A DNA stretch of 62,856 nt from Pancytospora philotis. Its lineage: Eukaryota > Microsporidia. The stretch is from contig JALRLY010000273.1 in NCBI GenBank assembly GCA_023647555.1, forward strand, positions 1 to 62,856, in the 5' to 3' direction. The notes below the pieces were generated by a model. The model was not told the DNA's origin. It ran no database searches and saw only the letters and a list, made by a program, of their open reading frames with translations. Positions 1 through 62,856 of this stretch are shown piece by piece (position 1 is the first letter of the stretch; each line of letters begins with the position of its first letter). Made by a program: the position numbers and the translations under genes.

Positions 1-720
1 TGGCTTTATCACAACGGCGTTTTGCGCGTGCTGTTGCAGCTCGCTGCGGATCTTGGTAGGCTGCATGAAGTAACATTTTTTATAGGCGCCGGGCTCAAAC
101 TGGACGAGAAATTTTGTGGGCACTTCGCCAGAGAGCTGGCAAGCATGCACTATGCCAGTGGAGATCCCTGGGCAGCTACTAATCGCACTGCGGATCGTCG
201 GCTGAAAGTGTACAATATCCTGCTAACTGGTTTCTGCTTCAAGCACCGGCTGCAGCTCCTGAGCCAAGCTGACACGATAGCCCCTGCGCTGCATCACCAC
301 TATAATCCTGGCAGCGCTCGCTATAGATCTCTCGAGGATATAATGAGATCGGCTCCCACTGACACCTTCAGAAACATGCCGCAGCTGCTCGTCTATCTGC
401 TGTACTTCTTTAAGAGCTGGCCGTTTCAGAACAGAGACAAGGACCTGCTAGTGCGGTTCTGCGAGCGCCTCGAATCCACGACCGTAGCCATTGTACTGTG
501 CTATGTAGGCATGGAGTTTAACCCGAACCACGCCCCAGTTTCTGTCCTGGCTGATTTTGTGGAGAGCATGGACGCAGCGAGCAAAATGAACCTGTTACAA
601 ACGATGCGACAAGGTGTTCCTCACGGCTTTCAGAATCTTAGTGATTCTCCTCTAACGCAGAGAATGCGCACCGTTCTCGCGTCACTTTTAGACATACTCG
701 AAAAGATACACAGACAATAA
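1..720 (+). CDS. secreted-family A protein, 3' part (5' cut by window edge)
   Basis: The frame is open from base 1 and stops at 718-720, so the N-terminus lies outside the window. The roughly 239 visible residues align end to end with the C-terminal halves of the two complete family A genes at 33865-35268 and 35496-36905. Shared blocks are WLY...L.QLA.DLG.L.EV, a CYKHR/CFKHR-like block, a LHHHYN block, MPQ/RLLVY.LY, LLVRF..RLE and VLCY.GME. The family is not one I recognise. The complete members begin with a signal peptide, so this one probably does too. AATAAA overlaps the stop codon. Confidence 0.75.
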   Translation, partial: WLYHNGVLRVLLQLAADLGRLHEVTFFIGAGLKLDEKFCGHFARELASMHYASGDPWAATNRTADRRLKVYNILLTGFCFKHRLQLLSQADTIAPALHHHYNPGSARYRSLEDIMRSAPTDTFRNMPQLLVYLLYFFKSWPFQNRDKDLLVRFCERLESTTVAIVLCYVGMEFNPNHAPVSVLADFVESMDAASKMNLLQTMRQGVPHGFQNLSDSPLTQRMRTVLASLLDILEKIHRQ

Positions 721-1221
721 AGTTGCTTTAAGGCTAGTTAGTGCAGATTACGCATTTTCAAACTTGAGGATGGATCTCGCGAACCGGGCGCGTCTTGCCC
801 GCTTCCGCCCTGCCGTTTCAGCCGTTTGACCTTCGAACAAGTACTCGCGTCGGATGCGGGGTTCAAGAAATGGGAAATACGATTCCTGTGGTCTGTCGTT
901 TGCGGGGCTCCGTAACCGCACCATCCATGCCATAACGTAAGGAGTGGTTGGGTTAATAAACCTGACTGCCCGCATAATAGCCTGTGTTTCCGGTGATTGC
1001 TCACCGCACATTTAATAATCCTGAGAGTGCGCTAATGGCGGTATTTTCGCATGCTCATGGGCTCTGCAAGGGCGGACAACCTAGTCCAGGAAACCAGACC
1101 AGGCATCTGGCCTGCAGTGTTAACAGGCATTATAGTGCCTTGCCGCGCGAAGGCCCAGCCGTGCCAGACAACCCCGGGAGCGCGCGGCGCCGCGTTAGTA
1201 ACTAAAATTTTTATCCGTCCT
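721..1221. other. intergenic region, no gene recognised
   Basis: GC-rich 500-base spacer. An open frame runs in from 1051, but I place the real start at 1222 because of the AAATTT box. No tRNA or other RNA gene was recognised. Confidence 0.4.
1204..1212 (+). promoter_or_regulatory. AAATTT-like start-proximal box
   Basis: AAAATTTTT ends 9 bases before the ATG at 1222 and decides that start over the upstream in-frame ATG at 1051. Confidence 0.65.
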
Positions 1222-2901
1222 ATGGAGGGAGAGTATGAGGTTGTGAACATATACAGGAACTACGAGGCGCAGCTGTCCTTCACGCTCGTGCTGCACGCTG
1301 CGGGGCTCGAGGAGATGCGCGTCGACAAGTCGCTGACGACGGCCGTCAGCCAGGGGCTGCTGTTCATAGGCGACACGATCCGGATCACGGCCAAAACAGC
1401 CGACGGGATCGTGTTTGATGTGCTGCCGCGCGCGGACGCGGCCGACAGGACCGACGACGGCGCGTACAGCGAGTCGCGCGCGAAGGAGGAGGACTCGCTG
1501 TTGTACGCCGAGAAGGGCGCGCGCAAGCACCGCTACCTGCCCTTCCTCTGCGACGTGCTGCCGTACCACGCGGCCGGCGCCGAGACCGCGGAGGCGAGCC
1601 CGGTCTACAAGGACGGGGTCTTCCAGGGGCGGTACCTGATCGAAGGCGCCGAGGTGACTAACATCAAGGCGCCGCTCCCGCCGCAGTTCGTGGCCAAGAT
1701 CCACCAGAAGACGCGGATCAACATGTACCCGAACAGCTACAATCCCTTCTTCTTCATCATCGTCGCGTCCAACAACGTGCTGCTCAAGATCGTGTTCTGG
1801 CGGGAGAGCCTGCGGCGGTACAGCAGCCTGCAGGTGGGCGACATCATATTCGTGAAGGAGTACAAGCCGAAGAAGAAGCTGCCGTTCATCGAGCGGATGG
1901 AGTACAACACGTTCACCGAGTCCGTGTACTTCGACTGCGAGGAGATCACCGCGCGCTCGATCCTGCGCGTGAATGCGTCGAAGAAGGGGAGCGTGCAGCG
2001 GCTCTTCGAGACCGTGGAGGGCACGGTGACGTACCTGAGCGTGCTGATGCGCGTGAGCTGCAACACAAGCATGATGGAGTACGTGCTCTGCCGCGTGGAC
2101 AACCGGAGCGTGGTGCTCTTCTACAACTCGGACGACGCCTTCTCGCAGATCCGCGACGGCTGCTCGATCCGCATCACCGAGCTGCGGCCGGTCACGCGCG
2201 CCGGCTTCGAGTGTTACATGAGCACGATCTACACGCAGTTCACGGTGCTCGACCAGCAGACCGCTGAGATCCGCGGGAGCATAGAGGAGGGCCATCTGGT
2301 CCCTTTTGACATCAACGACTCGTCCAGGAATGCGAGCGGGGCCGGCGCGATGAAGGAGAACGGCGCGGACACGCAGGAGCCCGTTATTGCGAAGCGGCCG
2401 CTGTCCCCGGAGCGCAGCGCCAACAAGCGGCGCTGTGTGAACTCCGTCTTCGGCGCCATCGGCTTCCTGCCCGACGACTTTGGCAGCACCGCTGAAATCC
2501 TGGAGTCGAGCAGCACCGAGATCATACACGGGCGCACCGTCTCCGTGAACTTGTCCATGAAGCCGCACATCACAACCATCGAGGACCTCCAGGGCCAGAC
2601 GCTGGTGCTGAACGAGACCAAGAAGTTCATCGTGCGCTCGATGCTCGCCGCCGCGGAGATCGACGGGATCTCGATAGACTATCTGGAGAACGGCGAGCCA
2701 AAGCAGCAGCACGGCGCCAAGCTCACGCTGGAGCGCGGCTTCACCTGCTACTGCTTTGAGAACTTCTTCGCGCCAGCGCTGGCGCGTCCGGCCCACGACT
2801 TCGATCTGCTCGTCGGCAAGCAGCTCTACTTTGTCCTCGAGTGCATACGCGCTGATATCGACACGGTGCTTTACTATGTCACCGGGATTATGAAAAGCTA
2901 G
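1222..2901 (+). CDS. OB-fold-like nucleic-acid-binding protein (RPA/RADX-like, tentative)
   Basis: 559 residues. The start is the ATG preceded by AAAATTTTT; 57 in-frame codons further upstream are probably not translated. Residues about 155-330 are beta-rich and include IVASNNVLLKIVFWRE followed by LQVGDIIFVKEYK. This resembles the strand pattern and the 'L..GD.I.V' turn of OB folds in RPA and RADX-type ssDNA-binding proteins. A second block with a similar pattern (VLCRVDNRSVVLFYNS, then IRDGCSIRITELRP) follows. A lysine/arginine-rich stretch (KRPLSPERSANKRR) could be a nuclear signal. The exact family is not certain; the OB-fold reading is an inference from pattern. Confidence 0.6.
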   Translation: MEGEYEVVNIYRNYEAQLSFTLVLHAAGLEEMRVDKSLTTAVSQGLLFIGDTIRITAKTADGIVFDVLPRADAADRTDDGAYSESRAKEEDSLLYAEKGARKHRYLPFLCDVLPYHAAGAETAEASPVYKDGVFQGRYLIEGAEVTNIKAPLPPQFVAKIHQKTRINMYPNSYNPFFFIIVASNNVLLKIVFWRESLRRYSSLQVGDIIFVKEYKPKKKLPFIERMEYNTFTESVYFDCEEITARSILRVNASKKGSVQRLFETVEGTVTYLSVLMRVSCNTSMMEYVLCRVDNRSVVLFYNSDDAFSQIRDGCSIRITELRPVTRAGFECYMSTIYTQFTVLDQQTAEIRGSIEEGHLVPFDINDSSRNASGAGAMKENGADTQEPVIAKRPLSPERSANKRRCVNSVFGAIGFLPDDFGSTAEILESSSTEIIHGRTVSVNLSMKPHITTIEDLQGQTLVLNETKKFIVRSMLAAAEIDGISIDYLENGEPKQQHGAKLTLERGFTCYCFENFFAPALARPAHDFDLLVGKQLYFVLECIRADIDTVLYYVTGIMKS

Positions 2902-3157
2902 CGGGCAAAGCTCAGCACCGCCGGGCCGGTCTGACCCGCTCGCAAACTAGCGCCAAAAGTAAATTTTACTGTACTCCCTGTATTTTTTGCGAGCTGCGCC
3001 CATAGCCAGTCTAATTTTCCGCTATCGCGCAGCGTATAAACGAGCGGCAAGTACTTATTTATTGCTGCGTGCTGTGATATACCTGCTGCCACGCAGTGCT
3101 CTGCACGAGCCCAAAATTTTGTCCGCACATGACGCCTGCAGGCCACATCAGGATTTG

Positions 3158-3165
3158 AAATTTTT
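3158..3165 (+). promoter_or_regulatory. AAATTT-like start-proximal box
   Basis: AAATTTTT lies 10 bases before the ATG at 3176. A second AAAATTTT stands at 3115-3122 upstream, so the motif is doubled here. Confidence 0.6.
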
Positions 3166-3175
3166 ACACCATCGG

Positions 3176-3604
3176 ATGGCCAGCACAAGCCCGCAGTACT
3201 ACCCCGCGCTGTTCAGCAAGTCAGAGACCGAGGAGGCCAAGCAGGAGACCGAGCACGTGATCCCGCAGACGACGCTCTACGACCAGCCGCTCGAGGCGCA
3301 CCACACGCCCTGCGAGCGCCACATCACCATCTTCGGCTTCTCGCCGCAGAATAAACTCAGCGTCCTGGCCGAGATCAAGCGGCTCGCGTCTGTCAGGAAA
3401 AAGGAGGAGGGCCGCAACTACGTCAGCGTGTGGGCGAAGGACCCCTCGGACCTGGAGCGCCTCATGAAGCTGAACCACCAGGTCATCGGCGGCGAGATCA
3501 TCGGGGTGTTCCGGCGCAACTTCGGCGCCGTGCAGAGCGCCGACATTTACATGAAGAAGAAGAGCGTGCTCACCGTCATCAAGGAGTACTTCTTCGGTGA
3601 ATAA
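3176..3604 (+). CDS. Nup53/Nup35-type nucleoporin (MPPN RRM domain)
   Basis: 142 residues. After a short N-terminus, residues about 47-115 (RHITIFGFSPQNKLSVLAEI onward, then VSVWAKDPSDLERLMKLN and IGGEIIGVFRRN) match the atypical RRM of the Nup35/Nup53 family. There the first strand reads 'W/HVTVFGFPP' and the domain ends with 'I.G..I.GV'. This domain dimerises in the nuclear pore inner ring. The protein is much shorter than yeast Nup53 (475 residues), keeping little beyond the RRM and a short basic tail, as expected of a reduced parasite. The open frame extends upstream to 2987, but the AAATTT box supports the start at 3176. Confidence 0.7.
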   Translation: MASTSPQYYPALFSKSETEEAKQETEHVIPQTTLYDQPLEAHHTPCERHITIFGFSPQNKLSVLAEIKRLASVRKKEEGRNYVSVWAKDPSDLERLMKLNHQVIGGEIIGVFRRNFGAVQSADIYMKKKSVLTVIKEYFFGE

Positions 3605-4769
3605 GTGCGCATACCGCGGCCAGTAAAGTTATTCATATGCGTGTTCGGCCTATGCGGCAGCGTGAAGGCAAAGTCTGTTCTTGCAAGATCGCGTGGGCCT
3701 ATCTTCCCTGCTATGGTCTTGGCCATTCTGGGTTTTATGTGCCACCGGGCCAAATGGCTCGTGTGGACGCACTTTCATTTGCATGGCTCGGTTGCTATGG
3801 GGTGCAGTGCATTTGTTGCTGTTGGCGCTGTGCTTAATTGCTGATCACCAATATGCCAATATTTCGTGCTTGAAAGCTAAATCACTCCTCAGCGCTTGCA
3901 AAGGTGCTTTACGTAGACTTCTGTATTTATTTCGCTCAATATGCTCGTGTGAAATACCCAGAGCGATGGGCCGCATGCTAAGATAGCCGCGGCAGGCGCA
4001 CGTGTGCTTTACGAGCATTCCGCAGCTCATCATATTCTTATGCGCAATTATCTCCCAAAATGAGCAGCTAGATTGCGTATTGCAGGCTAGAGGTCTATAC
4101 TTAGTCACCGCGATCTCAAACGGCGGCACAATAAATGACTCACCGCTGCGTCACTGCACACAAATAAAAGCTAAAACGGCGCGTAATCGCTCCAATCACA
4201 CAACGCGCGCGCAGAGCTATAGACGAACAGCTCCCTGAATGCTGCCTATAGCAGTCTATGAGTAGTGCACAACCCGGTGGCTGTAGCTTCATAGGTATTC
4301 GAAATGACATTGTAGACCATATACGCACCGTACACGAGCTTGTAGCCGTGCTTGCTCCAATAGTCATGTTGTTTGTTGTGTTTAATATACTCGGTCAGCC
4401 GGCGTAAATGAACGACGCGCCGCAAATCGCGTGCGGCGCGATAAAAACGTTCTAGAACACCAATCGATCAAATCATGCAAACTTGAGCGCGCCTTTGCGC
4501 TCATTGCTGGTCTGGCCTCTCATTTGATCAGACTGGCACGCGCATGTGGTTTTCGACGTGCGGTCATAAGTCCGGCGACAGTTGCCGCGCAAGTCAAAGT
4601 AGAGTAAAAATTGCAAAAATTTTATAGACACGCGGCGCCGCCCGTCAAGGCGCCCGTCGCGCCACGCCGGTCTGATGTTTGCATGCATGCGCATTTATTG
4701 ATACCGCGGTGTATCACAATGTTTAATATACATTAAATCATCAATTTAAAAAATATTTCCAGCCCATAT
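3605..4769. other. long intergenic region, no gene recognised
   Basis: About 1.16 kb. It holds only short unconvincing frames (for example 3605-3844). An AAAAATTTT run at about 4614-4622 is not followed by a usable ORF on either strand. No RNA gene was identified. Confidence 0.4.
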
Positions 4770-5465
4770 ATGAAGAAGATTAACGGATACATTAACAGCT
4801 ACGACGAGGCGCTGCTGGTTGTGCATGCGGCCAGGCTCGGCGCGCTGGAGGTCACGAAGGAGCGGCTGAACATCGACGCGCGCGAGCGCATCGAGAGCGG
4901 CAACATATTCTGCTTCATCGAGAACTCGAGCGGGATGAAGCGCTGGACGGACGGGCGCATCTGGTCGCCCTCGAAGATATGCGGCGAGTTCCTGATCTAC
5001 CAGGAGGTGCCGCGCCATCTCAGCAAGAACTCGCTGAAGAAACAAAAGGAGATCGACAAGGTGTACGAAAAGGAGGCGGGCAGCATGCGGCGCGGAGCGC
5101 GCGACGAGACGATCGACCGCACGACGATGCACAAGAAGACCGTGTGCATCAAGCACGAGAACAAGACATACCACATCGTGGCGTACTACAGGCCCGTATT
5201 CGCGACGGTTTTCCTGCTCGACATAAAGTACTTCAAGAAGCTCGAGGCCGCGCTGACCGTGTACCCCGAGCTCAGGAGCGACGAGACGCTCGAGCGCGAG
5301 ATGGCGGACGGCGACGCGTTCTTCGAGCGGTACAACCTCGACCGCGACGTCGTGCGCCCGGCGCTGGACCCCAGCAAGCGCGACGTGCTGGAGAAGATCG
5401 CGGTCGACGTTCTGACATCACTCAGCAAGAGCTCGCCCAAGCGGTATAGACACATAATATTCTAG
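4770..5465 (+). CDS. WOPR-family (Gti1/Pac2/Wor1-like) transcription regulator
   Basis: 231 residues. Residues 5-80 carry the first half of the WOPR DNA-binding fold: GYINSYDEALLVVHAARLG, then RIESGNIFCFIENSSGMKRW, TDGRIWSPSKICGEFLIYQE. The fungal signature 'SGM(K/R)RWTDGR.WSPS+..G.FLIY.E' is intact. The second half (KKTVCIKHENKTYHIVAYY) follows after a lysine-rich linker. WOPR proteins such as Candida Wor1, Ryp1 and Gti1 are sequence-specific regulators of morphogenesis and virulence. Here the protein is almost only the domain. The ATG follows an AT-rich leader with a weak AAATATTT-like box. Function in this organism is inferred from the family. Confidence 0.87.
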   Translation: MKKINGYINSYDEALLVVHAARLGALEVTKERLNIDARERIESGNIFCFIENSSGMKRWTDGRIWSPSKICGEFLIYQEVPRHLSKNSLKKQKEIDKVYEKEAGSMRRGARDETIDRTTMHKKTVCIKHENKTYHIVAYYRPVFATVFLLDIKYFKKLEAALTVYPELRSDETLEREMADGDAFFERYNLDRDVVRPALDPSKRDVLEKIAVDVLTSLSKSSPKRYRHIIF

Positions 5466-7390
5466 ACAACAAATAAATAGATCCACAAGCATTTAATCTT
5501 CGTGCGCCTGCACCGGCGGTATTTGTATTTTCAGGCGACTGCCTGAATGAGATATCCGATTCGCGGCCTCTCTAGATCCAATCCATGCCGCGTCGTGCTC
5601 GATACTGCGGTTAGTGCATGTATACAGCGCTGCTTAGCTGCTGATATCGAGTGCTGCCGCCACGTATATTTTGCATTTTGACGCGGGCAATAAAATAGAA
5701 ATGCGCGCGTTTTGACGCACTTAATTGCAGCATACTATGACAGGAAGAATTGATCAGGCAGGTGCACGTGCCAGAGAGTCTGCATACAAGCTGACCCACA
5801 CAGCAGCCGCTCTGACAAGCGCTGCGGCCAGTCCATTATACTATCTAAAAGACTGATATGCTACGATCCTTTCGAACGTGTCGCATCGGACACTTTGTAA
5901 AGAACTAGCCAATAAGCCATTATAAAATGAGCTAGAGCAGTGCTGCTACTTTAATGCTGTGATATTCACACCTCTCCCCCGCAAAAATATTGAAGGCTTT
6001 GCAAGCATTCATTTTTGCTTACATGCATCCAGGTAAATGCGCAAGCTACTTATTGAAAATATTTTGAATACGGGGTCTGCTACCAAGGCTGTAGCTTCTA
6101 GCGCGTAAATCATGCGTCAAACTAGATGCAATGCCGCATACCTCAAGCCAATGACAATTTTATAAATACTCAAAATATACTCTAATATTCATGTTTATTA
6201 AAATATAATGTGTACCCATTATACCTGGCTAAATTGATCAGACAATGATACTCTCCTTCTTCTCCTTTTATAAGTTTCCTGATTTTACACGTGTCTAAAT
6301 TGCCTCACGCCTGCCGGCACGCCTAATGCAGATCGTTCAGTAAGCTAGCGGGCCGTGCGCCCGAAAACGCTCCATAGCAGCATGCATGCATGCAGATGCA
6401 GGGGCGGCGGTGCGCTTCGCAGCACACGAACGCCCCTAAAACCGCGCGGCGCGCCGGCCCGAGAATACCGGATGGTCCTGAAAATAGGCGTATAAACACG
6501 TCAGAGCTACTTCCTGAGATATTGGCATCTGATGCTGGCCCGTGACACTTAATGCCCGCATTCGCCTGCCATACGCACCTACACACTGTGCAGCACGTGG
6601 TTAGCCCAGTGCTCTAGTCTAGCTCGCTGGTCAAGAGAAGGGAAGGAATACTGGCTGGGGGTTCGCGCACGTTACAGCAGCGTGAGATTTGGAGTGCGCG
6701 CCGCTTAATGCAATGAATCCGGTGCAGCGTTGCATCGCGCCTCCAGCCGATCAGCACAGTCGTGATGCGGTGATGGGCTCTTGATGAAGCCCCGTATTTT
6801 ACGCCGCACGGATCCAGCTTTGAGTGCACAGAGCCGCGTAGGCTGGCACACGGGCGTAAAAAGCCAATTACGAGTACAATCTCTGCCGTGAAGCATCACG
6901 CTGCCGCGCTGAACTGGCCGCGCCCGCTCTTGTAGGATCACTCTCCGTCTTTGATGACGTCTTTCATCAATCCAATCATCGAGCCCCTAATAAATCTGGA
7001 TGTGCAAACGCGTGCTTTGATCAGCTTGCGATGGGACAGCGGGCATGCGCGGGGTCCGTCGCAGCTCTAAAAGCCGTGGGCGTGCGAATCCAACCGCGCG
7101 CCCAGTCCTCGCATACGCTATCAGCCCGAGCTGGCCGCGGTGCCGGTGACGCGCGCTCCAGACCAGCTGCGGGCGCACGCTGCGATACCGCCGCAAATGG
7201 CGGAGCCGCGCTGCGTCCCTGTGACTAATAAAATCTTGACCCAATAAAAGTCTTTGTGTGGGCCTCAATATCCGGGAGTCATTTTTTAATTTAATGATTG
7301 GGATCACCATCAGCCGATTCGCATTGTCTCGAATAATTGCGCGTGCAGCACAGTTCTATTGGCTTTATTAAAAAACACAATCGGTAAGCC
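5466..7390. other. 1.9-kb gene desert with AT-rich and GC-rich halves
   Basis: The first part (to about 6290) is AT-rich with no credible frame. The second (about 6290-7250) turns GC-rich and has only short arginine-rich frames typical of composition. No AAATTT box with a downstream ORF, and no recognisable RNA gene. Confidence 0.4.
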
Positions 7391-8131
7391 ATGCTTATCC
7401 GAACGCAGGAGAAGAGAACGGCCGGCTTGAAAAAAGAGCGCGGCGCAAGCATGCTGTGGGATCGCGAAGCAGCGCGGCGCGGGCATGCGGGCAGGAAAGC
7501 ACTAAGCCCGATGAGCGCCGCATTGTCCAGCGGCGGGTATTATAGCTGGCCGCAGCGGGCCTGCGCACACGGTGCGTTCTGCTGCGCGAGGGAGCTGGCG
7601 GGCTTCGGGGCCTCAGACTGCGCGACCGTAGGCACGGCCTCTGGTACGCTTGGCCGCAATGAGTATCCGCAGCGCGCCGGGCCGCGCGGGATGGAGGAGC
7701 TGGTCTTTGCGACGGTGCTGCTGGACCTCATGGACAAGAGCCTTCTGCACCGCTCCGTGCTGCGTGTTGCGCGGCGCTTTTGCACGTTTCTGCCCTGCAC
7801 GCTGATCTGCGCGTACATCTACTTGCGGCAGTACGTCTCGCGCATCGGGCAGCGCTTCACGAGCGTCGAGGAGCTCTCGAAGATGTACCTCGTGTGCTGC
7901 GTCCTCGCCACGAAGTACGGCGCCGACGCGCAGGTCCTGAACACGGAGGCTGCACAGAAGTGGGGGCTGCCCCTCGGGGAGCTCAACTACCTAGAGGCGC
8001 TCATGATCAACGCCCTGAACTACAACCTGCGGATTTCCGACGAGGAGTACAGAGCTTGTTACAAGAACATCCAGAATAATCGATGTATTACCTACAGCAC
8101 CGTGGCACATCATATTAATAAACGCATATAG
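7391..8131 (+). CDS. cyclin, Pho80/PCL type
   Basis: Up to 246 residues. The cyclin box occupies the C-terminal half: LPCTLICAYIYLRQYVSR, then VEELSKMYLVCCVLATKYGAD, and LGELNYLEALMINALNYNL. This is the Pho80/PCL pattern, in which a short cyclin fold binds a Pho85-like CDK. The first 100 residues are low in recognisable structure, so the true start may be the ATG at 7691 (MEELVFATVLLDL), giving 146 residues. The upstream ATG at 7391 is kept because the frame is open and GC-rich like coding DNA. No clear AAATTT box precedes either start. Confidence 0.7.
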   Translation: MLIRTQEKRTAGLKKERGASMLWDREAARRGHAGRKALSPMSAALSSGGYYSWPQRACAHGAFCCARELAGFGASDCATVGTASGTLGRNEYPQRAGPRGMEELVFATVLLDLMDKSLLHRSVLRVARRFCTFLPCTLICAYIYLRQYVSRIGQRFTSVEELSKMYLVCCVLATKYGADAQVLNTEAAQKWGLPLGELNYLEALMINALNYNLRISDEEYRACYKNIQNNRCITYSTVAHHINKRI

Positions 8132-8598
8132 ATTTACTTATCGTGCCAAGCTGCTGCTGCGCGGCTTCTGGTTAAAGCCAACCATGTAAAGTATGGTGCT
8201 GCACGGTTACTCGGCATTTGCTGCGGCGGGCAGCATTCGCCACAAAAGCCTGCCTTCGCTCATAAACGCAAAATTTTCAAACTGCCAGCAAAATTTGTGC
8301 AAAATCAGTTCTGCTGCGCAGCATCAAATCATACCAGTTGGTGATTTTGTTGTAAGCGCATATTAAAATATCTTGGACGCATCGGCGCACTGCTAGACGA
8401 TTTAAAGCCTATCTGTACTCTCATTTTAACAAAGGCTGTGCAATAGTGGCGCGGGCGTCGCACAAGCTGATGGGATAACTAACAATCGCAGTGTGCCTCA
8501 CAGTTTCCCTTTGATCCGATTTACCACCATAAGCACAGTGCTGAACAGAAGCAATTGCAACAGCTCGCGCAGAAGCAACAGAAGTAAATGGCAATACT
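8132..8598. other. intergenic region with two unassigned AAATTT boxes
   Basis: Between two convergent genes. AAAATTTT at 8270-8277 and a second AAAATTT run about 10 bases further stand here. On the minus strand they precede an ATG at 8263 that opens only an 18-codon frame ending at 8207. See findings. Confidence 0.45.
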
Positions 8599-9702
8599 TT
8601 ATTCACGGGCACTCTTGGTCAGAATTTCGATGGCCTCAGAGAGATCGCCCTTGGCCTCGACCAGCGCCTTCAGACTCGCGTCCTTGTCATCGAAGCCCAT
8701 CTCAGCGAGCTTCTTACACTTCTCGGCATATGCCTCCTCGGCGCTCATCTGGGTGCCCGTCCCGTTCGACATCTTCAGCGGGTAGAACCCGTGGCAGCAG
8801 GGGCCGTCTTTTGGCGCAGCGGTTTGTTGTATCAGCTGCTGTATCAACTGCTGCTGCATCTGCATCTGGTACGGGCTGCACATGTATTGGTTCATAGGAC
8901 TGCCCATCTGGCTGCCCATGGGACTCCCCATCTGGCTGCCCATCTGACCGCCCATCTGGCCGCCCATCTGGCCGCCCATCTGGCCGCCCATTGCGTTAGG
9001 GCTCATCCCAGGCTGCTGCATCCCGCCCATCATCGGAGACTGCATACCGCCCATCGCGGGATTCATCATCTGGTTCATCATCATCGGATTCATCATCGGG
9101 TTCGTCTTCATCAGCTCCTGGGCTGTCTCGATAGCCTGCTTCATGGCCTGGGGGTCGTTCTTCATATTCTCAAACGCAGCCCTCTGCTCCGGGGGCGCAT
9201 TCTCCATCATAGCATCGACCATCCCGTTCATGAGCTCGGGATTGTTCATGATATGATCGAAAATCTGGCCCTGCATCGGCATCCCCTGCCCGCCCCACTG
9301 GCCGAACTGCGGCGGCATCATCGGGTTGCCGGCAAAGCTGTTCCCAGCGAAGCTGCCCTGGGAGGCGCCGCCGGCCGGGGCCCCATTGACCGGGCTGCTG
9401 CCGAACGAGCCGGCGCTGGCCTGCGGCTTCTTGGCCGCCTCCGCGCCTTTGGCGATCTCCCCCGAGAGCGCCACAACAAACACCACGCTCTCGTCGTCCA
9501 GCTTGAGCTTCTCGTCGGACAGGCTCAGATCCTCGTCGCCGACAATCTTGGCCTTGTTGTGGAAGAGCATAATTTTATCGTCGGGGAGGCTCTCGCACTG
9601 CTTTATCGTCTCCTTGATCTTCTTTTTCAGACCGCCCAGCGTCTTCTCGCCCAGCTCGTCAATCCCCACGCTGTACTCTTTACCTAGGAACTTAACGCGC
9701 AT
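8599..9702 (-). CDS. DSK2: ubiquilin/Dsk2-like proteasome shuttle factor
   Basis: 367 residues from the ATG behind AAAATTTTT. Residues 1-80 form a ubiquitin-like domain (MRVKFLGKEYSVGIDEL ... DDESVVFVVAL). The middle is STI1-like and methionine-rich (FDHIMNNPELMNGMVDAMME, then NDPQAMKQAIETAQELMKTN). The C-terminus is a UBA domain (KCKKLAEMGFDDKDASLKAL ... GDLSEAIEIL). UBL-STI1-UBA is the ubiquilin order; these proteins carry ubiquitinated and hydrophobic clients to the proteasome. A glycine/methionine/glutamine tandem repeat lies between STI1 and UBA. Length is close to yeast Dsk2 (373). Confidence 0.9.
   Translation of the reverse strand: MRVKFLGKEYSVGIDELGEKTLGGLKKKIKETIKQCESLPDDKIMLFHNKAKIVGDEDLSLSDEKLKLDDESVVFVVALSGEIAKGAEAAKKPQASAGSFGSSPVNGAPAGGASQGSFAGNSFAGNPMMPPQFGQWGGQGMPMQGQIFDHIMNNPELMNGMVDAMMENAPPEQRAAFENMKNDPQAMKQAIETAQELMKTNPMMNPMMMNQMMNPAMGGMQSPMMGGMQQPGMSPNAMGGQMGGQMGGQMGGQMGSQMGSPMGSQMGSPMNQYMCSPYQMQMQQQLIQQLIQQTAAPKDGPCCHGFYPLKMSNGTGTQMSAEEAYAEKCKKLAEMGFDDKDASLKALVEAKGDLSEAIEILTKSARE
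8901..8993 (-). repeat. 12-base tandem repeat inside the ubiquilin gene
   Basis: About seven copies of a 12-base unit encoding MGGQ or variants (MGSQ, MGSP). Some copies are nearly identical in DNA, which suggests recent slippage. Confidence 0.8.
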
Positions 9703-9709
9703 GGGCTCC

Positions 9710-9718
9710 AAAAATTTT
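9710..9718 (-). promoter_or_regulatory. AAATTT-like start-proximal box
   Basis: On the minus strand AAAATTTTT lies 7 bases before the ATG at 9702 and sets the ubiquilin start. Confidence 0.65.
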
Positions 9719-10488
9719 GTTTACAACACAACAAAGTGCGCACCGCGCGGTCCGGCTCTGTGGTGGAAGTTCGTGGCTGTGTGTGCACGCGGCGATCACA
9801 CACGTATAGTGCTTCAAATATCTTATTGCGTTGATGTAATATTACCTCAAAATATGCTAATGCTGTGCACAGTGATTACTTCACATTCTCGACAGTTTCG
9901 TCTGTAGCATGTGAGGCTCTTGAGCGGTCCAACCCTGTCTGTTCAAGCAATTTTCACACTATCGATCTGCGCTGTAGGTTTATAGCGCGTTTCTGACTGG
10001 CCGCGCGCTAGTACAGCTTTTGTATACGAATGGTGCACTGCAGCTTACTGTTTCTTTATTCACCGATCGCAGCTGCATTGCTGTTGGCATTACCAGGGCC
10101 TCAAACGTATAGCATTTAGCTTGCCACTCATTTTGATCGATCAGGCAGATTAAACTTTTAGCTTTCTTCATGATTGCGGTGTGGGATATACAGCTCGCTC
10201 AGAAGCGTTACATGCTGGAACTATGCGTTCCGATTTTTTGCGAAATGTATGCAGCACTTGGCTACTGGTGCTTAGGCATGCTGAAAGCAGACACTACACG
10301 GTGGGAGACATCTGATGGCCACGCTTTGCCTCGATGCGCACTGCCACTGACTGCTCCTCGGTCCCCAGCGGATTATCCCGACTTATTTCTGCTTATGGCT
10401 CCTGATTTTACACATATTTTTCTGATCGCTCTCACAATACACTGCAATCTGATGAAACCTCACTAATACTTAAAAATTCAGGGGGTGC
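9719..10488. other. intergenic region, no gene recognised
   Basis: About 770 bases between divergent genes. A 98-codon frame at 10170-10466 has no family resemblance and no start-proximal box, so it is not called. Confidence 0.4.
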
Positions 10489-11130
10489 ATGCCCATGTCA
10501 GCAGCCACCAACGAAGACGGAGCTACGAACAATGCCGCAGGCCCCAGCGCCGAGAGGGTTGTGCGGCTCTACTACTACGTAAATGAAGAGGCGCACGCCA
10601 CAAACGCCGTTGTGAACGACTTCATCAGCCGCGAGATAGGAAACATCTTCGGGGCGGCGCCGCGCCAGCCTGGTGACGGCAGATGTTACGTCATCTTTGT
10701 GATCCGGAGCATAGCCGAGAACCAGGACCTCGCGCACTACCGCGTGGAGATCGACGAGAGCATCCTGCCGGTGCTCCTCTCCGCCCACTTCAGGCCGATC
10801 CTGCTGCGCTACGTGAGGTTCCAGAGCCTCTTCGGCGCGCTGAGCTTCATACGCCGGATCCACAGCAGCGGCCACCACCGCAAGCTGTACCGCAAGAAGA
10901 TTAAGAAGTACCTCAGGAAGCAGTCGGCCAGCGTCTCGACACCGGGTGCTGACTCCGCAGACTGCAGCATATGCCTCTCGGCGTACAGGCCCAAGTCCAA
11001 GGTGCGGAAGCTCGACTGCAGCCATGAGTTCCACAGGAAATGCATCGATCGCTGGCTCAAGAAGGGCAATCTCAACTGTCCGGTGTGCAGGACCTCTTGC
11101 TTCTCCAGCATCTTCGGCGCCGAGCGGTGA
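10489..11130 (+). CDS. RING-H2 finger protein, probable E3 ubiquitin ligase
   Basis: 213 residues. The C-terminal RING-H2 (residues about 160-203) has all eight ligands: CSIC, then C-S-H-E-F-H-x-x-C, and CPVC. The aromatic 'W' precedes the last pair (RWLKKGNLNCPVC). Such domains recruit an E2 enzyme. Upstream residues 20-130 are mixed alpha/beta without a recognised domain, followed by a strongly basic stretch (RKLYRKKIKKYLRKQ) that might bind membrane or nucleic acid. No transmembrane segment is evident. Two in-frame ATGs (10489, 10495) lie behind an AAAAATTC box. Substrates cannot be inferred. Confidence 0.85.
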   Translation: MPMSAATNEDGATNNAAGPSAERVVRLYYYVNEEAHATNAVVNDFISREIGNIFGAAPRQPGDGRCYVIFVIRSIAENQDLAHYRVEIDESILPVLLSAHFRPILLRYVRFQSLFGALSFIRRIHSSGHHRKLYRKKIKKYLRKQSASVSTPGADSADCSICLSAYRPKSKVRKLDCSHEFHRKCIDRWLKKGNLNCPVCRTSCFSSIFGAER

Positions 11131-11286
11131 CCCATTTGCTTGAATGATTTGACAGCACAGCTGCATGGAGCAGCTTCACGATGATCCGAGCTGGACAGCG
11201 CATGCCAAGCGGGCAAGTAAATGATGTGGTGTAGTATTAATCTTGAATTTATTTTTAATGTGCGCGCGTGCCAGTCTGTGCCGAAT

Positions 11287-11589
11287 CTAGCATTTGCTAA
11301 GCCGCTCCAGGAGCTGCTCGGGGTTATCATTGTTGTGGCAGAGCGCTATCGAGACGACTTTGGTGTGCGACTTCTCGCCTTTTAGAATCCGCACGCTCTC
11401 TTTCGTTACGCCGCAAGCGCGTGCGAGGAACTGCACAAGCTCCTTGTTCGCCTTCCCCTTGTCGGGGACCGCGCCGATGCTTATGCACATGTAGTCTTCG
11501 TCGCGCGACGTCACGCAAGTCTCACTGCAGTTCGGCCTCACTTTCACTGACAACACGATCCCGCTCGCTGTTATAGCTGCCCAAGGCAT
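11287..11589 (-). CDS. DUF167/UPF0235 (YggU-like) small protein
   Basis: 100 residues, the typical size of the family. The family core is clear: GIVLSVKVRPNCSE near the start, then the glycine-lysine loop (P)DKGKANKELVQFLA, and VRILKGEKSHTKVVSIAL at the end, matching 'P.DG.AN..L...LA' and 'V.I..G..SR.K...I'. Members occur from bacteria to humans (C15orf40) and their function is not established. It is convergent with the RING-H2 gene and has no strong AAATTT box. Confidence 0.85.
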   Translation of the reverse strand: MPWAAITASGIVLSVKVRPNCSETCVTSRDEDYMCISIGAVPDKGKANKELVQFLARACGVTKESVRILKGEKSHTKVVSIALCHNNDNPEQLLERLSKC

Positions 11590-11880
11590 GGAGGCGGTCT
11601 CGCCGTACCATAATTACCAGCAAAAAATCTGCAGTGCATTGGATGAAGCATAGAATTGTGTCTGTCCGCCTTGATTACTCCTAGTTATTCTGTTTGTACT
11701 GTTGAATAGAGGCATCACCTCGTAGACACAAAGCAGATTGTTGCCGGCGACGAATTCGAGCGTGGTAATCAATACAGAATAAAAATCATGAAGAATTTAA
11801 CAATAGAGCGCTCCTGATATTAGCCAGCGCACCGCATGCCTGCTCAAGGCCTATTGCAGGCAAATTTCCTACTTGGTCGG

Positions 11881-12624
11881 CTATATGTCCCCGATCATGT
11901 TGGTCGCGTAGCCCCAGTATGCCAGGCTCATCGCGCAGCCCATCAGGGACGCAAAAAGGAGGGGAATGATGGTGATCTGGCCCAGCCTGAGCCTGTACTC
12001 GCTGAACAGCAGCATGCTCCTGATTGAGCCTATGATGACGCCCAGATAAATGCTGCATATCACCGCAATCACGGAGAGAAGCAGCTTGTTCTTTCTGAGG
12101 AAGGAGTGCGCATTGCTGCGGAGCCTGAACGCCACAAAGAACTCGACAGCGAAGACGCCTACAACGAAGTAGAGGGCATGGATGAGGCTGGCGAGCAGCA
12201 CCACGCATCCGGGCTCGTAGATCCGGAACATATCGTGGAACGCGTGCAGCCTGAGCTCGAAGTAGTAGCTCTTCAGGATGCCAAGCTTGTTGAGGAAATC
12301 CAGCGCGCACAGGAAAAACAGCGCGATCGTCGAGTACACGTAGATCTTCGATATGCTCACGAAGCTGCTGCGCGTCGACTTGTAGTTGCTGAATATGTAC
12401 CGCTTGAACCCGATGATGGTGGCCGTGACGGCTACTGTGGGGAGCACGGCCAGCAAAACAACAAGCGTGGCGAGCGCGCCCAGCGGGGTGATCTTGAAGC
12501 CCGCCAGCAGGGACAGCAGCTGCGCAGGCCCGCTGAGCATGCGCAGCTCTGGGGCGACGAGCGCGAGTATCCCCACGCCAGCAAGCAGCAGCTTCAGGAA
12601 CAACTTGGCGAGCATAGTCCGCAT
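11881..12624 (-). CDS. multi-spanning membrane protein, family not recognised
   Basis: About 247 residues from the ATG at 12624, but the frame stays open into the assembly gap at 12670-12719, so the N-terminus is uncertain. About six hydrophobic helices are visible (for example LALVAPELRM region, ALATLVVLLAVLPTVAVTAT, YSTIALFFLCALDF, VVLLASLIHALYFVVGVFAV, LLLSVIAVICSIYLGVIIGS, IIPLLFASLMGCAMSLAYW). Short basic loops alternate with them. No catalytic or transporter motif was recognised. The stop lies 256 bases before Rrp7's start-side neighbour and both genes run on the minus strand. Confidence 0.65.
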   Translation of the reverse strand: MRTMLAKLFLKLLLAGVGILALVAPELRMLSGPAQLLSLLAGFKITPLGALATLVVLLAVLPTVAVTATIIGFKRYIFSNYKSTRSSFVSISKIYVYSTIALFFLCALDFLNKLGILKSYYFELRLHAFHDMFRIYEPGCVVLLASLIHALYFVVGVFAVEFFVAFRLRSNAHSFLRKNKLLLSVIAVICSIYLGVIIGSIRSMLLFSEYRLRLGQITIIPLLFASLMGCAMSLAYWGYATNMIGDI

Positions 12625-12669
12625 GGGGTCTGCGGGGCAAGCAAATACCAACAGGAAGGCTGGCAGGGA

Positions 12670-12719
12670 NNNNNNNNNNNNNNNNNNNNNNNNNNNNNNN
12701 NNNNNNNNNNNNNNNNNNN
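12670..12719. other. assembly gap (50 N)
   Basis: Exactly 50 N, a conventional placeholder. True length and content are unknown, and it may hide the 5' end of the membrane-protein gene. Confidence 0.97.
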
Positions 12720-12781
12720 TACAGATCGTCAGACGCGCTGCTAACGGTGAGCATGCGCACAAGCAAACCGCATCGTATGGA

Positions 12782-13168
12782 CTACTCGTAGTGGGTAAAT
12801 CCATCCTCGTCCTCGACCAGCCTCTTTTTCTTCGCTCTCTTCTCGGCCTGCTCGTACTTGCGCATGTAGCTGTTCATCTCCTCCTCCAGCCGGCGGCAGT
12901 CGCCGCTCCGGTTTTTGTAGCCGACGTCGACGGCGGGCGTCTTCATCCAGCGCAGCGCACAGTCCACGTTGCGGAACTCGAACACGTAGATCGTGCTGGC
13001 GCCTTTGTGCGTCTTGCTGCGCAGCTCCGCATCCTCCAGGCTGAGCTTGAGGTCGTACGCGAGCGGGAATGAAACGTACGTGCTGTTGCGCTCGACCGGG
13101 ATCTCCACGCGCACCTCCTGCTCCATGCCCTCGACCGAAAACGGAAAACGCAGCCGCACCGTCTCCAT
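12782..13168 (-). CDS. RRP7: Rrp7-like ribosomal RNA processing protein
   Basis: 128 residues. The C-terminal half, RRLEEEMNSYMRKYEQAEKR followed by VEDEDGFTHYE, matches the hallmark of Rrp7, in which a helix of acidic and basic residues leads to 'VDEDGFT'. The N-terminal half is a small beta-rich domain with VYVFEFRNVDCALRWM-like spacing, as in the degenerate RRM. Rrp7 belongs to the UTP-C/CURI complex in small-subunit assembly. Yeast Rrp7 has 297 residues; this one ends right after the DEDGFT motif, lacking the basic tail. The ATG at 13168 is chosen because the AAATTT box lies 29 bases upstream; the frame itself runs to 13279. Confidence 0.75.
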   Translation of the reverse strand: METVRLRFPFSVEGMEQEVRVEIPVERNSTYVSFPLAYDLKLSLEDAELRSKTHKGASTIYVFEFRNVDCALRWMKTPAVDVGYKNRSGDCRRLEEEMNSYMRKYEQAEKRAKKKRLVEDEDGFTHYE

Positions 13169-13197
13169 ACGGCTAATAATTTTCAGCCCGTAACTGC

Positions 13198-13205
13198 AAA
13201 TTTTT
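13198..13205 (-). promoter_or_regulatory. AAATTT-like box of the Rrp7 gene
   Basis: AAAAATTT on the minus strand, 29 bases before the ATG; a second weaker AAAATTA follows nearer the start. Confidence 0.55.
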
Positions 13206-13386
13206 GCGAAGCAGCCTGCGCTGGAATAGGAGGCAGGATGCAAATGATAATGCCATGCGTTGCTGCATGCCCCATACACGCTCGTGCTGCGCTATTCTAT
13301 AACTGTCACTAAAGGCGAGTATAAATGACTAGCTGGGCTGTCCTCGTACGGAAAGCGTTAGGCGTGTTAAAATCCGCGGCGCATGC

Positions 13387-13602
13387 ATGCCCATGGACGT
13401 GTTTTTCAGCATACTGGAGAGGACGCAGTCGTACGAGAAGGCGTTCGAGGGTCTGCGGACAACGCTGCTCAAGCGCAGGCTCGACATCGTGAACGGCGAG
13501 CTGCCGTATGCCGAGGTGCGCAGCAGGTTTAAGAAGATTCTGAAGCTGCTCGAGAAAGAGAAGATCCTCGCAAAGATAGCCGAAGGGGACGGCCCTCAGT
13601 GA
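13387..13602 (+). CDS. small helical protein of 71 residues, unknown
   Basis: GC-rich frame with the codon character of the core genes. The product is almost entirely helical and charged (FFSILERTQSYEKAFEGLR, RSRFKKILKLLEKEKILAKI). Two possible starts, ATG at 13387 and 13393, follow the 'ATGCATGCCCATG' context seen before other starts here. No family recognised. Confidence 0.5.
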   Translation: MPMDVFFSILERTQSYEKAFEGLRTTLLKRRLDIVNGELPYAEVRSRFKKILKLLEKEKILAKIAEGDGPQ

Positions 13603-13820
13603 TGTGCATAGCTTGTTCAATGCAGCGCATCAGCTGTTGTAACAATATCGCGTAGCTGGGTATCGCTGAGGCGAGATCTCGTTCTATTCTAGATAAACTG
13701 CCATTATTCTTGCCTATCATTTATAGTGTATGCAGCGAATTGTCGCATGCAGCGTTGCCGAACGTGCATGCTAGTCGCGCATTGCTGATGCTAATTTATC
13801 GGGTATCGTTATTTGGAGCG

Positions 13821-13828
13821 AAAAATTT
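13821..13828 (+). promoter_or_regulatory. AAATTT-like start-proximal box
   Basis: AAAAATTT followed by GCCGTCCC and the ATG at 13837. Confidence 0.65.
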
Positions 13829-13836
13829 GCCGTCCC

Positions 13837-15015
13837 ATGTTCTCCGCAGTTATTGGTATGGAACTTATCCGCTTGGCCGCGTCGTCGTACTTGGAAGCGT
13901 CTAGTGCTTCCGACGATGTTGAGATGCTGAGCACCGAATTGTCCGAGGCCACCCTTGGTAGCACAAATCACCTTGTCCCGCAGCTGGAGGCGCCCAGCAC
14001 CAGCGCCGCCCCGAAGCCGGCGGATGCGCTGCGCTTGCTAGCTGTGAGCATGGCGCAGCAGAACGAGAAAAGAGCGCAGCTTCTGGACTCGTTCAAGGAG
14101 TGGATGGCTCGGTTCGAGGGTTGTATGCTTCGATTTCACGGGACGATGGCAGTCCCGCTGTGCCAGCGCAGTGGTGGTGCCGATATCGAGTCTCTGGATG
14201 CTCTTGAGAGTTGGGAAAGTAATACAAAGCAAAGCGATCTGGCAGACGAGATTGCGCTTATAAATAGAGAGTTTGCTGTTAAATGCAGAGAATGTTGCAC
14301 GGAGATTTTCTCCATTTTTTATAGATGCCTTTTCAAGATCAGCGGGCGGTCCGAAGACTATTTCGACAGCAGCTTGCACCCGTATTATCGAGTGCTGGAG
14401 CAGCTTAATGCACCTGCAAGCGACTACAGCGATCTCGCTGAAACGATGAAGACGGCCATCGAATTTAGCTGTGAGGAATCTGCGGGCGTCTTCGACGTTC
14501 TCAAGTCTGTTCGGAGCAGAATTCGTGGCTTTGAGGATGATCCCAGAAGCGCCTACATGGCAGCAGTCACTGGCTTTTTCAACTCCGTTCTCTTTGTCCA
14601 TGCGACCGTGGAGCGCATTCAGTTTGAAGCTCAACCGTACACAACATCGCCGGTTGCTTGTTTCGGAGATGAGATGCGGCCAGTATGCGACGGCGCACCG
14701 CCGCGTGAACAGATTTTCCGCGCGCAGTTCGGTGATAAGCTGTCCGCGGTGTTCAATGACGCTTGTAATATAATAGATGAAGCGTGCATCAGTACTGCTC
14801 GGCTATCGGAGTTAGTTGGTCAAAAGGCAAGTGCATACGAGGCGTATGCCTCCGGGGCAGTTGTCAGATGGCCTTTTGACAAGCCATACTCTAAAATGGA
14901 GAAGCCTGCGCGTGCGCAAAACTGCTCCATGTGGCGCAAAACTGTTTCTGATGCCGCTGTTATCAAGCCGTTCGGAAGCGGCGTCACGAAAAATAGAAAG
15001 AAACAGCCAAAGTAA
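13837..15015 (+). CDS. predicted secreted helical protein (group B, member 1)
   Basis: 392 residues. The start is the ATG after AAAAATTTGCCGTCCC. The first 22 residues are moderately hydrophobic and could be a weak signal peptide, followed by a Ser/Ala/Thr/Pro-rich stretch (to about 65). The rest is predicted helical with scattered cysteines (about 10) and a basic tail (KNRKKQPK). The gene is visibly AT-richer and less codon-biased than its neighbours. It shares this layout (hydrophobic start, low-complexity linker, 250-300 helical residues) with the genes at 44064 and 56874. Homology among them is not proven by eye. Function unknown. Confidence 0.6.
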   Translation: MFSAVIGMELIRLAASSYLEASSASDDVEMLSTELSEATLGSTNHLVPQLEAPSTSAAPKPADALRLLAVSMAQQNEKRAQLLDSFKEWMARFEGCMLRFHGTMAVPLCQRSGGADIESLDALESWESNTKQSDLADEIALINREFAVKCRECCTEIFSIFYRCLFKISGRSEDYFDSSLHPYYRVLEQLNAPASDYSDLAETMKTAIEFSCEESAGVFDVLKSVRSRIRGFEDDPRSAYMAAVTGFFNSVLFVHATVERIQFEAQPYTTSPVACFGDEMRPVCDGAPPREQIFRAQFGDKLSAVFNDACNIIDEACISTARLSELVGQKASAYEAYASGAVVRWPFDKPYSKMEKPARAQNCSMWRKTVSDAAVIKPFGSGVTKNRKKQPK

Positions 15016-15185
15016 ATGGTATTTAATAAAGTTCTCTGCAAGGCTCTGTAGTGCTATATTCTAGTAAAATGCATAGATGGGTACCGGCATGAGGTCTTTG
15101 TATCCACAGTTTCTCACCTTGCTGGGCCTGGACTAGACTCAGTTAACTCATGCATTCCCTCATTCTATATGCAGCCACACATGCC

Positions 15186-16148
15186 TTAGAACTTGATCTT
15201 TTTGATCCTATTGCGCACCTTGTCTTTCTCTGCAACACGCTTCGAAGATTTATCATTCCGACCTGCGTTTACATCCGTGGGATTTTCTCTTTTTGCTAGT
15301 GACATCTCAATATCAGTGCACTCGGCATCCGGATTAGCTGGTGCCTGTAAAATAGCTTCTCGATTGTGCTCCGCCGCAGCTTCAGACACTGGTAGGAACT
15401 GCAGTGTATATTTTGTAGCCTGGCGTGTATGTGGGCTTTCAGAAGTCATTTTACAGGGTTGTTTCACTGGCTCTATAGTATTGGTTTCACGAAAATGCAC
15501 ATCGAGACTTTCGTGAAGGCTGCGCGCGTCTCGCTCATTTAGGCTGTCGTCCTTTGATGCATCGACTCTCATGCGGGGTTTTGACAGCACCGCGTCGCGG
15601 CCGTCGGCCCCCAAAGCGTCACAAAGCGTGTCTGACGGATATACCGCTTCACAGCGCCTCAGAAAGTAGCGCTCGGAGCCATCGTAGGATGCGGTGCACG
15701 ACAGCGCGACTCTGTAGTCCTCGGCGCCATCATAGAGCGCCTGAAAATTCAGCGCGTTACGCCCGAGCCTGGGGTTGTTGCGCCTAGCCTTGCCTTCGTT
15801 CATAGCACTCCGCTCGTAGAGCTCATTCCTGGTCTGGGGGAGTCCCTGCTGCTGCACGAACACAGGCGGGCAATACTTATCCTGGCCCGCGTATCGCGGC
15901 TTCATCTTTTTCCAGTAGTTGGGAACCGGGACGAAGGCATTAGCCCGGGCACCCGTGGCGATGCCCAATGGAGTATGGCTATTATGCAGCAGCGTTAGAA
16001 TCAGCGGGTGCTCGGCATTTGCGTACTCAGGGGGAATACTAGCATCAGGGAGTGCGATGCGGAGCGCTTCGTACTTCTTCTGCCACGCCTCGCGCTTGGC
16101 CTGCTTTCTTGTTTTTCCAGCCCTCAGATACTCGCGCAAAGCATCCAT
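15186..16148 (-). CDS. CUS1: SF3B2/Cus1-like U2 snRNP (SF3b) subunit
   Basis: 320 residues. Residues about 40-150 follow the DUF382 block of SF3B2/Cus1. EYANAEHPLILTLLHNSH corresponds to the 'DPKLLVHLKATRNS' region, FVPVPNYW to 'SVPVPRHW', and CPPVF to 'KPPFELP'. MNEGKARRNNPRLGRNALNF, then QALYDGA, corresponds to 'KMREKVRPKMGKIDIDYQKLHDAF'. SF3b binds the U2 snRNA-branchpoint helix and SF3B2 pairs with SF3B4. The C-terminal 130 residues are charged and low in structure, ending in a basic motif (VRNRIKKIKF). Yeast Cus1 has 436 residues. The assignment rests on ordered motif matches, not on overall identity. Confidence 0.7.
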   Translation of the reverse strand: MDALREYLRAGKTRKQAKREAWQKKYEALRIALPDASIPPEYANAEHPLILTLLHNSHTPLGIATGARANAFVPVPNYWKKMKPRYAGQDKYCPPVFVQQQGLPQTRNELYERSAMNEGKARRNNPRLGRNALNFQALYDGAEDYRVALSCTASYDGSERYFLRRCEAVYPSDTLCDALGADGRDAVLSKPRMRVDASKDDSLNERDARSLHESLDVHFRETNTIEPVKQPCKMTSESPHTRQATKYTLQFLPVSEAAAEHNREAILQAPANPDAECTDIEMSLAKRENPTDVNAGRNDKSSKRVAEKDKVRNRIKKIKF

Positions 16149-16249
16149 GCGGGGCGGCTGTGCGCGCACAAATAGCCCAAGTTCACCGCGGCCGAAATCT
16201 ATTCAGTTTAGTAAATACAACTCAGCAGCAGTTTATTGGAGCATGGCGG

Positions 16250-16765
16250 CTAAATCTCGAGGGCCGACGACTTGGCATTGAGGACGATCCCCATGATGAA
16301 CCCGAGCAGGCCGACGCTGGCCGGGATGATTTCGAGGATCACAATTTTGAAGAAGAGCGACGGGTCCTTCGCGTCCATCACGCTGATAATCGCGCAGATC
16401 AGCCCCGTCGCCGTCGAGGAGAAGTAGTTGCAGAGGCCCACGAAGAGGCCCGACGAGAAGAAGATGTAGTGCGCCTTGTCGGGCGTGTTAGGCTTGATGG
16501 TGCTGCTGATCATCACGCACGTTATGATGCCAGTCAGGAAGTTGGCCTCGCACACGACCGTTCCCAGGATCGACTTGGTGCCGACCGAGGGCGCCTTGAT
16601 CGACGCGCCGCTCACGTACTTTGCAATCGTGAGGATGCCGTTCGCCGTGCCCGCGGCGCTCAGCGTGAAGCAGATGACCATGCCGATGTAGCCGAGGATG
16701 TTGATCGGGAGCGTGAGCAGCGCTGCGAGCGAGCCGAGCAGCACGCCGCCGAGCACCTTCTTCAT
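16250..16765 (-). CDS. VMA16: V-type ATPase proteolipid subunit c'' (Vma16)
   Basis: 171 residues, four hydrophobic helices. The second helix has the proton-carrying glutamate in SILGTVVCEANFLTGIITCV, preceded by SIKAPSVGTKS, which matches the 'GIKTPRITTKNL..IIFCE' signature of c''. The last helices read SGLFVGLCNYFSSTATGLIC and ALL-type loop DAKDPSLFFKIVILEIIPA, with the second 'DA.NPSLF.K.L..E' motif. This subunit sits in the rotor ring of the proton pump of vacuolar or secretory membranes. It is shorter at the N-terminus than yeast Vma16 (213), lacking its extra first helix. It is convergent with no neighbour and lies between SF3B2 and Mrd1. Confidence 0.85.
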   Translation of the reverse strand: MKKVLGGVLLGSLAALLTLPINILGYIGMVICFTLSAAGTANGILTIAKYVSGASIKAPSVGTKSILGTVVCEANFLTGIITCVMISSTIKPNTPDKAHYIFFSSGLFVGLCNYFSSTATGLICAIISVMDAKDPSLFFKIVILEIIPASVGLLGFIMGIVLNAKSSALEI

Positions 16766-16978
16766 GCCGTAAACACGTGCGCAGCCATATACTAAAAAAC
16801 AAACTGTTACAGCCTGTGTGCTACAAAATAATAATACAGGGGCAGCGCGCTACCTAGCAGCTCCGCATTTCAAGCAAAAGGCACTAGAATGGACAAGGCA
16901 TATCGACAGTAGACCGATACTAAATGTGTTCCCACCGTCTCTATTTCACCACATAATTTTATTCGAATGCCATAGCGT

Positions 16979-18232
16979 TTAGAGCTTGGCGCGCTCGAGC
17001 ACCAGGCGGCGCCCGTACAGATGCGTGCTGGTGCCGAAGTACCCGATCGCCTTGTCGACGCTCTTCGGAGAGTCGAGAATGATGAAGGCGAACCCCCTGT
17101 GGGTCTTATCGCTCTTGATCGGCAGGCGGATGTCCACGACGTGGGCGTACGAGGAGAAGATGTTCTTCAAATCATCGACCGACGCCTGGAACGGCACGTT
17201 CTTCACGACAATCTTGTTGGTCTTCTTCTCGCCCGTCTTCTTGCCCGGGGCGGCGGGCGCAGGCGTCTCCTCAGCGGCGGGTGCGTTGCACAGCGGCGCA
17301 AACTCGCAGTATATGATGTTGTTCTTGAACCGCCGCATGTTAAGGGCCTTCAGCGCCTCCAGCGCCTCCTTTTCGTCGCCGAACACCAGAAGGGCGAGGC
17401 ACTTGGAGGGCGCGAGATCAACGCGGTAGTCGCCCTTAACGAGCTCCAGAACACCGAAGATGTCGGAGTTGCGCAGAATCAGCGTCTTCCGGTCCTTCTC
17501 CTCGGTGATGCGATCGAGGAAAATGCCGTTGTGCTCCAGGAACAGCCGCGTCTGCTCGACGAGATTGGTCTCCAGCAGCGCGATCCGGGAGCCCAGCGCG
17601 CCGTCCCGCAGATTCACCAGATCGCGCTTGTCGATCTTCTCCATCTCGCACGTCCGCTTGACGACGGTGTCGAAGTTGAAGAAGAGCGTGTTGTAGTACT
17701 CCTTTTTGCGCTCGCCCTCGGTCTCGGTGTACACGCCGACCTTGACGCGCATGCCGAGCAGCAGGCGCACGTGCTGGAACGCATGCACGGCGTGCACGCC
17801 CTCCCTGAACAGCACGACCGCGCTGGTCTTCTCGTCCTTCCGCGTCAGCTTCACGGAAGTAACGCGGCCGATCTTCTGCAGCTCCTCCTCGAGCATGCTC
17901 TCGGTCGTGCTCGGGCCGAGCCCCCTGATGAGCACCGTCTTGGAGTACAAGATGCGGCGCTCCTGCGACTCGGGCTTGGCCGCCGGCGCCGCGGCCTCCT
18001 CGTCCGCCAGCTCCACGGTGATCTTGTGGTTGCAGAACATGGCGTTGTTGAAGTACTGCTGCGCGCCCTGCGCCTCCTCCCCCGTCTTGTAGCCGATGAA
18101 GCAGACGCGCCGGAACGCGCCGCTCGCGGAGTTCAGCATGTACACGTCCGTCACGGGGCTGTTGCGGCTGAAGAACGCCTCGATCTCCGACTTGTCGACT
18201 TTCTTCGGCAAATTTTTCACCACTACCCGCAT
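16979..18232 (-). CDS. MRD1: Mrd1/RBM19-like multi-RRM ribosome biogenesis factor
   Basis: 417 residues with about four RNA-recognition motifs. RRM1 starts at residue 2 (RVVVKNLPKKVDKSEIEAFF, later FRRVCFIGYKTGEEA), as in Mrd1, where it opens the protein. RRM2 is at about 95-170 (KTVLIRGLGPSTTESMLEEE), an RRM at about 245-310 (KTLILRNSDIFGVLELVKGD), and the last at 338-417 (NKIVVKNVPFQASVDDLKNI, THRGFAFI). Mrd1 binds pre-rRNA and U3 in the small-subunit processome. Yeast Mrd1 has 887 residues and five RRMs, so this is about half. An AAAAATTTGCC string occurs inside codons 6-9 rather than upstream of the ATG. Confidence 0.8.
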   Translation of the reverse strand: MRVVVKNLPKKVDKSEIEAFFSRNSPVTDVYMLNSASGAFRRVCFIGYKTGEEAQGAQQYFNNAMFCNHKITVELADEEAAAPAAKPESQERRILYSKTVLIRGLGPSTTESMLEEELQKIGRVTSVKLTRKDEKTSAVVLFREGVHAVHAFQHVRLLLGMRVKVGVYTETEGERKKEYYNTLFFNFDTVVKRTCEMEKIDKRDLVNLRDGALGSRIALLETNLVEQTRLFLEHNGIFLDRITEEKDRKTLILRNSDIFGVLELVKGDYRVDLAPSKCLALLVFGDEKEALEALKALNMRRFKNNIIYCEFAPLCNAPAAEETPAPAAPGKKTGEKKTNKIVVKNVPFQASVDDLKNIFSSYAHVVDIRLPIKSDKTHRGFAFIILDSPKSVDKAIGYFGTSTHLYGRRLVLERAKL

Positions 18233-18408
18233 TAGCGGTGATTTTTTCGCTTCTTTTTGAGCGGCCGCAGCGGAAGCAGTTCATACTGGCATAGGCAGTT
18301 CATAGTGGCTGCTTTTGAGTGCTGGCACATGGTATGAGGAGCATTTTAATAATAACTACGCACCACCTGCCAAGCTTTACACGCAAAGCAGCGCAGGATG
18401 CGGCCGTT

Positions 18409-18417
18409 AAAATTTTT
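18409..18417 (+). promoter_or_regulatory. AAATTT-like start-proximal box
   Basis: AAAATTTTT ends 18 bases before the ATG at 18436; a second AAAATTC lies between. Confidence 0.6.
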
Positions 18418-18435
18418 GGAAAATTCGCGGACTCT

Positions 18436-19968
18436 ATGGCTGCGGCGGAGTTCCTGGAGTACTACAGATCGGTGCTCGGGCTCACCGGCGCGGATATGCA
18501 GAGTTTCGAGGCGAGCATCGACAGTCCGCTGCCCTCCACGTTCAGAATCACCGACACCGCGGACCGCGCGGCGGTTCTCAGCAAGCTGCAGAGCTACAGC
18601 TTCCTGACGCGCCTCGAGTATCTGGACGATGTGTACACCTTCAAGCTGCGCGACAGCGCGCCAGACTACGCTGATTTCATACAGTTCCTCGTGGCGCAGA
18701 CGAGCATCGGCAACATCCAGCGGCAGGAGGTGGTGAGCATGCTCCCGCACCTCTTCCTCGATCTGCGCCCCGACTCGGTGGTGCTGGAGACGTGCGCCTC
18801 TCCGGGCAGCAAGACCAAGCAGCTCCTCGAGGTCGTCAAGGAGGGGCTCATCGTGTCCAACGACAAGTCGGCCGGGCGCATCAACGTTCTGATCAGCGAG
18901 TCGTTCAAGAAGGCGTCCAGCAACTTCGTGGTCACGATGACGGACGCCTCGCGCTACCCGACCTGCCCGCTGAAGTTCGATCGCATCTGCTGCGACGTGC
19001 CGTGCTCGTCGGACGGGACGGTGCGCAAGAACAGGATGGTCATGGACAAGTGGACGGTCAAGCAGGCGGAGGGCCTGCATCCGTTGCAGTACCGGATTCT
19101 GGAGCGCTCCCTCGACAACCTCCGCGACGGCGGCATTCTGGTCTACTCGACCTGCTCGCTGAATCCCATCGAGAACGAGTGCGTGATCAATAAGATCCTC
19201 GAGCGCGGGGAGCACGAGCTGGTCCTGGACAGCACCAGGCTTCAGCACGCCCCGGGCGACAGCACCAAAGTGCTCGTTAGACACGGCATCGAGGAGTTCA
19301 ACTACGGCGACTACTCCTACAAGAACAGCGCGCTTCGGAAGTGCATACGCGTCTACCCGCACGACCAGAACACCGGCGGCTTTTTCATCGCCGTTCTGCG
19401 CAGAAAGCCGAGTCCGGATGCGCCTGCATCTGAAGCGAAATCGGAGGACGCCGTGCGCGCGCAGCCGGAGAGCGACAGGGTCGGCCAGAGCTTTTACAGA
19501 GTGCCGGATGCCCTGGCTACGTCGTTTGCGGACAGTTTCCCAACGTCTGCCGCAGGCCAGAGGCACCTCGTCTCCCTGACGCGCAACTTCAAGAATGTGT
19601 TCTGCCTCTCAGACCTGGCCTACAGCTTCATCGCCTCGCAGCCGAAGCTGAAGGTCCCCTACGCTGGCATCAAGGCGTTCACCGTCACGGACATCGGGGA
19701 CTGCGCGTACCGGGCCAAGAGCGCATACATGGAGGAGATGTGCGTAACCACAGACTACACCGGCACAGAAGCAGACTTCAAACTGCTGGTTGAGAACAAG
19801 ACGGTCCCCACCGATCAGCTGTCGTTCAAGGCGCGCGGGCACTTCTCCCTGGGCTTCGAGTTTGTGAAGTACAAGTTCTGCGGCTTCAGCTCTGCCAACA
19901 TGGCGTTCCTCTACATCGACGCGCACCACAGAAAGGCTCTGTCGGACATCTACCTCTCCGGCGAGTGA
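18436..19968 (+). CDS. TRM4: tRNA (cytosine-5) methyltransferase, Trm4/NSUN2 type
   Basis: 510 residues. The SAM-binding region has IQRQEVVSMLPHLFLDLRP then VLETCASPGSKTKQLLE, matching the NSUN2/Trm4 motifs 'RQEAVSMIPPL' and 'LDMCAAPGSKTTQL'. CDVPCSSDGTVRKN is motif IV with the release cysteine, and YSTCSLNPIENECVI is motif VI with the nucleophilic cysteine. The enzyme methylates C34/C40/C48-50 of tRNAs. The C-terminal third (from about 370) is the PUA-like Trm4 tail. The start is set by the AAATTT box; an open upstream extension to 18319 is discarded. Divergent from Mrd1 over about 200 bases. AATAAA overlaps the stop region. Confidence 0.88.
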   Translation: MAAAEFLEYYRSVLGLTGADMQSFEASIDSPLPSTFRITDTADRAAVLSKLQSYSFLTRLEYLDDVYTFKLRDSAPDYADFIQFLVAQTSIGNIQRQEVVSMLPHLFLDLRPDSVVLETCASPGSKTKQLLEVVKEGLIVSNDKSAGRINVLISESFKKASSNFVVTMTDASRYPTCPLKFDRICCDVPCSSDGTVRKNRMVMDKWTVKQAEGLHPLQYRILERSLDNLRDGGILVYSTCSLNPIENECVINKILERGEHELVLDSTRLQHAPGDSTKVLVRHGIEEFNYGDYSYKNSALRKCIRVYPHDQNTGGFFIAVLRRKPSPDAPASEAKSEDAVRAQPESDRVGQSFYRVPDALATSFADSFPTSAAGQRHLVSLTRNFKNVFCLSDLAYSFIASQPKLKVPYAGIKAFTVTDIGDCAYRAKSAYMEEMCVTTDYTGTEADFKLLVENKTVPTDQLSFKARGHFSLGFEFVKYKFCGFSSANMAFLYIDAHHRKALSDIYLSGE

Positions 19969-20179
19969 TGAATAAATTATTGGCGATGAATGGCTTTCGA
20001 TTGCTTGGCTGTAAGATGCCCATGCCGCAAACTGAAGTACCATTTAGCATTTCGCTAGGGCTTATGAATGTTGAAGATACATTGTCCGAATCAGTAAACG
20101 ATAGTGCATTCAATAAATTCATTATTTTTCAGTTATCCGTTGCAATAACATTTAAACAGTGAAGATTTAAAACTACAAT

Positions 20180-21454
20180 TCACTCAGGCTGTCTAAAGGC
20201 CACGTAGCTGTTCCCGTCATCCTCGTAGAATACCAGATAGAACACATCTCTATCACTTTTGAGTGATTGCATGTCGCCTAGAGTAATGGTGGAGCGCACC
20301 AGGCAGCGCTCATCCGTAGGGAGCGCCGTTCCCTGCTTCCGTAGATGCTTCTCAATAAAATCGGAGGCTGCCTCGCCGGTTAATACAGCGCCATCCAGCC
20401 CAATCAGCGGCGTGTCGGGATCGGCCAAGAGCTGCACCTGCTGTATCTTGTACGCCAGGAGCTTGAGGCAGCAGAGCGAGTCTTCGTGCGAGCTGTGTGT
20501 TTCGCCCTGTATGCGCTCGTTGAGGTACTTCACGCTGAGCTGCTTGAGCTTGATCTTGTACCCCTCGCTGCTCAGGAAGAGATACGCCGTATCGATCACA
20601 TTCTCAGTGTATATCCGCAGCGCATTCAGGTCGTTCTCGAGTCCGTGCCCTAGCACGTACGTGTTCGTGCCTATGATCTCGAGCAGCTCGCGGCGGAGCG
20701 TGCCGTACGAAATGCCGGCCGCCGTGTTGTCCTGGTTCAGCCCCGAGTACTTCTCGAGATAGTCGAGCACCTGCGCGCCGGGCCTGACGTATTTGTCGTA
20801 GAGAACGGCGCCCGTGCGGTCCAGCACGGTTGCGCGGCCGATGTGGCTGCCCTCGACGGTGGTCATCATCTCGCAGTCGATGGCAACGAGGAAGTGGCTG
20901 CTCGCTCTGCTCGGCCGCGCAAAGGAGTCGAAGGTGCTCTCGTCGAACGTTGTTTGGCTCTTGATGTACTCCGTGTAGCTGAACAGATGCTTCACGTCCT
21001 GCTTCTCCACCAGCCGCAGCGCCTCTTCCGTAATGCAGGCCAGGTTGGGCTGGTACACCTCCATGTCCTTGAGGACGTTGCTGAAGGCAAAGTCGAGTGA
21101 GAAGTTCTCATTGATATGGATGCGCCTGTTCATACCAAGAGCATCCAGCGCGCCACTGATTGTGCGCCGCGCATCGGAACTAAGCGACGATGTGCCGCGC
21201 GAGATATCCAGATGCGGGTTGCGCATGCTGCGCGCCGTGGAGCAGCCAGCGTTGCAAGTGGCTTGCTGCCGTTCCGGCTGCATCTGTTCAACCGAGCTTG
21301 ACGGCACATGCGCATCGACCTTCAGCAGCACGGCCACGCTGGGCATGCGCTTGAGCTGGATGAAGTTCGGCCGCTTGTGCCCGTTGAACATGTAGCGCAG
21401 GATGAGCTGGATGTCGTGCAGCTTGAAGTATCTCGGAGTCCTCACGCCGGCCAT
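20180..21454 (-). CDS. REX1: Rex1/REXO1-type 3'-5' RNA exonuclease
   Basis: 424 residues. The C-terminal DEDDh exonuclease spans about 185-375: FLVAIDCEMMTT (Exo I, D and E), SGLNQDNTAAGISY, VLGHGLENDLNAL (Exo II, D) and THSSHEDSLCCLKLLAYK (Exo III, H and D). The sequence around 'YDKYVRPGAQVLDYLEKYSG' is typical of Rex1/Rnh70, which trims 5S rRNA and tRNA precursors. The N-terminal 180 residues are family-specific (RPNFIQLKRMPSVAVLLKVD is like the 'KKPPWVLVK..p.v.kvvvl' region of REXO proteins). All catalytic residues are present. Divergent from the Vps74 gene over 237 bases. Confidence 0.88.
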   Translation of the reverse strand: MAGVRTPRYFKLHDIQLILRYMFNGHKRPNFIQLKRMPSVAVLLKVDAHVPSSSVEQMQPERQQATCNAGCSTARSMRNPHLDISRGTSSLSSDARRTISGALDALGMNRRIHINENFSLDFAFSNVLKDMEVYQPNLACITEEALRLVEKQDVKHLFSYTEYIKSQTTFDESTFDSFARPSRASSHFLVAIDCEMMTTVEGSHIGRATVLDRTGAVLYDKYVRPGAQVLDYLEKYSGLNQDNTAAGISYGTLRRELLEIIGTNTYVLGHGLENDLNALRIYTENVIDTAYLFLSSEGYKIKLKQLSVKYLNERIQGETHSSHEDSLCCLKLLAYKIQQVQLLADPDTPLIGLDGAVLTGEAASDFIEKHLRKQGTALPTDERCLVRSTITLGDMQSLKSDRDVFYLVFYEDDGNSYVAFRQPE

Positions 21455-21463
21455 TGCGTGCGC

Positions 21464-21470
21464 AAAATTT
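21464..21470 (-). promoter_or_regulatory. AAATTT-like start-proximal box
   Basis: AAATTTT on the minus strand ends 9 bases before the ATG at 21454. Confidence 0.6.
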
Positions 21471-21681
21471 GCAGCATTTGTAGCAGCGCAGTTGCTTGCT
21501 GCTGGTGTCTACGGAGGTGCTGATACAGTTCTAGCCTCGCTAACGTATTCTAACAGTTTATGTTGTGTGCGCTATTCTGTTGGGTGCTGCAACGCGGGCG
21601 ATCACTAGCGCAATCAGCTTCTGCCCGGAGACGCGCAGAGAGCTAGGTGGCGCGGCTCGTAAAGGTTCGGGCCCGGAGCCC

Positions 21682-21689
21682 AAAAATTT
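21682..21689 (+). promoter_or_regulatory. AAATTT-like box almost touching the start codon
   Basis: AAAAATTT, two bases (GT), then ATG at 21692: the tightest spacing in the window. Confidence 0.65.
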
Positions 21690-21691
21690 GT

Positions 21692-22369
21692 ATGGAGACT
21701 GAGGTGACAAGGAGACGCGGCGCCGGCACGGCGCGGCACGAGTACCCGCTTGTGCAGCGGATGGTGGTGCTGCTGCGCTCGTACAAAGACATGAAGGGGA
21801 TCGCCACGAACGTCGGACTCGCGCTGCGCGGCGTAATGCTGAGCGACTTCGCGCTCCAGAGGCTCGTCACGCTCTCGCCGGAGGATACGGTCCAGGTGCA
21901 GGGCAAGACGGACAGCGCCATAGAGAACGAGGTGCTCTACAAGCTCAGCCAGTGTCGGTACAGCCCCAAGCTCGCGCTCAAGGCGGTCAACGGCGAGCTG
22001 GCGCGCGACCTCGGCGTCAAGAAGCTGCGCAGCAAGGTGTATGCGGAGCTGGCGGCGCGCGGCGTTGTGCGCGTGGAGAAGACGCTGATCTACAAGAAAA
22101 TTATACTGGTCAACCTGGATGTCTGGCAGGAGGTGTATAGCACGCTCGTGGACGAGTGCCGGAACGGGGCCGTCAGCATGCAGACCCGCATCCTGCTCAT
22201 CGGCCTGAACTACATTAACAGGCTGGAGACGCTTCTGGTGCAGTGCAACAGAAGCGACGCGGCCTGCATAATAAGCTGTCTGGAGGACTCCAAGCAGCGC
22301 ATACGGGAGAACCTCGAGGCCGGCCAGCGGCGGTTGGTCTACGAGTTTCTGGCGACGCTGGTCAAATAA
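21692..22369 (+). CDS. VPS74: Vps74/GOLPH3 (GPP34) Golgi PI4P-binding protein
   Basis: 225 residues. The GPP34 domain fills the protein: LALRGVMLSDFALQRLVTLS corresponds to 'ALRGCILIELALRGKI', and LKAVNGELARDLGVKKLRSK with VYAELAARGVVRVEKTLIYK corresponds to 'LLNGETWN...L...RERLAK.LV.KGVLRTEK.NFLLFD'. The basic N-terminus (TEVTRRRGAGTARHEYPLVQ) keeps the cluster that in yeast Vps74 binds COPI. The protein retains glycosyltransferases in the Golgi by bridging PI4P and COPI. About 120 residues shorter than yeast Vps74. The start next to the AAATTT box replaces an upstream in-frame start at 21647. Confidence 0.85.
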   Translation: METEVTRRRGAGTARHEYPLVQRMVVLLRSYKDMKGIATNVGLALRGVMLSDFALQRLVTLSPEDTVQVQGKTDSAIENEVLYKLSQCRYSPKLALKAVNGELARDLGVKKLRSKVYAELAARGVVRVEKTLIYKKIILVNLDVWQEVYSTLVDECRNGAVSMQTRILLIGLNYINRLETLLVQCNRSDAACIISCLEDSKQRIRENLEAGQRRLVYEFLATLVK

Positions 22370-22618
22370 ATTGGTGTGTATTTTAGTGCTATCATTTTTC
22401 ATACCAGGCTGTGCCATAGCGGCCCTTTCAAATGTTGTGTGCTGGTTTTAGAATCGAACTGCACTGTTTCTACTGGCAGACGCCTTTCTGCGTACCAACT
22501 GTTATAACAGACTTTCAGTGATAGCAGCACACAGGCATTTTGGACTGTGCCACAGACAGCCCGCATTCATTTTGCACGCAGCAGCCAGACTGCGCCGCGG
22601 CATTCGCGACACACGCAC

Positions 22619-22626
22619 AAAAATTT
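22619..22626 (+). promoter_or_regulatory. AAATTT-like start-proximal box
   Basis: AAAAATTT ends 16 bases before the ATG at 22643. Confidence 0.6.
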
Positions 22627-22642
22627 CGGGGCGCGCTCCCTT

Positions 22643-23440
22643 ATGGACTTTGTGACCATCGACGACTTCGAGCTCGGCAGGCCGCTCGGCATCGGGCGCT
22701 TCGGGCAGGTGTGGCTCGCGCGGCACCGCGAGAGCGGCTACATCGTGTCGCTCAAGATGATCCCGATGAGCAGCATGGAGACCGGCGCGAACGTGAAGAA
22801 CCTGCGGCGGGAGGTGGAGGTCCATCTCGCGCTCGAGCACCCCAACATCCTGCAGATGTACGGCTACTTCTACGACAGCCAGCGCCTCTACCTCATCCTG
22901 GAGTACGCCGGGCAGGGCGACGTGTGGCGCTGCCTGCACAACGAGGGCCGCTTCAAGGAGCCCAAGGCCGCGAACTACATATACCAGATCACCCGCGCGC
23001 TCGCCTACATGCACTGCTTCGACATCATACACCGCGACATCAAGCCCGAGAACATCCTGATCGGCTGCGACGACCAGCTCAAGCTCGCGGACTTCGGGTG
23101 GAGCGTGTACAACAACGACAAGAAGCGCAACACGTTTTGCGGGACTGCCGAGTACCTGCCGCCGGAGGTGTGCAAGGAGGACATCTACGACTTCCACGCG
23201 GACATCTGGTGCCTCGGCATCCTCTGCTACGAGTTCTGCACGGGCGAGACGCCCTTCAACGGGAAGACCAGCCTGCGCGCCACCAAGCAGCAGATCCTGA
23301 CGAAGGAGCTCGAGTTCCCGCCGTTTCTCAGCAACGAGTGCGTCGACTTCATCCAGAAGTGCTGCCAGAAGGACCCCTCGAACAGGATCACTCTGGAGGA
23401 GGCCCAGCTCCATCCGTTCCTGAGAATGCACAATAAATAA
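22643..23440 (+). CDS. IPL1: Aurora-type serine/threonine kinase (Ipl1)
   Basis: 265 residues, essentially the bare kinase domain. Visible are the glycine loop (LGIGRFGQVWLAR), the ATP lysine (VSLKMI), HRDIKPENIL, and DFGWSVYNN, where DFGWSV is the Aurora signature. The activation loop KRNTFCGTAEYLPPE keeps the phosphorylatable threonine, and DIWCLGILCYEFCTGETPF follows. Aurora/Ipl1 is the enzymatic core of the chromosomal passenger complex, correcting kinetochore attachments. The N-terminal extension of yeast Ipl1 (367 residues) is absent. The sequence reads AEYLPPE where most Auroras have LDYLPPE. AATAAA overlaps the stop. Confidence 0.87.
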   Translation: MDFVTIDDFELGRPLGIGRFGQVWLARHRESGYIVSLKMIPMSSMETGANVKNLRREVEVHLALEHPNILQMYGYFYDSQRLYLILEYAGQGDVWRCLHNEGRFKEPKAANYIYQITRALAYMHCFDIIHRDIKPENILIGCDDQLKLADFGWSVYNNDKKRNTFCGTAEYLPPEVCKEDIYDFHADIWCLGILCYEFCTGETPFNGKTSLRATKQQILTKELEFPPFLSNECVDFIQKCCQKDPSNRITLEEAQLHPFLRMHNK

Positions 23441-23624
23441 AGACTTCGTGTAGCGCAGCCCAAGGATTCCTCTGTTCGTTATAGTGCGCTCCCGTGAAGT
23501 TGAGCGTGCGATACACTAATAAGACTTAACGGTGATGCGCTTATTTTATCTATGGGGCTCTTCTGCAACTCTACGCATGCAGTGACTTACAGCGAACACA
23601 CCACGAAACTATGCTATTAATACT

Positions 23625-25025
23625 TTACTTAGTCAGTACACTGCATCGATCAATATGATGCACTGCAGCCTCGTGTGCGACAGCAGCTCTCTGAGTTCTA
23701 TCTTTTTCGTGTTCTACGCGCATAGCCTCCCACACCGCATACGCAGCGAATCGGTACGTTCTGATGTACTCTATCAGCTTTTGGTCATTGTTCGTTTGGG
23801 CGATATCTAACACTTCGACGCTGGTCCCAATTGGCAGCTCGGCGAGGAAGATGCAGATGTACTCATATGGAGCATTCCTGGGAGCGGATAGCAGCTTGCA
23901 GTGGTCGAGCATTTTGCATACGGGCCCTGAAAGCAGCGAATAGACCAGGGAGCTGTCCGCAAATGTGATTTCAAGCCGCTCTCTTCCGTGCAGCGCATTG
24001 CTGAAGAACCCCTCCAGCGCCGACGCAAGCAGCGACAGCTCCGGCCAGTCGTAGATGTTCAAATAATGATTCATATAGTTTGTTACGAAGTAGGGGCTGA
24101 TCTTCTTGCTATCGCTAGTCGCTACGTACCGGAAGATTTCCTCTATGCCCGCGACGAAAAAGTTCGAGATGCTGAGGCAGCTGTGGAAGACAGTGCCTTT
24201 GATGCTCACGATATTTTCGAGCGTGATGCTTCTGAATATTCTGCTCCCGTACTTCTGTATGAGCTTTGCCTTGTCGAGCACTGATTTGGCAAAGTTTAGT
24301 GGGAAGGGGCTGTTGCTGTGCACCAGGTTTTCCCTTTCTATAAGATACACCAGAATCTGGCTGTATAGGGCATGCAGGGCCGGGGCGTTGGCGCCGCCCT
24401 TTCTGAGCATGTAAAGGAATAAATCGCCGGGGCTGTGCCTTTCTGGCGCGTTCGCAATATACGTGCTGAAATCCTGCATCTCAATCAGGCTGAACTCGCG
24501 CAACAAAAAGTTTCTTATCAGCTCGTATGGGCTATCGATGTTGACATCGATGCGCGTTTTGACGAGCTTAGAGGCAGTATTAAGTAGGGGCTCGAGACAG
24601 AGTCCGCGCCTTGTGGCATTCAAGCTGCAGAAAAGCTCGCCCAGCGCCTCGAGCGTTCCATGTCCGTGCCCATTTACCAGACTGGTGACGATACTCAGTG
24701 GATTAGGATGGTTCAGAATGGTCAGCTGAATGAACCGCTGTTTGAAACCAGCTGGCCGGTATTTAGTCTTAGGGTACCTCATCGGGCTTTCCAGTCGTTC
24801 TGCAGGCGGCAGCTTATCATTCAGTTCCTCGCAGTGCTCGTACAATGTTTTCTTGGTGCGCTTTAACTCGTAGAACGCAGATGTGTACATTTTGTGCAGG
24901 CTCTGGTGAATTTGCTCGCCAGGTTTATCAGGAGAAAACGCGCTATCACTTGCCTGCGCAGTGGCACAGCCTGATCTGAGCGGCGATAACATGAACATAT
25001 AGCTCCACAACTGCCTACCTCGCAT
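23625..25025 (-). CDS. secreted-family A' protein, copy 1
   Basis: 466 residues. It starts at the ATG after AAAAATTTGCCCTGCTG. The first 25 residues (RGRQLWSYMFMLSPLRSGCA then TAQA) look like a signal peptide. The remainder is helical and has no recognised domain. It is the intact partner of a tandem pair: the gene at 25429-26742 matches it over the whole length. Conserved blocks are RLESP.R, FKQRFIQLTIL-like, TLEALGE.FCS.NA.RRGLC, SDSKKISPYFV.NYM, NALHGRERLE.T.ADSSLVYS and ELPIGTSVEVLDIA. More GC-poor than the core genes. A distant relative lies at 60124. Function unknown; a host-facing role is an inference. Confidence 0.7.
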   Translation of the reverse strand: MRGRQLWSYMFMLSPLRSGCATAQASDSAFSPDKPGEQIHQSLHKMYTSAFYELKRTKKTLYEHCEELNDKLPPAERLESPMRYPKTKYRPAGFKQRFIQLTILNHPNPLSIVTSLVNGHGHGTLEALGELFCSLNATRRGLCLEPLLNTASKLVKTRIDVNIDSPYELIRNFLLREFSLIEMQDFSTYIANAPERHSPGDLFLYMLRKGGANAPALHALYSQILVYLIERENLVHSNSPFPLNFAKSVLDKAKLIQKYGSRIFRSITLENIVSIKGTVFHSCLSISNFFVAGIEEIFRYVATSDSKKISPYFVTNYMNHYLNIYDWPELSLLASALEGFFSNALHGRERLEITFADSSLVYSLLSGPVCKMLDHCKLLSAPRNAPYEYICIFLAELPIGTSVEVLDIAQTNNDQKLIEYIRTYRFAAYAVWEAMRVEHEKDRTQRAAVAHEAAVHHIDRCSVLTK

Positions 25026-25428
25026 CAGCAGGGCAAATTTTTACTACTATGGTCGAGCAAGGTAGAAACCTGTGGCAGCCCTGCATTGATGGTCTTTCAC
25101 ACAATAATGCTGTGCAGCCTGTACGATAATATGCACATTGGGCAGCTCCTGCGGCCGACGAACCACTCAAGGTTAAATGTAGGCTTCCATGCATGCCGAG
25201 GTACCTGATTTTTGCAAGTATTGCCTGTAACACCATGCAACAACGCCATCCCAAACCATGGAGTGCGGCACAACCTTGACATCGGTCTCGATACAAGCAG
25301 TATTAAAATACAGCAAAACAATACGGAAATGCCTTCACTACTTTACTTAGTCGGTACTCTGCATCGAGCAATCAAATGTACACCCGCTTCATAAGCAACA
25401 GCAGTTCCTTAAATACCGCCTTCCCATA
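25026..25428. other. spacer between the A' copies with a relic C-terminus
   Basis: Minus-strand bases about 25345-25428 still match the last 28 codons of copy 1, through its stop codon, but are interrupted by TGA at 25429-25431. A block TGCATATTATCGTACAGG at about 25117-25134 is repeated upstream of copy 2. Confidence 0.6.
25035..25042 (-). promoter_or_regulatory. AAATTT-like box of family A' copy 1
   Basis: AAAAATTT on the minus strand, then GCCCTGCTG and ATG. The same layout precedes copy 2. Confidence 0.6.
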
Positions 25429-26742
25429 TCATACGTGCATGGCCTCCCACACCACGTATGCGGCAAAGCGATAAAATTTGATATACGCCATCAGCTTTCT
25501 GTCCTTCTTCGTTAAGGCGATATCTAACACCTCGACGCTGGTCCCAATCGGCAGCTCCGCAATGAAAGTGTATATGTACATAGGAAGTGCATCCATGGAT
25601 GCGGACAAGAGACTGCGGTTGTCGAGCATTCTGCAGATCGGCCCGGACATCAGCGAATAAACCAGAGAGCTGTCTGCATGCGTGACTTCGAGCCGCTCTC
25701 TGCCGTGTAGCGCATTGCTGTAGTACCCTTTAAGCGCAGCCGCAAGCAGCGGCAGCTCATGCCAGCTATAGATACCCAAATAATGGTCCATATAGTTGGC
25801 CACAAAGTACGGACTGATCTTTTTGCTATCGCTGCTCGCGATGTACCGGAAGATCTCGTCTGCACTCGCTATGAAGAAAGTCGTGATGCTGAGATAACCA
25901 TGCAGGACGGGGCCTCTGATGCTTACGATGTTTTCGAGCGTGATTCTTCTGAATATTCGGCTCCCAAATCTCTCCATGAGTTTTGGCTTTTCGAGCAGTG
26001 ATCTAACAAAGCCTAGCGAGACGAGGTCGCCGCTTTCTATTAGTATTTCCTCCTCTATAAGATATTCCAGTATCTGGTCGTACAAGCCATGCAGGACCGG
26101 GGCGCGAGCGCTGCTTTTTCTGAGCATGTAGAGAAAAAAATCGTCGGGGTTGTGCCTTTGCGGCAGGTTCGCAATAAACGCGCTGAAATCCCGCGTCACG
26201 ACTAAGCCGATTTCACGCAATAGATAGCTGCGTATCAGCTCATACGGGCCATCGACGTTAATATTTATGCGCATCCTAACGAGCTCAGAAGCGCTGTCCA
26301 GCGTAGAATCAGCGCAGAGCCCGCGCCTGGCAGCATTTGCGCTGCAGAAAAACTCGCCCAGCGCCTCGAGTGTTCCATAGCCGCGCTCATTTACCAGCCT
26401 GGTAATGAAACCCAGCGGATCAGAATGGCTCAGTATGGTCAATTGGATGAACCGCTGTTTGGAACCGAGTTGCTGGCCTTTAACTTTCGCAAACCGTTTC
26501 GGGCTTTCCAGTCGCTCTATAGGCGGCCGCAGCGCATTTATTTCCACGCAATGTTCGTACAACGCATCTTTGGGATGCGAAAGCTCCCTGAACTTGCGCA
26601 TGTAAATTTTCGGCAGGCTCTGGTAGCCTTGCCCATCAGATTTAACAGAAACGGACGAGCTATCGTTTGTCTGCATTGTAGCACAGCCCGATCTGACCTG
26701 CGATAATGCAAACAGGTAGCACCACAACTGCCTGCCCCGCAT
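25429..26742 (-). CDS. secreted-family A' protein, copy 2 (C-terminally truncated)
   Basis: 437 residues, tandem paralogue of the gene at 23625-25025, by eye a little over half identical. It has the same putative signal peptide (MRGRQLWCYLFALSQVRSGC). It ends at TGA just after VWEAMHV, where copy 1 continues for 29 more residues (from VWEAMRVEHEKD). The missing coding sequence is still recognisable downstream in another frame, so the truncation is a recent loss. Whether the product works is unknown. The conserved blocks listed for copy 1 are all present. Confidence 0.68.
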   Translation of the reverse strand: MRGRQLWCYLFALSQVRSGCATMQTNDSSSVSVKSDGQGYQSLPKIYMRKFRELSHPKDALYEHCVEINALRPPIERLESPKRFAKVKGQQLGSKQRFIQLTILSHSDPLGFITRLVNERGYGTLEALGEFFCSANAARRGLCADSTLDSASELVRMRININVDGPYELIRSYLLREIGLVVTRDFSAFIANLPQRHNPDDFFLYMLRKSSARAPVLHGLYDQILEYLIEEEILIESGDLVSLGFVRSLLEKPKLMERFGSRIFRRITLENIVSIRGPVLHGYLSITTFFIASADEIFRYIASSDSKKISPYFVANYMDHYLGIYSWHELPLLAAALKGYYSNALHGRERLEVTHADSSLVYSLMSGPICRMLDNRSLLSASMDALPMYIYTFIAELPIGTSVEVLDIALTKKDRKLMAYIKFYRFAAYVVWEAMHV

Positions 26743-26751
26743 CAGCAGGGT

Positions 26752-26759
26752 AATTTTTT
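26752..26759 (-). promoter_or_regulatory. degenerate AAATTT-like box of A' copy 2
   Basis: AAAAAATT on the minus strand, then ACCCTGCTG and ATG; one base away from the copy 1 version. Confidence 0.55.
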
Positions 26760-27117
26760 ACTACTCAATCTGGTGACGTTTGGAGCTATTTGTCACCTCA
26801 TATTGATCGATGATCTGTCAAATAAGATAAAGGGGTAACCTGTACGATAATATGCAGTTATGATTTAAAAATACTGCACCAACAGATAGAATACACTATC
26901 TGAGTTTGCAAACGTAAAGCCTCTACAAGCACCTTTCAACACGGCTGCGCCCATGCAGCAGGATCGCTTTTTAGTGCGAAGCTTGGCTTAGCAAAGAGTG
27001 CATTGATCCGGTATTCAATAAGCTATGAAAATCGCATATCTGCACCGTGGCGCACTGTGGTTTCGCATTGCCGGTGCTATCCAAGGCTTCTAACCGGCAG
27101 CTTCTGCGGCTCCGAGC

Positions 27118-27124
27118 AAAATTT
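27118..27124 (+). promoter_or_regulatory. AAATTT-like start-proximal box (doubled)
   Basis: AAAATTT, then a second AAAAATT, lie 10-25 bases before the ATG at 27146. Confidence 0.6.
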
Positions 27125-27145
27125 GCAACCGAAAAATTGACGCTC

Positions 27146-28585
27146 ATGGCGACCGGTAAGCCGTTCGACAGTCTCAGGATCAAAGATGCTGTCAAGGATG
27201 CGCTGCGTAAGCACGGGTTCATGGCGATGACTGGCGTCCAGGAACAAGCCATCCCGCACATGCTCCAGCGCAAGGACGCGATCGTGCAGAGCTTCACCGG
27301 CTCGGGCAAGACGCTGGCGTACGCGGTCCCGCTCGCCAACATGATCGACTGGGCGGCCGCTGGCACGCAGGCCCTCATAGTAGTGCCTACGCGCGAGCTC
27401 TGCGCGCAGATCAAGGAGACGCTGGGCGCGCTGAACGCGCGCGCGGAGGTGTTCATCGGCGGGACGGCCATCGAAGACGATTTTGCCAGACTGAATGCCA
27501 CGCTGTGCGTCGCCACGCCCGGGCGGCTGCTGGAGCTGATGCAGAAGGAGCCCCAGGCCTTCAAGTCCGTCAAATTTCTGGTCCTGGACGAAAGCGACAA
27601 ACTGCTGGACTCCGGCTTTGAGTCCACGCTGCTGAGCATTCTGAGCGTGCTTCCCAAGACCCGCGTCACCGGCCTCTTCTCAGCCACCGTGAACGACGCG
27701 GTCTTTCGCCTCGCCAAGCACTCGCTGCGCAACCCCGTGCACATCAAGGCCACCGACGAGGTCCCCGATAAGCTGCAGATTGGCTTCCTTGCCGTTGCGC
27801 CTGCACAGAAACTGGCGCAGCTTCTGAGGATTACCGCGGGCAGGAAGAGCATTGTGTTCTTCGCGACGTGCGCGCAGGTAGACTTTTTCTTCGCGCTGCT
27901 CATCAGATACGTCGACAGCCAGAGCGTGCTGGAGGCGCCCGCCACATGCGGCCTTCCCCCCGCTATACAAAAAATCCACGGCAAGATGAATCAGACCGAG
28001 CGCGGCACCGTGTACAGCAGCTTCCAGGAGCGCGGCGGCCTGCTGTTCTGCACCGACGTGGCTGCCCGCGGGATCGATTTCAAGGACATCGACCTGGTCG
28101 TGCACTTTGATATACCGAAGGACGTCGCCAACATCGTGCACCGGAGCGGCCGGACGGCCCGCAACGGCTCGGAGGGCGAGTCGGTGCTGTTCGTCATGCC
28201 CAACGAGCTCGCGTACGTCGACTATCTGCGGCTCAAGGGCACAGAGGTCGTGGAGCGCGAGTCCGCCGCCGTGGCGTGCACGAAAGATGCGATGAAGAGC
28301 TGCATGAACGAAGAGCTGCAGGCTCTCGCCGTCCGTGCCTTTGTGTCCTACTTTAAATCCTACAAGGAGCACATTGTGAACTACATTCTGAGCTACCGTG
28401 AGCTTGACTACGATGGGCTGGCTGAACTCTTCCAGCTGACGAAGATCCCCTCGATGCCCGAGCTCCGCAAGGTCAAGTTCAAGAGTTTTGCCAAGCCCAC
28501 GACCGAGGACAGGCCGAGTGAGACTCTAAAGAGCAAGAAGAAGGTGCTTAAGAAAAAGAAGAGTACAAAGGGGCCGGTTAAGTAA
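27146..28585 (+). CDS. SPB4: DEAD-box RNA helicase Spb4 (DDX55)
   Basis: 479 residues. Motifs in order: Q-motif region (GFMAMTGVQEQAIPHM), I (SFTGSGKTLAYAVP), Ia (VVPTRELCAQ), II (LVLDESDKLLD), III (LFSATVND), IV (IVFFATC), V (TDVAARGIDF) and VI (VHRSGRTARNG). The C-terminal domain (QALAVRAFVSYFKSYKEHIV, LDYDGLAELFQLTKIPSMPE) is diagnostic of Spb4/DDX55. A basic tail (KSKKKVLKKKKSTKG) follows. Spb4 remodels 25S rRNA domain IV-VI in nucleolar pre-60S particles. Odd point: motif II reads DESD instead of DEAD. The start follows the AAATTT box rather than the open upstream frame at 27047. Confidence 0.92.
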   Translation: MATGKPFDSLRIKDAVKDALRKHGFMAMTGVQEQAIPHMLQRKDAIVQSFTGSGKTLAYAVPLANMIDWAAAGTQALIVVPTRELCAQIKETLGALNARAEVFIGGTAIEDDFARLNATLCVATPGRLLELMQKEPQAFKSVKFLVLDESDKLLDSGFESTLLSILSVLPKTRVTGLFSATVNDAVFRLAKHSLRNPVHIKATDEVPDKLQIGFLAVAPAQKLAQLLRITAGRKSIVFFATCAQVDFFFALLIRYVDSQSVLEAPATCGLPPAIQKIHGKMNQTERGTVYSSFQERGGLLFCTDVAARGIDFKDIDLVVHFDIPKDVANIVHRSGRTARNGSEGESVLFVMPNELAYVDYLRLKGTEVVERESAAVACTKDAMKSCMNEELQALAVRAFVSYFKSYKEHIVNYILSYRELDYDGLAELFQLTKIPSMPELRKVKFKSFAKPTTEDRPSETLKSKKKVLKKKKSTKGPVK

Positions 28586-28773
28586 TTTTTGCGTTAGAGC
28601 ATCGATGAGTAAATTCAATCTAGTTGTATTGCTACTCTTGCAGTTGTATTTTGTTATACCAAATAGTCACTTTTTTCTCTGAACATGCCTGCTTTTATCG
28701 TATCCTGCATCATAAGGATGTGTGCTCTTACCATCTGAACAGCCGCTAAAACAACCAGCAAATCTGTATGAAT

Positions 28774-31700
28774 TTATTCCTTCCAGAGCAGCTGCACCAG
28801 GCCGGTTCCCAGCGATATCGGCACGCCCATGATGATCGACTCGCTCACGCCCTCGATCTTCTCAACCTTGCCCTGCGCGGCCGCGCTGAAGAGGTAGTCG
28901 GCCGTCTGCTCGAAGGACGCCAGCATGAGCGTCGATGCGCGCATCTTGCCGATGCCGAAGCGCGTGATCCCGAGCACCTCGCCCTTGAAGCACATCATGT
29001 CGGCGAGCAGCATCACGTGCCGGTGGTCGATCTTAATCCCGTGCTTGCCCATGGTGTACTCGACCTCGCTGATGATGAGGTTCCGCGCCGCCTCTATGCC
29101 GAGCACGGTCATCACCTCCATCACGTTGTTGGAGCGCGTGTGGTACGGCTCGATCCCCGGCACGCCCAGGATCCTGCCGAGCCCGCAGCCCTCGATGAGC
29201 AGGTCGTAGCCGGGCCCGCCGCCGCTCTGCGCGTCCTTGAGCCTGTTCAGCACCACCCTGCTCACGGTGTCCAGCCCGCAGACCATGCAGTTGAGGATCT
29301 GCTTCTTGGTCTTCTCCTTCGCGAAGATGCTGTTTTCCTTCAGCCGCTTCACCGTGTGGCGGACCGCGTTGCCCGTCACGTCCACCGCGACCGTTTTGAG
29401 CGTGCGGGAGATGGAGGCAGCGATGTCGGCGAGCGACGCCTCGAGGCGCATGCGCCCCATCAGCGCGGTATCCACCTCGAATAGCAGGACCGATCCGTCC
29501 GCCGAAATGGTGTGCGTGATGCGCTTGACAATATCCTTGAAGAGCACGCGCTCGAGCCGCCCCTTCACGACGCGCGCGCTCTCGAGACTGGTGGCCGACA
29601 GCTTGCCGTTGACGAGAGGCGTGTTGATATTTACAGCAGCGTTGATGATCTCTTTGAGCCTGGGGACACCGAGGGTGATGTTCATGCTGGCCACGCCGGC
29701 GAAGTGGAAGGTCTTGAGCGTCATCTGCGTGCCCGGCTCGCCGATGCTCTGGCCCGCAATGGCGCCGACCGCCGTGCCCGGCTCCACGACCGACTCGGTT
29801 ATTCTATTGCCGAGGATGATGGCGAACTCGGTGACGAACTGAATATTCTTGAAATACTCGAGGCAGCTGCCGCGATGGAAGTACTTGCGGGCGCTGTGGG
29901 TCTCGGCAAACTTCACGAGTTCCCTCGCGTAGCGCTCGCCCACCAGATCGCTCGTGAGGGCCGCGGACCTGACCAGACCAAAGACGCCGTCGAGCGCCGC
30001 CATCGCCGCCGCATTGGCCCGCGTGTCCGGCGCGCTGCGGCCTTCGGCAAGACCGAAGAAGTCGCGCAGACAGGCCGCGAAGTCCAGATCGTCGCAGTGG
30101 CAGAGCGCAAAGCTGTCGTAGGCCGTCGCATCCGCGGGGTCGGCGCCGGCAGCCTCGGTGTGCACCCGCGACACCGCGGCAGTGAAGGCCCACTCGAGCG
30201 ACTCCTCGGCCTCGTTGCGCAGCGGCTCCATGTTGTCCTCGCCGTACTTGAACTGCACCAGGTCGTTGAAGGAGTTCCGCACGGTGTGGTCGTACATGAC
30301 GCTCAGATCCTCGAGGGCCTTCATGAGTCGGCGCTGCATGTAGCCCGTCTCGGCCGTCTTGACCGCAGTGTCGACCAGGCCCTCGCGCCCGCTGACCGCG
30401 TGGAAGAAGAACTCATAGCTGTGCATCCCGGTGAAGAAGCTGTTGAGCACGAAGCCTTTGCTGGCCGGCTGCAGACTGTTCGAATCGAAGTGCGGGAGCG
30501 TGCGGTCCTGCATGCCGTTGGGGATACGGTGCCCCGATATGATCTGCTGGCCCACACACGCGATCATCTGGCTCACGTTGATCTTGGAGCCCTTCGAGCC
30601 GCACTCCTGCATGACCACCGGGCTGTTGCTGGTCGAGAGCTCGTCGATGCACACGTTCCCGCAGTCGTCCCTGATTTTGCTCAGAATCATCGAGATGTTC
30701 ATCTCCAGCTCGGCCGCGTCGTTCGGCTTCTCCTCCCCCGTGCCGTCGATGAGGCCCTGCACCTTCCTGAAGCCCGTCTCCACAATCCGGTTCTTCTCCG
30801 CTATCAGGTTTTCGCTCGGGTACACATCGTCCAGGCCGATGGAAAAGCCGCGCTCAGCCAGAAAGCGCACAGAAAGCCGGCTGATGCTGTTCATCGCAGC
30901 AACGGCACAGCCCTTCGAGCAGCGCAGCAGCTGGTAGATCAGACTGCCCTTCCGGTTCTCGCCGCCTATGACGGCCTTGTCCAGGCGCCCCTTGAGAAAG
31001 CGGTTGTTCCTGATCAGCACATGGCCCTCGTTCTGGTGGTCGTCGCTCTTGTAACTGCGGTTCCGGGCGCTGAGGTTCACGACCGGCGCTCTGCCCGTGC
31101 CTGCGCAGTGCGCCAGCGCGCACGCCACGATGTGCTCGTACAGCTGCTTGCCGGTGAACAGCTCGACCGGCGCAAGGATCACAGGCCGCGCCCGGATCCG
31201 GCGGCCGGGCATATTGGTGTAGGCGCAGAGCTGCGCAAAGCGCTCGCGGGTGAAGAACACGTTCCGGGCCGTGAGCAGATACGTGCCGGTCAGAAAGTCC
31301 TGGGTGCAGGAGATCAGCGGCTCGCCGTTACGCGCCGTGCAGATGTTGTTCCTGATGCCCATCAGCTGTATCGCCTCCGCGCGCGCCTCGAGCGTCTGCG
31401 GCACGTGGATGTTCATCTCGTCTCCGTCGAAATCCGCGTTGTACGAGGCGCAGTCGCACTCGTTGAAGCGCAGCGTCTTGTGCTGGTGGACCTTCGCGCG
31501 GTGGGCCATGATGCTCATGCGGTGCAGCGACGGCTGGCGGTTGAACAGCAGCACATCGTCGTCGAGCAGATGCCGCTCCACGACATCGCCCACGCGCAGC
31601 ACCGGGCACTTTCCGTACATCAGAAAGCGCTTGAACTCCGCGCCGTCCTTGTCGCGGCTGATCACGTAGTTGGCGCCGGGGTAGCTCATCCCGTTCCCCA

Positions 31701-32772
31701 CGAGCCCCTGCAGCCAGCCGATGTTGAAGCTCGTCACGCGCTCGGGGATCGTAAGCACCTTGGCCATGTGCACGGGTATCCCGACCTGCTCCACGCTCAG
31801 GTTCGGGTCGGGCGAAATGACCGTGCGGCCGGTGAAATCAACGCGCTTGCCGCTCAGGTTGCAGCGGAAGCGGCCCTGCTTGCCCTTCAGCCGCTGCACG
31901 AGCCCGCGGATGGGCGTGTGCTGCATACTCACCGACGGGAGATCGGAGTTGATGAAGAGAGACACCTGCAGCTGCAGCAGGTCCCAGTCGTCATTCACAA
32001 TCGTAAGCGCATTCCCCTTCGCAATGCTCTCCTCGAGGCCGAGGCACGTGTTCACGATCTCGCTCAGCTTCACAGTCAGATCGTCCTCGTTGAAGCCGTC
32101 CTCCTGCATGTCGACAGACGGGCGTATGCACGCGGGCGGCACAGGCAGGCTCTGTATGATGAACGCGCACGGGCTGTGCGTTAGCCCAAGGTACGCGTAG
32201 TCCTCCTCCTCGATCAGACTGAAGATATTCAGGCACGTCTGCGGGTTTATCTCCACGGCCTGCACGCTCTTGCCCGTCCGCAGCTCGTGCACTATCCGGA
32301 ACGCGTTGTTCTTCCTGATCACACCGTTGGCGCGGGCACAGCGCGGACACGTCTTCGTCTTCTTGCACTCGTTCCGGATGCTCTCGATCTGCATGCGCGC
32401 CGCGTAGCCCAGCTTGCGGTTGAACCCGAGCAGCAGCGCGCCGCAGCTCTTGCACACGCAGCCCAGCACGTGCACGATCGTCTTGAGGAAGCCGATGTGG
32501 TAGACCGGCAGCGGCAGGTCGATGTGCCCGAAGTGCCCGGAGCACTTCTGCAGGCTCTCGCCGCACGTCTCGCACGTCCCGGCCTTCGTCGAGACGCCGA
32601 GCCGCAGGTCGAGCGGCCCGTTCGGACACGGCCGCCGCGTCCCGATGTCGTACAGCATCTTCGAGCCCACGTTCACAACGCTCATGCCGCGGATCTGCGC
32701 GGGCGTAAGAACGCTGAAACTGATCTGCTTGATCTCGTAGCTCTTCGTATGCTCCTCGATCTTCTGGACCAT
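28774..32772 (-). CDS. RPC1: RNA polymerase III largest subunit (RPC1/Rpo31)
   Basis: 1332 residues, near the family length (about 1390-1460). N-terminal zinc region (CPNGPLDLRLG, CETCGESLQKCSGHFGHIDL) and the clamp follow LTPAQIRGM. The Mg-binding loop NADFDGDEMNIHVPQT is intact. The trigger/bridge regions read ESFFHAV-like HSYEFFFHAVSGREGLVDTA and EPGTAVGAIAGQSIGEPGTQ. MTLKTFHFAGVASMNITLGV, PRLKEIINA and NINTPL identify the Pol III type rather than Pol I or II. There is no CTD heptad tail. This is the catalytic subunit for tRNA and 5S rRNA transcription. The ATG after AAAATTTT excludes 23 upstream in-frame codons. Confidence 0.95.
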   Translation of the reverse strand: MVQKIEEHTKSYEIKQISFSVLTPAQIRGMSVVNVGSKMLYDIGTRRPCPNGPLDLRLGVSTKAGTCETCGESLQKCSGHFGHIDLPLPVYHIGFLKTIVHVLGCVCKSCGALLLGFNRKLGYAARMQIESIRNECKKTKTCPRCARANGVIRKNNAFRIVHELRTGKSVQAVEINPQTCLNIFSLIEEEDYAYLGLTHSPCAFIIQSLPVPPACIRPSVDMQEDGFNEDDLTVKLSEIVNTCLGLEESIAKGNALTIVNDDWDLLQLQVSLFINSDLPSVSMQHTPIRGLVQRLKGKQGRFRCNLSGKRVDFTGRTVISPDPNLSVEQVGIPVHMAKVLTIPERVTSFNIGWLQGLVGNGMSYPGANYVISRDKDGAEFKRFLMYGKCPVLRVGDVVERHLLDDDVLLFNRQPSLHRMSIMAHRAKVHQHKTLRFNECDCASYNADFDGDEMNIHVPQTLEARAEAIQLMGIRNNICTARNGEPLISCTQDFLTGTYLLTARNVFFTRERFAQLCAYTNMPGRRIRARPVILAPVELFTGKQLYEHIVACALAHCAGTGRAPVVNLSARNRSYKSDDHQNEGHVLIRNNRFLKGRLDKAVIGGENRKGSLIYQLLRCSKGCAVAAMNSISRLSVRFLAERGFSIGLDDVYPSENLIAEKNRIVETGFRKVQGLIDGTGEEKPNDAAELEMNISMILSKIRDDCGNVCIDELSTSNSPVVMQECGSKGSKINVSQMIACVGQQIISGHRIPNGMQDRTLPHFDSNSLQPASKGFVLNSFFTGMHSYEFFFHAVSGREGLVDTAVKTAETGYMQRRLMKALEDLSVMYDHTVRNSFNDLVQFKYGEDNMEPLRNEAEESLEWAFTAAVSRVHTEAAGADPADATAYDSFALCHCDDLDFAACLRDFFGLAEGRSAPDTRANAAAMAALDGVFGLVRSAALTSDLVGERYARELVKFAETHSARKYFHRGSCLEYFKNIQFVTEFAIILGNRITESVVEPGTAVGAIAGQSIGEPGTQMTLKTFHFAGVASMNITLGVPRLKEIINAAVNINTPLVNGKLSATSLESARVVKGRLERVLFKDIVKRITHTISADGSVLLFEVDTALMGRMRLEASLADIAASISRTLKTVAVDVTGNAVRHTVKRLKENSIFAKEKTKKQILNCMVCGLDTVSRVVLNRLKDAQSGGGPGYDLLIEGCGLGRILGVPGIEPYHTRSNNVMEVMTVLGIEAARNLIISEVEYTMGKHGIKIDHRHVMLLADMMCFKGEVLGITRFGIGKMRASTLMLASFEQTADYLFSAAAQGKVEKIEGVSESIIMGVPISLGTGLVQLLWKE

Positions 32773-32784
32773 GGCCTGTGCTGC

Positions 32785-32792
32785 AAAATTTT
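32785..32792 (-). promoter_or_regulatory. AAATTT-like start-proximal box
   Basis: AAAATTTT on the minus strand ends 12 bases before the RPC1 ATG at 32772. Confidence 0.62.
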
Positions 32793-33074
32793 CCAAATCG
32801 CGGCTGACCGTTGGGCGGGTTTGGAGGCACGGGAGACGCAAGAAAGGCGTTAAATTACGTAGGTGTTTGGTAGTGAGACATTTTTTGGAGTTGCTGTAGT
32901 TTTTAGTTAGCTAGAACTTAGTACGAATTTCAATGCTGAACAGCCGCTCAAAATGGCCTGCCTGTTAATAAAGCATAGCCCCTGCACACGATACAGCTTA
33001 GGCTGAGCAGTTTAGATACTTGACCATAGGCATGCACGCGCAAGTATACAAATAACTAAGCGAAGATATGCATT

Positions 33075-33692
33075 TTATTTGTGTCCGAGGCCGCCCATCA
33101 TGGTCTTCAGCATGTCGGCGAGCTCCTCCGGCGACTTGTCCTTGACGAAGTTCTTAACGGCGTCCTGCACCGCGGGGTTCCCCACGAGCTGCTCGAAATC
33201 GGGCAATCCAGAGGCCGGCGCCGGCGCGCCGGTCTGCGCAGCCAGATCCTTCAGATGCTGGTTGCTCGGATCGCGCTCCAGGCCCTGCAAGAAGTAGTCG
33301 TGCGCCTTCTCGCTGTCGGTCTTCATGTAGAACAGGCCGATGCGGATGTAGAACTTGATGAACGACGGGTCCACCCTGAGTCCGGCCAGGCAGGCCTCTA
33401 TGCCCTCCTCGTCCTTCCCGAGCTTCGAGCAGACCAGCGCCTTGTTCGAGTACACGGGCGCGTTGAGAGGGTCCGCCGCAATCGCCTCGCCGTAGAGCTC
33501 GAGCGCCTTCTCGAGATCGCCGCTCTTGTACGCCTCGTTGCCGCGCTCCTTGATCTCCTCCGACCGCTGCCGCGCGGCCGGGCTCTCCTTGCTCTCCAGC
33601 GCTCCGAGCACGGACATGACCTTCTGGTAGTCTTCCGCGGGCAGATGCACCCTGCGGGCCTCGAAGAACGTCCTCACGCTGCTGTAGTCCAT
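33075..33692 (-). CDS. SGT2: Sgt2/SGTA-like TPR co-chaperone
   Basis: 205 residues. Three TPR repeats fill about 43-150: SEEIKERGNEAYKSGDLEKA, PLNAPVYSNKALVCSKLGKD then EEGIEACLAGLRVDPSF, and KFYIRIGLFYMKTDSEKAHD. The C-terminal part (PDFEQLVGNPAVQDAVKNFV, ELADMLKTMMGG) is the helical, methionine-containing substrate domain. Sgt2 hands tail-anchored proteins to the GET pathway and binds Hsp70/Hsp90. The N-terminal dimerisation domain is shortened (yeast Sgt2 has 346 residues). A likely client type, the tail-anchored SNARE Use1, is encoded at 45748. Confidence 0.87.
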   Translation of the reverse strand: MDYSSVRTFFEARRVHLPAEDYQKVMSVLGALESKESPAARQRSEEIKERGNEAYKSGDLEKALELYGEAIAADPLNAPVYSNKALVCSKLGKDEEGIEACLAGLRVDPSFIKFYIRIGLFYMKTDSEKAHDYFLQGLERDPSNQHLKDLAAQTGAPAPASGLPDFEQLVGNPAVQDAVKNFVKDKSPEELADMLKTMMGGLGHK

Positions 33693-33700
33693 TGGGCCGC

Positions 33701-33708
33701 AAATTTTT
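33701..33708 (-). promoter_or_regulatory. AAATTT-like start-proximal box
   Basis: AAAAATTT on the minus strand, then GCGGCCCA and ATG at 33692. Confidence 0.62.
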
Positions 33709-33864
33709 GGTGGGGGATCAGCAGCTCGCAGTGTGCGGATCCCGCCTCGACTGCGATTTTTCAGCAGCGTTTACACTTTACCATGGCCGCCTTTTATCCG
33801 GATCTACAATCTTAAGCACCCTTTGTAGCACATCGAACAACTGTAAAAATGTTAGAAAAGCAAT

Positions 33865-35268
33865 TTAACGCCGGCGTATTTTCTTGAGTATTTTCTTGAG
33901 TAGCCTAAGCATCTTGAACATTGCCGGGGTCCAGATGACCACACGAGAACTTACACAAACTTCAGAGAAATTCTCGTGTCTCACCTCCTCCAATAGTTGC
34001 TGTCTACTCATAGAGTCCATACTCTTAACAAATTCTGTTAGGAATTCTGTTCGGTGGTCCGTACGATCGTACTCCATGCCTGCGTAGCACAACACAGAGG
34101 CCAAAAACTTGGTTCTAATGCACACGGAAAAACGCACAAGCAGATGCTTATCACTGTACTGGGACTGCCGCAATTTTAGGAAGTACAGCAGGTAGAGGAG
34201 CTGCTGCGGCATATCTTTGAAGGTATCGGCCTGCGCAGACCTCATTAAATCATCGAGAGACGTATACGGTGCGCTGTTATGATTATAATGGTAATGCAGT
34301 GCGCAGGCCACCGCATCAGCCCGGCTCAGCAGCTGCTTCCGGTGTTTATAACAGAATTCAGATAGTATTGTGTTATATTCCCACCGAATAGCAGAATCAC
34401 TAAGAAAATCCATCAGTTGAACCCCATTGGCACTCACCACGCCAGCCAACGCTTGGACCAGACGCGCACAGAAGTCTGCATCTTGTGCATACCTCTCGTC
34501 TCTAAGGAATGCCACCTCTGGCAGCTTACCAAGATCCACAGCAAGCTGGAACATCTCGGGCAAGACGGCGCGGGAGTAGAGCCACTCTCTCAAGTTCATA
34601 TGGTAGAGCGTGACTGCCACATCCTCGATTAGTATGTACTTGGCACGCCTATCGATGTTCAGTGATAATAGAGTTTGCCATATAGCATCGAAATCAGCCC
34701 TGGCATTCTTTTCAACTCTCTCCCAGCCATGCCTCAAACACATAATAGCCATGCAAGCAGGCACGTTGAATTTTCCCGCACTAGTGTACTTAGAATAGTC
34801 CATGCCCCTAATAAGCTCCGGGATCTCGTTGACAAAGAGTTTGAATGCACAGAAGCGCTTGCCCGGCGCATTTTCCAGCTCATTGTCTATCCTTAGGTAG
34901 AACTTGTACAAAATGAGCAAATCCGTGGGTGACTCCCGGTAGTACGTTAGCAGCGAAATCCCGAGCCAATCGTAGCGGAAAAGGAGATCGTCGACGAGCC
35001 GCCGCGCAACCCTCAAATCTGACCAGTCATACGCCTTGATGGCAGTGACGAGGCTCTCTTCGTAGACTGCTGGCGGCAGACTACTAAGAAAACGCACGAA
35101 TACGGGCTTGACGTACACGGCCTCGTCCGGAAGAAAGGGGTAAGCGGGGCTGAACCAGCGGTATGCGTGCATCTCCCCCGCATTATCTATACCGGCAGCT
35201 CGCGCACCATTTTCGGGAGCAAATGCAGCGCGGAGCGGGGCTGCGCACAGGAAACCTGCCCACAGCAT
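33865..35268 (-). CDS. secreted-family A protein, member 1 (complete)
   Basis: 467 residues. A signal peptide is evident (MLWAGFLCAAPLRAAFA). Mature-part landmarks shared with the next gene are YRWFSPAYPFLPDE, DWSD..VA+R.VD.LLF.YD, MDYSKYTS, EWLYS..VLP..FQLAVDLGKLPEV, CYKHRKQLLS, LHYHYN and VLCYAGMEY. The protein looks helical, possibly repeat-like, with no catalytic motif recognised. It ends in a basic helix (RLLKKILKKIRRR). The three members in this window (this one, 35496-36905 and the partial one at 1-720) suggest a larger family in the genome. A role at the host interface is plausible but not shown. Composition is more AT-rich than core genes. Confidence 0.75.
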   Translation of the reverse strand: MLWAGFLCAAPLRAAFAPENGARAAGIDNAGEMHAYRWFSPAYPFLPDEAVYVKPVFVRFLSSLPPAVYEESLVTAIKAYDWSDLRVARRLVDDLLFRYDWLGISLLTYYRESPTDLLILYKFYLRIDNELENAPGKRFCAFKLFVNEIPELIRGMDYSKYTSAGKFNVPACMAIMCLRHGWERVEKNARADFDAIWQTLLSLNIDRRAKYILIEDVAVTLYHMNLREWLYSRAVLPEMFQLAVDLGKLPEVAFLRDERYAQDADFCARLVQALAGVVSANGVQLMDFLSDSAIRWEYNTILSEFCYKHRKQLLSRADAVACALHYHYNHNSAPYTSLDDLMRSAQADTFKDMPQQLLYLLYFLKLRQSQYSDKHLLVRFSVCIRTKFLASVLCYAGMEYDRTDHRTEFLTEFVKSMDSMSRQQLLEEVRHENFSEVCVSSRVVIWTPAMFKMLRLLKKILKKIRRR

Positions 35269-35272
35269 GGAT

Positions 35273-35281
35273 AAAAATTTT
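35273..35281 (-). promoter_or_regulatory. family A promoter box
   Basis: AAAATTTTT on the minus strand, ATCC, then ATG. Upstream, TTTGTAATAA and AAGACG are shared with member 2 (36906-36940). Confidence 0.65.
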
Positions 35282-35495
35282 CAACGTCTTTTGTTATTAC
35301 AAATGAAAAGCATTGCACCAGGGCAGACAACTCTCCCTTGGGAGGCTCGTATGTATTTTTATCGATACCCGTGTCTGAAGTCTAACAGAGGGCCCGGCCG
35401 AGAATTCCAAAATGGCCCGGGCCGCAGATTTGATAAACATATCGTCTTCGTTGGTACATTGGTCCATAGTAAAAATATAAGTAAACGCAATTATT

Positions 35496-36905
35496 TTATT
35501 GCTGGGGCAGACCCTCGAGTACATTTTTGAGCACCGCAAGAATATTACGCATCACCTGAGGGGTGAAGGCTCCAGAGATTTCTGCAGTAGTGTGAGGGAA
35601 ACTACCCTGTATCTTGTCCAATAGCTCCTTTTTAATAGATGGGCTTATACCCTCCACAAATTTAGTCAGCACATGTATTCTGCGATCATTTTTGGCCTCC
35701 TCCTTACCTGCGTAGCACAGTACGGCGATCAAAATCTCGTGCTCGAGGCGCTCGGAAAAACGCACGAGCAGATCTTTATCGATGCTCTGAAGCGGGCGGC
35801 TTATAAAGTAGTACAGCACGTAAACGAGCCGCAGCGGCATTTCTTTGTATGTAGAGGCAGCCGCGCTCATTACGCTAGTCAGAATTGTACAGTGAACGTA
35901 GCCTGGATTAAAATGGTGATGCAATGCGCCGGCTACTTCACCAGCCTCGCTTGCAAGCTGCTTACGGTACTTGTAGCAGAAGTCACACAGCACTGCATAG
36001 TATTCGGAGCGAGCTCTGTTATCACAATGAGCATCCGTCAGTTGAACGCCGTTGAAAGTGTGAATGCCCGCCAATGCTTTGACGAGTTGCACACAAAACT
36101 CTCTTTCCTCCACGAACTCCTTAGCATACCTCGTGTCTTTAAAGAACGTCACCTCTGACAGCTTACCGAGATCTACTGCAAGCTGAAACAGCTTGGGCAG
36201 GACTTCGTTAGAATAAAGCCACTCGTCCAAGTCCAGAAAGTGGGCTATAACTGCCAAATGCTCGATCAACACGTACTGCGCTTGCTTGTCGGTGTCCAGG
36301 GATACGAGCTTATTCCATATAGTATCCAGTTTAGTTGCGGAATAGGACTTCACTTTCCCCCAGGCGATCGTCACAGTCAGGATAGTTTTGCGGGCAAAAT
36401 AGTGAGACGGCTCCTCGCTGGTGTATTTAGTGTAATCCATACGCTTGATATCCTCCAAAAACTCATCGACTTCCGATTTAAAAGCACGGAAGCGCTCGCC
36501 AGATGCATTTCCTAGCACATTCTGCGTCCTCGAATAGAACTTGAACACGGCAAGCATAAATGTGGGGGCCCTGCGGCACGTGGCTATGAAAGAATCCGCA
36601 AGCCCGTCGTACTGGAAAAGGAGGCCGTCGACGCGCTTCCGCGCATCGTTCATGTCCGACCAATCACACTCCCTGATAGCCGCGATAAGGCTTTCGTCGT
36701 AGTTTCCAACTAGCTGTGTATTGATGAAATCCACAAACAGATCCTTGAGACACTTAACTTCGCGCGGAAGAAAGGGCGTATTGGGGCTGAACCACCGGTT
36801 TATGGGCAGCTGTTTATCGTAGCTTATGCCTGTAGCTGACACATCGTTCGCGGGAGCGACTGCAGCACTAAGAAGAGCTGCGTACGAAAATACCGTTGCG
36901 AACAT
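35496..36905 (-). CDS. secreted-family A protein, member 2 (complete)
   Basis: 469 residues. Signal peptide MFATVFSYAALLSAAVA. It is collinear with member 1 and adjacent to it in tandem (228-base spacer): NRWFSPNTPFLPREV, CDWSDMNDARKRVDGLLFQY, MDYTKYTS, EWLYSNEVLPKLFQLAVDLG, CYKYRKQLAS, LHHHFNPGY and VLCYAGKEE. Identity by eye is about one third, so the duplication is old or divergence is fast. It lacks the basic C-terminal tail of member 1. No domain or function recognised. Confidence 0.75.
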   Translation of the reverse strand: MFATVFSYAALLSAAVAPANDVSATGISYDKQLPINRWFSPNTPFLPREVKCLKDLFVDFINTQLVGNYDESLIAAIRECDWSDMNDARKRVDGLLFQYDGLADSFIATCRRAPTFMLAVFKFYSRTQNVLGNASGERFRAFKSEVDEFLEDIKRMDYTKYTSEEPSHYFARKTILTVTIAWGKVKSYSATKLDTIWNKLVSLDTDKQAQYVLIEHLAVIAHFLDLDEWLYSNEVLPKLFQLAVDLGKLSEVTFFKDTRYAKEFVEEREFCVQLVKALAGIHTFNGVQLTDAHCDNRARSEYYAVLCDFCYKYRKQLASEAGEVAGALHHHFNPGYVHCTILTSVMSAAASTYKEMPLRLVYVLYYFISRPLQSIDKDLLVRFSERLEHEILIAVLCYAGKEEAKNDRRIHVLTKFVEGISPSIKKELLDKIQGSFPHTTAEISGAFTPQVMRNILAVLKNVLEGLPQQ

Positions 36906-36910
36906 GGGTT

Positions 36911-36945
36911 AAATTTTGCAGCGTCTTAAATTATTACAAATAAAG
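36911..36945 (-). promoter_or_regulatory. family A promoter region
   Basis: On the minus strand TTTGTAATAATTTAAGAC, GCTGCAAAATTTAACCC, then ATG. It matches the region upstream of member 1 and the orphan copy at 39533-39575. Confidence 0.62.
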
Positions 36946-37138
36946 GGGTATCACTTTATAGATAAAGGGGCTATATCATATGCAGTCAGACTCATCTTGT
37001 AGGCGATTTAAATATACTCTCCCCATGTAACGGAGGCTTATCTTCATGTGATCGCGTGCTTTGCCAGAATTCGCTGTCTCCTACAACTTTTGTGCCAGTT
37101 GCATTGAGGAGACATAAAAAAGCGGCATTGGGTGTACT

Positions 37139-37172
37139 GTGAGAAGCAGTGCTTATATGCAACTGCTCTCAC
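37139..37172. repeat. inverted repeat, 11-12 bp arms
   Basis: GTGAGAAGCAGT and ACTGCTCTCAC are complementary with one bulged base around an 11-base loop. Confidence 0.6.
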
Positions 37173-37306
37173 CGGCGTAATCTATAGTATTGTGCAATCT
37201 AGCACTGCGGGCCTACTCGCTGGTGCAATTCATACCCACGTCTGCATTTCGCACGGCCCTTGTGTCCGTATAGAACTGGGCTCCCGGAGAGGAAGCGCTT
37301 CTGGTT

Positions 37307-37323
37307 TTTGCCGGTAACACCGG
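37307..37323. repeat. inverted repeat, perfect 7-bp stem
   Basis: TGCCGGT AAC ACCGGCA. The flanks (TCTGGTTTT and AAGCCAGA) pair again further out, so the structure extends. Confidence 0.6.
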
Positions 37324-37405
37324 CATGAGAGAAGAAGCCAGAGCAGATGTGCAGCAACGAGGGACTTTATTGACTTGGGTGGCTGGTAGAGACCGGGCCG
37401 CGTCC

Positions 37406-37798
37406 TCAGCCGAAGAACTGCTCGGGCTTGAACTTCGCGCAGCAAATCGGCAGATGGAGCTTGTAGAACGGGTTGGCCATCACGCAGTCGCAGAAGTGCC
37501 GGTAGACACTCGGGAAAATGATGCCCGGCTTCTCAGCCGCAGCGGGCTGCTGCGCCTCCTGGCGGACGACGAACACAAACATCAGATTGGTCAGCGTGCG
37601 GAACAGGTGGATGCCCGTGCGCTCCATCTGCACGACCTGCGTGCGTGCCTTCGTCTGGAAGACGCTGCGCGTCATTTCGTTGATCGAGTGGAGCGTGCTC
37701 GTGAGGATGAGCGCCGAGTTGACGTCTTCGGTGGGCGCGGCCTCGTGCTTGTAGATCATGCCGCCCGAGCTGTTGATTATAAAAAATTGCTCGACCAT
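37406..37798 (-). CDS. TRS23: TRAPP subunit Trs23/TRAPPC4 (sybindin family)
   Basis: 130 residues forming a longin-like fold. FFIINSSGGMIYKHEA is the first hairpin ('VYVVNKAGGLIYQ'). ALILTSTLHSINEMTRSVFQ matches 'LASMFHSLFAIGSQL'. QMERTGIHLFRTLTNLMFVF matches '[22 protein letters not shown]'. YRHFCDCVMANPFYKLHLPI then CCAKF matches the final '[22 protein letters not shown]'. TRAPP is the Rab1/Ypt1 exchange factor for ER-to-Golgi traffic. The PDZ-like insertion of TRAPPC4 is absent, so it is a minimal version (219 residues in human). Confidence 0.82.
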   Translation of the reverse strand: MVEQFFIINSSGGMIYKHEAAPTEDVNSALILTSTLHSINEMTRSVFQTKARTQVVQMERTGIHLFRTLTNLMFVFVVRQEAQQPAAAEKPGIIFPSVYRHFCDCVMANPFYKLHLPICCAKFKPEQFFG

Positions 37799-38426
37799 CG
37801 GCAGGCAGCAGCGCGCCGAAATATTCGATTTTTAGGCGGCAATAGTTCCATACTGACAAGAGACGGCAAGCTTGCTTTGTTCTAGATAAGAGCTTGGGTG
37901 TTGGTACTAAGCGGCAGTATCAAGTTGCCCAACTCCTTCACATCCACTATGATGATAAACTGCCCCTTGTAGACGTCGAATATGTGCATGCCCTCGCGAT
38001 ATCAACGTTCTCCGAGTGCGGCTGCCTTGCAACATAATTAGTGCGCTACAATATTTTACACGCATTTGTTTGAGATTTTAACTATTGGCCCGCGCAGCAT
38101 TTGCTGAGCTCACTCAAATCGCCCATGACGTGTTGCAAGCGATAATAGATGCAGCAGTGGAGATGCATCTACGCGGGTGGTGCCATTATTCCCATTTTAT
38201 GATCGAATATCTCAGTCAGCACCAATACTCTGTCTCGCTGCTTTGCATACAGTATGATGTCAGAGGCAGAGCAGAAAGCGCGTCGTAATAAGAAGCTGGG
38301 TGCTGCAGTGTGCGCTTTATAGGCCCAAGCATGAGCTTACACCACGATGCAGTATTTTAAGCCGGCGCCCTGGCCGCTCCTGCTACTTCTCACTCTGCGG
38401 CGAGCCCGAGCATAATACAAATAAAT
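37799..38426. other. intergenic region with a short conserved-looking frame
   Basis: Divergent promoter region of Trs23 and PGAP3. A 35-codon minus-strand frame at 37882-37989 looks protein-like (see findings); nothing else is supported. Confidence 0.4.
37882..37989 (-). pseudogene. possible gene remnant or micro-ORF (35 codons)
   Basis: ATG at 37989 to TAG at 37882. The product (MHIFDVYKGQFIIIVDVKEL and a short tail) has the strand pattern of a real folded domain, unlike the other intergenic frames. Just upstream the same strand reads SENVDI in a neighbouring frame before REGMHIF, as if a frameshift separated two parts. No family recognised and no AAATTT box adjoins. Confidence 0.25.
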
Positions 38427-39293
38427 ATGAGTGACGGCATCCCCATGGCGATGGCCTGCGAGCAGCAATGCAGGGAGGAGTCGATTCTGCTCATCAAGCA
38501 GACGCTCATGGACATCATCACGCGCAGGCCACTCAGCGAGAAGCTCGACAACTACTGCCATGTCAACTGCATAAAGAGGCTGGGCCTGGACAACTTCAAG
38601 CGCAACGGGAGGTGGGGATTCACGATGGTGTACGGCTTCACCGAGATCTTCTCGTCGACCCTCGCGCTGCTGAACGGGCTTTATACCATATTCTTCTACC
38701 GGAAGTACCTCAAGCCGAAGATGCACAAGAGCGTGCACAAGCCGCTGCTCGAGATGCAGTACTGCATCTGCATGGTCGCCTTCCTGTCGAGCACGCTCTT
38801 CCACATGCGCGAGACGAACCTGACGCGCTACGCGGACTACCTCTCGGCGTACATGAGCATCATCATCGGCTTCATCTGCGCCTTCGGGCGGCTCATCCAC
38901 TGCAAGGCGCCGGCGCTGTACCCGAAGTACGCGAGGTACAGCCCGGCGGTCGGGCTGCTCGTGTTCGCGCTCCACACCTACAAGATGGTGTTCATCGAGT
39001 GGGACTACGTCTACAACAAGGTCGTGTGCGGCCTGATCTTCGGGCTCATGTGTCTGTGCGACATCCTCGTCTGGGCGGAGCTGCGGCTCATGAAGTCCTC
39101 GCGCCACATCGTGAGCTACATAGGCTCGCTCTTCATCGCGGGCCTCGCGGAGGTCAGCGACATCGCGCCCGCCTGGTTTTTGTTCGACAGCCACGCGATG
39201 TGGCACCTCTGCATGTTCTTCTCGAGCGTGTACTACTATCTGTTCATCTCCGGCTACATAGACCACTTCCACCCCGAGAATAAAGTCTTTTGA
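38427..39293 (+). CDS. PER1: PGAP3/Per1-like GPI phospholipase A2 (CREST family)
   Basis: 288 residues, about seven membrane helices. An N-terminal cysteine region (ACEQQCREES) is followed by KRNGRWGFTMVYGFTEIFSS, as in 'K..GRWPF.R..G.QEPAS'. The CREST motif is intact: the serine and histidine in LSSTLFHMRETNLTRYADYL (with the aspartate) and the terminal H-x-x-x-H in DSHAMWHLCMFFS. Per1/PGAP3 removes the sn-2 acyl chain of GPI anchors in ER/Golgi so that the lipid can be remodelled. Unlike fungal Per1 there is no obvious signal peptide. AATAAA lies inside the last codons. Confidence 0.87.
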   Translation: MSDGIPMAMACEQQCREESILLIKQTLMDIITRRPLSEKLDNYCHVNCIKRLGLDNFKRNGRWGFTMVYGFTEIFSSTLALLNGLYTIFFYRKYLKPKMHKSVHKPLLEMQYCICMVAFLSSTLFHMRETNLTRYADYLSAYMSIIIGFICAFGRLIHCKAPALYPKYARYSPAVGLLVFALHTYKMVFIEWDYVYNKVVCGLIFGLMCLCDILVWAELRLMKSSRHIVSYIGSLFIAGLAEVSDIAPAWFLFDSHAMWHLCMFFSSVYYYLFISGYIDHFHPENKVF

Positions 39294-39834
39294 TGCACTA
39301 CGGTCGTTGCTCGCAGCAAAGCGGGGATATTGCTGTGCTGCATATTTATCAGTGCCGCTTGTGTGAAAACGGGAGATATCCAGGCTCTAGGTATGGCAGG
39401 AAACAACGCCTCGCTGGCCCAGTCTCTAGTAAGCACAGCCATGAGAAACAAAAACACAAAGACGATTGGATTATAAAACAGATTGTTGATCTTAACCTAA
39501 GTCGGAGCCACAAGACCCGACACTCTCATAAGATGGGGTAAAATTTTGCTGCTGTCTTAAAATTTTTGCAAAGAGGATAGGCAGCCGAGGACCAGCGCTG
39601 CTGCGACTAGCCTGGCTGGACCGTGTGGAACGCAGATTTATCAGTCCACAAGCTGAGCTATTTTAGATGCTCATCTCGAGCCATCATCTTTACAGTTGTG
39701 CTGATACAACGCATGCACCAACGAGTACTTCAAAGATATTGCGGATGCTGTATTCGATCTGTACCGCCCACATACTGAATTTCGGTGAGCAGAGCCGCAG
39801 CCAAAGAAATACAGCAAAATGAATCAAAAGAAAA
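39294..39834. other. intergenic region holding an orphan family A promoter
   Basis: Apart from the promoter-like block at 39533-39575, only a 27-codon frame at about 39393 was noted (MAGNNASLAQSLVSTAM...); it is not supported as a gene. The region ends at the assembly gap. Confidence 0.4.
39533..39575 (-). promoter_or_regulatory. orphan copy of the family A promoter, start codon lost
   Basis: On the minus strand TTTGCAAAAATTTTAAGAC, GCAAAATTTTACCCC, then ATC. The order and spacing match TTTGTAATAATTTAAGAC / GCAAAATTTAACCC / ATG in front of the gene at 36905. The ATG position reads ATC and no long frame follows. Confidence 0.5.
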
Positions 39835-39884
39835 NNNNNNNNNNNNNNNNNNNNNNNNNNNNNNNNNNNNNNNNNNNNNNNNNN
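39835..39884. other. assembly gap (50 N)
   Basis: Exactly 50 N, ten bases beyond the stop codon of the Mon2-like gene. Content unknown. Confidence 0.97.
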
Positions 39885-39894
39885 AATTTAACAT

Positions 39895-42800
39895 TTACTC
39901 AAAAATAACCTGGAAGCACTGGCGCACGGCCTCCAGTATTTCGATGTTGCAGGAGAGCAGCAGCTCGTTCATCTCGCACCTCAGGCTGTTGATGAGGGCG
40001 GCGTCCTTCAGCAGTGCGAGGCACCTGACGATGTAGATGATTTCGGCCGTGCGCATGTTGTGGACCGCCGTGCCGCTGATCAGCAGCTCGCCCATGTATG
40101 CTCTGAGCACGCTCCTGAGGTGCGGGACGAGCGGCCCGCGGCACCACGCCAGATCCAGGAAGAGGACCTGGTAGCACTTGAGCCGCAGGTTCTTGTACGG
40201 CTTGCCGGTCAGGAGGGTGATGAGCGCATACGGCGCGCACTCCTCCACGGTCCTGCGCGCCGCCTCGCCGGCTGCGCCGTAGTAGCTCTGCAGCAGCGAG
40301 TGGTAGAAAGCGACGAACTCGACCATCTTCCTCTCCAGCATCCTTGACGGCACGAAGGCCGCATCGTTGCTGAGCAGCTCGTGCGTCGTCCTGAGGAAGC
40401 TGCGCACGTTCTCCTCCTTCGTGGTGTTCTTGCAGCCCGCGATGATGCAGTCGATGGCCTTTTCGGCCGAGTTTGTCAGCGCGAAGCCCTGCAGGCTCTG
40501 GAGCGCCGTGTTAAAGGCCGTGTGCTGCCGCACGGCGCACATGCCGGCGCTGATCTTGGACAGGATGACGTCGCAGAACAGCACATCGCCGAGCACGATG
40601 CTTCCCAGCGCTGGGTCGCCCAGCCACTTTGAGAAGCACAGGAGCGCGCCATCAGGTACGCCGGACTCCGCGTAGACCCTGCCGATGCACTCCGCGGTCT
40701 CGATGGCGAGCGCGTTGTTCTTCTGGATCAACCCGTGGAAAAGCTCGACGCATCGTTCAATTTCTGCAGGCGAGTAGCTGAAAAGGCCCATCATTTGCAG
40801 AATCTCCGAGGCAAATGGCGTAGAGCTCGTTGTAAGCTGCTCCAGCGAGCTGATCAGGACCCGCACGACGAGCTGCGCAAGGCCGTCCGTCTTCTTGGTG
40901 CGGATCACAAAGCCAGAGCCCTGCTCCTTGCGCGTGCCCTTTCCGTTGAACGGTCTGTCCAGACACTCCGTGGTGCTGGCCGCGCCCTGCGTGCTGGACT
41001 CGGAGTCCTGCTCCTCGCACACCACGTAGTTTACTGCGCGGTACGCCTCGCGCGCGTGGAACTGCAGCCCCTCGAACGCCTTCTGCGCGAGCGTGTTATC
41101 GCTGCTGAATAGCAGCTGCGCAAGGTGCTCCAGGTACTGCGCCATGAAGGCGCCGAGCGAGAGGCTCTTCGAGTATTCGTTGAGCTCCTCGATGGCGAAC
41201 GCCTGCACGTCCGCATCGCTGATCTTGAGCAGCTGCTCGAGCATGATCTTCTCAATGAAATCGAGATCCGCTGGAGCGAAAAAGCCGTTGTAGGCCTTGA
41301 TGAACGAGAAGATGTGCTTGATCACAGAGATGGGGATGAACGGCCGCTTGTCGCGCATTATGACCGCCCCTGTGATGATGTACTCCCGCCACAGTTGGGG
41401 CGCTCCGGCTCCGCCCGACGGATCTTCGCTGGCCTTGGCCAACGAGGGATCTGCGGTGCTCGGGAGCCTGTCGACGTGCTGCTCGAGGAAGGCGCTGGTG
41501 ATCAGGAACTCGCCGATCTGCTGGTAAATAAATAGAACATTGAGGCACGTGTTGTTGTCCTCCGACTGCACCGCTCTTTTCAGCGCGCCCAGGATCTTGG
41601 CTATAAAGCGGCTCTCGAGCAGACTTAAGCAGTTCTCGCTGATGTGCAGCAGGATTGGGATCTGGAGATCCACCATGTCGCGGTGCAGATCGATGAACTC
41701 GAACACGGTGTCCCACAGGCTGCTCGGCTGCACCGTACGGATGACCTGTGTCAGACACATCAGCGCCTTCTGGTAACACTCGGACCGTGCCTTGACGAAC
41801 GGCAGCATTGCGCGCAGCGGGGACGACGAGATGGTCGTGGTGCGCGCATCCTCGATTTCCAATTTGCCCAGCACCGCCGGATCCAGGTCCTGGCTCTTAG
41901 GGAACTTTGGCTTTCCGATCGGTGCACACGGGACGAGGCTCTGCACACAGCCATAGTAGCGCACGAGGATGCCGGTGAGAACCTCAAAGTCAGAGATCCG
42001 CCTAAGAAGGAGCTCAAGCGGTGCAATCCCATCATCCCTCGTGAACAGATCAGTCGCAGAGTCGAAGATCGAGCCCATCTCAGACGGATTGGCGTGCTTA
42101 ATGACAAAGCCCAGCTCATCTGCGCTGAACCGGCCGAGGTGGTTGAAGAGCTGGGCGCGGCGCTGCGCCTCGGTCGTTCTGCCGATGGCCACCGCCCAGC
42201 TGTCTTTCATGAAGCCACGCAGCTCGATCGCCGCGTCCACCAGCGTCTGCGGACCGGCAACGCCGAGCAGGCGCTCGAACAGCTCGCGGTTCTCAGCAGC
42301 GGCAGCAGCGCGCAGGCCCTTGCGAATGAAGGCATTGGCGTCTACGCCTACGTCCCTCGCCTCCTCGAGCTTACTCAGAATGCCGCTGAGCGATTCCTTG
42401 AAGAACTGCGAGTTTACATCGAAGAGCAGAACTGTCTGCTCCAGAAACTTAAAGCGCACAGCCTCGCTTTTCTTCGCTGCGTTCAGGCCGCTGAGCGCCT
42501 GGGCATACACCTCGAACAGCTGGGGAGGCATCTCCGTTCCTGCCGATTTGTTGCGGGGCACGCAATGCTGGAAGAGACGCGATGCGAACGCATAGAAGCT
42601 ATCGTCGCGCTCGTCGTAGCATCTAGGAAGCCGCGCGTACATCTCCTGTAGGTTCTGTGCGAATACCGCCTCGTATCTCTCCTGTATCACTCCTAGCGCA
42701 CTGTAAACTGGCTCCTTATTCTCCGGCCTTCCGTGCTTCAGGATAGCAAAAGCTGCAGGGAAGAAGTGCTCACGGACGCTCTCCTCGAGGCCCGGGATGC

Positions 42801-43557
42801 TCAGCACGTTCGGGTACCTGACTATCTGGTGCAGGATCGCGCCGTAGCCGTAGAGGGACCTGCTCTGCACCTGCGTGTCTATGTACTCCAGCGCGCTGAG
42901 GATGTTCTCTGCAAATGCCGGGCCCACCGGGGCTTGGCGGCCCAGTTCCTCCTGGCTCAGGGAGCGAGTGAGCGCCGGCTTCGCGGTGCCATCATCTTCC
43001 TGCGGCTGTTCCATCTCCTGGTGCTCTGCAAGCCGCGCAAGATCAAGGTCGCAGCGGCTGCTCGGCGTGTGCACCGCCCGCTTCAGGATCTTCTCTACGA
43101 GCATCCGCACGACCGGGCGGGCGGCCGACTCGAGCCCGGGATCGCACTGGTCCAGACAGTCGAACGAGTACCGCAGCAGCAGGAACGCCTCGTTGCCGCT
43201 GTACAGATCGTAGCGCATGAAGTAGAACGCCATCTGCATCACCTTGACGCGGCTGCGGATGCTCCACGTCTGCGTCCCCAGGCTGCTGACCAGCGCAAGC
43301 GCGTCGTCCTGCGAGAATACCCCCGCGCCCAGGAGATCGTGCAGCATCTCCACCGCCGCGAACGGCACCTTGCTGCAGTCCAGCAGCGAAATCAGCGTGC
43401 CAAGCACCGAGGTGTGCTCCTTCAGGAAAACCGCGGCGTCTCCGCCATCGTAGGCCTTGATCTCGCGCAGGCATTCGCGCAAACTCGTTCTGTGCGGCTC
43501 GGACTTGTACACCTTCTGCAGCGCAGTCAGGCTGTTCTCAAACTGATCCATAGGCAT
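39895..43557 (-). CDS. giant HEAT/armadillo-like protein, Mon2/BIG-like (tentative)
   Basis: 1220 residues, the second-largest gene here, predicted all-helical in repeats. Residues about 1-250 resemble the DCB region of Mon2 and BIG ARF-GEFs: RVKVMQMAFYFMRYDLYSGN, EAFLLLRYSFDCLD, then SAARPVVRMLVEKILKRAV, as in '..A...A..T.RQ.V..VFER'. A HUS-like part follows (ILHQIVRYPNVLSIPGLEES, VREHFFPAAFAILKHG). No Sec7 catalytic domain is present, which fits Mon2 rather than BIG. Mon2 works with Dopey and Neo1-type flippases at the late Golgi. The match is by pattern; another HEAT-repeat protein is possible. Start at 43557 or the ATG two codons later, behind ACAATTTTTT. Confidence 0.5.
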   Translation of the reverse strand: MPMDQFENSLTALQKVYKSEPHRTSLRECLREIKAYDGGDAAVFLKEHTSVLGTLISLLDCSKVPFAAVEMLHDLLGAGVFSQDDALALVSSLGTQTWSIRSRVKVMQMAFYFMRYDLYSGNEAFLLLRYSFDCLDQCDPGLESAARPVVRMLVEKILKRAVHTPSSRCDLDLARLAEHQEMEQPQEDDGTAKPALTRSLSQEELGRQAPVGPAFAENILSALEYIDTQVQSRSLYGYGAILHQIVRYPNVLSIPGLEESVREHFFPAAFAILKHGRPENKEPVYSALGVIQERYEAVFAQNLQEMYARLPRCYDERDDSFYAFASRLFQHCVPRNKSAGTEMPPQLFEVYAQALSGLNAAKKSEAVRFKFLEQTVLLFDVNSQFFKESLSGILSKLEEARDVGVDANAFIRKGLRAAAAAENRELFERLLGVAGPQTLVDAAIELRGFMKDSWAVAIGRTTEAQRRAQLFNHLGRFSADELGFVIKHANPSEMGSIFDSATDLFTRDDGIAPLELLLRRISDFEVLTGILVRYYGCVQSLVPCAPIGKPKFPKSQDLDPAVLGKLEIEDARTTTISSSPLRAMLPFVKARSECYQKALMCLTQVIRTVQPSSLWDTVFEFIDLHRDMVDLQIPILLHISENCLSLLESRFIAKILGALKRAVQSEDNNTCLNVLFIYQQIGEFLITSAFLEQHVDRLPSTADPSLAKASEDPSGGAGAPQLWREYIITGAVIMRDKRPFIPISVIKHIFSFIKAYNGFFAPADLDFIEKIMLEQLLKISDADVQAFAIEELNEYSKSLSLGAFMAQYLEHLAQLLFSSDNTLAQKAFEGLQFHAREAYRAVNYVVCEEQDSESSTQGAASTTECLDRPFNGKGTRKEQGSGFVIRTKKTDGLAQLVVRVLISSLEQLTTSSTPFASEILQMMGLFSYSPAEIERCVELFHGLIQKNNALAIETAECIGRVYAESGVPDGALLCFSKWLGDPALGSIVLGDVLFCDVILSKISAGMCAVRQHTAFNTALQSLQGFALTNSAEKAIDCIIAGCKNTTKEENVRSFLRTTHELLSNDAAFVPSRMLERKMVEFVAFYHSLLQSYYGAAGEAARRTVEECAPYALITLLTGKPYKNLRLKCYQVLFLDLAWCRGPLVPHLRSVLRAYMGELLISGTAVHNMRTAEIIYIVRCLALLKDAALINSLRCEMNELLLSCNIEILEAVRQCFQVIFE

Positions 43558-44063
43558 GGCAGGGGCCTGGCTTAAAAAATTGTTGTTTCAATTTGCACCA
43601 ATCACATAATGGAACAGACGAGATAGAATATTATTCGCTGGGATTAAACATAGTGTGTTAAGCTGCGCTGCACATGCACCCTTTATTTAGCAGCGTATCT
43701 AGAGAGTTGGCAGTTTCAGGGTTGAATTCGCGATACCGCGTGATTGCCTGGAGCCTCTACTAGTTTCAGATGATGGAAAGCGTATCAGTTAGGCTAAGAA
43801 TATATATGAAGATCAGCGAGCGGGATTACTAAGTAATCAGCGCGGCTCATCAAAATATTAGTCAATCTATTTGGAACTGCTGATACGGGCAGGCTCATTG
43901 AAACAGGCCTGCTGACCACGGGCCTTTGTATCTGATAGTTCCACTGCGCGATGTTTTGGTGCCACGCACCACGCAATATCTCGAGTACACGATGAACTGC
44001 TCGCTACATCGCTACTCGCAGAAATTTTCTGGATTATTTCCAACCTACGAAAAAATTGCCCTT
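43558..44063. other. intergenic region, divergent promoters
   Basis: AT-rich, with AAAAAATT (43574-43581) belonging to the Mon2-like gene and two boxes at about 44020-44057 belonging to the secreted gene. No ORF or RNA gene supported. Confidence 0.4.
44050..44057 (+). promoter_or_regulatory. AAATTT-like start-proximal box
   Basis: AAAAAATT, then GCCCTT and ATG at 44064; another GAAATTTTC lies about 20 bases further up. Confidence 0.55.
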
Positions 44064-44972
44064 ATGGTCGGCTGTTTTCTGCTTTTAGTCGTGCAGGCTG
44101 CTTGTGCATCCGTAGGCAGCCCGTCTAAGGCCTTAGCGTCTAGTCCACTTACGCAGCTAGAGGTGGCAAATCTGAGCGCTCGCTATGAGGTTTCCATAAA
44201 GGACGATGCTGATGATTTTACTCGTATTCTGAGTGATTTCTCGTCCACTCTAGACAAGCATTTCAGCAGAGCAGCTGCCGTTTTCGATGGAACACAGCGC
44301 ATCATGAGTGAGGGCGGGCCCAGGGTTTACATGTCACACTTCTCGGGAAGGCGAGATGAGCTGCTTTCTGCATCTGAAATGTGCCACCGCGATTCAAAAT
44401 CGTTTGCTATCGATAGCGCTTCAAAATTATACCAGCTGTTCACTCTAGGCCACGATTATTTGAGACTAATTCAGCGGTACATGTGTGAAGCAGGGTTCAC
44501 TTGTGCTCTCAGCTTTGAGGTGCCTGAGGGGCCGAATGATTTTGGCCAGGGCGATATCAACAAGGAAAGGGGCGCATTTGAAGCTCTGTCACAGTCCTAC
44601 TCATCGGTATTGAGTGAACTAAAGAACAGCCTGGAATCCGGGCGCAGAGAGAGTTTGTCCGATTCCTTTGGCGAGTTTTTAGCGCCGCATACTTCCAGAT
44701 TATCAGAGCATCAGACTGCGTTAACTGGTGCACTCAAAGACTACTTTATGCTGCGCCATCATTCTGATAGGTTATCTACCATTTTGAGCTCAATTAGCAC
44801 GATAATTGAACAGGTTACCCCTGGTGACGAGCAGAGTGCTAGCAGTAGTGTTGCGCCTGAACTAGAAGAAGCGTGCTTCGAGCTGAATGAAGTTCGGGCT
44901 TGCATCGATTTTTATTACAATAATTTTCTTTGTAATAATCGTGACAGGAAAACTGCAAGCGAGCAAGCGTAA
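44064..44972 (+). CDS. predicted secreted helical protein (group B, member 2)
   Basis: 302 residues. The ATG at 44064 gives a textbook signal peptide (MVGCFLLLVVQAACA) and follows AAAAAATTGCCCTT, so the longer open frame from 43926 is rejected. The mature protein is serine-rich and predicted helical, with cysteines at MCHRDS, YMCEAGFTCALS, EEACFEL, RACIDF and FLCNN. No domain recognised. A second frame (44887-45153) overlaps its 3' end and encodes a hydrophobic helix (see findings). AT-richer than its neighbours. Confidence 0.65.
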   Translation: MVGCFLLLVVQAACASVGSPSKALASSPLTQLEVANLSARYEVSIKDDADDFTRILSDFSSTLDKHFSRAAAVFDGTQRIMSEGGPRVYMSHFSGRRDELLSASEMCHRDSKSFAIDSASKLYQLFTLGHDYLRLIQRYMCEAGFTCALSFEVPEGPNDFGQGDINKERGAFEALSQSYSSVLSELKNSLESGRRESLSDSFGEFLAPHTSRLSEHQTALTGALKDYFMLRHHSDRLSTILSSISTIIEQVTPGDEQSASSSVAPELEEACFELNEVRACIDFYYNNFLCNNRDRKTASEQA

Positions 44973-45382
44973 AGCTACGCCCATTTTGAAAATTAAATTT
45001 CTAAACATGCGTTATCATGCTCAAAGTAATCTTGCGCGCGCCTTTCTCAAACGTCGAGAGACTAATCTATGCCTGCTTTTGATTGGTGCGGGCAAGAGGC
45101 TAGTTGTATGCCCGGCTTTTGAGCATTTTAATGGGCATTTAAGAACCCGCTAAATACATTTGATCACCCAAGCCCACTCTATCGCCCAGAAGAATGCCTT
45201 TCAGAAACCTTGCTTCCCCGATAGCCAAAGATGGCACTCTGAATATCACAAGGAGTAACAGCTCAACAAACGGCATGCACGAATAGCAATTTTATTATTT
45301 CAGAGCCAAATTGGAGAGCCTCTAGTGACGGTGGGCTGCGCGCGTTCCAGGGCCGCGATCACTGTTGCAAACACAACTGCAA
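44973..45382. other. intergenic region, no gene recognised
   Basis: The frame 44887-45153 runs into it. The remainder is the 3' flank of two convergent genes. Confidence 0.35.
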
Positions 45383-45607
45383 CTAGCCATCGACAGTCTC
45401 TATGTGCCTGAGCGCGCCGCCGCGCACATAACAGGACGCCACAGAGACAGGCTCAGCGCCGGGCTTCTCGTAGAAGCACGCATCCTCCACCACGACGTTG
45501 AGGTAGCCGTCCACGGCGCGGCACATGCCCACCAGAAATGCATCGCCGCAGTAACGCAGCTGGACTTTCTTGTCGACGAACTTCCTGTACATCTCTGTGT
45601 CCTCCAT
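45383..45607 (-). CDS. LSM2: Sm-like protein, probably Lsm2
   Basis: 74 residues, one Sm domain. Sm1 is KKVQLRYCGDAFLVGMCRAV then DGYLNVVVED, with the conserved G and D-x-x-x-N. Sm2 is VSVASCYVRGGALRHIE with the 'RG' turn. The phrase 'SV.sCYVRGGALRHIE' is closest to Lsm2 ('SVKNCFIRGSVVRYV'). Lsm6 and SmF are weaker alternatives. Lsm2 belongs to the Lsm1-7 ring (mRNA decay) and Lsm2-8 ring (U6 snRNA). The start at 45607 follows GCAAAATTC at a suitable distance; the frame extends upstream to 45706 without support. Confidence 0.7.
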   Translation of the reverse strand: MEDTEMYRKFVDKKVQLRYCGDAFLVGMCRAVDGYLNVVVEDACFYEKPGAEPVSVASCYVRGGALRHIETVDG

Positions 45608-45747
45608 CGCGGGGCTGCCAGAATTTTGCTTTTGACGCAAACACGAGCCACAAGCTGAAGCGCGCGCCAGAGCAGACGCTAGGCACACCATCGCGTGCAC
45701 AGGCACGCATAAATACGTCGTTTTACTCCTCCGGTGAGTGATTTGCG

Positions 45748-46272
45748 TTAGAAAAATTTAATAATAAAGTACATGACAATGAACATGAGAAAGCCGCTCA
45801 GCAGGTACGTCGATGTCGAGATGCCCGTGCTGTTTTCGGTCACCGCCTTCAAGTTGCGCTCGTTCTCGGCTGCGTTCTTTGTCATCCCTGCTGTTACGCT
45901 GCTGAGGATCTTCTTGTCCGTTTGCAGGCTCTTCTTGAACTCAACTGCCATGTCCTTCAGCTGCGTGGCGTTCTTGTAGAGCGCGTCGTCGATCAGCCCC
46001 GGCCGCGCCTGCGCGCCGTGCTGGCGGATGTGCGTGGTTTCCTTCTCGAGCTCGGCGAAGTTGATGCTCGAGTTGAGCGACTTTATCAGAGTCTCCGCGC
46101 GCAGCCGCAGCTCCGGGTCGGCGATCGAGCCGCCCATGACCTGCAGCGCGTGGATGTTGCTGTCGATCCGCAGCTGTATCTCTTCGGCGCCATCGCTGTC
46201 CGCGCCCTTGAGCTGCTCCGTGAGGTCCGCCACGTTGTTGACGACTCGCTGAAAATCGTTAGCGTTGAACAT
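45748..46272 (-). CDS. USE1: Use1-like tail-anchored SNARE
   Basis: 174 residues. The C-terminus is a hydrophobic anchor (YLLSGFLMFIVMYFIIKFF). Just before it stands a heptad-repeat SNARE-like helix (LKDMAVEFKKSLQTDKKILS, then SVTAGMTKNAAENERNLKAV). The 'L...A..LK......S......' pattern resembles Use1 ('[20 protein letters not shown]'). The N-terminal 90 residues form another helical region. Use1 is the Qc-SNARE for Golgi-to-ER retrograde fusion. Being tail-anchored it would depend on the GET route, for which Sgt2 is encoded at 33075. Other Q-SNAREs cannot be excluded. Confidence 0.65.
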   Translation of the reverse strand: MFNANDFQRVVNNVADLTEQLKGADSDGAEEIQLRIDSNIHALQVMGGSIADPELRLRAETLIKSLNSSINFAELEKETTHIRQHGAQARPGLIDDALYKNATQLKDMAVEFKKSLQTDKKILSSVTAGMTKNAAENERNLKAVTENSTGISTSTYLLSGFLMFIVMYFIIKFF

Positions 46273-46486
46273 CGGCTGCGGGGCTTGCGAATTCCTTGTC
46301 TTATGGTCTGAAGGGCTGCCGTCGGGGGCATGGCGGGATGAGCCGTGCGATCTACAGGCAAATCAATAGTGAAACAGTGTGTCCAATGCTCTACAGCACG
46401 CGTTGACGACTGTGCCTGTCAGCGCACTGATACGTTTTCATCCCAAAACGCCCGGCATTGGCACCACACGCACGTGTATCCCCGCA

Positions 46487-46831
46487 ATGCGAGGGCGAAA
46501 AGCGGCAAATAAGCGCGATCGTGTACAGAAGGCGTGTGCAGATGGCTTACCAATAGAGCAACAGCTGCCAGAGCCAAACTATACGATAGCAGAGACAGAG
46601 CAGAACGGCCTCCTGGGCTGGAAGATAACTTTACTCGATGTGCGCCGGGTAAGATACCGGGTTGTGTCCGGCTACGAGCAGTGCGTGGAGCCCGCGAGCG
46701 ACAGCCTTTATTTGTGCGTGGCTGCGGCCGGCTATGCTAACGTAGGATTCAAATTCGCATGCCAGCAGCCGCGGGTGTTCCACTCCCGCGAAGGCGGCTC
46801 GTACGTCATAAGCCTGTTTGTGATTAAATAG
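46487..46831 (+). CDS. small beta-rich protein of 114 residues, unknown
   Basis: Starts at MRGRKAANKRDRV; an upstream in-frame start at 46379 is less likely. A basic N-terminus is followed by alternating strands (GWKITLLDVRRVRYRVVSGY, LYLCVAAAGYANVGFKFACQ, SYVISLFVIK) that look like a small beta-sandwich. No family recognised. It lies between USE1 (divergent) and the sirtuin gene. No AAATTT box, but CCC stands just before the start. Confidence 0.5.
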   Translation: MRGRKAANKRDRVQKACADGLPIEQQLPEPNYTIAETEQNGLLGWKITLLDVRRVRYRVVSGYEQCVEPASDSLYLCVAAAGYANVGFKFACQQPRVFHSREGGSYVISLFVIK

Positions 46832-46977
46832 CCACGCTTGTGTTATACCTGAGTTTATTACTGTGGCACTCCCATGGCAGCACAGTGTTCTTCACACTAC
46901 AGCACTTACGCCTGCGCACATCCTTGCGACGCGTGCCTTAAAATATTTTCATCTTCGTGCGACGCAATTTGCCTCCC

Positions 46978-48474
46978 ATGAAAAATATTGACGATCGCTT
47001 CATCGAGGCCAACAGGCACCTGTTCAAGCACAGGAAGTGCGTGTTTGTTGTCGGCGCCGGGATCTCAGTCGCCAGCGGGATCCCCGACTTCCGCTCGGCG
47101 GACGGGATATTCAGCATGCTGCGCAAACAGCTCAGGATCGACGGCAAGCAGCTGTTCACCTACAACTTCGGCATCAAGGAGGGTACGCGGGAGATCTACC
47201 TCAAGTACATCGCCGACCTGAAGAAGCTGTGCAGCGAAAGCGCGCCCAACAGCGTGCATCGGTTTCTTGCTGCGTATCCCCGGTCGCGCACGTACACGCA
47301 GAACATCGATTGCCTCGAGGAGCGCGCGGGGATGGTGTTCGCCCAGAACGGCGCGGCCGAGGACAGGAGCACACGGGGCGGCGCGCCTTCTGACTGCGAG
47401 CTGAAGGGCGTGTATCTGCACGGGAACCTGAAGCAGCTCTGCTGCCGCTACTGCGGCTACAAGGAGCCGTTCACGGACGAGGCGGTGGAGGTGTTTGCGC
47501 GCGGCGAGGACATCCTGTGCAAGCTCTGCCTCGAGCGCCGCGAGGCCTGCATCAAGAACAACATCAGAAAGCGGCCCATCGGCAACATGCATCCTGGGAT
47601 CATCCACTACCAGCAGTCGCACCCCGACGGAGCCTTCATCGGAAAGATGGCGGAGAAGGACCGCGACTGCGATCTCCTGGTCGTGATGGGCACGAGCCTT
47701 AAGGTCGAGGGAGTCAAGAAGCTCGTGAAGATGTTTGCCAAATCGCCGAACGCCGCGGGCAAACGCATCCTCGTGAACCTCACGCGGCCCACCAAGGAGT
47801 GGGAGGATGTGTTCGACTACATCTACGAGGGTGACTGCGGTAAATTCGTAGAGGCTCTGCGTCCCAGCGCACCCGCCCGTGATGCACTGCCGGTTACAAC
47901 AGGTGACGCGTCCGTGCATAACACAGCTTATGGCAATGGCGCGTCCGATGCATTCGGTTCGCCGCTGATGGGATCGAAGCGCAGTTCGATAGAGGCCAGC
48001 ATGCGCCGCATCTCGATTTCTTTCATAGCAGATGAAGCAACGCCCGGTGTTACAAAGGACACTGCACAGAATGACTGTGCGCGCATATCTCGCACAGATT
48101 CAGTTTCCAGTCCTCACGAGAACCCGGATGATTCTTTTCTCAGCGTGGATACCTACGACCATTCGCTGCTGAAGGTGGAGCCCTCGCCCTCCAAGACCGA
48201 CATTCTGAGGCGCCTTGAGCAGCTGTCTGAGATATTCGACAGCCCCGATGTGATTGCGCAGCCGGTGCTCGACACCGTCCTGCGTGACGCGCCGGCAGCT
48301 GAAATCGCGCCGATGGACGATGCGGCCTGCGAGGATCCGTCTGATGCGGTGCCGGCCTGCGATCTGGAGGCCGAGATTTCGAACATCATCGTGGAGGAGG
48401 TCTCGCGCGCGAAGAAGGTCGAGATTCGCCTTACGCCCAAGAAAAAGATCAAGCGCAAGGCTGCCAAGCACTGA
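46978..48474 (+). CDS. sirtuin, Hst3/Hst4-type NAD-dependent deacetylase
   Basis: 498 residues. Catalytic core at about 15-290: VFVVGAGISVASGIPDFRSA (NAD site), YTQNIDCLEERAG, the active histidine in VYLHGNLKQL, and zinc cysteines CCRYCGY and CKLC. HPGIIHYQQSHPDGAF, then DLLVVMGTSLKVEGVKKLVK, matches the Hst3/Hst4 class ('ILIVMGTSLKVDGVKKLV'). That class removes H3K56 acetylation behind replication forks. The C-terminal 200 residues are acidic and serine-rich, ending in a basic cluster (RLTPKKKIKRKAAKH), likely a nuclear signal. Start chosen after GCAATTTGCCTCCC. All catalytic residues are present. Confidence 0.88.
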   Translation: MKNIDDRFIEANRHLFKHRKCVFVVGAGISVASGIPDFRSADGIFSMLRKQLRIDGKQLFTYNFGIKEGTREIYLKYIADLKKLCSESAPNSVHRFLAAYPRSRTYTQNIDCLEERAGMVFAQNGAAEDRSTRGGAPSDCELKGVYLHGNLKQLCCRYCGYKEPFTDEAVEVFARGEDILCKLCLERREACIKNNIRKRPIGNMHPGIIHYQQSHPDGAFIGKMAEKDRDCDLLVVMGTSLKVEGVKKLVKMFAKSPNAAGKRILVNLTRPTKEWEDVFDYIYEGDCGKFVEALRPSAPARDALPVTTGDASVHNTAYGNGASDAFGSPLMGSKRSSIEASMRRISISFIADEATPGVTKDTAQNDCARISRTDSVSSPHENPDDSFLSVDTYDHSLLKVEPSPSKTDILRRLEQLSEIFDSPDVIAQPVLDTVLRDAPAAEIAPMDDAACEDPSDAVPACDLEAEISNIIVEEVSRAKKVEIRLTPKKKIKRKAAKH

Positions 48475-48776
48475 GGGTGTCTTTATATAAATATTACTGC
48501 AAGCTTTTATTTGTCTAACCGAGATCATTTGAATGAGCATCCTTGGATGTCTGTTTATTGCGGATGATCCGCTTATAAAACAGGGCTAGGCGTTATACAC
48601 TCAGATTTCTCTCAAGTAGTTTGAACTAGCGTCACTGGCAGCATCAGCCATTTATGTGTGTATTTTGGTGGAATATAATCAAGCTGCACTAAATAAAGCT
48701 GCTTTTATTAATTTACTTACATGCAGATAAAACTCGCTCCGCTACAAAGAACCGCGGCTCATACTACCAGAGAGGA
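48475..48776. other. intergenic region, no gene recognised
   Basis: AT-rich 3' flank of two convergent genes with AATAAA-like signals. Confidence 0.4.
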
Positions 48777-50360
48777 TCATTTAAAAATATCCCACAGGTT
48801 CGAATCGACGCTGTCTGCATCGTGCGCCGCCCGCTTCTGCGTTTTCCTCTTGATTTCTTTCTCCTCGTGGGCTTTGAGCCGGCTCATAAGCTTGTGCTTC
48901 TCTGCCTCAAAGAGCTTCCGCTGAGCGCTCATCAGATCAGCAAAATACTGCTTGATGTCTCCGATCGCAGTGCCGCCAGCGAGTTCATTGATACGGCTAC
49001 CCACAGATGCGACTTCATTTTGCAAGCCATGCAGTCTCGTACGGAGAAGCTCGCCAGCAGCACAAGCGCGAGCTCCCAGCGCTTCTAGAGACGCCGCCGC
49101 TTTCGCTTTCTCTAAACTTCCTTGAAGGCGCGCTGACTGGAAATCGCCTTTGGCCGCTTGCAGCTCGCTCTCAATGGCGGAAAGTCTATTTCTTAGTTGC
49201 TGCTCTGTGCGTGCCGCAGCATCGATCCTCGCATGCAGAGTGTTGTATGCTCGTTGCAGTGTCTGAGCAACTCCAACCACTCGTGGAACGAGGTGTTTAA
49301 GCTCGTCTGACTCTGCTTTGACCTCATTTGCGGTGTGCTGGTACAATAAACAGCGCTCGGCATGCCTGGTGTCGCCCAGGGCACGGCAGCGGTTCTGCAG
49401 CCCGCTCAGCGCGGCCTCCACACCGCCCAGTTTGGTCCTCATCAAACCCATTTCTGTCTCCACCAGGCTCTTTTCCTCCGTCATATCGTCAATGTGCTTC
49501 TGCTGCGCGGCCGTGTCGCTGCGGAGCGCTTCGATGGTGTATTCACTCGCGAGCTCGCTCTGCTTGAGCCTTATGTTCTCCGCCTGCAGCTCTTTGAGCT
49601 CCTCTCCGCGCGTTCGCAGGCTGTCCTTAAACAGTTCGATGTATTTGGACACCTCGCCCTTGTACAGCATGAAGGTCCGGTGCTTGTCCTTCAGCCGTGC
49701 GTTGGTCTCCTGGAGCTTGCGCAGGTCCTCGGTCAGCCCCGCGATGCGCCCAGCATGCCGGCCGGTCTCTTTCTCCAGGACGGCTATGCGCTGCGCTTGT
49801 CTGCGCGAAAGACCGGCAAGCGCCGTGTGCGTCTCGCGGACAGCGAGGTACTCTCCTTTGACGGTTGCCATGAAAGGAATGAGCTTCTCGAGACTACCCA
49901 CGAAGTATTCGTAGCGGGCCTCAAGATTTTTAAGCAACGGCCTTTCGTTAGGGTTCTTCGCGGTAATGCCGCAGCTGGAAGCTGAATTGTGGCTCTGTAG
50001 GAGATCTGGTAATACCTCAGCATTCAGTATGCTGGCTGATGCACGCGCCTCCTTAACAAGGGACCGACTGTTTAGCTCCTGCATATCTGTATCTATCCTG
50101 GCGCATCGGCCAACACTATTCTCGTACGAATATTTTTCAGAGTCATGCGCATGCGCTGCGACCCCAGTGTATCCTGTCAATGCCTGTTCTACGCCAGCTC
50201 TGTTACACGTAGTATTTCTGTTAAACATCGGGTTGTCTAGCTTGATAGTGGACAGATCGCCCAGGTCTATTTGGATGACATCGGGCGTGCGCCTTTTCTT
50301 CTGTGCGGCAATGGCCTTCACTCGCTGCTGAAACGGGCTAGGCTTGCGGCTCGGTCGCAT
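48777..50360 (-). CDS. long coiled-coil protein, unknown
   Basis: 527 residues. The N-terminus is basic and disordered (RPSRKPSPFQQRVKAIAAQK, KKRRTPDVIQIDL). From about 170 to 500 it is nearly continuous coiled coil (for example RIAGLTEDLRKLQETNARLK, GEELKELQAENIRLKQSELA). After a basic stretch (KRKTQKRAAHD) it ends with a short motif VDSNLWDIFK, which may be a docking peptide. This layout is common in spindle-pole, kinetochore and tethering proteins; I cannot choose among them. The ATG at 50360 is preferred over the frame start at 50453. Confidence 0.65.
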   Translation of the reverse strand: MRPSRKPSPFQQRVKAIAAQKKRRTPDVIQIDLGDLSTIKLDNPMFNRNTTCNRAGVEQALTGYTGVAAHAHDSEKYSYENSVGRCARIDTDMQELNSRSLVKEARASASILNAEVLPDLLQSHNSASSCGITAKNPNERPLLKNLEARYEYFVGSLEKLIPFMATVKGEYLAVRETHTALAGLSRRQAQRIAVLEKETGRHAGRIAGLTEDLRKLQETNARLKDKHRTFMLYKGEVSKYIELFKDSLRTRGEELKELQAENIRLKQSELASEYTIEALRSDTAAQQKHIDDMTEEKSLVETEMGLMRTKLGGVEAALSGLQNRCRALGDTRHAERCLLYQHTANEVKAESDELKHLVPRVVGVAQTLQRAYNTLHARIDAAARTEQQLRNRLSAIESELQAAKGDFQSARLQGSLEKAKAAASLEALGARACAAGELLRTRLHGLQNEVASVGSRINELAGGTAIGDIKQYFADLMSAQRKLFEAEKHKLMSRLKAHEEKEIKRKTQKRAAHDADSVDSNLWDIFK

Positions 50361-50548
50361 TCGTTTATGCACCACCGCTTTTTTACGCCAACGCCATCCG
50401 TATAGAAAATGCTGAAAGGGACCGTTGTGAACTACACGCGTGCATTTACACACTCGTTTATTCTAAGGCCGGCATACAAAAGTCAAGCCTTCACACGCCC
50501 AGATACTCGCAACAGCGCTACCGCCAGCGACCAGTAAAAAGAATTTTG

Positions 50549-50556
50549 AAAATTTT
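50549..50556 (+). promoter_or_regulatory. AAATTT-like start-proximal box
   Basis: AAAATTTT, then GTCCT and ATG at 50562; GAATTTTG precedes it. Confidence 0.62.
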
Positions 50557-50561
50557 GTCCT

Positions 50562-52895
50562 ATGTTCAAGATCACAGGCAGTCTGAACGGCCTGTTCAAG
50601 CACTACCGGACGCCCACCGAGCGGGTTTCGGCGGCCATACCGCCGCAGCTCCGCAGCATAGGCGAGACGCCGTATCTGCTGCTCCCCCTGGAGCACGCGT
50701 TCTGCATCTACAGGCTGGAGGATCTCACTCTGCACTTCCTGAGCCCCGCCGTGGGGAGCATTGCAGCGCTGTGCTTCAACGACCACGATGTGCTGCTCTG
50801 CGAGGGCAGTCTAGTCCATAGGGTCGATCGCGGCGAGATCGTGTCTACGTATTCGCTTGGCGCCCGGGCCTGTATTGAGTACCCGGGGGCCATGGCTGGC
50901 ACGCACAGCGGTGTCAAGGGCATGTGCCGGTTTGGCGAGTATCTCGTGCTGCTAACGCGCGAGGACCAGCTGGTTGTTCTCAAGCACCGCTCGGAGTCGG
51001 CTGACCCGCTGGAGCGCGCGGCCGCGTTCCAGAGTGGCAACGATTCCACCGGCCCGGCAGATAGCGCTGATTTCGTCTCCGAGGTAAGCCGTTTCAGCCT
51101 CGGCGCGGGCGCGCAGATGATATACCACCCGTACACCTATCTGAACAAGATCCTCGTAGTCTATGAAACCGGAGTCGTGGAGCTATACAACATCAACAAG
51201 GGCAAGCTGATCTTCAGCTTCGATTTCGGTGCCCGCGTGCTCGCTGTCAAACAGACGAGCGTGCTTGATGTGCTCGGGTTTCTGCTCGATGATGGGACGC
51301 TGCGGGTGTTCGATATCAAGAAGAACAAGCTCGTTTTCGACATCGTTGAGTACAGGCTGGCGGGCGGCGCGAAGCTCTCGGCACCGGAGGATGCCGCGGC
51401 GATCAGCAACTACCAGCTCGACTTTAAGGACAAGTACGCGCTGGTTCTGATCAACGGCCGCCTCTCGGTCTACGATCTGGAGATCAAAAGAGAGCTGTTC
51501 CAGAAGCAGGGGGTCCTCTCGGCGCTGCTCGTCAGCCAGGACACCTTCTTTGTGGCAACCGCGGATGCTGTGAGCCTCTACAACATGGACGACTTCTCGC
51601 TCTTCAAGACGCGCTTCATGCTTTCCGGGCCGGTCAGGAGCGTCACTGCGCTCTCGGACCGCGAGGTTCTGTTCGTCGGCAGCGAGAAGCTCTTCAAGAT
51701 GAACGTGTACAAGGACGAGCAGAACACCTACCTGAAGAATAAGAGGAGCATCGACAGTGTCGCCGTTGGCAAGCATCTGCTCGTTTCGGGCGAGGGCCAG
51801 CTGAGCTACCTGAACCCCGCGGGCGCGCCCAGCAGCTTCATCGACAAGAAATGTAAATGGTGCAAGACATACGACGACTTCTGCCTTTTCGGAACGGGCT
51901 CGGGCTGCAAGCTGATGAATTTGAAGTCCAAGCGCATCGTGCTCGATTTCAAGCTTGCTGGCGCTGGAGCTACTGCTGCTGGGTCTGCAAAGGAGTTCAA
52001 TTACCAGGTGGATGACGGTAATACAGAAATACTAGACGGCGATTTCAACAACGAGAAGCTCAGCATCCTGACCGCGTCCCGGCTGCTCACGTTCAACTAC
52101 AAGAAGGAGCTGGTGTTCTCCTACGATGTCACGTCGCTGACCGCTGCGAAGGCCAGTGGCGATTATACAGTTCGCCCAGCGAGCGCTGCAAGCACAAAAG
52201 AGGCAGCACCCGTAAGGCCCACGGCGCTCGAGATACGCGGGAGCCTGTACTTCCTCCACGGCGGGAACGACCTCGCTGTGGTCTGCAACACCGTTGCGCG
52301 CGCCTTCAAGGCCGACCGTTACGCCGTGGATTTTACCAACAAGTTCATCGCCACCGTCTACGACTGTAAGCTCGCGCTCTACGACATTGTCACCGGCTGC
52401 CTCATCGAGCGCGTGTCCGCCAACGTCGCGATCAAGGACGTCGCGATCGTCGACAGGCTCAAGTTCATCGGCCTGCTGGACACCGACGACGACTTCCACC
52501 TGCTCTTCAACCAGTCGTATCTGGACCGCGCGCAGAGCACGCTGCTTTCCACGCGGCGCGGGCGCTCCTCGCTCGGCCTTTCCCTGGCCAAGAAGGAGAG
52601 CGGCTTTGCCCGGGACATGGCGATGTACAAGGAGTTCGGTGCGCGCCCGGACGAGATTATCGAAGCGTTGCAGAAGGACGAGGTGCTGGAGTTGCTGAAG
52701 CTGATCGAGACCAACATCGATGACGCCGCCGCCAAGAGCGTGCTCGCGAAGATCCTGAGACTGAAGAGCCATTTGCTCGCGCCCGAGGATGTCGCGCGTC
52801 TGCATGCGCACATCGAGAAGGCCTGGGCTAAGAGCGAAGACGTGCTGGTCAAAACGCTCGGCTACCTCAAGGTATCGCAGAAGCAGCTGCTCTAA
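50562..52895 (+). CDS. UTP21: Utp21/WDR36-like U3 processome protein
   Basis: 777 residues. A degenerate WD40 double propeller occupies most of the protein. YHPYTYLNKILVVYETGVVE then LYNINKGKLIFSF is the Utp21 signature ('HP.TYLNKILLGS..G.L.LWN..T.K'). The C-terminal Utp21 domain starts with SSLGLSLAKKESGFARDMAM and runs through a helical tail to the end. Utp21 is part of the UTP-B complex bound to the 5' ETS in the small-subunit processome with Mrd1 and Rrp7-type factors. Many blades have lost the WD dipeptide. About 160 residues shorter than yeast Utp21. Confidence 0.85.
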   Translation: MFKITGSLNGLFKHYRTPTERVSAAIPPQLRSIGETPYLLLPLEHAFCIYRLEDLTLHFLSPAVGSIAALCFNDHDVLLCEGSLVHRVDRGEIVSTYSLGARACIEYPGAMAGTHSGVKGMCRFGEYLVLLTREDQLVVLKHRSESADPLERAAAFQSGNDSTGPADSADFVSEVSRFSLGAGAQMIYHPYTYLNKILVVYETGVVELYNINKGKLIFSFDFGARVLAVKQTSVLDVLGFLLDDGTLRVFDIKKNKLVFDIVEYRLAGGAKLSAPEDAAAISNYQLDFKDKYALVLINGRLSVYDLEIKRELFQKQGVLSALLVSQDTFFVATADAVSLYNMDDFSLFKTRFMLSGPVRSVTALSDREVLFVGSEKLFKMNVYKDEQNTYLKNKRSIDSVAVGKHLLVSGEGQLSYLNPAGAPSSFIDKKCKWCKTYDDFCLFGTGSGCKLMNLKSKRIVLDFKLAGAGATAAGSAKEFNYQVDDGNTEILDGDFNNEKLSILTASRLLTFNYKKELVFSYDVTSLTAAKASGDYTVRPASAASTKEAAPVRPTALEIRGSLYFLHGGNDLAVVCNTVARAFKADRYAVDFTNKFIATVYDCKLALYDIVTGCLIERVSANVAIKDVAIVDRLKFIGLLDTDDDFHLLFNQSYLDRAQSTLLSTRRGRSSLGLSLAKKESGFARDMAMYKEFGARPDEIIEALQKDEVLELLKLIETNIDDAAAKSVLAKILRLKSHLLAPEDVARLHAHIEKAWAKSEDVLVKTLGYLKVSQKQLL

Positions 52896-53000
52896 AGCTG
52901 GAACGATCTACATAGAGTTCCAGGGCGACCAGATTTGGTGATGGTTTCTATTAAACCTCCGTTAGTTTAGATATTTTCTATTTTTATAGCAGCTGCTACT

Positions 53001-53168
53001 ATGGATAAGCGGTGGCTTTATCCTTGCCACTTCTTACTCCCTGGCCAAGCAGCGCAGCTTCGTGAAAATTTTAACGAAAACGTTGCACCCGTATGGGCAC
53101 AGCTCGCTGATGAGTTCCTGCTTGAGCTGAAGATATACGAGACGAACAACTCAGGAAACACACAATAG
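53001..53168 (+). CDS. possible small protein of 55 residues
   Basis: ATG at 53001 to TAG at 53166-53168. The product starts MDKRWLYPCHFLLPGQAAQL and continues with helical, acidic sequence (WAQLADEFLLELKIYE), which looks more protein-like than chance. It has no adjacent AAATTT box, and an AAAATTTTA lies inside it. No family recognised. Confidence 0.3.
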   Translation: MDKRWLYPCHFLLPGQAAQLRENFNENVAPVWAQLADEFLLELKIYETNNSGNTQ

Positions 53169-53242
53169 CAAACCGCGCTTCCTGCCAAGCGCACCACGCA
53201 CGCCATTTATACCAGTGCGCAGCCGCCGCCTTTAATTACCAC

Positions 53243-53251
53243 AAAAATTTT
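53243..53251 (+). promoter_or_regulatory. AAATTT-like start-proximal box
   Basis: AAAAATTTT, then CACCGAT and ATG at 53259. Confidence 0.65.
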
Positions 53252-53258
53252 CACCGAT

Positions 53259-56200
53259 ATGCGGAGCAAAGACATCGGCGACCAGCACGTCCGGCAGTTC
53301 GATGCGCTGTTCGGCAACGGTATACTGAGCAACGTGATCGCCAAGACGAACCCCATGGCGTTCAAGAAGTTCAAGCTGGTGTTCGAGGAGTTCGAGGTCC
53401 ACCAGCCCTACTGGCCTGACGGCGCGATGCTCGACCGCCGGCTGCTGCCCAGGGACTGCAGGGAGCAGTCGCTGACGTACGGCGGCGCGTGCTTTCTGAA
53501 AGTGCGCCTTGAGTACGACGGGCGCGTGCTGTTCTCCGGATTCAAGCCCGCAGGCGTGTTCCCGGTGATGCTGCGGTCCTCGCTGTGCCACCTGCGCGCG
53601 CTGGCAGACAGCGCTGCGCCCGGCGATCTGCACAGGGTCTCTGAGGACCCGGACGAGGCCGGCGGGTACTTCATCGTCGGCGGCTACGACAAGATGGTGC
53701 GCTTCCACATCGCGTACAAGCGGAACCACATGTTCGTCGTGAAGGCCAAGTCCAAGGACGCGATGTACACCGATTTCAGCTGCATGATACGCTCGGTGGG
53801 CGAGGACGAGGTCGGCCAGAAGAACGAGATCAAGTACTGCGCGGACGGCAACATACTCTACAAGATGTACGTCCACAAGCGCATCTACCTCATTCCCGTC
53901 GTGCTGATTCTGCGCGCGCTGGTGAACACGACCGACGAGGAGATCTACAGGAGCATCGGCGCCGACAAGCGCGTCCTCACGCTGCTTGCGCGGATGCGCG
54001 AGATCGATGCGTATTCGCAGCGCGAGGCGCTCGGGTACCTCGGGAACCGCTTTCGCCCCGTGATGCGCGAGGAGGACCCGGTGGCGTGCGGCAGGGAGCT
54101 GCTGCGGCGCTACGTGCTCATCCACCTCAACAGCAACGAGGACAAGTTCAACCTCATCGTTGACTCGATCCGCAAGCTGCTGCGCTGCGTCGACGGGGAG
54201 ATCGCGCCCGACAATATCGACCTGACGTCGAACCACGAGCTGTACACCGAGGCGCAGCTGATCGCGCTCTGCGTGCGCGAGAAGCTCGAGGAGATCAAAC
54301 GCGCCTTCTACATCAAGATCCTGTCCATCGTGCGCCCGCGCATCAACACCGGCGAGTCGACCACCTCGCTGAACGCGTCCGAGGCCGCCGAGCTGCTCGA
54401 CACGCTGTCGGAGGCGCAGGTGGAGCGCGCGATTAAGTTCTTCAACGCCCTCGACTTCTCGGTCGGCAGCAAGGTCTCCTCGTTCCTCTCCACGGGCAAC
54501 CTCACGACGATGAGCTGCTCCGATCTGCTGCAAACGAGCGGGTTCACGATCATCGCCGAGCGCATCAACTTCTGGCGCTTCGCCTCGCACTTTGAAAGCG
54601 TGTCGCGCGGTGCGTTCTTCGCCACGCTCAAAATCACGTCTATCCGTAAGCTGCGGCCCGAGAGCTGGGGCTTCCTGTGTCCGGTGCACACGCCCGACGG
54701 CGCGCCCTGCGGTCTGCTGCTCCATCTGACGAAGAACTGCCACATCACGGCCGTCCCTGCCGCCTTCGACCCGGCTGTGTGCTTCGAGCACGGTCTTGTG
54801 CCGGCCAAGCGCCTTGCCGGCGCGGGCGTTCCGCTGTACTACAACGGTAAGCTGCTGGGCCGCACCGAGGGCCCGCGCGAGCTCGTGACTGCGCTGCGGC
54901 GGCACCGCTCGGAGCACAGGCTGTGCGTCGAGATCGCGTACGAGCACGGCCCGCTGGTCTACGAGGCGGTCTACGTCTCGGACGGGATGAGCGCGCTCAT
55001 GCGGCGCGTGCGGAACCTGCGCACCGGCGAGGACGACTGGATCGGCGCCAAGGAGCAGATATTCCTGGACATACAGCTCGCGAAGTACGCCACGGACGAC
55101 GCCTACAATGACTGCGACCGCGCCTGTGCCGACGCCTCCTATGCTACCAGCGCCCATGATAGCGTAACGGTTTCACCGCCTACTGTCGGGCACGAGTACG
55201 CCGAGATCGAGTGCAGCAACATGTTCAGCACCGTGGGCGCCTGCATCCCGTTCGCCGACTACAATCCGAGCCCGCGTAACATCTACCAGTGCCAGATGGC
55301 GAAGCAGGCCATGGGGGTGCCGGCTTACAACATGCGCACGCGGACCGACAACAAGATGTACTGGGTCAACTACCTCCAGACGCCCATGGTGCACACCGAC
55401 GCGTACTCTGCGCTGGCGAAGTATCCGATCGGCTACAACTGCGTGGTCGCCGTGCTGAGCTACACCGCGTACGACATGGAGGACGCCGTGGTGATCAACA
55501 AGAGCGCGAAGGAGCGCGGGCTGTTCAGCGCGTACATCTACAAGAACGAGAAGTTTGTGCTGGCCAAGAACGCGTTTATTGAGTACACGCCGAGCGTCGG
55601 CACCGTGGTCAAGACCGACGACGTGCTGGTCAGCTACAGCAACGAGGACACGGGCCCGGGGGCGCACAAGTACACGGGGGCGGAGACCGGCGTGGTCGAG
55701 TGTGTGCGGGTGTTCACGAACGGGACGCCGTGCGTGACCGTCACGATCAGGATCGAGCGCAACCCGACGATCGGCGACAAGTTCTGCTCGCGGCACGGGC
55801 AGAAGGGCGTGCTCTCCATGCTCTGGCCGGAGGTGGACATGCCGTTCACCGAGCAGGGGCTGCGTCCGGATTTGATCATCAACCCGCACGCGTTCCCGTC
55901 GCGCATGACGATCGGCATGCTGCTGGAGAGCATGTGCGGCAAGGCAGCCATGGTGACGGGCGAGGAGCAGGACGCCACGCCGTTCGTCAAGAACACGTAC
56001 TTCAAAGAGGATGAGACCGCCGGCGCCGCCGGGGCCTCCCAGCGCCGCAACATCGGCGAGGAGCTCGAGGCCTGCGGCTTCAACTACTACGGCAACGAGC
56101 CGATGTACTCGGGCATCACCGGCACGGAGTTCAAGACCGACATCTTCATCGGCTCCGTCTACTACCAGCGCCTCAGGCACATGGTCAACGACAAGTACCA

Positions 56201-56525
56201 GGTGCGCACGTCCGGCGCGGTGGTCGCTACGACCCGACAGCCCGTGGGCGGCAGGAAGAACAAGGGCGGTATCCGCTTCGGTGAGATGGAGCGCGACGCG
56301 CTCATAGCGCACGGCGTCTCGTGCATGCTCAAGGACCGCCTGCTGGACTGCTCGGACCGCGCCGAGTTCTACTGCTGCACCGCCTGCTCTTCCATTCTCT
56401 TCGCGAACGCGCAGGGCTGCGGCTGCGGCGGCAAGCAGGTGCGGCGCATGGTCCTGCCGTACGTGTTCAAATACCTGTGCAGCGAGCTGCTCGCCATGAA
56501 CATTCGCGTCAAAGTAGAGTTATAG
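53259..56525 (+). CDS. RPA2: RNA polymerase I second-largest subunit (RPA2/RPA135)
   Basis: 1088 residues (yeast 1203). Pol I identity comes from [20 protein letters not shown] then [20 protein letters not shown] and [20 protein letters not shown]. Pol II and Pol III differ here. Other landmarks are [29 protein letters not shown] with [12 protein letters not shown] (catalytic-site region), [55 protein letters not shown] and the C-terminal zinc site CCTAC ... CGCGG. It transcribes the large rRNA precursor. The Pol III large subunit is encoded 24 kb away. Confidence 0.95.
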   Translation: [1088 protein letters not shown]

Positions 56526-56873
56526 GTAAATTTATTCAATTCGGTGGTGCGGGTGGTGTTATAAGTGGATATTCAGTTTGATGATAGTTGTATATTGCAT
56601 TTTGGCTATGTGTAACCTCTGTTCATTGCGAATGCGACGCAGCTCCTGTGTGTTCAGTGGTGTAGTGCACTGGCTGAGTTGCATCGGCCCTTTACTTATG
56701 GAAAATGTTCCAATGCAACAATCTCTTATCGGCAAGTTGACATGTGTTGTCGTCAGATGTAATTTCGCTGATGTGTTATATTGGGGTCGAGGCCAGTCAT
56801 ATGCATGCGGGTAATGCACCTCATGAGCTGACGGACATTAAACGCAATAAAGTAGCTTGCGGCGCCAGCCCCT
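56526..56873. other. intergenic region, one doubtful cysteine-rich frame
   Basis: A 78-codon plus-strand frame (56578-56814) begins with a hydrophobic run (MMIVVYCILAMCNLCSL) and has several cysteines. An AAATTT stands about 45 bases upstream. Not called as a gene for lack of any other support. Confidence 0.35.
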
Positions 56874-57839
56874 ATGACTCAGCTCGTATTTATTGTCGCT
56901 CTACTGCAGTGCGCGTGTACGGTGAGTAACATGCGTACAGACTCAGCTGAAACTGCACTTACCACTGCTGTATCTGATGCGCCGCCGCTGCAGGCGGCAA
57001 GCCCCAACCCACCGCTGTCTTCTGCGCACAGCCCCAGCGAAATTCTGGGGAATGCAGCAGATAGCATAGCTTGGCAGCACTCATTCGTTAAGATCCTGTA
57101 CGACAAGCATACCGCGGCTATTCGCAAGCTCGAGGAGAGCCTGGACTACTTTGCCAATAGCCACTACGCCGAAGTAAAAAGGCTTTTGGCGGGGCTCGCA
57201 AACAAGCACCCGGTAACCGGGAGTACACCATTCGCAGGATTCAGCATGGAGAAACGCAGTCCAGGGAGCACTCAGATTTACGACGGCTCATTTTTCAAAG
57301 AGCTGTACTTTGCTGGCCAGAGCGAACTGGAGAATGCCTTTAGTGAGGTACGCCAGAAGCACCCCGCTTTCTTTGAGCGTTACAGGGGCGATGGGTTCAC
57401 TTTTCGCTCTGCGCAGCTCTCAAGATCGGCCCCGCTCCAGTATGCCAAGGCGCGTAACGCGTACAGGGGGAGATCTGCTGGCCCTCCAGCTCCGATCAGT
57501 ATCCTCAGTTTGGAGTACTCTATACCGCAGGGCATCGCAGCCATACCGCAGTTCTATTCGAGCATTTGCGCGCGCGTGAGCAACTTGCTTGCGAAGGGGG
57601 ATACCTACTACGAGGGCGTGCATCGAAAAGTGGCTGAGCGTATCTCGAACAACGATTACGGCCTCACCAAGTCAGAGAGTGCTCAGTTTGCAAGGAACTT
57701 GGACTCATTCTACAACGATACTGTAGAAATGTGCACCGATTTAATGAAGCTCGTCAGGAATGAGATAGAAGCCACCCTCCAGCTGAATTCAGAGCTCAGA
57801 GACTCCATCTTAACTGCTTCCGTCGCGCAAAATGAATAA
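56874..57839 (+). CDS. predicted secreted helical protein (group B, member 3)
   Basis: 321 residues. Signal peptide MTQLVFIVALLQCACT, then a Ser/Ala/Pro-rich linker to about residue 60, then a helical body (WQHSFVKILYDKHTAAIRKL, NNDYGLTKSESAQFARNLDS). Only one cysteine is visible beyond the signal peptide region in each of two helices (SICARV, EMCTDL). The start context is AGCCCCTATG, without an AAATTT box. It resembles the genes at 13837 and 44064 in layout only. Function unknown; secretion is inferred from the signal peptide. Confidence 0.62.
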   Translation: MTQLVFIVALLQCACTVSNMRTDSAETALTTAVSDAPPLQAASPNPPLSSAHSPSEILGNAADSIAWQHSFVKILYDKHTAAIRKLEESLDYFANSHYAEVKRLLAGLANKHPVTGSTPFAGFSMEKRSPGSTQIYDGSFFKELYFAGQSELENAFSEVRQKHPAFFERYRGDGFTFRSAQLSRSAPLQYAKARNAYRGRSAGPPAPISILSLEYSIPQGIAAIPQFYSSICARVSNLLAKGDTYYEGVHRKVAERISNNDYGLTKSESAQFARNLDSFYNDTVEMCTDLMKLVRNEIEATLQLNSELRDSILTASVAQNE

Positions 57840-58453
57840 ATGTGTCAGAGGTTGCTGTTCACTGTACGTATCCGAGTGCATAGGCTGAGCTTTGTGGGTA
57901 TCTACTCGGGTTTTTACTGGCTCCGTGAGTCAACACCGAATCATCGCCGCTAGCCAAAAGTTACAGGCCGTGCATCTGCGGCTGAATTATTCTTGAGAAC
58001 TTGCGCCGCAAATAACAGAAAAATCGGCCCTGATCTGATATGCCATATGAAAATTAATGACTAGGCGCGCCGCACGATCTCAATATTAGACTTCTTTGTC
58101 CCGTTCCAACTTGCCTGCACTATACTGAATGTAGAAGGAGCGCAGCCTCGATATTGCCTGCGCCCTGGAGGCCTGTTCAAAAAATTAACTCGTACTGCCC
58201 TTATTTTTCATTTATCACCGCAAAGCAAAAACGATTCTTGAATACCGTAAATTAGAGCTTGTACATACAGAATACTGCAGTAACTTCAGCATGGATGGAT
58301 TTCCTTCGTCCATTTTGAGTAGCAGTAAGGCAGCCTGTTCTGGTCTTAATACCGCAAGCGCTTTGCAGTTTTCACCCGAGTTTGCTATCCGATCCGGGGC
58401 CACCCGCTTCGCGAGCCGACCGGAGAAAAATTAAAATTTTTGCAAACCGCTCC
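57840..58453. other. intergenic region, no gene recognised
   Basis: About 610 bases. AAAAAATT with GCCCTTAT at about 58180-58205 looks like a start-proximal box but is followed by TTTTC rather than ATG. A 62-codon minus frame (58215-58403) is unsupported. Confidence 0.4.
58433..58441 (+). promoter_or_regulatory. AAATTT-like start-proximal box
   Basis: AAAATTTTT, then GCAAACCGCTCC and ATG at 58454. Confidence 0.65.
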
Positions 58454-59632
58454 ATGTCGTCGTTCTCGCTCGTGCAGTTCGAGGACAACGATGGGAAGGC
58501 GCTCAGCGAGGTGCTCCAGGTCCCCAACATGATTGAGGTGGCGCAGCTGCGCCAGCTGATCAACACGACGCAAGATCTCTACATCGACGGCGTGCTGCTG
58601 CAGTCCACGCTCGAGGGCGGGCTGACACAGGAGCAGCTGCGCAACGTCGAGCAGATCAAGAAGATCCGCCTGAGCAAGGACATGCCGTCCACGCAGCCCG
58701 CGTTCTACTGCTCGAGCACCTACAGCGGCCATGAGGGGCCGGTGCTCGCGGTGAAGTTCTGCGGCGACTGTCTGGTGACCGCCGGCGGCGACAAGACCGT
58801 CAGATTCTGGGACTTGATCAGCAAGACGCAGTACGCGATCACCCAGAAGCACAGCCACTGGGTCGTCTGTCTCGACGCCAACGATGAGTTCGTGGTGTCG
58901 GGCGGGATGGACCGGCTGCTCAACCTCTACGACCACAGGGGCAACCACCTGCGCACCATGGCGCGCCACCGCGACGGGGTCGTGGCGGTGCGCTTCAGCG
59001 GCAAGAACATCGTGAGCGTCTCGCGGGACTGCTCGTGCATTGTCTGGAACACCGACGGCGCGGTGCTCGCGAGCTGGGCGCACAACAAGCCGATCAAGGC
59101 GCTATGCACCAGTGCCGAGTACGTGCTCACGGGCGGCGCCGACCGCACAATCCGGGTGTACAAGGACTACAAGCACCACTGCGATCTGGTGGGCCACGGC
59201 GCGCAGGTCAACTGCATAGAGATGCACGGGCGCTACGTCGTGTCCGGCGATGACGACGGCACGATCATCATATGGCGGGACTTCGTGCTCCACAAGCGCG
59301 TGATGCACAAGCGGGAGGTCATTTCGCTGAGCATCAGCCCCAACGGCCTGCTGTTCGCGTCGGGCTCCTTCGACAAGACCGTCAAGTGCTGGAGCCTGGA
59401 GACCGGCGAGACGCTGGCGTCGTACTACCACGTGAACTCCGTGTACAAGGTCAAGGTCATGAACGATCTTGTGATATCGTGCTCGAAGGACAAGACCATC
59501 CGCATGTACAAGCCGAGCGCCAAGAAGTGCGTGAGTGACCTGGTCTGCGACGACGAGGTGTATGACTTCGATAAGCAGGACAGCCACCTTGTCTGCGGGA
59601 CCAAGGGCAACAAGGTGTACTTCTTCAACTAG
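58454..59632 (+). CDS. RSA4: Nle1/Rsa4-like WD40 ribosome biogenesis factor
   Basis: 392 residues. The N-terminal NLE domain (LVQFEDNDGKALSEVLQVPN, YIDGVLLQSTLEGGL) is a ubiquitin-like module that binds the MIDAS domain of Rea1/Midasin. The transition CSSTYSGHEGPVLAVKF equals 'CSSSIAGHSEAILAVSF'. An eight-bladed WD40 propeller follows (DKTVRFWDL, DRLLNLYD, DRTIRVYKD, DGTIIIWRD, DKTVKCWSL, DKTIRMYK). Rsa4 is pulled by Rea1 to trigger pre-60S maturation. Yeast Rsa4 has 515 residues, so loops are trimmed. The start is set by the AAATTT box. Confidence 0.88.
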   Translation: MSSFSLVQFEDNDGKALSEVLQVPNMIEVAQLRQLINTTQDLYIDGVLLQSTLEGGLTQEQLRNVEQIKKIRLSKDMPSTQPAFYCSSTYSGHEGPVLAVKFCGDCLVTAGGDKTVRFWDLISKTQYAITQKHSHWVVCLDANDEFVVSGGMDRLLNLYDHRGNHLRTMARHRDGVVAVRFSGKNIVSVSRDCSCIVWNTDGAVLASWAHNKPIKALCTSAEYVLTGGADRTIRVYKDYKHHCDLVGHGAQVNCIEMHGRYVVSGDDDGTIIIWRDFVLHKRVMHKREVISLSISPNGLLFASGSFDKTVKCWSLETGETLASYYHVNSVYKVKVMNDLVISCSKDKTIRMYKPSAKKCVSDLVCDDEVYDFDKQDSHLVCGTKGNKVYFFN

Positions 59633-60123
59633 CCCATCCAGCGTTTTAATAAATTTGTCGTATCGTTTTCATTATGTAACAAGTGGCCCCCGGGGAGCCG
59701 ACTGATTTGTGAAGTGAAAGCGGTTGGCTAAACTAAATTGATTGATCGCGTTTTGCCTTATCTGCACGGCCAGCAATGCTATAGGATAAAAATGTATTGT
59801 GTTGAGAGTTGCTGATGCTGCTTCTTTACCGCTTAGCCGCAGAACGATGGTTTGACGCATTTGCTCCTTAAGCGAGGCTCATGCTGTGACGGTCGAGATT
59901 TACCCAGTTGGACACTGAGCACGTTCGAGGCAGTGCGTACCTACACTTGGGCTTCTAGAGCACGAGCTATACAAAACAAGTATCCGCTTAGTATAGGGTG
60001 AATACGCATAGACATAACCTCCTTCAGGTAATTTTGACAGACCGGAGAGGCCATTTTTACAGAAGCGTTCTTCCACAAAGCCTGGACGCCAGTTATAAAT
60101 TTTCAAAAAATTTACCTGTTCTA
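59633..60123. other. intergenic region, no gene recognised
   Basis: About 490 bases with two AAATTT-type runs at its end (60097-60113) that belong to the next gene. Confidence 0.4.
60105..60113 (+). promoter_or_regulatory. AAATTT-like box (doubled) of the family C gene
   Basis: AAATTTTC, then AAAAAATTT, ten bases before the ATG at 60124. Confidence 0.6.
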
Positions 60124-61545
60124 ATGGTTATTGCTGCCATATGGGGCATCGCTGCGGTTTTTGCGTCTGACCCAGAGGAGACAGCGGATGAGTGCTGTGT
60201 GCAAGAATCGAAGAGCAAGTCGATAAAGCATGAGATCAGCCCGCTTCCGGGGCTTTTTTCAGATCCTCCTAAGTACGACCGCGACCTGCTTTCTAAACTG
60301 AGTCTGTTCACCTACAAATCTACGAGAAAAAGGATTTCTAGACGTTTCAAAACTGATGCTAAGTCGTTCACACATAATGTAATAGTTAAAAGGATAGTTC
60401 AGTTCATAGCAGGGCACATTTTGCTGAACCCTAACCCTCTCGATTGCATACGGAGCTACATCGCGGGAGTAACAGGCCTCACAACACATGCCATGCTCGC
60501 GGAAATACTACGCAACTATACGGCAATGCCAGAGGACAATGCTGCGCAGTTAAGTAGTGCGCGCGATGGTGTCCTGGTGTTACTCGACGAGAAAATCAGA
60601 TCAGTGTGCGGCCTCGCGCCCAGTGAATTCCTGAGCAGGAAGGGCGCCGGCTTTGAGATGTACGACATTCTGGTGTACCTATTTAGAGGTCAGGATAGAA
60701 AGTGCGAGGCGAGCAAGGAAGCCGTTCGTGAGAAGTTCAGGAAGATCCTTGAGTCCGGATACGAAGATATGAACTACGAGCCAAGCCCGACTTATGATAA
60801 GATAATGGAAATGGTCAAGTATCTGCGAGCTTTTAATGCCAGAGATATTTTCAATGAATATCGCCTTCGCAACATCATCATGAGTTTTATTACCTCGCAA
60901 ACGGACGCTAGAGCTTTGCGCATGTTGGAGAAAATCGGGGCTGACAATAGTTTGCCGAGGAGAATTGTGTATAAAAAAATCACAGCCGCTGAGATTCTCG
61001 ACCATATGATAAACGATAGCAAACACGTGAATGTCGAATTTGCACTGATGTACATTCCCTATCTCAAAATGAAGCGGGTGGAAAGCCGTGAGATGCAAGC
61101 AGACAATACTGGATGGGAGATAGGACAATTTCGTAGGTATTTTGTTGGAAAAATACAGAGGATAGAGGCTCTCTGTGCTGATCAGCGCTTATTGATTCAT
61201 CTGCCAACCGAAACGCTGTATTACTTAATTCATCAGAGTATTAGTGCCCCTATGCTTGTTCCTGGCCTATATGACCATTTTGTTTCAAACTGGCAGAGAC
61301 TCCCTGAGGCTAGCATCTTTGAGTTACTAGATCACGCGCATGCATATGCACTGAAAAACATCTATTCGAACCACCGAGATGTGCTTGAGCTCCTGCTACG
61401 TGGACTAGGATCCGATGTAGAACAAGGCTGGAAAGAGCACCGGGCAAGAGCGACAAAGACGGGGACGCCTGAGCCTGAGCCTGAAGACGATGCTTATATC
61501 AGCATTTGTAGCGTTGATCAAACTTTGCTAGTGCTTCCTGATTAA
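60124..61545 (+). CDS. secreted-family C protein, distant relative of family A'
   Basis: 473 residues. Signal peptide MVIAAIWGIAAVFA. It aligns weakly but collinearly with the A' pair: LLNPNPLDCIRSYIAGVTG to NHPNPLSIVTSLVNG, RRIVYKKITAAEILDHM to SRIFRSITLENIVSI, and QRLLIHLPTETLYYLIHQSI to ERLEITFADSSLVYSLLSGP. This suggests one superfamily with very fast divergence. The C-terminus is acidic and proline-rich (TPEPEPEDDAY). The start is the ATG behind the boxes at 60097-60113, not the open frame from 59998. Function unknown. Confidence 0.65.
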   Translation: MVIAAIWGIAAVFASDPEETADECCVQESKSKSIKHEISPLPGLFSDPPKYDRDLLSKLSLFTYKSTRKRISRRFKTDAKSFTHNVIVKRIVQFIAGHILLNPNPLDCIRSYIAGVTGLTTHAMLAEILRNYTAMPEDNAAQLSSARDGVLVLLDEKIRSVCGLAPSEFLSRKGAGFEMYDILVYLFRGQDRKCEASKEAVREKFRKILESGYEDMNYEPSPTYDKIMEMVKYLRAFNARDIFNEYRLRNIIMSFITSQTDARALRMLEKIGADNSLPRRIVYKKITAAEILDHMINDSKHVNVEFALMYIPYLKMKRVESREMQADNTGWEIGQFRRYFVGKIQRIEALCADQRLLIHLPTETLYYLIHQSISAPMLVPGLYDHFVSNWQRLPEASIFELLDHAHAYALKNIYSNHRDVLELLLRGLGSDVEQGWKEHRARATKTGTPEPEPEDDAYISICSVDQTLLVLPD

Positions 61546-61919
61546 ACTGCTTTATGATATGATTTGTTCAGGCTTCGCTGCACGTAACTGTTTGCGCGGA
61601 ACAGAGGTCCCAACAGATTCAGAGCTGTGCTTTTTGGAAGCTGAGCTGCCCACTGGAGGCCCTATTGCTCATGGCCTTGCTGCGGACCTCTTGCGGAGAG
61701 TGGTAGGAGGCACAAAATGTTAAATTCGATGAGCTAGTCTATGACTTGTAAGCAAAGCACTACAAACCACCACAAATGTATGCTCTGCGTACGACCATTA
61801 ATAATCTCTCCATAATGAGTATAGTACTTGTTTAGTTACATTTTCTGCGTCTGTAGAGGCCTTTCGAGAGCACGTCTTCCAAGTACCGACGCGGATGCTT
61901 ATCCGAAAACAACCGACTG
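61546..61919. other. intergenic region, no gene recognised
   Basis: Separates the family C gene from the retroelement; no ORF or RNA gene seen. Confidence 0.4.
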
Positions 61920-61936
61920 ATTATTATTATTATTAA
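61920..61936. repeat. TTA/ATT trinucleotide microsatellite
   Basis: Five tandem TTA units directly before the retroelement. The window's last bases (TTTATTATT) after the element look like the other side of the same repeat. Confidence 0.7.
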
Positions 61937-62856
61937 ATATTTATTGAAAGCGGTAAAGCGCAAAAGGCCGCACTGTACAGCGAGATATCTAAGAAAACTC
62001 GCCACGAAAAGCTGTACAGGGCACGTGCCAACGAGCGTGTGTCAGTCGCCGACTCTTCCCGTTAGCTTAGCCATGGGAATGTATCACCGCAGGACGAGGC
62101 GCGGTATTGCCTTATGCAAGACCGCAATATGTTCGCAGATACGAGCGTTCTCTGCCCTCACTGTCGCTCCCGCCACAAGACCGTTGACCACCTGGCGACC
62201 CAGTGCGACCGCATGCTGTACCACGACTATATGCGGCGGCACAACGAGGTTGTTCGGTGCATCCACCTCTGCCTCTGTCGCAAGTATGGACTGAAGGCCC
62301 TTCCGCGTATGCGGACCCATGCAGTCCAAGAGGTGGTTGCCAACGAGAATGTCGAGATCAGAGTCGACATGCGCATTAACACCGGAATCAAAATCCAGGC
62401 CAACAGGCCCGATATTTTGGTTCACGACAAGAAGCGCAAGGAAATTATCCTGATCGAGGTGGGTATCACTGGCCAAGACAGGCTCCATACTGTGGAGACT
62501 GAGAAGGCCCGGAAATACGACGTGTTGGCGAACAAGCTGAAGCAAGAGATGCAGTGCAAGACCAAAACAATATCTTACGTGATGACATGGGACGGAGTGG
62601 TTACGAAGTACCACCGAAAATACTCGAAGGAGATCGGTATTACCGACTCCATCGAGGCCTACATCCAGATGATCGTGCTCAAGAAAACGCTGGAGAGCAT
62701 TTCCTTCGACTACCGCCGCGGGTTCGAGCCCGAGGACGCATCGGAGGAGCCAGCGGGGGCGCTGAACGGAACGGACTCGAAGGGCGCAAGCTGCCTAGCA
62801 GCGGCGACTCAATAACAACACTATGATAACATGTAACCTCCAATAAATTTATTATT
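61937..62856 (+). mobile_element. 5'-truncated non-LTR retrotransposon (R2/R4/Dong-like)
   Basis: About 0.9 kb carrying only the 3' end of a LINE with a restriction-like endonuclease. It starts at a TTA microsatellite and ends, after about 40 untranslated bases, in an AATAAATTTATTATT tail at the window edge. Dong elements of the R4 clade are known to insert into TAA repeats, and 5' truncation is the usual result of target-primed reverse transcription. The true 3' end may lie beyond the window. Confidence 0.75.
61943..62815 (+). pseudogene. retrotransposon ORF remnant: zinc knuckle and RLE domain
   Basis: One frame runs from 61943 to the stop at 62813-62815 with a single in-frame TAG at 62063-62065, so it is a broken 3' fragment of a reverse-transcriptase ORF. 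The reverse transcriptase itself is missing. A C-x2-C-x8-H-x4-C knuckle (CPHC ... HLATQC) starts at about 62153. The restriction-like endonuclease follows: RPDILVHDKKRKEIILIEVG, with PD and E 14 residues apart, then EKARKY. This order (knuckle, then RPD...E...EKxxKY) is the R2/R4/CRE type. The C-terminal tail after YRRGFEPED is low-complexity. Intact from 62114 onward if read alone. Confidence 0.78.

Follow-up and report, generated by a model that had tools for sequence, protein, structure and literature searches.

The window, by which we mean the whole stretch of DNA analysed here (62,856 nucleotides), covers the first half of contig C38 (124,509 bp) from base 1 onward, in an assembly of 3.68 Mb and 83 contigs. 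Its GC content was 52-58% in the seven 8-kb blocks measured. It holds two complete tandem genes and one partial gene of a family which we call family A:

33865-35268, minus strand: family A gene 1, an ORF of 467 aa with a hydrophobic N-terminus and a helical model
35496-36905, minus strand: family A gene 2, an ORF of 469 aa, 44% identical to gene 1
1-720, plus strand: 3' part of a third member, a 239-aa frame which is open at the window start
33075-33692: TPR gene, flanking the tandem pair on one side
1051-2901, plus strand: DUF5088 gene, a 616-aa ORF

Genes 1 and 2 are separated by 227 bp. Sybindin-like and Per1-like genes flank the pair on the side away from the TPR gene and, because these three adjoin it, the pair is set among core genes, as an earlier note on this DNA had described. 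When gene 1 was searched against its own assembly, gene 2 was matched at E 1.5e-114 and the 1-720 piece (43% identity) at E 2.0e-49, values which exclude a chance likeness; the three are paralogues. As the window begins at C38 base 1, the contig end truncates the third member, whose N-terminus and upstream region lie outside the window. The ordered blocks which had been reported for the three proteins were recovered: RWFSP..PFLP, MDY.KYTS and EWLY are all found in both complete genes (with WLY at the very start of the 1-720 piece), LLVRF is common to all three and VLCYAG.E is also present, although the 1-720 piece reads VLCYVGME.

The database copy of the DUF5088 protein has 559 aa, compared to 616 aa for the ORF in the window, so the true start of this gene is probably downstream of the ORF start. 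A further ORF at 11786-12754 (minus strand) holds a run of unknown residues, corresponding to a stretch which reads N in the window. The assembly contains two matches to the nucleotide-transporter family PF03219, which we take to be a mark of microsporidia and which fit a microsporidian origin. The SSU rRNA model RF02542, which also matches in 9 of 14 prokaryote control genomes, was not found in the assembly.

Copy number and relationships of family A

With gene 1 as query we found 15 matches in 14 genes of its own assembly, gene 1 included, at E ≤ 1.6e-5. Using a divergent member as query gave one additional gene on C13, another divergent member gave none more, and a third added a gene on C58 (E 8.7e-7) and, weakly, one on C10 (E 0.009). 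Both of these were confirmed by a 13-row profile of the family (E 6.9e-12 for C58 and 3.8e-21 for C10) and, when used as queries themselves, returned no further family gene in the assembly. Family A is therefore found in at least 17 places on 9 contigs: 13 full-length genes (2 on C38, 6 on C13 and one each on C66, C75, C8, C6 and C33), 2 contig-end pieces (C38:1-720 and C66:1-363) and the 2 remote members. These counts are lower bounds, and the multigene family which had been proposed from three copies is larger than was noted. The piece at C66:1-363 (minus strand) is a 5' piece and that at 1-720 of the window (plus strand) a 3' piece, in matching orientations; they may be one gene which was split by an assembly gap.

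Full-length members vary widely in their identity to gene 1, from 44% for gene 2 and 40% for the C66 gene to 18-23% for the ten others. In a maximum-likelihood tree of 15 rows, three clades had 100/100 support: C38/C66 (4 rows), C13/C33 (3 rows) and C6/C13 (5 rows). The members on C8, C75 and C58 lie outside these clades, with C58 on a long branch whose place is unsure, and the 1-720 piece groups with the full-length C66 gene (support 97/98). Close relatives are often neighbours, with tandem or clustered pairs on C38, on C66 and twice on C13, where six genes are found; this is as expected for tandem duplication followed by dispersal.

What stands of the claim that these genes are diverging quickly is a low identity between paralogues, rather than a rate based on orthologues. 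A burst of functionless duplicates in decay was considered as a rival reading, and the short C10 member (288 aa from its likely start) may be a degraded copy. However, the family match rows contain no internal stop at identities of only about 18-49%, so a lasting constraint is needed, and most conserved columns are hydrophobic, which fits a core that has been kept. We consider decay to be a highly improbable explanation.

Secretion-type N-termini

As a proxy for signal peptides we used the peak 11-residue mean hydropathy near the start, which differs from a trained predictor and does not separate secretion from ER residence; for the C66, C75, C58 and C10 members, N-termini were scored from downstream starts which we chose. 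The peak was 1.75-2.83 in all 16 visible family A N-termini, the weakest being that of gene 1 (1.75), whereas it was −0.05 to 1.41 in the 11 core genes with firm Pfam matches, none of which reaches 1.75. Among 65 other ORFs, 16 had a peak of ≥ 1.9; 14 of those 16 had been labelled secreted-looking, a label which rests partly on the same N-terminal feature. By eye, several family A members have an A-X-A-like site after the hydrophobic stretch, and beyond residue 35 the 19-residue mean hydropathy stays at or below 1.73 in every member. The signal peptides of the earlier note thus hold as secretion-type N-termini by hydropathy proxy, in both complete genes as in the rest.

These same 16 N-termini would also serve proteins of the secretory pathway which serve the parasite itself, structurally or in development (in the spore wall, the polar tube or the ER lumen), rather than acting as host-facing effectors. 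Such divergence, lineage restriction and proximity to other secreted families are unusual for core structural proteins, whereas family A occupies 17 divergent places, has no relative elsewhere in the searches below and lies close to other tandem secreted-looking families; for a role in the ER, it should also be noted that none of the 16 C-terminal ends carries a KDEL-type signal. We regard a structural role as unlikely, and favour the reading in which family A proteins would be secreted and host-exposed.

Search for relatives and known domains

No Pfam family was found at E ≤ 0.05 in any of the 13 members scanned, the best being KIX (E 0.054) and HEAT_Ints3_C (E 0.092) in one member each. Only five Pfam families reached E ≤ 1 in these 13 scans, and DUF1609/InterB, LRR, ricin-B, serpin, peptidase and kinase families were not among them. 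No conserved housekeeping family emerged as a convincing match. A sequence search of the PDB gave no relative (best E 0.73). We also searched a database of 5.8 billion proteins with a single sequence and with the 13-row profile, by a word-based method in which at most 7,995 candidates were scored each time, and only the two window genes were returned. The other family A members of the same assembly were also not returned, so the assembly as a whole seems to be absent from this database.

As a control, the DUF5088 protein of the window was searched with a similar candidate limit and gave 38 non-self relatives, down to 28% identity. The closest overall was an unnamed protein (57%) and the best named were from Pancytospora epiphaga (51%) and Vittaforma corneae (42%), followed by Nucleospora and Ecytonucleospora; Pancytospora and Vittaforma are grouped in the Enterocytozoonida in PMC10393165. 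Because this control finds microsporidian proteins down to 28% identity in the same database, family A is probably restricted to its own microsporidian lineage, at the depth of the word-based search. At least one P. epiphaga protein is in the database, and family A had no match of that species there; the named large gene families of microsporidia were compared by description only. The statement that these proteins match no known family is therefore borne out, in that we found neither a recognised domain nor a non-self protein relative. A prokaryotic or viral origin was looked for with a single 3-row alignment: genome_contigs and viral_contigs each gave 71 pattern matches, and tblastn confirmed none of them. 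Absence from the prokaryotic, viral and PDB match lists excludes nothing.

Predicted structure and conserved columns

Structure models of genes 1 and 2, each built from 3 rows and of middling confidence (pLDDT about 68, pTM 0.55), were helical nearly throughout, solenoid-like and hairpin-rich. Neither had a match in the PDB at E ≤ 0.001, and none of the 292 listed matches of the gene 2 model to viral proteins was at E ≤ 0.001. The weak structural lists were filled by karyopherin, catenin, PP2A-scaffold and similar chains, that is, by HEAT/ARM alpha-solenoids (karyopherins, PP2A scaffold, beta-catenin), which are likewise helical and hairpin-rich. However, the best profile of this kind in family A was the HEAT_Ints3_C match in 1 of 13 members, and no structural match was above noise. 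Family A also differs in its secretion-type N-terminus, which those HEAT/ARM alpha-solenoids are not known to have. Since the models are middling and no structural match stands out, "alpha-solenoid" is used here for a predicted class and not for an identified fold.

Of the 69 conserved columns (≥ 9 of 13 residues identical), 60 are hydrophobic, which points to a kept scaffold in which a catalytic site is not evident. The helical models might be read instead as a diverged enzyme or chaperone family whose fold lies beyond the recognition of sequence methods; this seems to us very unlikely.

Start signal and upstream elements

The upstream regions of the two complete genes contain the following elements:

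35273-35281, minus strand: AAAATTTTT, the general start signal (AAATTT-like) at gene 1
36911-36917, minus strand: AAAATTT, the general start signal (AAATTT-like) at gene 2, ahead of CCC-ATG
35285-35303, minus strand: TTTGTAATAA..AAGACG upstream of gene 1, an exact match with gene 2 only
36922-36940, minus strand: TTTGTAATAA..AAGACG upstream of gene 2
36941-36948, minus strand: CCCCTTTA, upstream element enriched in family A

The earlier note had seen in these regions a promoter shared by the family. The likeness itself is present, with TTTGTAATAA..AAGACG, AAAATTT and CCATG at both complete genes. In Encephalitozoon cuniculi, most genes are described as having a CCC-like motif directly before the ATG; at ribosomal and highly expressed genes this motif is preceded by an AAATTT-like signal, and the ribosomal-gene signals are common to several microsporidia (PMC2803860). 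The same AAATTT-like/CCC-ATG signal precedes RPC1, the TPR gene and others in the window. The AAAATTT with CC(C)ATG of family A is the general microsporidian start signal, and a family-specific promoter was rejected in the form proposed, the signal being general in microsporidia and also present at the core genes of the window.

We compared 16 family A starts with those of 66 control ORFs (≥ 200 aa), among which are secreted genes, spurious frames and ORFs with a wrong start. A strict AAATTT-like signal at 3-30 bp was found in 10/16 family A starts vs 26/66 controls (P = 0.16), a broader form at 3-25 bp in 12/16 vs 24/66 (P = 0.0099) and CC adjoining the ATG in 14/16 vs 25/66 (P = 0.0005), so that family A carries the signal more often than the controls do; these and the following upstream P values flatter the difference, because paralogues are not independent. 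As a mark of the family the proposed promoter is not supported: TTTGTAATAA was found at 2/16 family A starts vs 0/66 controls, and the only two exact copies of TTTGTAATAA..AAGACG (spacing 2-8) in the assembly are those of genes 1 and 2, with a degenerate likeness seen by eye at the two C66 genes. This likeness is a mark of a shared ancestor.

An element like CCCCTTTA (C[CT]CCTT at −20 to −65) was found at 7/16 family A starts vs 0/66 controls, with a pattern which was chosen after looking. In an unbiased word test on the same 16 and 66 starts with 500 label shuffles, the best 6-mer at −20 to −70 was CCCCTT (5/16 vs 0/66, P = 0.006) and the best 5-mer had P = 0.024; for the proximal 30 bases the values were P = 0.022 (6-mers) and P = 0.078 (5-mers). 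The enrichment of this element can be explained by shared descent as well as by shared control. Before a "shared promoter" is claimed for such families, it should be compared with the general AAATTT/CCC start signal of the phylum.

Composition and other secreted-looking genes

GC content at third codon positions (GC3) was 0.52-0.72 in the 13 full-length family A genes, 0.44-0.71 in 16 secreted-looking genes beside family A, which were picked by eye, and 0.81-0.96 in the 11 core genes. There was thus no overlap in GC3 between the 11 core genes and the 29 others (0.44-0.72), namely those of family A and the secreted-looking genes beside it. Against all 65 other ORFs, a set which includes other secreted-looking genes and probably spurious frames, the GC3 of family A did not differ (P = 0.12). 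It should be noted that the 11 core genes are those with firm Pfam matches among 17 non-family proteins scanned and were chosen after the ORF comparison had been seen; the six left out had a GC3 of 0.76-0.91, and among them the DUF5088 gene, with its uncertain start, had an N-terminal peak of 2.17, compared to 0.05-1.05 for the others. Because its GC3 is like that of neighbouring secreted-looking genes and below that of core genes, family A seems to belong to a set of lineage-specific secreted genes with a composition of their own, and GC3 could be used to classify genes in this GC-rich microsporidian genome.

A second tandem pair lies in the window at 23625-25025 and 25429-26742 (both minus strand), encoding proteins of 466 and 437 aa which are 63% identical and have a possible weak signal peptide. 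The 466-aa protein had no Pfam match. A search of the assembly gave 17 matches to this family at E ≤ 0.001, and by profile the pair is unrelated to family A. Two of the places found in the search for this second family, C39:74977-75663 and C39:117184-117870, had identical score and identity, a possible recent large duplication or assembly repeat. At L010 (C66:10001-18297), positions 1896-7478 (minus strand), five secreted-looking genes lie in tandem, each encoding about 310 aa; the first is 33-37% identical to each of the others, and nothing else in the assembly matched it at E 0.001. Further paired, mostly secreted-looking genes lie beside family A copies at L014 (4919-6241 and 6633-7949, minus strand), L015 (1528-2547 and 4929-5951, plus strand) and L016 (5887-6771 and 6978-7907, minus strand). 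That paired secreted-looking families adjoin family A copies suggests islands of lineage-specific secreted genes between core genes.

A common origin of family A with these nearby families was also considered and rejected: the family profile against 15 such proteins gave a best E of 0.07 (L011:5546), hhalign of 9 of the 15 against family A gave probabilities of ≤ 0.5% and no superfamily emerged.

Discussion

In PMC5423893 (2017), a large gene family of microsporidia, encoding putatively host-exposed proteins, is one which has at least ten homologues within a species; PMC10393165 (2023) uses the same definition. In PMC5423893, 59 of 68 such families are given as clade- or species-specific, and PMC10393165 describes 39 in 13 nematode-infecting species, Pancytospora and Enteropsectra included. 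Family A has 13 full-length members, 15 with the contig-end pieces and 17 with the remote members. It resembles these families in its size of at least ten, in its secretion-type N-termini by hydropathy proxy and in its restriction to one clade as searched, and we place it among them because of the first two, its clade-specificity being read at the depth of a word-based search with at most 7,995 candidates scored. It is smaller, with about 15 members compared to at least 100 in each of the five largest families (PMC10393165). Host exposure in microsporidian large gene families has been shown by tagging in Nematocida, whereas family A is a candidate by sequence.

NemLGF1, PanLGF1 and EbrLGF1, of Nematocida, Pancytospora and Enteropsectra, are also described as large families with signal peptides or transmembrane segments, some of them being found in relatives of this organism (PMC10393165). 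NemLGF1 has three domains with a helical C-terminal bundle (PMC10393165), while the family A model is helical nearly throughout. According to PMC10393165, four further families, the largest besides NemLGF1, were modelled, and of these only NemLGF2 (LRR) resembled solved proteins. Family A is a real, apparently lineage-restricted large gene family of the putatively host-exposed type, a kind which is already known and which microsporidia probably direct at their hosts. Among the matches listed in our literature search, none dealt with a family of secreted alpha-solenoids in microsporidia.

We think it fairly probable that family A forms, as a whole, a lineage-restricted family of secreted helical proteins which are exported and act as host-side protein-binding scaffolds with diversifying surfaces. 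In this proposal, a multigene family restricted to the lineage of a microsporidian related to Pancytospora and Vittaforma would encode in each gene a protein of about 470 residues, in which a signal peptide is followed by a long body of helical hairpins (alpha-solenoid-like). The protein would enter the ER of the parasite, be exported by the secretory route during growth in the host cell and, if we infer export onward from there, serve as a binding scaffold, either in the host cell or on the surface of the parasite. Because the hydrophobic core would be kept while the surface drifts, the tandem and dispersed copies could together form a repertoire of surfaces for host proteins, under possible selection for diversity. 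A bolder version, in which family A is a new type of effector that arose in one microsporidian lineage, a secreted alpha-solenoid with a dedicated CCCCTTTA-like upstream element and varied host-binding surfaces, is a tentative idea and rather doubtful in our view.

A sizeable secreted-looking family without a relative in our searches is present in a lineage related to Pancytospora and to the human-infecting Vittaforma, and family A offers a coherent list of candidates for studies of host contact.
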